This document shows, in pieces, positions 1 to 29,742 of a stretch of 29,742 nt of DNA. Source of the stretch: a virus; IMG/VR virus record IMGVR_UViG_3300035180_000530, positions 1 to 29,742 of that record; one strand, given 5' to 3'. Both the position numbers and the translations under genes were made by a program. The first letter of the stretch is position 1. Each line of letters opens with the position of its first letter. The notes beneath the pieces were generated by a model. That model made no database searches. It had not been told where the DNA came from and saw only the letters and a list, made by a program, of their open reading frames with translations.

Positions 1-1795
1 GGCCACTTTCGTCAAGTGCATGGTCAACTTCGTCCGCGATGAAGATATTTATTGGCTTCGTGGCTCTTGAAGCCACCATGTCTTGCAGGGCCATCGCTGT
101 CGCCAGACGCACCTTGCGCTTCTCACCCCCAGATAGACCAGCAAAATTCTCGGCGCCCTTGTCGTTGACCACTTCGATGTTGAATTTCTCCTTCAACTCG
201 CCTTTGGCCGTCTTGGTGAGCGTGGCCCACGTCGCATGAATGTTACCATCTGCCAATGCGCCCAAGTAGTCTCGCGTTCGGTCGTTGAGGTATGGCGTCA
301 CAGTGTCGAGAACGTGCGCCCGAACACCGGCTGGGCCAAAGACCTTTACCGCGTCTGCCAGAAGCTCCAGCATTGCGCTGCTTTCTTCTATCTTTGCTGT
401 AACTTCTGCAAGCGCCAAATCGGCACGTTTAACCTCTTCTCGCTTTGTTTCGACCGCCATCGTCCAGGGGTTCGTTTCAGTCAATTTCAGGTTTGCCGCA
501 TTCTTGACAGAAGTGACCTCTTTCCGCTTCGCTTCAATGCTTCGTTTAGTAGCGTCTATTGCGTTCGACAAGTTGCTCAATTCGCGCTGTCGCTGCGCCA
601 CAGCGGTAATGTCGGTCATGCTACCTTTGAATGTCGTGGCGGCGTCAGCAGCGATCTTTTCACTCTCGATAGCCTTCTTGAGTTCAACCAGAAGAGGACG
701 CAGGGACGCTTTGGCCTTTGCAATCTGTTCTTCTTGTGTTGCTCTGGCAGTCGCGAGGTCTTCGGCGCGATATAGCTTGCCGCATTCACCGCAAGGTTTG
801 CCAACACGATTGTCGATGTCGGCAAGCGCCTGCTCGCGCTGATCCACGATACGCTTCACCTCTTCCGCATCGCGACGGGCCTTGCTTTGCGCAAGTTCAG
901 CCTTGCGATACTCGGCGGCCAGGCGATTCAGTTCGGCTTGTTCTGCTTTATGACTGTCAATCTTGACCTCACAGATGGCGAGCTGTTCACGAACCTCTGT
1001 TTCATTCCAAGTCTTGAGCGCATCTTCTGCAGTGGCAATTTCTTTGTTGAGTGGCAAAATCTTCGCCAGCTCGGCTTTTGCGCGGTCGCGACGACCATCC
1101 TCAAAATTCTTCATCACCCCTTCGAGACGCGCCACTTCGCCGTTGAGGTAGCTGACGTTGGCAGTCGCACTGACTCTTGTTGAAAGTAGGTTGTCGACAT
1201 GGGATTTCGCTGTGCTGTAACGGTTACGGGCATTTGCGTAGGCTTCAGTCAACACCTCAACGCCAGCAGCTTCCTCAATCAGCGTCTTGAGCATCTTGTC
1301 GGTCATACCCGGCAAATCTGGCATACGCTCCTGACCCGCGTAGACAGCCGCCATGAACACGTCGAGGCTACAACCCATGATTTGATTGACGACCTCTTGC
1401 GTCTCCTTGTCGGTGCCTTTTGACAGGTCTACCGATGCAGCGCCAGCGTTCACCTTCGTCACCAGCAGTTGATTCTTGCCCGTCGAGTGTTTGCGGAAAC
1501 GCTGAATCATGTAAACGAAATCGTCTCCAGGTTGATCGCGTAAAATCACAGAACCGAAGCAGTCCTTCTTGGCCGTCTTGTTGACCACCGCGTCGCCAGA
1601 CACACCTCGCGCCGTCACCCCGTAGAGCGTCCAGCACAGTAGGTCGGGAATGGACGACTTGCCCGAGCCGTTCGAGTCAGCAGATGGATCATCACTATTC
1701 TCGCCCTGAATCAGAAGCAATCCACGGTTGTCCAATTCTATGCTGATGCTGTCGAGCGCCAGAAAGTTCTGACCTAGCAGTTTTTCGATATTCAT
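1..1795 (-). CDS. SbcC / T4 gp46-like recombination nuclease ATPase subunit, partial (C-terminus outside window)
   Basis: SMC/Rad50-type ATPase that works with the SbcD-like nuclease encoded just upstream to process DNA ends in recombination-dependent replication. The translation from the ATG at 1795 shows an extended Walker A (GENS at residue 31, then NGSGKSS to residue 48), long charged helical stretches fitting a coiled coil, a zinc-hook CGEC at about residues 335-338, an ABC signature LSGGEKRK (bases about 115-140) and a Walker B/D-loop FIADEVDHALDE just before base 1. About 598 residues are visible; only a short C-terminal end should be missing. Its ATG overlaps the stop of the SbcD-like gene (ATGA), so the two are probably translationally coupled and transcribed together. 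The family assignment is firm; the choice of SbcC versus gp46 as name is not. Confidence 0.9.
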   Translation of the reverse strand, partial: MNIEKLLGQNFLALDSISIELDNRGLLLIQGENSDDPSADSNGSGKSSIPDLLCWTLYGVTARGVSGDAVVNKTAKKDCFGSVILRDQPGDDFVYMIQRFRKHSTGKNQLLVTKVNAGAASVDLSKGTDKETQEVVNQIMGCSLDVFMAAVYAGQERMPDLPGMTDKMLKTLIEEAAGVEVLTEAYANARNRYSTAKSHVDNLLSTRVSATANVSYLNGEVARLEGVMKNFEDGRRDRAKAELAKILPLNKEIATAEDALKTWNETEVREQLAICEVKIDSHKAEQAELNRLAAEYRKAELAQSKARRDAEEVKRIVDQREQALADIDNRVGKPCGECGKLYRAEDLATARATQEEQIAKAKASLRPLLVELKKAIESEKIAADAATTFKGSMTDITAVAQRQRELSNLSNAIDATKRSIEAKRKEVTSVKNAANLKLTETNPWTMAVETKREEVKRADLALAEVTAKIEESSAMLELLADAVKVFGPAGVRAHVLDTVTPYLNDRTRDYLGALADGNIHATWATLTKTAKGELKEKFNIEVVNDKGAENFAGLSGGEKRKVRLATAMALQDMVASRATKPINIFIADEVDHALDESG

Positions 1796-2853
1796 GTCGC
1801 ACTCCTTGTTTCGCTCAGAATCTCCTGACACAGTACGGCCAACTTTTCAGGATTGGCGTAGCTCTGACCCTTGATGAAATCAGCCACGCTTACTTCAAGT
1901 GACGCGCCAGCCTTTATCGTAGCGCCGTCACGTTTCGTCACCGTTGCCTCCTTCTGCGACAGAATGACCACGCCCTTTGCGCCAAGCCCAATCAAATACT
2001 GTCGAAGCTCCTCAACTTCTTTCTGTTTTGATGAGTTAATCACCGCGCGGCAGTAGTTGCCATCCACAATCATCGGAATGTCATCAGGATCGGTGTCGGC
2101 GGTAATCTCGACAAACTCCGGCGCGTGACTCTTAAACCACTTCGGGCCTGTTTTGCCGACAACCAGAAATCCCGCCTTAGTGCCGACATCGCTCCAGGTA
2201 TGGTGACTAAGTGCGCCAATCGAATAAACCTGATGGTCGAATTCTTTGTGATGGTGATAATGACCAGAATAGACAGAGCGAAAACCAAGCATGCCGAGCC
2301 AATCTGGCGTCAGACCGTGATTGGGAAGACCAGGAATTACACCATCAATCGGCGCATGTAGAATCAAATCGACCTCAGACGGGTTATGGCAGGCATCGCG
2401 AGCAGATACGATAACCTCTTGCAAATCTTTTACATTGACGATCCAGGGGATTAGAATCACTCGATCTACTACGCGCGAACCAATCTCCTGCGTATTAACA
2501 GCAACGCAGCCGATGCCCTCAAGCGCGGTGATGGCGCTATTGAGTCGCGCGGAAGTCTTACCCTCCAGATCGTGATTGCCAGCGTTAATCACAATTTTGA
2601 AACCGTCGTTAATCAGACCGCCATAACAGTCGAGCGTCGGGTTCAAAACAGACGGCGCAATGCTACCTCTTACATGAAACAGATCACCGGCGTGAATGAT
2701 GGTGTCGCCGCCGACCTTGCGAACCTCATGGGCGCAACGAACTGTTTCATCCAGAAGCAATTGTAGTCTGGAATTCACGCCGTTATCATTTACACTGGCG
2801 AATGCTGACCATAAATGATGATGCGTGTCGCTTATCAAACCATAAGGCTTCAT
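1792..2853 (-). CDS. SbcD / T4 gp47-like metallophosphoesterase, recombination nuclease subunit
   Basis: Mre11/SbcD-type nuclease expected to form a complex with the adjacent SbcC-like ATPase. The protein (353 aa) has the calcineurin-like phosphoesterase metal motifs in order: ISDTHHH near the N-terminus, HAGDLFH, INAGNHD, LHAP and SGHYHHH. The start at 2853 is chosen because AGGAGG lies at 2861-2866, seven bases upstream; an in-frame ATG at 2889 would add 12 residues before the MKPYGLISDTH start of the domain and lacks this spacing. The C-terminal third matches no catalytic motif and is probably the partner-binding and DNA-capping part. It overlaps the SbcC-like gene by four bases. Confidence 0.9.
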   Translation of the reverse strand: MKPYGLISDTHHHLWSAFASVNDNGVNSRLQLLLDETVRCAHEVRKVGGDTIIHAGDLFHVRGSIAPSVLNPTLDCYGGLINDGFKIVINAGNHDLEGKTSARLNSAITALEGIGCVAVNTQEIGSRVVDRVILIPWIVNVKDLQEVIVSARDACHNPSEVDLILHAPIDGVIPGLPNHGLTPDWLGMLGFRSVYSGHYHHHKEFDHQVYSIGALSHHTWSDVGTKAGFLVVGKTGPKWFKSHAPEFVEITADTDPDDIPMIVDGNYCRAVINSSKQKEVEELRQYLIGLGAKGVVILSQKEATVTKRDGATIKAGASLEVSVADFIKGQSYANPEKLAVLCQEILSETRSAT

Positions 2854-2901
2854 GTTCAACTCCTCCAAATTTTCTGCATGTCTATACACGTTTATACACG
2901 G

Positions 2902-3102
2902 TTATACTTTCTTTTCATAATAAATGTCGGAATACACATCGAAGTCGTCAGGCACCTCAACTTCATTCGCCTCACAGAATGATTCGCAGTTTTCGCAGTA
3001 AAGATCATCAAATGTCTGGACGTTCTTTCTGTCGTTATAGTGAACAAAGGCATCCTGCAAGACGTTTCCACTACCGCAGCGTGTGCATACATGAATCTTC
3101 AT
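2902..3102 (-). CDS. Small zinc-ribbon protein, function unknown
   Basis: A 66-residue acidic protein starting MKIHVCTRCGSG. It carries two CxxC pairs (CTRC near residue 6 and CENC near residue 37), which looks like a zinc ribbon, followed by an acidic, tyrosine-rich tail. The start at 3102 follows AGAAGAG; an in-frame ATG 12 codons earlier would put an arginine-rich extension before the ribbon and read through the palindromic motif at 3115-3131. It lies between the SleB-like hydrolase and SbcD. Such ribbons are common in small phage DNA- or protein-binding factors, but no specific role can be assigned. Confidence 0.65.
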   Translation of the reverse strand: MKIHVCTRCGSGNVLQDAFVHYNDRKNVQTFDDLYCENCESFCEANEVEVPDDFDVYSDIYYEKKV

Positions 3103-3114
3103 CGCTCTTCTCCG

Positions 3115-3131
3115 AGTCACAAATGACTTAT
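3115..3131 (-). promoter_or_regulatory. Recurrent motif copy abutting SD of zinc-ribbon gene
   Basis: The minus strand reads ATAAGTCA-TTTG-TGACT followed by CGGAGAAGAG, the SD. It lies in the 28-base gap between the SleB-like stop and the zinc-ribbon start. Confidence 0.5.
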
Positions 3132-3544
3132 TATGCAAAACGATAAAAACAGTGCTGTCCGATTACAGTCACCAGCTTCAAACTCTTGCTTCTGCTCCAG
3201 TACGGGTTTACCGCCTTCGTATGGTAGAAGGTTGCGCCACCAATTATGTCGGGCGTCCAACCCTTCATGGTTACGAAGGCAATGCCCTGCGCCAGCGCCC
3301 ACGCTTTCTTATCTTTCGGCTCTGCCTTTTTCAGCAGCACGTACTTGCCATTGATCTTGCAAACCACCTTCGTTGTCCACGAGAACTGCCCACTGGCCGT
3401 TACAACCTTGCACACATTCTTTGAATCGCGTTTGGCGCGATTCATAGTTACTTGCGCGACCGCATGTTGCCCAATAAACGATTCTCCGCGAGCTTCTGCG
3501 TAAATGTTCATCGCCAGGCATGTAAGAGCAGCCGTCATCAGCAT
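3131..3544 (-). CDS. SleB/CwlJ-type cell wall hydrolase (Hydrolase_2)
   Basis: Likely peptidoglycan hydrolase, possibly a lysis enzyme. The protein (about 137 aa) matches the SleB-type catalytic domain nearly end to end: NIYAEARGES with the expected catalytic Glu, then GQHAVAQVTMNRA, a VCKVV...GQFSW segment, and the C-terminal ATFYHTKAVNPYWS / IGQHCFYRF segments. The start is uncertain: ATG 3544 and ATG 3538 both overlap the end of the upstream 72-aa gene, suggesting coupling. A TTG at 3592 would add 16 residues but has no SD, so I reject it. The hydrophobic start (MLMTAALTCLAM) could act as a signal sequence but also overlaps the first helix of the domain. No holin is seen nearby. Confidence 0.8.
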   Translation of the reverse strand: MLMTAALTCLAMNIYAEARGESFIGQHAVAQVTMNRAKRDSKNVCKVVTASGQFSWTTKVVCKINGKYVLLKKAEPKDKKAWALAQGIAFVTMKGWTPDIIGGATFYHTKAVNPYWSRSKSLKLVTVIGQHCFYRFA

Positions 3545-3756
3545 AGCTTTGCTGCCTGAACGCCGCACGACTTCTTGACCTGATGTAGCCAATTCTGCAC
3601 TGTGCGAGGGCAGCTCGGAGAGAATGGCACAGTGATTACATCATGCGTGACTCTGTTCTCAATGCGAATGTGCTTGTTTCTGGACTTCAGCGCCCAATCG
3701 CCTCGCAGTAATTCACGAACCACACCGTTTATTGTCCTGTCTTTCGAGTAAAGCAT
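3538..3756 (-). CDS. Small basic protein, possibly HicA-like fold, function unknown
   Basis: A 72-residue basic protein. The central part (RNKHIRI...DVITVPFSPSCPRTVQNW) resembles the HicA mRNA-interferase-like pattern, where a His follows a basic strand, then a strand ending TVP and a helix. No HicB-like antitoxin gene is adjacent, so this is a fold guess and not a toxin call. AAAGGG precedes the ATG with good spacing. The gap upstream (3757-3809) holds TATAAT at 3784-3789. The stop overlaps the start of the SleB-like gene. Confidence 0.5.
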   Translation of the reverse strand: MLYSKDRTINGVVRELLRGDWALKSRNKHIRIENRVTHDVITVPFSPSCPRTVQNWLHQVKKSCGVQAAKLC

Positions 3757-3783
3757 TATTCAACCCTTTCTGTAATTGAAACC

Positions 3784-3789
3784 ATTATA
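3784..3789 (-). promoter_or_regulatory. Possible -10 element (TATAAT)
   Basis: On the minus strand TATAAT lies in the 53-base gap upstream of the 72-aa gene. A TTGCTC further upstream is only 14 bases away, too short for a normal sigma70 spacing, so the call is weak. Confidence 0.25.
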
Positions 3790-3809
3790 TAAGAATACGT
3801 CAGGAGCAA

Positions 3810-4187
3810 CTAACGTATTTTGATAGCCTTAGCGATGTTGCCTGTGCTCTTGGAAGTGTTCACAAGGAACAAATCGCGATGCAGTAAGCGCTGTGGCTGC
3901 TTCCCACCAGAGTAGAATTCCGATGGTGGATTCAGCATGTCGGCAATGTTCGTAATGTAATAGATCACGCCTTTGCTGGTCTTGTGCGCGACGCCTATCG
4001 CAGTACAGCCGCGACGTTCGACTTCACGCACGATGGACAAATCAATACACCAGGCATTCTTCTTGACATGCAGAGAACGCGGCTTGTCGCCCGACACCCA
4101 TGCGAGGTACAGATAGCGCCCATCCTTAAAGCGATAGAACATGCCACAGACCTTGCCGTTGATCGTGTGCTTAACGCGAGTAATCAC
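3810..4187 (-). CDS. Conserved-looking hypothetical protein
   Basis: A 125-residue basic protein with no motif I recognise. It starts with GTG; AGAGG six bases upstream supports this start, and a stronger GGAGG lies slightly further up. It has mixed beta-type segments (KVCGMFYRFKDGRYLYLAWV and GVIYYITNI) and a lysine-rich C-terminus. It follows the ASCH-like gene after a 54-base gap and precedes the HicA-like gene. Its place among small genes of a recombination module suggests an accessory phage protein; no role is assigned. Confidence 0.6.
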   Translation of the reverse strand: MITRVKHTINGKVCGMFYRFKDGRYLYLAWVSGDKPRSLHVKKNAWCIDLSIVREVERRGCTAIGVAHKTSKGVIYYITNIADMLNPPSEFYSGGKQPQRLLHRDLFLVNTSKSTGNIAKAIKIR

Positions 4188-4241
4188 TAGACGCCTCTAC
4201 CTCCGTATTTATCAAATTCAATGTGCCGTTTACCCCAAAAC

Positions 4242-4592
4242 TTATTCAATCCTTTTGAGATAAATCACAGTTGTTTTTTTGTGCATAGTGGCGATGTGAG
4301 GGCCGTAAATCTTGCGAATCGTCTCATTCAGCCTCTCTGGCGCCGTGTGTGGATCATTGGCAAGTTCGGTGTGGTTCTTGTGCGCATGAATCGCACACAT
4401 TTCATCAAGACCGCCGGTGTAGATGCTTTGCACTCTTGCACGACCGAAGACCATTTTCTCTTTCTCATTCAGGAGCAACACTTCATCCCCAGGAGAAAGA
4501 CGCTTGGCATAAAAACTCCCCAAACGAAACGTGTTGAATTCATCCTCGGTGCCGATAATGGGCGCAATAAAGCCAATGACTCCGATATTCAT
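4242..4592 (-). CDS. ASCH / PUA-like domain protein
   Basis: A 116-residue protein. The segment TFRLGSFYAKRLSPGDEVLLL, then VFGRARVQSIYTGGL and a HAHKNH element, fits the ASCH family: a conserved TFRxG start, a GD turn, a GxAxV strand and a His/Asn-rich helix. ASCH domains are PUA-related and are thought to bind RNA or act on modified nucleosides, so the protein may be a nucleic-acid-binding regulator (inference). It lies downstream of the RecA-like gene. Its ribosome-binding region is inside one arm of a perfect 11-bp inverted repeat (4596-4640), so its translation is probably controlled by RNA structure or a bound protein. Confidence 0.6.
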   Translation of the reverse strand: MNIGVIGFIAPIIGTEDEFNTFRLGSFYAKRLSPGDEVLLLNEKEKMVFGRARVQSIYTGGLDEMCAIHAHKNHTELANDPHTAPERLNETIRKIYGPHIATMHKKTTVIYLKRIE

Positions 4593-4595
4593 GAT

Positions 4596-4640
4596 GGAAC
4601 TCTCTACACTGTTGAAGACAGGTTAATTATAGAGAGTTCC
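4596..4640 (-). promoter_or_regulatory. Perfect 11-bp inverted repeat over -10-like box and RBS of ASCH gene
   Basis: On the minus strand GGAACTCTCTA (4640-4630) is followed 23 bases later by its exact complement TAGAGAGTTCC (4606-4596), which ends three bases before the ATG. The second arm contains the only SD-like sequence (AGAGAG). The loop holds a smaller hairpin (CTGT-CTTCA-ACAG). TATAAT overlaps the end of the first arm. In RNA this would form a long hairpin that hides the ribosome site; in DNA it could be an operator. Confidence 0.6.
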
Positions 4641-4664
4641 AATTTGCATCACCCGAATAACAGA

Positions 4665-5684
4665 TTAGACCGCCCGAACCAAGGTCTTGAGTTCTTCCTG
4701 CAAGCCTTCAGCTTCAATTTTTTCAGTCAACGCTTTCTTGTAATACTTCTTGCCGTCGATCCAGTTTATATACGCACCTGACATTTCCAGTTTCTTGTTT
4801 TCAACCAAGAAGTCCAACATGCCGCTAGTAAAGTCGAAGTGGGCCATGCCATCATCGTCAAAAGTCAAACGCAGATCAACTTCCTGAAACGGACGAATTA
4901 CTTTGTTTTTCTTGGTCATGATGCCAGTAACCTGGCCGACCACATCGCCAGAAGCCTTGTCCTTGACCAACTTCTTGCTGAGCGCAAGACGCACCGAAGC
5001 GTAAAACTCGAATGCGGCGCCACCTGGCGTCGTAGTCGGATCGCCGTAAACGACACCTACCTTGGTGCGAATTTGGTTCAAATACAAAGCCGTCATATTC
5101 AGCTCGGCAGTCATCTGATTGATAACCTTTAGCGTACTGGAGCTGACCCGCGAGAGGGCCGTCGTGTCGTTCATATTCAGCTCGTCAATGCCGCGATCCC
5201 TGCCATCTTTGTCCATCAACATTGACTTGGGAATCATTGCGGCGACAGAATCGAAAACCCACAGAATCGGAGCATCGTCAGGCACCAGCTTGTTCTTGCG
5301 AATGATCTGACCCGCTTTGAGCGCGATAGTGTTTGACTCCTCCCACGTTCTCGGTCGACGATAAATCCAGTTCGAGCCACCGTCGCTCAGACCGAGCTTC
5401 TTAGCGAACGGCATCTGATAGGTGTATTCGTGATCGCAGAAGCCAGCAAAGCCGCCGGCCTTTTGCGTGGCGATCATAAGCTGCGTAGCGATCAACGTTT
5501 TGCCCGAAGATGGCGGACCAAACATTTCAATAATACGACCACACGGAATGCCCTTGTCGTAGTCGCCACTGATGATCTTATTCAACAACGGGTAGCCGGT
5601 ATCAAGCCAGTGTTTGACTTCTTGTCCTTCGTCGTTCGGACCAATTGCGTCGAGCAGAGCTTTCGCCAGTGCTGATGAACTCAT
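4665..5684 (-). CDS. RecA/UvsX-like strand-exchange recombinase
   Basis: ATP-dependent recombinase that loads on ssDNA and drives strand invasion for recombination-dependent replication and repair. The protein (339 aa) has Walker A GPPSSGKT at residues 56-63, Walker B LWVFDSVA around residue 145, and a DNA-binding loop region with NQIRTKVGVVYGDPTTTPGG between about residues 205 and 225. The N-terminal polymerisation segment is short and the C-terminal domain is reduced compared with bacterial RecA, as is common in phages. AAGGAGA stands before the ATG. The gene sits in a recombination block with SSB, the UvsY-like candidate and the gp46/gp47-like pair. Confidence 0.93.
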   Translation of the reverse strand: MSSSALAKALLDAIGPNDEGQEVKHWLDTGYPLLNKIISGDYDKGIPCGRIIEMFGPPSSGKTLIATQLMIATQKAGGFAGFCDHEYTYQMPFAKKLGLSDGGSNWIYRRPRTWEESNTIALKAGQIIRKNKLVPDDAPILWVFDSVAAMIPKSMLMDKDGRDRGIDELNMNDTTALSRVSSSTLKVINQMTAELNMTALYLNQIRTKVGVVYGDPTTTPGGAAFEFYASVRLALSKKLVKDKASGDVVGQVTGIMTKKNKVIRPFQEVDLRLTFDDDGMAHFDFTSGMLDFLVENKKLEMSGAYINWIDGKKYYKKALTEKIEAEGLQEELKTLVRAV

Positions 5685-5724
5685 AATTATATCTCCTTGA
5701 ATTTATTAAATGTAACCGCTTCGC

Positions 5725-6630
5725 TCACTGTCCCTTAAAAGCGCTGGTGAAGTTTTCTTGATTTCTGAGAATCGAGACAAACGCCAGCTCCTCACACAGT
5801 TCGCCGAACTTCTCGTTGTTGAATTCGCCGCTGTCAATACTTACCGCGCTCTTGGCGGGCGGTGCGACTTTCAGCAATTGCATCATCCGAAAATTGCGGC
5901 CAAAGATCATTCGCCCTTCCGCGCTGCACAGACGCAAGTGCGCTTTCTTCTTGGGCTTGAATTCACCGCTGTCACAGCGCTGCCAGAACTTGCGAACCGA
6001 CCCGAACTCAGCGATGAACTCTGGCGCTCCCTTTTCACCGATACCACCGATGCCAGAAATACAGTCGGACGAGTCACCCTGAAGGCATTTGCCCTCAAGA
6101 AAGCCATACGGTGTCGCGTAGCCAGTTTTGTCCATCAAGTTGTCGATGGTGACGATGCGACTGTCGTCGCGCAAATCGCGCCAGATGACATTTGGGCGAA
6201 CCAGTTGTATCCAGTCTTTGTCGCCAGAAATCATAACGATCTCGTTGTCAGGCTTCTGCGTAAGTTGCGAAACCAGCAGCCCCGCCATGTCATCGGCTTC
6301 GTGCGTAGCGACCGTCATCTGCCGCACACCAAGATGATGCAGGGCGCGAGAAATATACGGACGTTGAGTCACATACGCTTCCTTAGCCGCAGCTTTCTTG
6401 GGGTCAGCTTCACGGTTGGACTTGTAATCGGGATTGATGTTAAAGCGCCATTCAGCGCGTCCGTCCCAGAGACACATCAGCTTGTGTTCAGGATAAGTCA
6501 CACGTAGTTCGCGCATGGTTTTGATGAAGCCAAAAACCGCTTGTGTTTCCATCCCACCCGAGGTCAATTTCGTGGCGTAATGGGCCGCATATCCAATACT
6601 ATTGGCATCGACAAGTAATGTCTTGCTCAT
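5725..6630 (-). CDS. 5'-3' exonuclease / flap endonuclease (PIN-FEN family, T4 RNase H / PolA N-terminal type)
   Basis: Probably removes RNA primers and 5' flaps during lagging-strand maturation, working before the ligase. The protein (301 aa) shows the acidic metal-binding positions: LLVDANSI at the N-terminus, CLWDG, HEADDMAG and ISGDKDWIQLV. It then has the helix-hairpin-helix segment GDSSDCISGIGGIGEKGA that binds duplex DNA. No polymerase domain is attached. AGGGGG precedes the ATG at 6630. A terminator (6645-6668) separates it from the SSB gene, and no -10-like promoter is evident in the short gap, so expression may depend on read-through. Confidence 0.9.
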   Translation of the reverse strand: MSKTLLVDANSIGYAAHYATKLTSGGMETQAVFGFIKTMRELRVTYPEHKLMCLWDGRAEWRFNINPDYKSNREADPKKAAAKEAYVTQRPYISRALHHLGVRQMTVATHEADDMAGLLVSQLTQKPDNEIVMISGDKDWIQLVRPNVIWRDLRDDSRIVTIDNLMDKTGYATPYGFLEGKCLQGDSSDCISGIGGIGEKGAPEFIAEFGSVRKFWQRCDSGEFKPKKKAHLRLCSAEGRMIFGRNFRMMQLLKVAPPAKSAVSIDSGEFNNEKFGELCEELAFVSILRNQENFTSAFKGQ

Positions 6631-6644
6631 GGATCCCCCTGGTT

Positions 6645-6668
6645 AAAAAGCCCTCCGAAGAGGGCTTT
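6645..6668 (-). terminator. Intrinsic terminator with UUCG tetraloop after SSB gene
   Basis: The minus strand reads AAAGCCCTC-TTCG-GAGGGCTTT followed directly by more T, giving a nine-base-pair stem, a very stable C(UUCG)G tetraloop and a U tract. It lies 26 bases past the SSB stop codon and would end or attenuate SSB transcripts before the exonuclease gene. Confidence 0.85.
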
Positions 6669-6673
6669 CGTTA

Positions 6674-6690
6674 GATTACTAATGACTTAC
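6674..6690 (-). promoter_or_regulatory. Degenerate copy of recurrent AAGTCA motif
   Basis: The minus strand reads TAAGTCA-TTAG-TAATC. The first half-site is intact but the second has decayed. It lies between the SSB stop and the terminator, so a promoter role here is unlikely. Confidence 0.35.
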
Positions 6691-6694
6691 GCCA

Positions 6695-7540
6695 TTACGC
6701 ATCGGTGCCAGCGCCAGTCATTTCACCAAGAAGATCATCTAGCTCGTCATCGAGCGCGATGTCGGCGGCAAACGGCTTGCTTGCGGCGGCAGCGTGACGC
6801 GCCTCCACATCACGCAGCGCGGCATCGTCGTTGTCGATAGTGCTGAAGCTGGTACGCGGCTTGTCGGCGTCAGAAGAAACTGCAGGCAACAGACCAGCGA
6901 CGTTGTTGATGGCGTTCAGAGCACGACGCTGTTGCTCTTCATTTTCTTGACGCACGTACTCATCCAGATCATTCAGCTTGTCAAGCACACCCTTTGGAAG
7001 AGTGTGCTTCTTCGGAGAGATTTGAACGGTGTATTTGGTGTTCAAGCCTTTGCCATCGCGGTTGATTGTAATGATCTGCGGGGCAACAGGATCAAACACG
7101 GCAACGCCCCATTCTTCAATCAGGTCGACGATCTGGCCGAATACCGACTTACGAACTTCGAGAATTTGCGGAGTCGTGTCGTCATCGGCATCAAGGGCCA
7201 AAACATTAAACAAATAAGACTGGCCGGAAGCGGCGTCCTTCAGCAGCTTGACGGTTTCGTCGTCCGATGTCATACGCGCGGCCTTGCTCAAACCTTCGCA
7301 GATTGGGCAAGGCTTTCCGAATGTCTTGTCGAGGCAGGGATAAACGGCTTGAATTTCGCCAGCGGCGTTCTTGATGTAGTGCTGACCGAAGTCGTGAAAC
7401 CAGATATACTCCTCGCCCTTGCGCCAGCCAGGCAACAGAACGTAACGGTTTGCACCGGGGTTAGGCTTGAGTGTTTTGGCTTTCTGCTTGAGGGACTGTT
7501 TCTTGTCTTTCATCAACTGCATCAGTTTTGTGGCGTCCAT
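6695..7540 (-). CDS. Single-stranded DNA-binding protein, T4 gp32-like
   Basis: Coats ssDNA at the fork and in recombination. The protein (281 aa) has a basic N-terminal arm rich in Lys (KDKKQSLKQKAKTLK), an aromatic core (RYVLLPGW, EYIWFHDFGQHYI), a CPICEG element after an upstream YPCLDKTFG Cys, which resembles the gp32 zinc site, and a strongly acidic C-terminal tail (LDDELDDLLGEM) of the type that recruits partners. AAGGAA precedes the ATG. The 158-base gap upstream holds a motif copy with TATAAT (7648-7669), an extra half-site and a tiny ORF in the leader. T4 gp32 regulates its own translation, and a similar leader control is possible here. Confidence 0.85.
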   Translation of the reverse strand: MDATKLMQLMKDKKQSLKQKAKTLKPNPGANRYVLLPGWRKGEEYIWFHDFGQHYIKNAAGEIQAVYPCLDKTFGKPCPICEGLSKAARMTSDDETVKLLKDAASGQSYLFNVLALDADDDTTPQILEVRKSVFGQIVDLIEEWGVAVFDPVAPQIITINRDGKGLNTKYTVQISPKKHTLPKGVLDKLNDLDEYVRQENEEQQRRALNAINNVAGLLPAVSSDADKPRTSFSTIDNDDAALRDVEARHAAAASKPFAADIALDDELDDLLGEMTGAGTDA

Positions 7541-7543
7541 GTT

Positions 7544-7618
7544 TTAGTTCCTTTTCAAAGTTGAGTTTTGGTTAGTGCCTTTTAGAGTCGGGCAACGACG
7601 GCCAGAAAACCTAACCAT
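7544..7618 (-). CDS. Possible 24-aa leader ORF upstream of SSB gene
   Basis: On the minus strand an ATG at 7618, with GAGG about 11 bases upstream, opens a 24-codon reading frame starting MVRFSGRRC. It stops at the SD of the SSB gene (the stop TAA overlaps the end of the AAGGAACTAA stretch). It could be a leader peptide coupling translation to SSB, or chance. There is no other gene in 7541-7698. Confidence 0.2.
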   Translation of the reverse strand: MVRFSGRRCPTLKGTNQNSTLKRN

Positions 7619-7647
7619 TTCGTTGCTTACCTCGTTTCAGCCCTTTA

Positions 7648-7669
7648 ATTATAGTCACCGCTGACTTAT
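7648..7669 (-). promoter_or_regulatory. Recurrent motif with TATAAT, promoter candidate for SSB gene
   Basis: The minus strand reads ATAAGTCA-GCGG-TGACTATAAT. The palindromic half-sites AGTCA/TGACT run straight into a -10 hexamer 108 bases before the SSB ATG. A further half-site, ATGACTTG, lies just upstream (about 7675-7683). Confidence 0.6.
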
Positions 7670-7698
7670 ATCACAAGTCATAGTAAACTATTTCCTGC

Positions 7699-8628
7699 TT
7701 ACGCTGCGCCACCCTGCTTGAGCCGCAAGGCACGTTCGCGCAGATCATCCCTGTCCTGTTTTTCCGCCAGGATACGAGCTGCCCCTTTGTATTCATCACG
7801 ACGATCTGCGCCGAGTTGAATAATCATATCTCTTCTGTCAGCGAGCGACTGCACCAAACCCTTGTTGATCGCCGCGATGGTTTCTGCCTCGATTACCATG
7901 TTCTTTGCCTTGATCCAGCGACGATCCATCTTGACGGCATTCTCGACCATTTTCTCCGTCGTCTTCTCGCCAGATGCGGCAAGAATCTTGCGCTGCTCAT
8001 CGTAGAGCGTGGCTTCAACGACCTCGAATTTAGCCTTGATACGAGCAGCTTGCGCTTCGGCTCTGGCAGCCTGTGCGCCGTAATAGGCACGCAGACCATT
8101 CTGCTCGATCATGCACTGATCCAGCGAGGCTTCGGTGACGCGCGTGTCGGCGCGGAACTGATCGACATCGACGTAGTAATTCAGACCGGCGTGACCGGGC
8201 GCTTCGGTCGGGCGCTTAGGCTCGCCCCCTGCTGCGGCGTGTGGTTCATCAGGCACAAACGGCAACTCTTCTTTCACATCGACCGGAACGCGAACTGGGT
8301 TCGCCAGCGACTCGGCGTTGCGCGGCACACTCGGGTCTTTGGGTTCGGGCAACGGCGCGATGTAATCGCCATTCTTTTCGCCAGACCAGCCCGTTTGACC
8401 GCCTTCTTCGTCATAATCTGAATCGCAAGCTGGCGACGGTTCATCCGGTTCGGCAACTTCCGCTTCCACTACAGCACCTTCTGGCTCGTCGGTTTTCTGG
8501 TCATCAGAAACGCACGTTTCAGCAGTCGGTTCGGGCGTCTTCGCCGCCAGAATTTCCTCGTTCTGCGCCTCAAGCTCTGCCATCAGCGCTTCAAGCTCCT
8601 CGTCGTTGATATTGATATCCTTGCTCAT
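7699..8628 (-). CDS. UvsY-like recombination mediator candidate with long acidic N-terminal region
   Basis: A 309-residue protein in two parts. Residues 1 to about 150 are acidic and proline-rich, probably disordered. Residues from about 165 on form a charged, probably coiled-coil domain (LRAYYGAQAARAEAQAARIK, ATLYDEQRK, EKMVENAVKMDRRW, RRDMIIQLGADRRDEYKG). This helical pattern is the one I associate with the UvsY-like mediator proteins of large phages, which load the recombinase onto SSB-coated DNA. That identification is from memory and moderate. The context supports it: the next genes are SSB, exonuclease and UvsX. AAGGAGA precedes the ATG. The gap upstream carries two copies of the recurrent motif. 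Confidence 0.55.
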   Translation of the reverse strand: MSKDININDEELEALMAELEAQNEEILAAKTPEPTAETCVSDDQKTDEPEGAVVEAEVAEPDEPSPACDSDYDEEGGQTGWSGEKNGDYIAPLPEPKDPSVPRNAESLANPVRVPVDVKEELPFVPDEPHAAAGGEPKRPTEAPGHAGLNYYVDVDQFRADTRVTEASLDQCMIEQNGLRAYYGAQAARAEAQAARIKAKFEVVEATLYDEQRKILAASGEKTTEKMVENAVKMDRRWIKAKNMVIEAETIAAINKGLVQSLADRRDMIIQLGADRRDEYKGAARILAEKQDRDDLRERALRLKQGGAA

Positions 8629-8684
8629 TGCGTTCTCCTTATGTACTTCACTACGATTGAAATTGTATAAAGACCTGTCAGGAA

Positions 8685-8706
8685 AGTATAGTCAGCTCTG
8701 ACTTAT
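8685..8706 (-). promoter_or_regulatory. Recurrent motif with TATACT, promoter candidate
   Basis: The minus strand reads ATAAGTCA-GAGC-TGACTATACT. It lies 57 bases before the ATG of the UvsY-like gene. The flanks (CAGGA before, TTTCC after) resemble those of the copy at 22978-22999 (GAGGA, TTTCC), so these two copies are related beyond the core. Confidence 0.6.
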
Positions 8707-8746
8707 CCTGACAGACCGCCAAGCGCTTCCAAATTTGACCGCCTCT

Positions 8747-8763
8747 CGTCACTAATGACTTAT
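8747..8763 (-). promoter_or_regulatory. Recurrent motif copy without -10 box
   Basis: The minus strand reads ATAAGTCA-TTAG-TGACG, immediately after the stop of the last DnaE fragment. It lies about 40 bases upstream of the promoter-like copy at 8685-8706, so the two could form a paired operator. Confidence 0.5.
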
Positions 8764-8766
8764 CCA

Positions 8767-10029
8767 TCACGCAAGAATGTCGGCGACCTTTTCAAAAACA
8801 GCACTCAAAATATCCGCCTTCGTCGGATCAAAGTTTACCTGTTGAGCGTTTATGCCACAGACAATCGAACAGTCCAATTTCGGGTCATACACAACCTTTC
8901 CAGCAAGCTCTGCCGTAGAACCCTTAATTCCAGGCAAGAGACGCCTAATGACAGCAGAACCAAGAGCCACTATTACCGCAGGCTTGATAAGCTCTACCTC
9001 TCTGTCGAAAAACCTCGCACATGAGTTAAGCTGCCCATTGCTCAATAACTTGTCAGACTTTTTGGCCTTGACCAGCGTCGTGAAATAGCCCTCCCCTACG
9101 CTCAAACCCGCGTCTTTGATTGCGACTTTGATAAAATCAGCAGCGTCGCCAACCAGCAGTTGATCTTTTGCCTCCTCCTGCCATGTCGGGCAGTCTGTCA
9201 CCACCATGTACTTGACCGTGGACTTGCAGCGAATGGTCGGATGCGGTTGACCGGCCAGGTCACAGTCCTTGCATGACTTGTATTCTTGCGCCAGAGAGAT
9301 AATCTTGGCCCGCAGAAACTTGTCGGACACATCGGTCGTCCTATCTGCCTTCACGGCGTCGATAATCAACCCAGGCATGAATTCTGTCTGGTCACGACGA
9401 CGATCCGGGTGACGTGCGGGTTTCTGACCCTTCTCGACGTTAGCGAAAGCGCCTACCGCATTAAGGTTCTCCACAACGCGCATGTTGACCTTCGAACCGG
9501 GCTGACTTGCTGCCAGAGAGAATTCTTCAAAGGAATCAAAGCGACCCTTGACCGGCGACGAATCGTCCAACCCCCAAACATCTTCCACTGTTCCGTCGCG
9601 CTTTTTCTTTTGTCTCTCAACCTTCCAGTTGCGGTTACGCTCACGCAGTTCCACGATGCGAAGCGCGGTGTTCTCGGAGATACCCCTGACAGCCGAGAAC
9701 GGCGCAAGAATGTGCGCGTCGTCCGGAATAGTGAACTTGTCCGACGACAGGTTGATGTCGGGCGGCAGCACTTCAATGCCACACTCACGCGCATCTTTGA
9801 CCAGTCCAGGCAACTTGTCGTCCTTAACGATGCTCATGCAAGCTGCAAAGTATTCGGCAGGATAATGAACGCGCATATATCCAGTCCAAAAACTTATTAC
9901 TGCATATTCTACAGCGTGTGATTTGTTAAATGAATAGGATGCAAACTTTTCAATCTTATCCCAAAGATTCTCCGCATGTCTCTTGTCCATGCCATCGTTG
10001 ATACGTCGCACTGTCCTGATAGTTGCCAT
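8767..10029 (-). CDS. dnaE: DNA polymerase III alpha (DnaE), third fragment, fused to a UDG-family-4-like domain
   Basis: Carries the fingers part of the replicative polymerase and a fused C-terminal domain (420 aa). Residues 14-70 match the DnaE segment AENLWDKIEKFASYSFNKSHAVEYA...HYPAEYFAA. Residues 85-131 continue DnaE (EVLPPDINLS) and include a helix-hairpin-helix (FSAVRGISENTALRIVEL). From about residue 250 the sequence changes to the family-4 uracil-DNA-glycosylase pattern: SCKDCDL, then MVVTDCPT, LLVGDAADFIKVAI, LNSCARFFDREVELIKPAVIVALGSAV. The usual GExPG motif and the C-terminal His-Pro are not intact, so glycosylase activity is doubtful. The ATG follows AGAGG, and an in-frame TAA lies two codons upstream, so this is a separate translation start. 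DnaE's usual OB-fold end is replaced by this domain. Confidence 0.85.
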   Translation of the reverse strand: MATIRTVRRINDGMDKRHAENLWDKIEKFASYSFNKSHAVEYAVISFWTGYMRVHYPAEYFAACMSIVKDDKLPGLVKDARECGIEVLPPDINLSSDKFTIPDDAHILAPFSAVRGISENTALRIVELRERNRNWKVERQKKKRDGTVEDVWGLDDSSPVKGRFDSFEEFSLAASQPGSKVNMRVVENLNAVGAFANVEKGQKPARHPDRRRDQTEFMPGLIIDAVKADRTTDVSDKFLRAKIISLAQEYKSCKDCDLAGQPHPTIRCKSTVKYMVVTDCPTWQEEAKDQLLVGDAADFIKVAIKDAGLSVGEGYFTTLVKAKKSDKLLSNGQLNSCARFFDREVELIKPAVIVALGSAVIRRLLPGIKGSTAELAGKVVYDPKLDCSIVCGINAQQVNFDPTKADILSAVFEKVADILA

Positions 10030-10693
10030 TCTTTACCTCTTCGAATTCAAAACAATTTTCTGCAAGCCATGCTTCTTGCTCAAGCTCTGGTCGTTTTTGT
10101 AAAACAATATGAAGCGCCTGATGAGCGTCTCTTTGAAGAACAATCAGATTAGATGGATGATTATTCTGTCTATCTCTGTCCTTGTGGTGAACAACTTCAT
10201 TCACACTCAATTTTCTGCCGAGACTCTCTTCCGCAATTCTTCTATGAACGTAGGCTTTATCCGCTGAACCCCATCTACCTCGATGATATTGTCCGTTCAA
10301 CTTTATCTTGGACAGACTCATCTTTTGTTTCGCCTCGTCTGAATGCGGTATCGAACACTTTCTTCTCCATTCATCTGTTCTCTGAAATGCAGAGCCACGT
10401 TTCAGACCAAAGACTGAACAAGCGCTTTTAATCGAACCAACCGAGCAACCAATCTCACTTGCTATGTCCTCTACAGACATAAGACGATTGATATACATTT
10501 CAATCATTAAGTCCTTCGTGATTTCATATCGACTCCTAATACGTCTCTTCACTATTCCAATTTTCTTGAAATAGCGACAGGTGCTAGACTTCGTAAGCCC
10601 AAGAATCTTCATCATTTCGACGAATGTTAAGTCGCCGCGAACATAATTTTCTTCAATCCACTCTTTTGTTACGGTTATATTTGCTACAGTCAT
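9956..10693 (-). CDS. HNH homing-type endonuclease inserted between DnaE fragments 2 and 3
   Basis: Probably a free-standing mobile endonuclease. The protein (245 aa) has two N-terminal helix-turn-helix-like repeats (TFVEMMKILGLTKSSTCRYFKKIG and SVEDIASEIGCSVGSIKSACSVFG) for DNA recognition. The HNH core follows: YVHRRIAEESLGRKLSVNEVVHHKDRDRQNNHPSNLIVL with the HH, N and H-type residues. The last 25 or so residues overlap the start of the third DnaE fragment in another frame, so its tail is read from polymerase coding sequence. A motif copy (10706-10722) ending in TGGAG sits ten bases before the ATG. Confidence 0.85.
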   Translation of the reverse strand: MTVANITVTKEWIEENYVRGDLTFVEMMKILGLTKSSTCRYFKKIGIVKRRIRSRYEITKDLMIEMYINRLMSVEDIASEIGCSVGSIKSACSVFGLKRGSAFQRTDEWRRKCSIPHSDEAKQKMSLSKIKLNGQYHRGRWGSADKAYVHRRIAEESLGRKLSVNEVVHHKDRDRQNNHPSNLIVLQRDAHQALHIVLQKRPELEQEAWLAENCFEFEEVKNGNYQDSATYQRWHGQETCGESLG

Positions 10694-10705
10694 AAAATTA
10701 ACTCC

Positions 10706-10722
10706 AGTCAGTTATGACTTAC
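10706..10722 (-). promoter_or_regulatory. Recurrent motif copy abutting SD of HNH gene
   Basis: The minus strand reads GTAAGTCA-TAAC-TGACTGGAG, where GGAG is the SD of the HNH gene. As RNA, the AGUCA/UGACU arms would form a five-pair stem with a four-base loop right next to the ribosome site. Confidence 0.5.
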
Positions 10723-10745
10723 TATAACGTACAACAGTAGAATAC

Positions 10746-10901
10746 TCAAGCAATTAGTTGAAGATTGATTGGCGTATATCCAAACGATGCGATTTCCTCA
10801 ACCGTAAACTTATCAAGAGACTCCTTAACGGCAAACTTTGCCATTGCATGAACTTTTCCGACAGTGCCATCGCTTAATGTGACTTCGACAAATCCAGCAC
10901 A
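10746..10901 (-). other. Non-DnaE C-terminal tail of middle fragment, possible N-intein remnant
   Basis: The 51 residues starting at a Cys (CAGFVEVTLSDGT, then GKVHAMAKF, ending FTVEEIASFGYTPIN) do not belong to DnaE. A strand-type VTLSDG followed by a His and a later VEEI element recalls the N-terminal splicing blocks of inteins. No matching C-intein precedes the third fragment, which has only about 11 extra residues. It may be a decayed intein half, or an extension acquired with the HNH gene. Confidence 0.4.
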
Positions 10902-12092
10902 AGCTCCATCAACAAAGGCATCTTTCATCTTTGTCATCATTGATAAATCCTTTTTGCCAATGGCTTTTCTCAAGGTGTCAGCTTCAGCCATAGTAAATCC
11001 CGCTAGGTCACGCGCAACTTGCATGACTTGTTCCTGATAAACTAGAACTCCATGAGTTTCACTCAAAGCGCTCATTATCGCTGGATGGTCATAAGATGGA
11101 ACATCTATACCCTGTCTGATTCTGACGTACTGCTCCATTAGGCCAGAATCCATTGGGCCTGGACGATACAGTGCAACAACGGCGACGATATCTTCAAAAG
11201 TAACGGACGAAGTTTTCGACAGAGAGCGCAACAATCCTTTCATGCCTGACGATTCCAGTTGAAAAACTCCTGTTGTATCACCTCTGGAAAAAGCATCCAT
11301 TGTAAGTTTGTCATCTAATGGCAGCTTAAGATAATCTATCGTTATGCCGTGTCTTTCTTTCACATAGGTTCTACAAATGTCCAGAGTATCCAACGTCGAC
11401 AACCCCAATAAGTCCATCTTAATCAAACCAAAACTTTCCACAACTCTTTTATCCCAGTTGACCACCGGCGACCCACCGCGCGTCTCCACGACCGCCCTCT
11501 CAATCAACGGTTCACCCGCCACAATCACACCGGCTGCATGTTGGCTGAACGAACGCATGACTCCTTCGAGCTTGAGTGCATGCTTCCAGATTTCAGGGTT
11601 AGTGTCGCGAAACTTCTCAAGCTCTGGCACCACATTTGCAGACTCGGTAAGCGTGAAGGACTGACCGTGTTCTTTCGGCACCAGTTTCGTTGCCACCAGA
11701 TCCAGCCCATTCATGCCGAATACGCGACCAGCATCACGCAATGCAGACGCCGAAGCCAGCGATGAATAGTTCGAAATGCCCGCGACATGATCCCTGCCGT
11801 ATTTCTCGGTCAGATATTCGACAACGAGATGACGCTTGGAACTCATGAAGTCGAGGTCGGCGTCGGGCAAGTCCAGACGCTCAGGATTGATGAAGCGCTC
11901 GAACAGCAAATTGAAGCGAATAGGATCAACGTCAGTTATGCCAAGCAGATATGCGACTAAACTGCCGCCACAGTTATGAACCGGAATGCCCTGCACGTTA
12001 TACGTGTGCGTATTAGCAATGGTCAAATCATGCACCTTGCCTTTGTAATGCCGCGTCTTTTTACTAACAACCTTAATGCCCGCGTCGCTCAT
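10746..12092 (-). CDS. dnaE: DNA polymerase III alpha (DnaE), middle fragment, with N-terminal C-intein
   Basis: Residues 1-40 are a C-intein ending GIPVHN. Residue 41 (Cys, the +1 extein residue) opens the polymerase sequence CGGSLVAYLLGITDVDP. The catalytic aspartates are present: PDADLDF at residues 76-82 (Asp79, Asp81) and IKMDLLGL with Asp227. Other DnaE motifs include YRPGPMDSGLM and HGVLVYQEQVMQVARDLAGFT. Extein sequence ends near residue 397 (KDAFVDGA); the last 51 residues are foreign to DnaE. The ATG overlaps the endonuclease stop (ATGA), so this piece is probably made by translational coupling. Trans-splicing with the first fragment would give about 738 residues of continuous polymerase. 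Confidence 0.92.
   Translation of the reverse strand: MSDAGIKVVSKKTRHYKGKVHDLTIANTHTYNVQGIPVHNCGGSLVAYLLGITDVDPIRFNLLFERFINPERLDLPDADLDFMSSKRHLVVEYLTEKYGRDHVAGISNYSSLASASALRDAGRVFGMNGLDLVATKLVPKEHGQSFTLTESANVVPELEKFRDTNPEIWKHALKLEGVMRSFSQHAAGVIVAGEPLIERAVVETRGGSPVVNWDKRVVESFGLIKMDLLGLSTLDTLDICRTYVKERHGITIDYLKLPLDDKLTMDAFSRGDTTGVFQLESSGMKGLLRSLSKTSSVTFEDIVAVVALYRPGPMDSGLMEQYVRIRQGIDVPSYDHPAIMSALSETHGVLVYQEQVMQVARDLAGFTMAEADTLRKAIGKKDLSMMTKMKDAFVDGACAGFVEVTLSDGTVGKVHAMAKFAVKESLDKFTVEEIASFGYTPINLQLIA
11973..12092 (-). other. Split intein, C-terminal half (40 aa)
   Basis: The segment MSDAGIKVV...YKGKVHDLTIANTHTYNVQGIPVHN has the block F pattern (VHDLTI..THTYNV) and the block G ending VHN before Cys+1. 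Its length is normal for a naturally split C-intein. The partner N-half ends the first fragment. Confidence 0.92.
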
Positions 12093-13012
12093 TGATATTT
12101 ATCCTCGTCCTGTTTTCTTGCGAAGATTATCTTCGCGCTATGCTTCTTAAACATTGCCACCAGACTTGCGCCTCTAGGCATCTTTACACCCAAAAGTCTC
12201 TCGCTGCTTTTCTCTGTCACTAAGATGATTTTATCAGCGTGACCCAGGCGTACCAAGTCAAGAGCTTGGGAAAGTTTTGCTCTTAACTTATCAATCCTAT
12301 CAACGTGTTTTCCAACGTAGCCACTCTTAACTTCGCACCACCACTTGGCGCCGTCATTAAACAGAATTTCATAATCCACAAAATACCGTCTTGCGCCTTC
12401 AAACTCATATTCGATCACGGGGCCGCGCCTCACCAATTTGACAGTTTCGTTTCGCTCTAGCCCCAACAGTGTTGCCAATTCGTAAGAACTGTCGAACGTT
12501 AGCCATCCCCACTTGGACAAGTAATCGCCAGAAATACCTCTCCCATTCCATGCCTGACGCGCACGAAGCCTCTCACGCACATCATCACGCTTACACGCCG
12601 CAATGACACTTTCGCGCATCGAAGCCAACTTATCGGGGTTGTCAGCCCAAAACTTCGACACGGCGGCGGCATTCTTCGCCTTTTGTTTTGGAAGCGACTG
12701 AATCTTCAATTGCGCCACCGAATTGCGCTTACGCCAACCTTCATCACTGGACGAGACTCTCATCACACACTTTGGACAAAAAGCCCCAGTGACTACCTTT
12801 CTTCTGTTCAGATGCTTGAAATCACTTTCGTGAGTTTCACCACAACTTTCACATTCAAATTGAACGCGAAGAGACTTGCTTGAATACACCGTTTTGTACT
12901 TCAGGTAAAAGTCATAACAAACGGGGTCTTTTGCGAGAATCGCCAACTTCAAATCATCAGGCAGATGATGATGACGCGGATTCAAGCCTTTTAGCGAGTT
13001 TCGATACGTCAT
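12089..13012 (-). CDS. Free-standing endonuclease (zinc finger + PD-(D/E)xK-like) inside the split-intein gap
   Basis: A 307-residue protein encoded between the two intein halves, probably the homing nuclease that created or maintains the fracture. From the chosen start (GAGGA eight bases upstream of ATG 13012) it has a CESC...CPKC zinc finger (Cys 54, 57, 79, 82) and a charged linker. The nuclease-like domain follows: SSYELA with Glu178, YFVDYEILFND with Asp213, and WWCEVKSG with Glu227 and Lys229, the D...ExK signature. A nucleoside-binding-like KIILVTEK strand comes later. An ATG at 13126 would add 38 residues overlapping the N-intein and lacks support. The gene overlaps the first DnaE fragment by 56 bases and the middle fragment by four. 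No LAGLIDADG or GIY-YIG motif is seen. Confidence 0.8.
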   Translation of the reverse strand: MTYRNSLKGLNPRHHHLPDDLKLAILAKDPVCYDFYLKYKTVYSSKSLRVQFECESCGETHESDFKHLNRRKVVTGAFCPKCVMRVSSSDEGWRKRNSVAQLKIQSLPKQKAKNAAAVSKFWADNPDKLASMRESVIAACKRDDVRERLRARQAWNGRGISGDYLSKWGWLTFDSSYELATLLGLERNETVKLVRRGPVIEYEFEGARRYFVDYEILFNDGAKWWCEVKSGYVGKHVDRIDKLRAKLSQALDLVRLGHADKIILVTEKSSERLLGVKMPRGASLVAMFKKHSAKIIFARKQDEDKYQ

Positions 13013-13277
13013 CAAATTCGTCCTCGCCGCACAGCTCTTCCGCGACGACCCATCCTCTGTTTCGAGTGAAGAATTTGTGATCTTTGGTACATTCGATTTT
13101 GACGCCATTGCTAAACTCCAATTCAATTATTTCCTCGTCTCGGTCGAACTCAAGAGTGGCAATTACCTCCTGTGTTGAGCCATCATGCGCCAGAACCTTA
13201 TCGCCGATAGAAAAATTCTCAATGGCTTTAGTCAGTCCTGACTTATCACATACTACGCGACACCCTGGCAAAAAACA
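12957..13277 (-). other. Split intein, N-terminal half (106 aa)
   Basis: It starts CFLPGCRVV, a standard block A. It continues with SIGDKVLAHDG, then IIELEFSNGVKIECTKDHKFFT, where the TKDH is the block B Thr-x-x-His, and ends in an acidic/serine tail. It follows directly after extein GPGRGS. The complementary C-half begins the middle fragment, so splicing would restore GPGRGS-CGGSLVAY, the normal DnaE motif with Cys in place of Ala. Confidence 0.92.
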
Positions 13278-14420
13278 AGAACCTCTTCCTGGACCCACGA
13301 TCACATCATTATTTTTAGCCCACCTTACTAAATCTTCGACCAGAAGAAAGTAACCGGAGAAGCCCATCTTCTTGAGAACGCCAAGTTCGTACTCCAGGCG
13401 CTCTTTGTAGACCGGCATGAGTGAAGCTGGCGGCAGATAACCGAGAACAGGCGTGGTAAAACGGCGTTTCCAGCCCTCGATACACTTTTTGCCGAGCGTG
13501 ACGAACTCATTATCTGCCATCTTAGGCAGACACACTTCCTGCTTCTTGAATTCATAGTTGCACATGCCCGCCAGCACTTCGATGTTTTTGACGCCATTCG
13601 CCCAATGTGCCGGACTTGAAACTTTGTTCCAGGCTGAGACGCGCTTGGCCGCCTCTTTGACGCGCTCAAGCAGGTCTTCTGGCTTGCCGAATGCAAAGTC
13701 CTTGATGAACTGCTTTGGGCGATAAGCAACGCTCATTTGTGTGTTTGTGGTGATACAGTTTAGAACTTCGAGCGTGTCGGCATCGTCGCGCTCTTTGTAG
13801 AATGTTGGATAAGTTACTAGCGTCTTCGCATTCACGTCAGTAGCGGCCTGAATCGCCTTTGCATTCAGCGTGTCGAACAGCGGCGTGTTAATCGGCACTA
13901 GCTCCACGAACGTCTTGTCCCAACCAAACTTTGAGCCGAGCTTTTCGAGAATCGCCAGATGGTCATCGTGATGAAACAGACCAAACATATCGCCAGTCGA
14001 TACCGCAACGCCCTCCAGCGCCAGTACGTCATCCAAGCCACAGCGGGCATGGTAGTAGAAGTATTCCGGCGTCAAGGCGCACGACAGCAGCTTGAGTAAG
14101 GACTTTACGCCAGTCTCGTCGATAGCGTAAACCTTGAGCGCGTAAAAGGGATTAGGCTTTTCCTTTTCACCAGATGCCTTCGATGGCTTGCGATAAGTTG
14201 GATCGTCGTAGACCCATAGACGACAGCCAATGATTGGCTTAATGCCCGCTTTTTTGGCCTTGTTTGAGAAGTCCACCATGCCGTGAAGTGACATTGTATC
14301 CACCAGGGCGACGGACTCGTAACCGAATTCCGTCGCCTTCTCGATGATGTGATCCAATTGCAGCAGCGATTCGCCAATGCTGAAATCGCTCCTTACGGAC
14401 AGCGCGTGATTTATGTTCAT
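12957..14420 (-). CDS. dnaE: DNA polymerase III alpha (DnaE), first fragment, with C-terminal N-intein
   Basis: N-terminal part of the replicative polymerase (487 aa). Residues 1-70 are the PHP domain start (VRSDFSIGES, ALVDTMSLHGMVDFSNKAKKAGIKPIIG). Two PHP histidines of the HxH motif are replaced (ALSVRSD), so the metal site is probably inactive. The polymerase part ends LVEDLVRWAKNNDVIVGPGRGS at residue 381. There the N-intein starts (Cys382). The stop lies inside the downstream endonuclease gene. The ATG overlaps the stop of the 87-aa gene by four bases. No proofreading exonuclease domain is visible. Confidence 0.93.
   Translation of the reverse strand: MNINHALSVRSDFSIGESLLQLDHIIEKATEFGYESVALVDTMSLHGMVDFSNKAKKAGIKPIIGCRLWVYDDPTYRKPSKASGEKEKPNPFYALKVYAIDETGVKSLLKLLSCALTPEYFYYHARCGLDDVLALEGVAVSTGDMFGLFHHDDHLAILEKLGSKFGWDKTFVELVPINTPLFDTLNAKAIQAATDVNAKTLVTYPTFYKERDDADTLEVLNCITTNTQMSVAYRPKQFIKDFAFGKPEDLLERVKEAAKRVSAWNKVSSPAHWANGVKNIEVLAGMCNYEFKKQEVCLPKMADNEFVTLGKKCIEGWKRRFTTPVLGYLPPASLMPVYKERLEYELGVLKKMGFSGYFLLVEDLVRWAKNNDVIVGPGRGSCFLPGCRVVCDKSGLTKAIENFSIGDKVLAHDGSTQEVIATLEFDRDEEIIELEFSNGVKIECTKDHKFFTRNRGWVVAEELCGEDEFDDVSKLAKRLESASSSSA
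13230..13246 (-). promoter_or_regulatory. Recurrent motif copy inside N-intein coding sequence
   Basis: The minus strand reads ATAAGTCA-GGAC-TGACT within codons for DKSGLTK. It matches the consensus exactly, with the same four-base spacer, about 220 bases before the endonuclease start. It may be chance, or an internal site for the endonuclease gene. Confidence 0.35.
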
Positions 14421-14680
14421 TCTTCTTCCTTATATTTTTCCCAGATTACTAAGCACTCATACGGCAACACTGTCGACGCCAGCACTTCTGGCGAGGTGCT
14501 GTATTGCATCGCCGGCATGATGTGCATTTCGCGAAATCGCCAGTCACCAGGTTCATCTGGCGGCGACAGTGGCATCTTATGAATGCCATCCACCATTGGT
14601 GAAGGCACTCCGCCCATCAGCGCTGGATAATACGTGCCCGTTGGCAAATTCTGCCGCACAATCTTCGTCTCGTAACTCAT
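14417..14680 (-). CDS. Hypothetical protein, 87 aa
   Basis: A short protein (MSYETKIVRQNLPTGTYYPAL, later PPDEPGDWRFREMHIMPAM) with no recognised domain. The start at 14680 lies two bases after the stop of the 219-aa gene, with no clear SD, so translation is likely coupled. Its stop overlaps the start of the first DnaE fragment, placing it in the polymerase operon. An upstream ATG at 14740 would run inside the previous gene and is less likely. Confidence 0.55.
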   Translation of the reverse strand: MSYETKIVRQNLPTGTYYPALMGGVPSPMVDGIHKMPLSPPDEPGDWRFREMHIMPAMQYSTSPEVLASTVLPYECLVIWEKYKEEE

Positions 14681-14681
14681 C

Positions 14682-15341
14682 TTAAACGCCCGTTGTAGGA
14701 GATAGAACAATTCGACCGTCTTTTGGCTGGCCGATACCAAAGGCCAAAATCAGCACAGACGCCATACTGACATGTGAAGCTGCGGTGCCTTCCGTCCAAC
14801 CCAATTCGTTCTGCAAAGACTCGCGCAATTCGCTTTTAGAGAAGCCACCAGCAAGTAGCAAGCTCAGCGCAACCCGCAACCATTCTGGCCCTGTCTCAGC
14901 GAGCGCATTGTGCCCTTCCGCGACGCCCTTCTTGATGCGCTCAAGCATTCCCGTTTTACACAGTGACAGCGCTACTTTCTGAGGCTTCACCGGCAACATA
15001 GCGATGACATGCTCTTCGTCTGCCGATATTTCAAATCTCACCTGGACGACGCGCGTTTTGCGCTCGACAGACTTCATGAGCGGCTGTTTGATGTTGCCTG
15101 GCGACATTTCAGCTTTGAGTTTTTCATCAGCCTGCTTCATCGCGCCTTGCGCGACCTTGCGTGCCACAGCGTGGCGCTTGAGCAAGTCCTGAACATTCAC
15201 AATGCCCTTGATCGCTTCGAGAGTCTCCAGCGAGGCGCTGGCGCATTGCTCGAAGGCGCAGCATTGCTGGCAGATTTCAGAATCGTGACTGAAAACGCTG
15301 GCTGCTGCAAAGCAAGCTGGCACATTTGTCGGTTTGCTCAT
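14682..15341 (-). CDS. Hypothetical protein with N-terminal Cys cluster and C-terminal helical domain
   Basis: A 219-residue protein. The N-terminus has a cysteine cluster (Cys10, then CQQCC around 24-28 and Cys33), a possible metal-binding knuckle. The middle is helical and lysine-rich. The C-terminal segment GGFSKSELRESLQNELGWTEGTAASHVSMASVL resembles a winged-helix or similar DNA-binding fold with a recognition helix. It overlaps the sigma-like gene by four bases, which suggests a shared role in transcription control, but no family is identified. Confidence 0.6.
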   Translation of the reverse strand: MSKPTNVPACFAAASVFSHDSEICQQCCAFEQCASASLETLEAIKGIVNVQDLLKRHAVARKVAQGAMKQADEKLKAEMSPGNIKQPLMKSVERKTRVVQVRFEISADEEHVIAMLPVKPQKVALSLCKTGMLERIKKGVAEGHNALAETGPEWLRVALSLLLAGGFSKSELRESLQNELGWTEGTAASHVSMASVLILAFGIGQPKDGRIVLSPTTGV

Positions 15342-15988
15342 ATCACATTCCTCTTGACCGCCTTAATTACTTCCCTCCTTGCAGAGCGAATGACTGAAGC
15401 CGGCAGCACATCGGCCTTCTCCAGCGCAGAACACACGAACGACAGGTTCAGCGAGCCACGGGCGCGAAGCTCTACGCCAACGCCACGGGCGTATTCCGCA
15501 TGTGCCTGTGCCGCAGAAAACTCGTGCTCCATGAACTCCGGCGGGTCAATAGCCATCTGCGCGATCATCGACGCAAGTGGCGACAAGTCCCCCAAGATTC
15601 TGACCGCAAGACGACCAGCGTCAATCTGATCCTCTACAGACGAAATGCCGCTGCATATAGTTTCTTCAATGTGGTTGCCGTCATTCAACCTGGCGTTCAT
15701 TTCCTCGAACGAATGAATCTTCAATTCAATCCGTTCTTTTTCGTAGTCTTCCGCGATACTATTGACCTTGCGGTAAGCTGCCGGCACAAAGTATGAAGAA
15801 AACCTGTTCCCACTTGCATCATCAAAGCGGTCGAAGGACTTGATGAACACTTCGGTCAATTCCTGCACCACATCCTCATATTCAATCGACGCCCCAATCG
15901 CTTGAAGTCTGCGAAAGCCCTTGCGAGCCACGGTATGAATCAAGCCGGTATTGTCGGCGTAGAATCGGTCAAAATTACTGCGATCCAC
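15338..15988 (-). CDS. Sigma-70 region 2-like factor, phage transcription factor candidate
   Basis: Possible RNA polymerase sigma factor directing phage gene classes. The protein (216 aa) begins with a region-2-like helix set: NTGLIHTVARKGFRRLQ, EYEDVVQELTEVFIKSFDRFD and GNRFSSYFVPAAYRKVNS. These match the order of the core-binding and -10-binding helices, including the EDVVQE and aromatic-rich segments. A clear region 4 is not evident; a C-terminal helical part (SALEKADVLPASVIRSARREVI) could replace it. It starts with GTG after GGGGGT. It sits just downstream of the CobS-like ATPase. It is an obvious candidate to read the recurrent motif (inference). Confidence 0.6.
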   Translation of the reverse strand: MDRSNFDRFYADNTGLIHTVARKGFRRLQAIGASIEYEDVVQELTEVFIKSFDRFDDASGNRFSSYFVPAAYRKVNSIAEDYEKERIELKIHSFEEMNARLNDGNHIEETICSGISSVEDQIDAGRLAVRILGDLSPLASMIAQMAIDPPEFMEHEFSAAQAHAEYARGVGVELRARGSLNLSFVCSALEKADVLPASVIRSARREVIKAVKRNVI

Positions 15989-16000
15989 CGTGACCCCCGA

Positions 16001-17176
16001 TCAGCCAAAGATTCTCTGTGCCAAGCCATCGCAGACCTCGCGGTCGATCTTGGACAGCTTATTGATGAAGGACAACGTAATGCCCTGACGAAAGCTGCCG
16101 CGCTTGACGCCGATCTTCGCGGCGTAGATTAAAGTACGCGGAGAAATCACGTCGCTGATTTTAGCGCCGTCGTATGCTTCGCGCACCAAGCCCGCAAACT
16201 CAACCATCTTGTCGGCGTCCTCTTTGACCAGACCGACGCGGTTTTGAAGAATCTGCGACTCAGCGGCTTTCTTCATGTATTGCTTGTGGATCACCATGCC
16301 GAAGCGGTCGTAGTTGGCCGCATTCTGAATGTTGGTGCCTTGATACAGCCCAGTCTCGTCGCCAGAGCCGTTGGTGTTGCCCGTCGCCACGAAACGAAAG
16401 TTCGGGTGCGGCTTGATGATACGGTTCGCGGCATCAGCCTCTTTAATCATCAATGGCTTACCTTCAAGAACGGCCTGATAGACAGAAGAGACGGACGGCA
16501 GCATGAAGTCGTATTCGTCAGCGCTATACATCCAGCCGTTAATCATCGCCAACGGTAGCGGCCCCAGTTCGAACACGGTATGACCGCCCTTCACGGTCCA
16601 CTGACCAACGATGTGGCTTTCTTCCGTGTTGACCGTGTGCTGAACGCGCATAAACTCACGCCCGGTACGCGCCGCAATCTGCTCAAACAGTTCAGACTTA
16701 CCCGAACCCTTGTGGCCCCAGACGTAGCAAGGAATGTTCAATTCCAGCGCCAGAATCACATTCTTTAGTTCGTCGATGTCATACACGTAGTCATCAGATG
16801 CCGCCGGCACCATGTCGGGGAAATCGCCCGATGTAATCACGGAAATGAGGATGGGGTCGCCCTTGCTGGACTTCGCGGCCTTAACGTTGCCCAAGTTAAA
16901 GACTTCATGCAACGCCTTCTTGACTACCGAACCACTCGGCATCAGTTTAGTCACAGACGCGGCGGTGCCAGCCATTTCCAGCATGCGCTCTTCTGATACA
17001 GCTTTGGCGGCGCGTTTTTCTGCGAGTTTTCGCTTCGCCATTTCAGACATCAGCGGCGCTTCGGGAAACTTGGCGATGTAACTATTCAACGTTTCTTCGG
17101 GATGGTCATTCTTAAGGTGCAACTGCACGGAATGAATTTGAGCATTGCACAATTGGCAAGTTATTTTGTCGGTCAT
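16001..17176 (-). CDS. CobS-like MoxR-family AAA+ ATPase with N-terminal zinc finger
   Basis: AAA+ ATPase related to the cobaltochelatase CobS subunit; in phages its true job is unknown. The protein (391 aa) starts with a zinc-finger-like ITCQLCNAQIHSVQLHLKNDH, followed by a ROS/MucR-like pattern (ETLNSYIAKFPEAPLMSE). The ATPase has Walker A GHKGSGKSE near residues 155-162, a Walker B-like MYSADEYDF and sensor-type FVATGNTNGSGDETG. ATG 17176 is preferred over 17179 because GGAGG is five bases away instead of two. Downstream of the CobT-like gene, it forms the usual MoxR + VWA pair. Its promoter gap contains a motif copy. Confidence 0.88.
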   Translation of the reverse strand: MTDKITCQLCNAQIHSVQLHLKNDHPEETLNSYIAKFPEAPLMSEMAKRKLAEKRAAKAVSEERMLEMAGTAASVTKLMPSGSVVKKALHEVFNLGNVKAAKSSKGDPILISVITSGDFPDMVPAASDDYVYDIDELKNVILALELNIPCYVWGHKGSGKSELFEQIAARTGREFMRVQHTVNTEESHIVGQWTVKGGHTVFELGPLPLAMINGWMYSADEYDFMLPSVSSVYQAVLEGKPLMIKEADAANRIIKPHPNFRFVATGNTNGSGDETGLYQGTNIQNAANYDRFGMVIHKQYMKKAAESQILQNRVGLVKEDADKMVEFAGLVREAYDGAKISDVISPRTLIYAAKIGVKRGSFRQGITLSFINKLSKIDREVCDGLAQRIFG

Positions 17177-17254
17177 CATTACCTCCTTGAAAAAACTTAA
17201 AATGCAGCATTGCTGCGACAGAACAGATATTAAAGAAAGTCATCAGGAAACACA

Positions 17255-17271
17255 AGTCACCGATGACTTAT
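17255..17271 (-). promoter_or_regulatory. Recurrent motif copy upstream of CobS-like gene
   Basis: The minus strand reads ATAAGTCA-TCGG-TGACT, 79 bases before the ATG. No -10 hexamer follows. The rest of the 152-base gap (17177-17328) holds the SD and no gene. Confidence 0.55.
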
Positions 17272-17328
17272 TCTTACAGATTGCCTATTGCCTAAACCGA
17301 AAGCGTTTTGTTAATAGCCCGCCTCTTG

Positions 17329-19374
17329 TTAGCCTCGCGTCAACAAAAGGTGCTTCAGTTCACGGACGACACGATCCGGCAATTCACTGACATCGTTGAT
17401 GACCAAGTTCTTTGGATAGAACTTTCGTACTTCATCCGTCATGATGCCAATGCCGACGATATTGATACCTGTCTTAGCAATGTCTCCAACCACCTTTTTC
17501 AAGTGTGTGGCGAGTGTATACGTGTCACCGTTCGCGTTTGGAGCGCCATCAGACAGCACAATCATCACTTTGCCAGCTTCGCGGCGGGCAAGCAGACGCC
17601 TAGCAGCCACTTCGAGGCATTCGCCGTCAATGTTATTGCGCAAGATGCGCGAGTTTGGCAACCAACCGAAGCGTTCCTTCACGTCCGTTTTAAGACGCTC
17701 GTTAAAGCCCTTGAGAATAGGCATGTAGAGACTTTCGACGCGAGTAAATGACCGCCCAATCTTCCGTATCTCTTCGTTGAGCGTCTCATAATCGACGGCT
17801 GGCTGACCCGTGGTGAAGCAGATCACTTCGTTCGAAATGCCGATGCGCTCAAGCACGGACGACAATGCATACGCAGCTTGCGTAGCCAGATGAACTTTTG
17901 CGCCTCTCATTGAGCCGGAGGCATCGACGACAAGCTCGACAGCCACATCCTTGCTCGTGGACTCCTGGCGCCTGCGAAATACGCGACCATCATCTACCGC
18001 GAGACGCGCGAGGTTTGCGGCATGCAGTCGGCCAGAGCGACGGCCCGCTTCCCATGTCGCCAACGAACGCGCGGCAATGGCGCGTTCCAAATCCTTCTGA
18101 AGCGGACCGACCATGTGGTCAACCTTGTCGGAGAGTTCGACCAACATGGCTGAATCGTACCCGCTGCCAATCTTGAGCGGCTCGACGATATCGCCCTCTT
18201 TGGTATAGACCAGATATGAGGACTCTTTTGCCGCGACCGATGCGGCGTTGGAAATAATGCTGCTCAAGGCACTATCAAAGCCATTCTTGTTCTCCTTGTC
18301 GATTTCGGCCCATACAGCTCCAGTATCGCCCGTTTCGAATTTAGTGCCTTGCGCACCTTCGCCGTCGCCACCATCGCCACCACCATCGCCACCACCATCG
18401 CCTTCACCATCGCCTTCACCATCGCCTTCGCCTTCATCAGAACTTTCTTCTTCCGATTCATTCTCGTCTTCGTCTTCGCCGGCGTCTTCTTTTTCGCTTT
18501 CATCCTCTTTCTTTTCGGACTTATCACCCTCGCCCTCGCCCTTTTCATCGGACTCCTTATCCGGTTTCGCTTCAGCTTCGGACTCAGACTCTTCAGTCTC
18601 TTCGGACTTAGAAGCGCCCTTCTTGTCTTTGGACTTCTTCTCGCCCTTCTTTGACTTGCCCTTGCTGGTCTTGGCTTCGCCCTTCTCTTTACCATCGTCG
18701 TCACCCTCTTTATCAGAAGGCTTCTCGCCCTTGCTATTTTCGCCGGAACGCAGACGACTTTCGATTTCTTTAGCCAAGTCAAGACAGGCTTGCGTCGAGC
18801 TGGCCGCTTCGATCTGCGGCTCCAGGTCGGCGATCTTGTCATAGATACCTTGAACGATATGCATCTTGTCTTTCATGTACTCCTTAAAGACGAACTGACC
18901 AGCCATTGCGCGAATAAGCGGCACCATCAACACGGCGATCACCTTATTAGCATCACCGGCGGCGGCGGCCTCTTGCATCATTGGCGTGCTATATTTGTCG
19001 AGAAAGAACTTGCCAGTTACAGATAGGTTGTGACCTGAACCCGTGAAGCGCTGCGCCATCGCCTTTTCGATACGCGCGTCTTCGAGCATATTGAGCATCG
19101 ACTTAGCGCCGATCTTCTCAGCTTCTCCGATCAACGTGAAGTCCGAAAACATGATGTGCGCGACCTCGTGATCCAAGAAACCTTGAATTGCCATGCACAA
19201 TTCTTCAGTGGCGTTATCCGGTAGGTACGGCAGATTGACAACAGTCGGACGACCCTTGTGATCGCACTTCACGTAAGCGTTAATTCCACGCTGAGTTACC
19301 GTGATTCCCTTGCCAGAAAGCATTTGAGTTATTTTCACAACCGCATCGCGGAGCAACATTACACGTTCATTCAT
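17329..19374 (-). CDS. CobT-like VWA-domain protein with zincin-like motif and charged low-complexity linker
   Basis: Partner of the CobS-like ATPase, probably part of a MoxR/VWA remodelling machine. The protein (681 aa) has an HEVAH motif at residues 69-73 (a HExxH zincin-type motif seen in phage CobT-like proteins). A very charged Lys/Glu/Ser/Gly linker runs from about residue 211 to 341, including GDGEGDG repeats. The C-terminal VWA domain has the MIDAS motif DASGS at 484-488 and a later LSDGAPN. CobT's role in cobalt insertion is not expected in a phage. The SD is GAGGGG. A motif copy abuts that SD. The repetitive linker makes long antisense frames that are not genes. Confidence 0.9.
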   Translation of the reverse strand: MNERVMLLRDAVVKITQMLSGKGITVTQRGINAYVKCDHKGRPTVVNLPYLPDNATEELCMAIQGFLDHEVAHIMFSDFTLIGEAEKIGAKSMLNMLEDARIEKAMAQRFTGSGHNLSVTGKFFLDKYSTPMMQEAAAAGDANKVIAVLMVPLIRAMAGQFVFKEYMKDKMHIVQGIYDKIADLEPQIEAASSTQACLDLAKEIESRLRSGENSKGEKPSDKEGDDDGKEKGEAKTSKGKSKKGEKKSKDKKGASKSEETEESESEAEAKPDKESDEKGEGEGDKSEKKEDESEKEDAGEDEDENESEEESSDEGEGDGEGDGEGDGGGDGGGDGGDGEGAQGTKFETGDTGAVWAEIDKENKNGFDSALSSIISNAASVAAKESSYLVYTKEGDIVEPLKIGSGYDSAMLVELSDKVDHMVGPLQKDLERAIAARSLATWEAGRRSGRLHAANLARLAVDDGRVFRRRQESTSKDVAVELVVDASGSMRGAKVHLATQAAYALSSVLERIGISNEVICFTTGQPAVDYETLNEEIRKIGRSFTRVESLYMPILKGFNERLKTDVKERFGWLPNSRILRNNIDGECLEVAARRLLARREAGKVMIVLSDGAPNANGDTYTLATHLKKVVGDIAKTGINIVGIGIMTDEVRKFYPKNLVINDVSELPDRVVRELKHLLLTRG

Positions 19375-19385
19375 TTATTTCCCCT

Positions 19386-19402
19386 CGTCATTAGTGACTG
19401 AT
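19386..19402 (-). promoter_or_regulatory. Recurrent motif variant abutting SD of CobT-like gene
   Basis: The minus strand reads ATCAGTCA-CTAA-TGACG followed by AGGGG, the SD. One base of the flank differs from the usual ATAAGTCA. Confidence 0.45.
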
Positions 19403-19409
19403 GTTTCAC

Positions 19410-19423
19410 ATCATACGTATGAT
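19410..19423. promoter_or_regulatory. 14-bp perfect palindrome upstream of CobT-like gene
   Basis: ATCATACGTATGAT is self-complementary over 14 bases. It lies between the terminator (19468-19493) and the motif copy at 19386-19402, in a gap of 139 bases (19375-19513) with no gene. It may be an operator; this copy is not repeated elsewhere in the window as far as I can see. Confidence 0.35.
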
Positions 19424-19467
19424 TGTCAGGAATCACAACTTCACAATTCACATTTCCTAAACGCAAC

Positions 19468-19493
19468 AAAAAAGCGAGCGCAAGGCTCGCTTT
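19468..19493 (-). terminator. Intrinsic terminator after small membrane-protein gene
   Basis: The minus strand reads AAAGCGAGC, a five-base loop CTTGC, then GCTCGCTTT continuing into six T in all. This gives a nine-pair stem plus U tract, 20 bases after the stop of the 92-aa gene. Confidence 0.88.
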
Positions 19494-19513
19494 CGAAATG
19501 CCGATTATCACAG

Positions 19514-19792
19514 TTACGCGCTTTTTTCCTTCTCTGGATGTTGGTGAAGTTCAGCAAGCAATCGCGCATACTCAAGCGCGTTACGCTCACCCACCTCTAC
19601 TATTTCTCGTGCCGTCTCATGAAGACCGGCGACGTGATCCGCGAACTCGCCGTAATCAACCACGCTGCGCGAGAATACCAGCGCAACAATCAGCGCGATG
19701 GCGCTGATGTATTGCCACGGGCCGAGAACCATAGCGAAAAAGACCAGAACTAACACCCACATAATGCGATAAATCCATTTAGCGATAATCAT
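19514..19792 (-). CDS. Small membrane protein, function unknown
   Basis: A 92-residue protein with two hydrophobic segments (about residues 4-24, IYRIMWVLVLVFFAMVLG, and 28-42, YISAIALIVALVFS) and a soluble acidic/helical C-terminus with HETAREIVEVGERNALEYARLLAEL. Two membrane spans with a cytoplasmic or periplasmic coil are plausible; a lysis or membrane-anchoring role cannot be decided. A strong AAGGAGG precedes the ATG, and a terminator follows the gene. Confidence 0.65.
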   Translation of the reverse strand: MIIAKWIYRIMWVLVLVFFAMVLGPWQYISAIALIVALVFSRSVVDYGEFADHVAGLHETAREIVEVGERNALEYARLLAELHQHPEKEKSA

Positions 19793-19817
19793 GCGACCTC
19801 CTTTAGTAATAACTATC

Positions 19818-20033
19818 TCAAGATGCTGCTTGCGATTCCTCTTGCGATGACGGTTTCTTTTCCAACTTGCGCGTGATAACTTCGAGGAATCGCGTCATGG
19901 CAAACAACGGCACCTCGTTCCCGTTTCTGTCAACCACCTGAACAATGCCGCCGATACCCACAACCAGCGTTCGCGATGTCCAGGGGAATGTCAGCTTGAG
20001 CGCTTCAAACTCCGCCTGACTCATTTCATTCAT
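19818..20033 (-). CDS. Hypothetical protein, 71 aa
   Basis: A short protein (MNEMSQAEFEALKLTFPWTS, then VVGIGGIVQVVDRNGNEVPLFAM) with a small beta-rich core and a charged Gln/Ser-rich tail. The ATG shares its A with the ligase stop (TAATG), so the gene is coupled to the ligase. An alternative start three codons in (MSQAEF) is possible. No family is recognised. Confidence 0.55.
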   Translation of the reverse strand: MNEMSQAEFEALKLTFPWTSRTLVVGIGGIVQVVDRNGNEVPLFAMTRFLEVITRKLEKKPSSQEESQAAS

Positions 20034-21409
20034 TATGCGGCCCTCACGGCAGATTCAAACTGATCGCGAACCCGTTGCAGACTATCTGGCTCAGTCTTAT
20101 CGACGCGATAATCGCCTTCAGCCATGCGCGGCAGAAACAGTGAGTGAAACTCATTGCTTTCGGATGGAAGCAGAATTGAATTGGCCCGCACAACGATGAT
20201 GCGGTCGATGTAGTCACTTGGATTAGCATCTACCCTGTCACGGAGCTTCTCGTTCTTGACTGCCACGTTCACCTGAAGCTGGCCGCAACTCGTCACGCAT
20301 GTAAATGAACCGGCTCGGCCTTCTGTCTTAGTACCTGGACTACCCAGAACAATGCCGACGATTTTAAGGTCAACGTCCACTTCCAACTTGAACTTGATCT
20401 GCTCCTTGCTGGTGCCATCCCTCCATATAGCTTCGGGATGCTTGATTACCGTGCCTTCTTTACCACTCGCCAGCAATTCGCGGTAATGCGCGAGCGCATC
20501 GGATAAGGAGCGCACGATCTTGGTCGGAATCAGCGCGATAGAGCTGCCAGGCACCGCCTTCAGTTGCTTGATTACGCCCGTAATGCGCTGACGATAGGCG
20601 ACCTTGTACCTACCCTTCGTTACGACGGCATTCAACGGGATTTGGTCCCAGACAAAGTACATCGGCTTTTCGTTCTCGAAAAAATTACCGCCGCTCAACA
20701 CGCTGTTCAGAATGCCGTTGCCGATCTGGCGCTCACACACCACACCATCACGCAACACGACAATCTCGCCGTGATTCTGGCAACCTTCGGCCAGGCGTGC
20801 GCGAACCTCGTTCGTCAGCGTCTCGAACTTCTCGATAGGGAACTCGGAACCCTGACGTGATGTGATTCGCACCAGACCGCCGTATTCGTGATCGACATTG
20901 GCGAACATACCATCGGCCTTCTCCTGGCTGAACACGCCATCCTCCCACGGCCAAGTAGCGAGGTCGACGTCTTTGGTCAAGGAGCAGCGCATGTAGGGGA
21001 AGTCTGGAATCAAACCCTTGACCGCCTTGTTGCAAGTCGATTCAGAGAAGCCGGCGCGGAGATCCTTCTTGACGATGCGACAAAGCAGTTCGGCTGAATC
21101 TTCAGTCAGGCGCTTGAACTCAGCCTCGATAGCGGATCGCGCGGCTGCGCCGGTAAGGCTTCGCGCAATCAGGGCGTCGAGAATCTTCCATGTCTTGTCG
21201 TCAAATTCGACCCCATCGCCTTTCTGCGCCCATTTGCCGCGCGGGTTTTCTGGAATGATGCCGTAAGTCTTGAACGGATTGTAGGCATATTCAAGAACGC
21301 GAACAAAGCTCGGAAAGGCGCTGAACTGTTTGACCAGCAGCTCCTTCTCATTCTTACTCGCTGTGCTGGCGATGCGCTCGATAGCAGCATAAATTTCGCT
21401 TGAGTTCAT
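20033..21409 (-). CDS. ATP-dependent DNA ligase
   Basis: Seals nicks between Okazaki fragments and in recombination. The protein (458 aa) has the nucleotidyltransferase motifs in order: motif I EKADGMF with Lys164 as the adenylated residue, motif III-type HGEIVVL near residue 213, motif IIIa YFVWDQIP at 251-258, motif IV EGTVIK at 318-323 and motif V IKFKLE at 338-343. An OB-fold C-terminal domain follows (LKIVGIVLGSP, SFTCVTSCG, VRANSI). The N-terminal helical region resembles the T4-type ligase. The start overlaps the stop of the 111-aa gene and the stop overlaps the next gene. Confidence 0.93.
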   Translation of the reverse strand: MNSSEIYAAIERIASTASKNEKELLVKQFSAFPSFVRVLEYAYNPFKTYGIIPENPRGKWAQKGDGVEFDDKTWKILDALIARSLTGAAARSAIEAEFKRLTEDSAELLCRIVKKDLRAGFSESTCNKAVKGLIPDFPYMRCSLTKDVDLATWPWEDGVFSQEKADGMFANVDHEYGGLVRITSRQGSEFPIEKFETLTNEVRARLAEGCQNHGEIVVLRDGVVCERQIGNGILNSVLSGGNFFENEKPMYFVWDQIPLNAVVTKGRYKVAYRQRITGVIKQLKAVPGSSIALIPTKIVRSLSDALAHYRELLASGKEGTVIKHPEAIWRDGTSKEQIKFKLEVDVDLKIVGIVLGSPGTKTEGRAGSFTCVTSCGQLQVNVAVKNEKLRDRVDANPSDYIDRIIVVRANSILLPSESNEFHSLFLPRMAEGDYRVDKTEPDSLQRVRDQFESAVRAA

Positions 21410-21744
21410 TACGCTGACTCCGCTTTCGCCGCGAGTTCTTCCTTGAAGCGGGCAAAGCCAGCGTGTGCGCGACTCTTCATGTCTTTCGTGACATCCTCCA
21501 ACATTAAATCAATGACTGCCTCATTCTGAACACTAATCGCCATCATTGTCACCAAGTCTGCCGCCGTCAGTGCAGCGGCCAGCGTCACCGCGACGATAGA
21601 CGACGCGCCTGACACGTCGCCATTTTCCAACAAGATTTGACTTTGTTTGGACATCATCACCAATGCCTTACTGACATTGGCGTTAAATTCGTCAAGGTCA
21701 GTCTCAATCAGACTCTGTTTGTTTTCTTGCGTTTGCTCACTCAT
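21409..21744 (-). CDS. Hypothetical helical protein, 111 aa
   Basis: Mostly alpha-helical and slightly acidic (VSKALVMMSKQSQILLE, IVAVTLAAALTAADLVTMMAI, MLEDVTKDMKSRAHAGF). The central alanine-rich helix is amphipathic more than clearly membrane-spanning. AAGGAGAG precedes the ATG with good spacing. The gene sits in an operon between the 219-aa repeat protein and the ligase. No domain is recognised. Confidence 0.6.
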   Translation of the reverse strand: MSEQTQENKQSLIETDLDEFNANVSKALVMMSKQSQILLENGDVSGASSIVAVTLAAALTAADLVTMMAISVQNEAVIDLMLEDVTKDMKSRAHAGFARFKEELAAKAESA

Positions 21745-21762
21745 GGCTTACTCTCCTTGTGG

Positions 21763-22422
21763 TTAAATTACGGGTTGTTTTGCGGCCAAGCGCATTCTTG
21801 CAATCTCGACCATACTCATACCGGCCTTGACCGACACGTTCTCTACTTCGGGTTTCGGCTGTTGTGCCGAAGCAGTGATTGACGCAACTGACCTTTCTTC
21901 AACCGGCTTCTGCGACGAACACTCCAGCTCATTAGATACCGCATTCGCTTGCAGCGAGGCATTGAGAGCATCAGCGTAGTCTCCAGCCTTCACGTCGAGA
22001 AAATGCTCTTCCTTCTTCGGTGCGGATTTTGCAAAACGCTCTTCCTTCTTCGGTGCGGGTGCTGATTTTGCGATGTTCGGCGCGTGCTGCTTGGAGCGCT
22101 CGCTGACCACTGGCCTTACCTTCGCGTCTCGCCCCTCGTTAAACTCTTGCAACTTGTCGCGATGAACGAAATAGATCGCCCTGCCTGCCTCAAGCTCTTC
22201 CTTTCGCAGCGCCAGCGCCTTGCATGTCTTGTGACGAATAGCCATTTCGCATTCGGATCCGTGCAGCGTACCATCGCGTTTCAGCGCGTTGGCCTTGTTA
22301 AGACAGACGGCGTAATTCGGGCGATGACCGACCACAGCGCAATCGTCCAAGTAGTAGGCATTGATGCCGCCCTCGCTCATCTTTGGCGGATAAACCATTT
22401 CATCTACAAATTGTTCGCTCAT
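21763..22422 (-). CDS. Hypothetical protein with internal KKEE-type repeat
   Basis: A 219-residue protein. The N-terminal half (about 1-95) is compact and contains several Cys (CAVVGHRPNYAVCLNKANALK, SECEMAIRHKTCKALALRKEELEAGRAIYF). The second half is low-complexity and includes the repeat APAPKKEERFAKSAPKKEEHF, made by a direct DNA repeat. The end (SMVEIARMRLAAKQPVI) is helical. GAGGAGAG precedes the ATG and overlaps the end of the WGR gene. The function is unknown. Confidence 0.6.
   Translation of the reverse strand: MSEQFVDEMVYPPKMSEGGINAYYLDDCAVVGHRPNYAVCLNKANALKRDGTLHGSECEMAIRHKTCKALALRKEELEAGRAIYFVHRDKLQEFNEGRDAKVRPVVSERSKQHAPNIAKSAPAPKKEERFAKSAPKKEEHFLDVKAGDYADALNASLQANAVSNELECSSQKPVEERSVASITASAQQPKPEVENVSVKAGMSMVEIARMRLAAKQPVI
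22005..22071 (-). repeat. Direct repeat within the 219-aa gene
   Basis: Two copies of a block (gctcttccttcttcggtgcg followed by gattttgc, read on the plus strand) begin at 22005 and 22038. The second carries a six-base insert. The repeat is in frame and duplicates the peptide KSAP..KKEE. Confidence 0.8.
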
Positions 22423-22432
22423 TTATCTCTCC

Positions 22433-22912
22433 TCACCACGAACCCCAATCATCGCTGCGCTCAAGTTCGGGTGTCGACTCTTCATCCACAACGTCGTTCA
22501 CAACGTCGTCCACAAGAGCGTAGCCCGAAGGCAAAGCAACAAATTTTACGACATCTAGCGCCGATATAATTTTGTCGGCGGTGTCTGTGTTGTAATGCGA
22601 TACCAATGTCGAACGCAGCGCATTCATATCTATGTTACTCTTTACGCCATGCAGCCCAAATGTCTCTCTAGTGATGTCGTAAGAATGGCTTCTTTTCTCG
22701 CGCAGAATCTTTCCCGCCGCATCTTGACATTGCCGAATATCGTTATACGCCTCGATTTTCGTTCGACCACCACCGTACTTAAAATTAAGATTTCCCCATC
22801 GTCTTACTAGAACAAACTTCTTTGCAGTCACATTGTAAAATTCGATTACCTCATAGAATTTTGTATAGCCGCCACCGTGTTTGAGGTATCGAGCCTCCAC
22901 CAAAATTTCCAC
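22433..22912 (-). CDS. WGR-domain protein with acidic Trp-ended tail
   Basis: A 159-residue protein whose first half matches the WGR domain: KFYEVIEFYN, then FVLVRRWGNLNFKYGGGRTKIEAYNDIRQCQDAAGKILREKR. WGR domains (in PARPs and some bacterial proteins) bind DNA ends or nicks. The WGR tripeptide itself reads WGN. The C-terminus is acidic and ends DDWGSW, like the protein-docking tails of SSB proteins. It starts with GTG after GGAGG. It lies next to the primase. A role at nicks or forks is plausible but inferred. Confidence 0.65.
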   Translation of the reverse strand: MEILVEARYLKHGGGYTKFYEVIEFYNVTAKKFVLVRRWGNLNFKYGGGRTKIEAYNDIRQCQDAAGKILREKRSHSYDITRETFGLHGVKSNIDMNALRSTLVSHYNTDTADKIISALDVVKFVALPSGYALVDDVVNDVVDEESTPELERSDDWGSW

Positions 22913-22977
22913 CTGCCCTCCATCGCGTCATTCACGCTTAATTTCAATGATTTAATAATACGCATCAATCTCAGGAA

Positions 22978-22999
22978 AGTATAGTCACCTACGACTTAT
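22978..22999 (-). promoter_or_regulatory. Recurrent motif with TATACT, promoter candidate for WGR gene
   Basis: The minus strand reads ATAAGTCG-TAGG-TGACTATACT, 66 bases before the GTG start. The first half-site ends in G, as some units of the tandem array do. It lies 14 bases after the primase stop. Confidence 0.6.
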
Positions 23000-23012
23000 C
23001 CTCACAACTTTC

Positions 23013-24089
23013 CTAAGCAATTCTTTTTGCCAGACGCAGGCGCATCGCGACACTCTCATTGACTACCTCAGCCTTCCAATATGCGTCACGCACCACGCTT
23101 GGTGCCACTTCGTTCGGGTCGCGATCTTTTGGCAACACCGCGATTCGCGCGACGAATCCGTACTTGCGAAGCAGCAGACCCGTCTCGACTGCCGCCTCCA
23201 ATGCTGCCTTTTCTGAGTCCCACATGATCGTGATGCGCTCCAGACCGCCCTCTTGTTGCAAGCGCAAGAGTTTGCCTAGCTGACTTTCGTCGTCGCCGTG
23301 AGACAAGTGCTTGCCGAACGAGCCAACAGGCACAACGCTTCGCAGCTCAGACTGACCATCGAGCGCGATCTTGGTTGCCGCCACGTCAAATGCTCCTTCC
23401 CCTATCACTATATCTTTCGCGCCATGCGCGTTCTGACCGTTGTAGAGGTGAGCGCCTGTCGAAGCGAAACCCGGCGGGAATAGGTACTTTTTCTCTGCGT
23501 TGCCAGTAATGTCCCGGCCCTGAAAACTGACCAAATCCCCATCAAGGTCAAAGACTGGAAGAATGATCCTTTTCGAATAGTCTTGAACATGATTTCTACC
23601 CTCCTCATCCCTGTACTTGAAAACGCCATTCATTGAGAAGCGCATACTGAAATACTTGGCGATGTCGAGCGTAATACTGCGATTTTCCAGGTACTTCAAA
23701 TTACGCCCGTTGATCGGCAACGCCTCTGACGCCGGCAGTATCAGATCGGTTTTCAAATTTACAGCAACAGGCTTTATTCGCGCCGGTCGCCAGCCCTGCT
23801 CACGCGCCACCGTCTTGATGTGCTCAATTACCTCACGATTGGAAAGCGTACCCAAGCTGGAGCGTATGAAGCTCCAGAGATTAAATTTCTTCTCGCAAAC
23901 GAAACAGTTTCCAAGCCCTGTATCTAGTCCTATATACACTTTCCAGTTTGAATTTCCGCAGCACGGGCATTCTTTAACATTTGCCTGAAGCCCACGAGCG
24001 CCTCGCGTCTTCTTGTAATCGACACCTTCCCTATCAAGCCAATACTCGACATCAATAGATTTAAGAATTTCACCCAAATCTTCATTCAT
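23013..24089 (-). CDS. DnaG-like DNA primase (zinc-binding + Toprim)
   Basis: Makes RNA primers for lagging-strand synthesis. The protein (358 aa) has a zinc-binding domain with CPCCG (Cys41, 44) and NCFVC (Cys62, 65), a linking helical region with IILPVFDLDGDLVSFQGRDI and the KYLFP segment, then the Toprim motifs VIGEGAFD (Glu231) and TIMWDSE (Asp291), and KDRDPNE. It lacks the large C-terminal helicase-binding domain of bacterial DnaG, as in many phages. The ATG at 24089 overlaps the end of the 62-aa gene by eight bases; a start at 24125 would lie inside that gene. Confidence 0.92.
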   Translation of the reverse strand: MNEDLGEILKSIDVEYWLDREGVDYKKTRGARGLQANVKECPCCGNSNWKVYIGLDTGLGNCFVCEKKFNLWSFIRSSLGTLSNREVIEHIKTVAREQGWRPARIKPVAVNLKTDLILPASEALPINGRNLKYLENRSITLDIAKYFSMRFSMNGVFKYRDEEGRNHVQDYSKRIILPVFDLDGDLVSFQGRDITGNAEKKYLFPPGFASTGAHLYNGQNAHGAKDIVIGEGAFDVAATKIALDGQSELRSVVPVGSFGKHLSHGDDESQLGKLLRLQQEGGLERITIMWDSEKAALEAAVETGLLLRKYGFVARIAVLPKDRDPNEVAPSVVRDAYWKAEVVNESVAMRLRLAKRIA

Positions 24090-24270
24090 CGTATTCGACG
24101 CTAACCGTTGCCCAGAAGTCCACAATTATCTCAGCGATCATCAGGTCACAACTGATGCCGCAGGCTCTCAAGTTGGCAACAATGTGACGTAGGCGCCGCT
24201 CAGTTGCGCCACTGTAGAATCCGTTGCCTCTAACCTTAGCGATTGCATCTTCGATAACTTTCGATTCCAT
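24082..24270 (-). CDS. Hypothetical protein, 62 aa, between helicase and primase
   Basis: A small helical protein (MESKVIEDAIAKVRGNGFYSGATERRLRHIVANLR, then LMIAEIIVDFWATV). AAGGGAA precedes the ATG at good distance. It is coupled to the primase by an overlap and follows the helicase. Its position fits a primosome accessory or loader factor, but there is no sequence evidence for that. Confidence 0.6.
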   Translation of the reverse strand: MESKVIEDAIAKVRGNGFYSGATERRLRHIVANLRACGISCDLMIAEIIVDFWATVSVEYDE

Positions 24271-24321
24271 GACGGTTCCCTTTGTGATTACCGCTATGTT
24301 AAAAGTAGAACTCAGGGGCGA

Positions 24322-25773
24322 CTACTCGATTCGCAGGACGGACGTAACAAACTGCATACATGCCAAATTCTGCTTAATGACTATGGTGAAGCCAGACTCC
24401 TGGTTGCGTGAGGCGGCGAAATACAGTCGCGCAATGCCGTCACGGGCCTCTTCTTCCGTCTTGTTGATGGAGATCATCAGGTCGACCGTCCGAACCTTGT
24501 TGAAGTCCTCTGCGACGTGTTCCGCCTTCACCACCGCCGCCTTATGACCCTCACGGTTGGCTTGCGTAGCTGTCAGCATCGCTACATTCTCTTCGAATGC
24601 AATCGCACGAAGGTCCACATAGACCGACTTTGAGTTTTCGATGGTATCCTGGGTGCGGTAGTTGGGCGCCATGATGTCAGCGTAGTCAACCACGATCAGA
24701 TCGAACTTGGTGATCGGGCGCACAGATCCATCAACATTGCGCCCTGGCGATTTGTAGCGCTCAATCAGCTTTCGCAGCATGTTGGGCGACATCGTGCCAG
24801 ATGCGTATTCGTGAATAATCAGGCGACCAGCTTTCGCCATTGCCTCTTCAACCTTTTCGCGAACGCCGTGAATCTTGTCCGACAGCTCCTTCATCATGGT
24901 CGATGAAATACTCGCGTCCATGCGGTCAGCAATAATGCCTGCGCCAACCTCAAGCGTGACGTACAGAACATTGAAGCCAGCCAATGACGCAGCCTGCGCG
25001 AAGTTAATCAAAGCCGTCGTCTTCCCGGCCTTCGCACTTCCCATGATCGCCGCCAGCTCTTTGCGACCCCAGCCCCGGTGATAGAGCATTTCGTCCATCT
25101 TGGCAATGCCAGTTGTGATGCCCTGCGACGGTCGCTTGCCTGATACTTTGTCCAGACGCTCTGTCGTTCTGTCGTCGATGCGGGCGGCGTAATCGTAGCC
25201 GTCGCCTTCTTCATTTAGCCCAACGTCGATAGCCGCCTTCATCAGTGCAGTTATCTTGTCGAACTGCCGTCTATCGCGCAAATCAACAGACTTGAGCAGG
25301 GCCGCGCCGACCGCCTGATGTCTCACGAACTCAACCACCTTGTCCTCGACATACTCGCGATTTCTCAGCGCGTCATGCAAAATAACCTTGCGTTGCGCGA
25401 CGACCAACGGCAACACATCCTTGCGAATGATCTTTGCCGTAACATCTTCGCGAATCGCCGCCGCCATCGAGACGTTATCTGGCACACAGCGGTATTTGGC
25501 AAAGTGACGCAGAGCAATGTTCACCAGCGCGGCTTCGCCGGCGTTCTCGAAGTAGTCTGGCTTGAGCAGATGCGCCATGCGACGCATAAATTCGTCATCA
25601 CGACAGGCAAATGCCGCAATCTTGGTCTGAAAGTCGGCGTCAAACCCTTCGTCCATACTAAATGAACCGACTGTCTCCGTCTCCGCTTCCACTGATGCCG
25701 CAGCACCAGTGAAACTTTCGCCAATCATTTTTGCGACGGATTCTTCCACCGTCGCGGGACACATAACACTCAT
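24322..25773 (-). CDS. DnaB-like replicative DNA helicase
   Basis: Unwinds the replication fork. The protein (483 aa) has an N-terminal helical domain with the LLKPDYFENAGEAALVNIAL pattern. The RecA-type ATPase follows: GITTGIAKMDEML, Walker A GSAKAGKTT at about residues 245-253, Walker B IVVDYADIMAP near 361-371, TATQANR, and a C-terminal LYFAASRNQESGFTIVI arginine-finger region. ATG 25773 is chosen because it lies one base after the stop of the Hfq-like gene (TGA-T-ATG) and suggests coupling; no strong SD exists. A longer start at 25827 would run through the end of that gene. Confidence 0.92.
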   Translation of the reverse strand: MSVMCPATVEESVAKMIGESFTGAAASVEAETETVGSFSMDEGFDADFQTKIAAFACRDDEFMRRMAHLLKPDYFENAGEAALVNIALRHFAKYRCVPDNVSMAAAIREDVTAKIIRKDVLPLVVAQRKVILHDALRNREYVEDKVVEFVRHQAVGAALLKSVDLRDRRQFDKITALMKAAIDVGLNEEGDGYDYAARIDDRTTERLDKVSGKRPSQGITTGIAKMDEMLYHRGWGRKELAAIMGSAKAGKTTALINFAQAASLAGFNVLYVTLEVGAGIIADRMDASISSTMMKELSDKIHGVREKVEEAMAKAGRLIIHEYASGTMSPNMLRKLIERYKSPGRNVDGSVRPITKFDLIVVDYADIMAPNYRTQDTIENSKSVYVDLRAIAFEENVAMLTATQANREGHKAAVVKAEHVAEDFNKVRTVDLMISINKTEEEARDGIARLYFAASRNQESGFTIVIKQNLACMQFVTSVLRIE

Positions 25774-25774
25774 A

Positions 25775-26098
25775 TCAGTTCGTCTCGGCTGACGTTTGAC
25801 GTGGCGCGAAGAATTCAGAAACGTCATGCTTGAACAGAACGCGAGTTCCGGCCTCGGTTATGACGCTGATGGTGTACTTGTCGGATGTCTTGATCTTGCC
25901 AACCACGCGCTCGCCGCTACTGGCCTTTTCAAAGGAAACTATCTGACCGGACGCTTCTAGCGCCTTGAGAAAAGCCTCATGACCTTTCGGCGCATTTGCG
26001 CTCTTGAGAGGTTTGCGCGTTACGACAGGACGATGAAGCGTTCCTTCGACCTGACGGGCATAGGCTTGTTGATCGGCGCGAATTTGATCTTGCTGCAT
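25775..26098 (-). CDS. Hfq/Sm-like RNA-binding protein candidate
   Basis: A 107-residue protein. After a basic and glutamine-rich N-terminal extension of about 35 residues, the rest lines up with Hfq: HEAFLKALEASGQIVSFEK, then GERVVGKIKTSDKYTIS and VLFKHDVSEFFAPR. Compare the E. coli pattern DPFLNAL, NGIKLQGQIESFDQF, VYKHAIS. The Sm2 Lys-His (Lys90, His91) and the Asp plus aromatic of the uridine-binding side are kept. The distal-face Tyr25 position is Glu57. Hfq binds sRNA and mRNA as a hexamer; here it may modulate phage or host RNA. The start is set by AAGGAGG. A promoter-like motif copy lies 64 bases upstream. Confidence 0.65.
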   Translation of the reverse strand: MQQDQIRADQQAYARQVEGTLHRPVVTRKPLKSANAPKGHEAFLKALEASGQIVSFEKASSGERVVGKIKTSDKYTISVITEAGTRVLFKHDVSEFFAPRQTSAETN

Positions 26099-26161
26099 GA
26101 GAATCCTCCTTGTGAATTGAATCAAATTAAAAGCATTGAATCGAAAGCGAAACACCGTCAC

Positions 26162-26183
26162 ATTATAGTCAGCAATGACTTAT
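26162..26183 (-). promoter_or_regulatory. Recurrent motif with TATAAT, promoter candidate for Hfq-like/helicase operon
   Basis: The minus strand reads ATAAGTCA-TTGC-TGACTATAAT directly after the stop of the 240-aa gene, in an 85-base gap. It is the cleanest consensus copy with a perfect -10. Confidence 0.65.
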
Positions 26184-26906
26184 CTAACCAGGCAACTGAA
26201 CCTCATTTATTGCCATATTCACCACCCTCGCGTCAAAGTGTCGCAGCGCTTCCTCAATTCTCACTACATCATATAGATAAAGCGCAGCATGAAGCGAGTA
26301 TTGCGGCACGTTGCGCGACTTGACTTGACCGATGACGAAAGCCTCGTGCGCTTGCTGATCTCTGCTACCAACGAAGTTTGGTACGCGATAATAGGGGTCG
26401 CTCGCGACCTGCATAGAAATCTGACATTGCTCTTCCCACGCCAGCATTGCTGAAGCAACGAGATCCTCATTGTTCATTATTTGCGAGGGGCGCGGCGGGT
26501 ACACCTTGCCGTCACCGATCATCTTGTGCAGCCAGGACATCGCAAAGCTCAGGAAGAAGTCGTAGCGCATACCCATCCGGTCGCACAGTTGGCGCATACG
26601 CCAAAACGAGAGCTTCTCCTTCGCTTCTAAAAAGTCGTGCTGCTTGATTGCCCGAACGTATGGGGCCGTCTCGGCGTTGATTGCTTTACGACAGAAGTCG
26701 CGGTAGGCGTCGGTGTAGCATTTCACAAAGTAATATGTCGCCTGCATAGGGTGTAACCGGCGGTAGTCGAACCACTTGACACTCATCAGCTCCGCTTCTT
26801 TGGCGAGATCCTTGTGTGGTATATTTTGGATTGAGAGAACTTCGTAATTCAGAAAGCCGAGACTCCCTCCATAAAAGCTCCCCAACCATGTAGGTCTTTG
26901 GGTCAT
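26184..26906 (-). CDS. Hypothetical protein, 240 aa, upstream of helicase operon
   Basis: A mostly helical, aromatic-rich protein (KWFDYRRLHPMQATYYFVKCYTDAYRDF, FWRMRQLCDRMGMRYDFFLSFAMSWLHKMIG, YPPRPSQIMNNEDLVASAMLAWEEQ). No Walker motif is present, so it is not an AAA+ helicase loader of the DnaC type. Position before the helicase and primase suggests a replication accessory protein; a non-ATPase loader is possible but unproven. The SD is weak (GGAA seven bases or so before ATG). A variant motif with TATAAT lies 35 bases upstream of the start. Confidence 0.65.
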   Translation of the reverse strand: MTQRPTWLGSFYGGSLGFLNYEVLSIQNIPHKDLAKEAELMSVKWFDYRRLHPMQATYYFVKCYTDAYRDFCRKAINAETAPYVRAIKQHDFLEAKEKLSFWRMRQLCDRMGMRYDFFLSFAMSWLHKMIGDGKVYPPRPSQIMNNEDLVASAMLAWEEQCQISMQVASDPYYRVPNFVGSRDQQAHEAFVIGQVKSRNVPQYSLHAALYLYDVVRIEEALRHFDARVVNMAINEVQLPG

Positions 26907-26940
26907 TCCGTGCGTTCCGCAAATAGTAAATAATGATCTT

Positions 26941-26962
26941 ATTATAGACAGTATTAACTTAT
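26941..26962 (-). promoter_or_regulatory. Variant recurrent motif with TATAAT, promoter candidate
   Basis: The minus strand reads ATAAGTTA-ATAC-TGTCTATAAT. Each half-site has one change but spacing and -10 are kept. It lies downstream (in transcription direction) of the tandem array at 26981-27030. Confidence 0.5.
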
Positions 26963-26980
26963 AGCGCTAAGCGTCGGAAT

Positions 26981-27030
26981 GCCCAAGTCAGCCCAAGTCA
27001 GCCCAAGTCGACCCAAGTCGACCCAAGTCA
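26981..27030. repeat. Five tandem 10-bp units carrying the AAGTC half-site
   Basis: On the plus strand the units are gcccaagtca, gcccaagtca, gcccaagtcg, acccaagtcg, acccaagtca. The period of 10 bases is about one helical turn, so the AAGTCR sites lie on one DNA face. The last unit includes the phoH stop codon. Each unit carries the same AAGTCA/AAGTCG as the palindromic motif. No gene occupies 26907-27027. Confidence 0.85.
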
Positions 27031-27798
27031 GTAGCGAATAGGAGCGTCGGCCTCAATACCCTGCTCATAGGCTTCAACCACCTCCTGAACCAAGCCGCAG
27101 CGCACCACATCGCGACGCGTGAATTGAATAATCTTGAGCGACGGAATGTAGGACAGGCGGTTCACAGCGTCCTCAAGCCCACACATACCGGAAATATCTT
27201 TCTGCTGAATATCGCCATTGACGATCATCTTGCAGTTCTCACCCATGCGCGTGAGAAACATACGCATCTGCGCCGGCGTGGTGTTTTGACTCTCGTCCAA
27301 GATGACCCATGCATTCTTGAACGTGCGACCGCGCATGTAAGCCAGTGGCGCCGCCTCGATCTTACCAACCTTAATGAGGTAGTCCACATAGGTCTTGCCG
27401 AGACGCTCGTTAAGCACATCGCGGAACGGTGCTAAAAAAGGTTCGAACTTTTCTTCAAGTTCGCCAGGTAGAAAGCCTAGACTTTCACCCGCTTCCACCA
27501 CGGGGCGAGTGATGATGATTTTGTCGGTATGCTTGTTGTCGAGCGCCTCTGCCGCCATTGCGCCGCAGATATACGTCTTGCCGGTGCCTGCTGGCCCTGT
27601 CGCGAACACCAGAGGGGAGGACTTGATTGCACTCATGTAGCGATGCTGAGAGTCGGTTCGTGCCTTCAGTTGCTCTACCGGCTTCTTGGTAACTATCTCA
27701 ACTTTCTGAGACGCCTGCAAGAATAACTCTTCTGTCGTGTTCTTACTTTCGCGTTGTCTTGGTTTTGCGCCCCGTGCGCCACCCTTACTTCTGCTCAT
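27028..27798 (-). CDS. PhoH-like P-loop ATPase
   Basis: PhoH-family ATPase, common in phages; its RNA-related or stress role is not settled. The protein (256 aa) has a basic N-terminus (SRSKGGARGAKPRQRE). Then come Walker A FATGPAGTGKT, the PhoH motif IIITRPVVEAGESLGFLPGE, Walker B VILDESQNTTP and the C-terminal IVNGDIQQKD...FTRRDVVRCGLVQEVV. The domain is complete. The gap upstream (27799-27878) has AT-rich stretches and an imperfect inverted repeat (GAGCCA/TGGCTC) but no clear promoter. Confidence 0.93.
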   Translation of the reverse strand: MSRSKGGARGAKPRQRESKNTTEELFLQASQKVEIVTKKPVEQLKARTDSQHRYMSAIKSSPLVFATGPAGTGKTYICGAMAAEALDNKHTDKIIITRPVVEAGESLGFLPGELEEKFEPFLAPFRDVLNERLGKTYVDYLIKVGKIEAAPLAYMRGRTFKNAWVILDESQNTTPAQMRMFLTRMGENCKMIVNGDIQQKDISGMCGLEDAVNRLSYIPSLKIIQFTRRDVVRCGLVQEVVEAYEQGIEADAPIRY

Positions 27799-27878
27799 GT
27801 AGATTTCGCTCTCTGGTGGTTGATGGAGCCATAAGTGTAACCCACCCGTGGCTCATTCACCATATAAGAAAACTATAA

Positions 27879-29207
27879 TTAAGCTATGAGCGTCTTTGCA
27901 ACCGAGGCGTCCTGTTCGGATGAGTTGCGGTGATACCATTTGCCGCCCGATACCGCAAAGTCTGTCACTGGCACATAGTCGAAATTGGTTGCGCGAGTGT
28001 GCGTGTCGATGTTAATGATGGCAAAGCCCATGTGCCATTTTTCGCCCTCGCAATACGAGGCACTGCGACGGTGACCGCAACCCATCTGGTGCCATTCATA
28101 CGCGCCATAGATCGGGCTAAACATGCCCCACACCTCATGTCGATGGTGATGACCGTTGACGCCTGGCAGGCCCATATTTCGCGCGTGTGGAAAGTGGTGC
28201 ATAACTAACGTGTCCCAATACACCTTGTAGTTATTCGCCAGCTCCTTTTCGAAGTCGCGCTTTGTCCAGGCGGCCAGGTCTGCTTTCGCAATGTAATTGA
28301 TCTCGAATTCGTCAAGGCCCAGAAGTTTGCCTACTGTGAAGTCGTGCAAATCAGACAGTACGGCTCTCATGGCTGGTGTTGCGTCGGCAAGATGACGCAG
28401 CATTCGAGCTTCATGGTTGCCTTCTTCGAAGTCCATCTGCGCATTGGGACAGACTTCGCGCAATGGTCTAAAAATGTTGTCATGCGCATGCTTGATGCGC
28501 CCGACCACATCCCACTCGCGAGGATCGACGCTGTACTTGCCAAATTCGGGAAGGTCAAACACATCACCGACGAAGTTGATGGCGTCAGGCTGAACCCGTT
28601 TACAGGTGTCGATCAGAACGCGCAGGAAGAATTGGTCGGCTTCAACGTCATGCAGATCGGAGCAGGCGATAATGGTTTTGAAGCGGTTGATGTTTTCGCG
28701 CAGGTATTTGTCGCCGTAGTCCATGCGCTCGACGCTCATGCGCCGGTAATGGTCTACCGAGGCGTGTTTCGCGACGTTGCGCTCCATATTGTGCTGCTGT
28801 CGCGAGAGCTTGATGCCGGCCTGGCGCTTGAACTCTTCGAAAGTTCCAAAGTAGCGGTTCCATGTCGATTCGGAGATATGCGAATGATTGCGGAAGTAGT
28901 TGCGCGTCACGATCTGTTCTGTGTCGATCTCCGCGATGCGACGCAGTTCCGCGATGCAGTCCTCGACTCCCCAGGATTCCATGAATTTCGAAGCGTCCTC
29001 AGACATGGGAATGTCCGTGATCGGTGAGCGCATGATGATTTTTGGCGCGCTTGGGTCGTTCTTTGTCAGCGTTCGAAGAAAGCCCGCCTTGTTGCGAACC
29101 GTCTTGATGCTTATATCGAGTGCCTTAGCTACATCGGCGATTGATGGATAATTGTCCGTGTCGTTGTAAATTTCGATGAACGTGATTATGTCTGACCCAA
29201 TTGCCAT
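27879..29207 (-). CDS. Metallophosphoesterase with N-terminal helix-turn-helix
   Basis: Probably a DNA- or nucleotide-acting phosphoesterase. The 442-residue protein starts with an HTH segment (PSIADVAKALDISIKTVRNKAGFL) and a second possible DNA-binding region (ISESTWNRYFGTFEEFKRQAG). The calcineurin-like phosphoesterase motifs follow: ACSDLHD, FVGDVFDLPEF, EEGNHEARM, VMHHFPH and GHHHRHE. The ATG at 29207 follows GGAGTTAAG; an in-frame ATG at 29252 would add 15 residues without an SD. It is a different family branch from the SbcD-like protein and has no SbcC partner. The combination suggests site-specific DNA binding, as in some phage MPE proteins. Confidence 0.85.
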   Translation of the reverse strand: MAIGSDIITFIEIYNDTDNYPSIADVAKALDISIKTVRNKAGFLRTLTKNDPSAPKIIMRSPITDIPMSEDASKFMESWGVEDCIAELRRIAEIDTEQIVTRNYFRNHSHISESTWNRYFGTFEEFKRQAGIKLSRQQHNMERNVAKHASVDHYRRMSVERMDYGDKYLRENINRFKTIIACSDLHDVEADQFFLRVLIDTCKRVQPDAINFVGDVFDLPEFGKYSVDPREWDVVGRIKHAHDNIFRPLREVCPNAQMDFEEGNHEARMLRHLADATPAMRAVLSDLHDFTVGKLLGLDEFEINYIAKADLAAWTKRDFEKELANNYKVYWDTLVMHHFPHARNMGLPGVNGHHHRHEVWGMFSPIYGAYEWHQMGCGHRRSASYCEGEKWHMGFAIINIDTHTRATNFDYVPVTDFAVSGGKWYHRNSSEQDASVAKTLIA

Positions 29208-29286
29208 GTGCTTAACTCCGTACTTGAAATGGTATTTTGTGGCAGTGAACATGAGTTTGCGGAGTCTATCGACATCGCAAGAGGCG

Positions 29287-29323
29287 AAAAAGTAACATGT
29301 TCTTTAGGGCGGGGAACAGTTAC
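29287..29323 (-). terminator. Candidate terminator between structural and replication modules
   Basis: The minus strand reads GTAAC-T-GTTC, an 11-base loop, GAAC-AT-GTTAC, then TTTTT. This gives a nine-pair stem with one internal mismatch/bulge and a U tract, about 19 bases after the stop of the 108-aa gene. The rest of 29208-29341 contains no gene. Confidence 0.5.
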
Positions 29324-29341
29324 CAGCGCCGAAACGCATGA

Positions 29342-29668
29342 TTAGTAATAGACGTACTTGTCCAAGGCCACTGTTTCGGTAAGTCCTTGTGCGTCCGTCA
29401 TTATTACCTCGTAATAGTATATGCCATCCGCCTGCGTTGCCTGAATCTGTGTTGGTGCGAATGTGACTTGGCCGTTTGTGGCGGGTGATACGATTGTGCC
29501 AGTCAGCGAATACAATAAATTGGTGCCGAGCGAAGCGGGCGCTCTATCGGTGGTGACGTTCATCACGAAGCTGCACCCCGTGATGTCGATAGGCAAACTG
29601 GTTGACGAGCTAATAATTGTCAGCAAGTCTTTGTGGGTGTTTCCACGGCGGCGTTGAATAGTTGACAT
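29342..29668 (-). CDS. Small beta-rich protein, baseplate-upper-protein-like (BppU-type) candidate
   Basis: A 108-residue protein of alternating beta segments: TIQRRRGNTHKDLLTIIS, IDITGCSFVMNVTTD, YSLTGTIVSPATNGQVTFAPTQ and DGIYYYEVIMTDAQGLTETVALDKYVY. This pattern matches the Ig-like N-terminal domain found in phage baseplate and tail proteins (RGNT, then G..F.M.V, then G.V.F...Q, then G.YYYEV). AGGAG precedes the ATG. It follows the end of another probable structural gene. It is therefore likely a virion or tail-associated protein, although its exact place is unknown. Confidence 0.6.
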   Translation of the reverse strand: MSTIQRRRGNTHKDLLTIISSSTSLPIDITGCSFVMNVTTDRAPASLGTNLLYSLTGTIVSPATNGQVTFAPTQIQATQADGIYYYEVIMTDAQGLTETVALDKYVYY

Positions 29669-29676
29669 GAGTGCTC

Positions 29677-29742
29677 CTAAATAATGGCGGTAGATTGTGC
29701 ATCAGGCGCATAAGCAGCGATAGCGCCGTCACTGGAATAAAT
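29677..29742 (-). CDS. C-terminal end of an upstream gene, partial
   Basis: The minus strand is open from the window edge to a TAG at 29679-29677, encoding IYSSDGAIAAYAPDAQSTAII. Its Ala/Ser/Asp composition is like the end of a structural protein. The stop is nine bases before the ATG of the 108-aa gene and runs into its SD, the normal spacing within an operon. Nothing more can be said. Confidence 0.5.
   Translation of the reverse strand: MYSSDGAIAAYAPDAQSTAII

What the first reader, a model, noticed from the sequence alone, without database searches (positions are those of the whole stretch)
10746..14420. Replicative polymerase (DnaE) broken by a naturally split intein at GPGRGS/GGS
The first ORF ends with extein GPGRGS followed by a 106-aa N-intein (CFLPGCRVV, block B TKDH). 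The next polymerase ORF starts with a 40-aa C-intein ending VHN before Cys+1 and GGSLVAYLLG. Splicing would rebuild the conserved DnaE motif. The classical cyanobacterial split DnaE intein sits at a different place (before CFNKSH); here that site is intact as SFNKSH. A phage polymerase that needs protein trans-splicing to work, with intein halves separated by an endonuclease gene, is rare.
Basis: partly seen in the sequence, partly recalled or inferred. Interest (0 to 1): 0.9.

Follow-up and report, generated by a model that had tools for sequence, protein, structure and literature searches.

The report
Mobile split intein breaks phage polymerase
A phage's main DNA-copying enzyme is encoded in three separate genes; the first two pieces carry matching halves of a self-splicing protein element that should stitch them back together, an endonuclease-type gene sits between them, and relatives with and without the insert show that the whole unit moves between phages.

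Summary
Confirmed and extended. On the minus strand, dnaE is broken at GPGRGS/CGGS by a naturally split class-1 intein: IntN 106 aa, IntC 40 aa, with a separate endonuclease-type ORF between. Joined halves pass Pfam's Intein_splicing cut-off (42.1 vs 35.8 bits); single halves do not. More than 70 relatives have the site empty, with Val (70), Ser (2) or Asp (1) where intein alleles always have Cys+1. The same arrangement (38-69% identical, part by part) occurs in 23 Acinetobacter baumannii phage-plasmid-type records; near-identical siblings lack it. Between two contigs the unit differs 0.38% while flanking exteins differ 4.6% (p=1.6e-14), so it moves as a unit. Trans-splicing should give a 789-aa chain plus a separate 420-aa chain, not one 738-aa product. 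A sibling phage has another split intein at a third dnaE site. The kind is known ("fractured genes"; split inteins in phage PolB); site, host enzyme and endonuclease appear new. Splicing and cleavage are untested.

The parts
13278..14420 (-). DnaE N-extein (381 aa; PHP domain and start of the polymerase core, ends GPGRGS)
   Evidence: Pfam PHP 3.7e-19, DNA_pol3_alpha 1e-16; PHROG_13169
12960..13277 (-). N-intein, 106 aa, CFLPGCRVV ... TKDHKFF; net charge -9
12089..13012 (-). Intervening endonuclease-type ORF, 307 aa from the ATG (345 aa from the TTG at 13126); CxxC zinc-finger-like N part, VDYEI...CEVKSG, a PD-(D/E)XK-like pattern by eye
   Evidence: PHROG_33911 2.8e-59; 38% identical to the A. 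baumannii copy; no Pfam match
11973..12092 (-). C-intein, 40 aa, ...KVHDLTIANTHTYNVQGIPVHN; net charge +4
10902..11972 (-). DnaE middle extein (357 aa; Cys+1 GGSLVAYLLG, PDADLDF, fingers)
   Evidence: Pfam DNA_pol3_alpha 1.3e-53, finger domain 1.5e-53
10749..10901 (-). 51-aa tail after FVDGA (CAGFVEVTLSDGTVGKVHAMAKF...), a Hint block-B-like fragment without splicing residues
   Evidence: homologues in dnaE only; profile hits DnaE inteins in PDB; hhalign; modelled homologue matches Npu DnaE intein
9956..10693 (-). HNH endonuclease ORF (245 aa) at the second break
   Evidence: Pfam HNH_3 1.2e-10
8767..10029 (-). DnaE C-terminal piece (420 aa) with own start and Shine-Dalgarno; SFNKSH, HhH, fused uracil-DNA-glycosylase-like domain

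Best explanation
A mobile 'fractured-gene' element occupies a phage family-C (Pol III alpha) dnaE gene. It consists of a class-1 split intein plus an endonuclease-type gene, inserted exactly between the Ser and the +1 codon of GPGRGS/x-GGS. IntN (on the N-terminal polymerase fragment) and IntC (on the middle fragment) bind through opposite charges, fold into a Hint domain, excise themselves and join residues 381 and +1, giving a 789-aa chain with GPGRGSCGGS. The intervening protein most likely cuts intein-less dnaE alleles so that the unit is copied into them. A second, older break downstream (tail, HNH gene, C-terminal ORF) is probably a splice-dead intein relic, so the C-terminal 420 aa remains a separate subunit that must assemble non-covalently. 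Shown: the anatomy, the homology, the empty alleles and the horizontal movement. Inferred: splicing, cleavage, the need for splicing, the relic reading and non-covalent assembly.
For: Residue-level anatomy. Joined halves exceed Pfam's cut-off, separate halves do not. PDB hits are inteins, best NrdJ-1. Opposite charges on the halves, like Npu DnaE. Empty sites in over 70 relatives; +1 is V/S/D when empty, C when occupied. Same layout in 23 A. baumannii plasmid records; intein-less and intein-bearing siblings differ next to the junction only at -4..-2, 0..+2 and +5. Unit 5/1305 versus flanks 80/1743 mismatches, p=1.6e-14. Patchy on the extein tree. Intein halves 59% and 69% identical between the two lineages, as conserved as the exteins (56%, 68%). 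No contiguous version found.
Against: No experiment. Endonuclease assignment rests on motif and position only: no Pfam or PDB match and a useless structure model. The 30-kb contig is a fragment, so a second polymerase elsewhere in the genome cannot be excluded. That the 420-aa piece assembles non-covalently is inferred from precedent.
Confidence: 0.88

Rival explanations
1. The halves are decayed and no longer splice; the polymerase works, if at all, as three non-covalent pieces or is a pseudogene.
For: Genes-in-pieces enzymes that work without splicing exist: Aeh1 NrdA, gene 43 of phage 25 (PMC2988022). The second break in this same gene seems to be of that kind.
Against: All splicing residues are intact in two lineages whose synonymous sites are largely saturated, and intein halves are as conserved as exteins. 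Cys+1 occurs in every intein allele and in no empty one. The break lies inside GPGRGS/GGS, among the most conserved parts of the polymerase core.
Confidence: 0.07
2. The three ORFs are joined by ribosomal frameshifting into one cis-splicing intein with an internal endonuclease domain.
For: The ORFs overlap, and the endonuclease-type gene sits at the usual endonuclease position of inteins.
Against: The frame steps differ: +1 then -1 in the window, +1 then +1 in A. baumannii. Each ORF has its own start and Shine-Dalgarno motif in the window.
Confidence: 0.02
3. Assembly or sequencing artefact.
For: Single metagenomic contig.
Against: A second contig has the same unit at 99.6% with clearly different flanks, and 23 plasmid records from isolates have a diverged version.
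Confidence: 0.01
4. A self-splicing intron removes the insert at the RNA level.
For: Introns with endonuclease genes are common in phages.
Against: No Rfam intron match in the window stretch or in relatives; the inserted ends encode conserved intein blocks.
Confidence: 0.01

Closest known systems
Fractured genes (Dassa et al. 2009, NAR 37:2560; not readable here, recalled; cited in PMC3229294 and PMC3653736)
   Same: Enzyme gene of DNA metabolism broken by a split intein with a free-standing endonuclease gene between the halves; mainly phage
   Different: Host gene here is family-C dnaE at GPGRGS; the endonuclease-type protein gives no match to Vsr or any other Pfam family; a second relic break in the same gene; whether dnaE was among the original cases could not be checked
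Natural split inteins in phage PolB (Aes123 PolB1, CP21 PolB1; PMC12707363)
   Same: Replicative polymerase of a phage interrupted by a naturally split intein
   Different: Family-B polymerase and cysteine-less intein; here Pol III alpha with Cys1 and Cys+1
Cyanobacterial split DnaE inteins (Ssp, Npu)
   Same: Same enzyme family, canonical split position, charge pattern IntN negative and IntC positive
   Different: Different site (before CFNKSH there, GPGRGS/GGS here); there the halves are in distant genes without an endonuclease between them; here mobile
Aeh1 nrdA/mobE and split gene 43 of Aeromonas phage 25 (PMC2988022)
   Same: Model for the second break: homing endonuclease gene splits an essential phage gene and the enzyme works in pieces
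   Different: Here the upstream fragment ends in a Hint-like relic

Membership tests
Class-1 intein | Cys/Ser/Thr at position 1, TxxH in block B, C-terminal HN, Cys/Ser/Thr at +1 | tested here: met
   C382, TKDH, VHN, C+1 in the window and in A. baumannii copies
Class-1 intein | Hint/intein splicing-domain homology | tested here: met
   Joined halves 42.1 bits vs gathering score 35.8; PDB inteins
Naturally split intein | Halves on separate ORFs, no contiguous version of this element | tested here: met
   Split in all copies read; none contiguous in viral or genome collections
Naturally split intein | Protein trans-splicing activity | not testable with these tools
   Needs an expression experiment
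Fractured gene (Dassa type) | Free-standing ORF for an endonuclease between the intein halves | tested here: inconclusive
   A separate conserved ORF is there, but its nuclease nature rests on motif only; no Pfam, PDB or usable fold evidence
Fractured gene (Dassa type) | Vsr-like endonuclease (reported for about half of the cases, recalled) | tested here: inconclusive
   No Pfam match of any kind at E<=0.1
Homing element | Occupied and empty alleles in near-identical genomes; unit moves independently of its flanks | tested here: met
   L092 vs L093; window vs L097; patchy tree
Homing element | Sequence-specific cleavage of the empty allele by its endonuclease | not testable with these tools
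   Needs a cleavage assay
Cyanobacterial DnaE split intein | Insertion directly before CFNKSH | tested here: not met
   Insertion at GPGRGS/GGS; SFNKSH intact

The most novel reading that the evidence does not exclude
The second break keeps a splice-dead split Hint fragment as glue: the tail on the middle chain (block-B-like strands) and the short N-terminal strand of the C-terminal chain (MKIKSI..L..DG) pair to hold two polymerase subunits together. An intein would have lost splicing and become an assembly module, and SSU5 would have re-fused it into a continuous gene.
Probability: 0.25. Interest if true: 0.8.

Novelty: new variant of a known kind. Interest (0 to 1): 0.62.

Why it matters
It adds family-C replicative polymerase to the phage enzymes carried as split-intein fractured genes, with matched intein-plus and intein-minus siblings in complete plasmid records, so homing and the cost of splicing become directly testable. 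One gene pool shows an apparently active split intein, a different split intein with reversed charge at another site, and what looks like a dead intein relic, which bears on how inteins split, decay and break genes. The intein halves are also new candidates for protein-ligation tools.

Tried and rejected
AlphaFold model of the endonuclease-type protein from two sequences: mean pLDDT 44, unusable. PDB search with it: nothing. Genome-collection scan for HN-x-GGSLVAY: two chance hits, not DnaE. Scan for inteins at the FQFES site: only L083/L122 plus one chance hit. Degenerate scan with the two-sequence endonuclease alignment found no new relatives. Rfam for introns: none. Tail as an ordinary Pfam domain: only weak scattered matches. 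VIA-align second look listed no intein, but the 784-aa model tests a 45-residue part poorly. dS was saturated for three of five parts, so dN/dS could not be given there.

Full report
WHAT IS THERE. The window is an IMG/VR viral record. On the minus strand dnaE is spread over three ORFs with two endonuclease-type ORFs between them: N-extein 381 aa + IntN 106 aa (14420-12957); endonuclease-type ORF (ATG at 13012, stop at 12089); IntC 40 aa + middle extein 357 aa + tail 51 aa (12092-10746); HNH ORF (10693-9956); C-terminal piece 420 aa (10029-8767). Each ORF has a Shine-Dalgarno-like motif before its start. Pfam identifies PHP, DNA_pol3_alpha and finger domains, HNH_3, an HhH motif and a uracil-DNA-glycosylase-like domain.

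THE INTEIN. IntN starts with Cys directly after GPGRGS and contains TKDH; IntC ends in VHN directly before Cys+1-GGSLVAYLLG. Single halves fall below the Pfam Intein_splicing cut-off; joined in order they pass it (42.1 vs 35.8 bits, E=9.8e-11), and the A. baumannii pair does too (47.3). Best PDB hit of the joined window halves is split intein NrdJ-1 (4.7e-7). Net charges are -9/+4 (A. baumannii -16/+3; Npu -11/+3), the pattern of electrostatic capture described for split inteins (PMC12707363).

EMPTY SITES AND MOBILITY. In more than 70 relatives the N-extein is followed at once by the middle extein, with one codon between: Val 70, Ser 2, Asp 1; all intein alleles have Cys. The two Ser alleles (L002, L083) are the window's nearest relatives, and their AGT is one base from TGT. 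In A. baumannii plasmid records of 80-145 kb (PLSDB rep_cluster_718 where read, phage-type gene content) 23 records carry the endonuclease-type ORF. Sibling states: intein plus HNH break (L092), HNH break only (pABTJ2, L093), intein only (pRBH2-4, L094), so the two breaks come and go independently. L092 and L093 differ next to the junction only at -4..-2, 0..+2 and +5. The window and L097 differ by 5/1305 in the unit but 80/1743 in the adjoining exteins, Fisher p=1.6e-14. On the N-extein tree (quick method; careful search unfinished) the label needs at least two changes on well-supported branches.

CONSTRAINT. Window versus A. baumannii amino-acid identity: N-extein 56%, IntN 59%, endonuclease-type ORF 38%, IntC 69%, middle extein 68%; where dS could be estimated it far exceeds dN (omega 0.17 and 0.09), elsewhere it is saturated. 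The split state has been kept over long divergence with splicing residues intact. A cis fusion by frameshifting is unlikely: the frame steps differ between lineages.

WHY SPLICING SHOULD MATTER (inference). The insertion lies in the GPGRGS.GGS motif, invariant or nearly so in the alignment of relatives, which aligns with Thermus Pol III alpha GPGRGSAAGS. The conserved PDADLDF acidic residues are on the middle chain and the PHP domain on the N chain, so no fragment holds the whole core. From general knowledge, this is the nucleotide-binding region of the palm.

THE SECOND BREAK. Downstream of FVDGA a tail of about 45 aa (consensus AGxVEVELEDGTxxxVHRxxKFxCxDGxxRTVEEA) ends at a stop, followed by an HNH or NUMOD4 gene and a restarting ORF (MKIKSI..L.DGM). 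It recurs in L002, L017, L036, L045, L075, L089 and A. baumannii; SSU5 carries the tail in frame inside a continuous dnaE. A pattern scan found it only in dnaE. It has no splicing nucleophile, TxxH or HN/+1. Its profile hits DnaE inteins first in PDB (best E=0.0067; seven of the top eight rows are DnaE inteins); hhalign to intein N-halves gives probability 67%. An AlphaFold model of the intein-less A. baumannii N+middle+tail protein (pLDDT 89.7) is Pol III alpha, and Foldseek also reports the Npu DnaE intein at 42 columns, 1.8 A, 28% identity (E=0.13). The aligned range is not printed; by identity count only the tail fits. I read the tail as a splice-dead Hint fragment. The polymerase would therefore stay in two chains after splicing, as for Aeh1 NrdA and split gene 43, which work in pieces (PMC2988022).

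A THIRD SITE. L083, whose N-extein is 97% identical to the window's, has no intein at GPGRGS but another split intein at VFQFES/CGMK (IntN 107 aa, IntC 38 aa, 62.7 bits to Intein_splicing) with an HNH-type ORF between (HHKDHNREN motif) and reversed charges (+5/-11).

KNOWN OR NEW. Fractured genes and phage polymerase split inteins are known kinds. I found no paper on this site, but the key 2009 paper is not held. I therefore rate it a new variant of a known kind. Trans-splicing and endonuclease activity are untested.

Noticed in passing
window 8767-10901: Second break of dnaE: Hint-like tail, HNH gene, restarted C-terminal ORF; the tail is in frame in the continuous SSU5 dnaE.
   Followed up: yes
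L083:9849-11041: Different split intein with an HNH-type ORF between its halves at VFQFES/CGMK of dnaE in a sibling phage, with charge polarity reversed relative to the window intein.
   Followed up: partly
window 8767-10029: The C-terminal DnaE piece ends in a family-4 uracil-DNA-glycosylase-like domain (Arch_udg 1.2e-11); RHEph10 dnaE is annotated with the same feature.
   Followed up: no
L091-L096 (A. baumannii plasmid records): The dnaE fragments are annotated as hypothetical or PHP-domain proteins and several are left unlisted; the inteins are not annotated.
   Followed up: partly
window 16001-19374: CobS/CobT-like gene pair (MoxR-type ATPase and a VWA-like protein) next to dnaE, as in nickie, SSU5 and the A. 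baumannii phage-plasmids.
   Followed up: no
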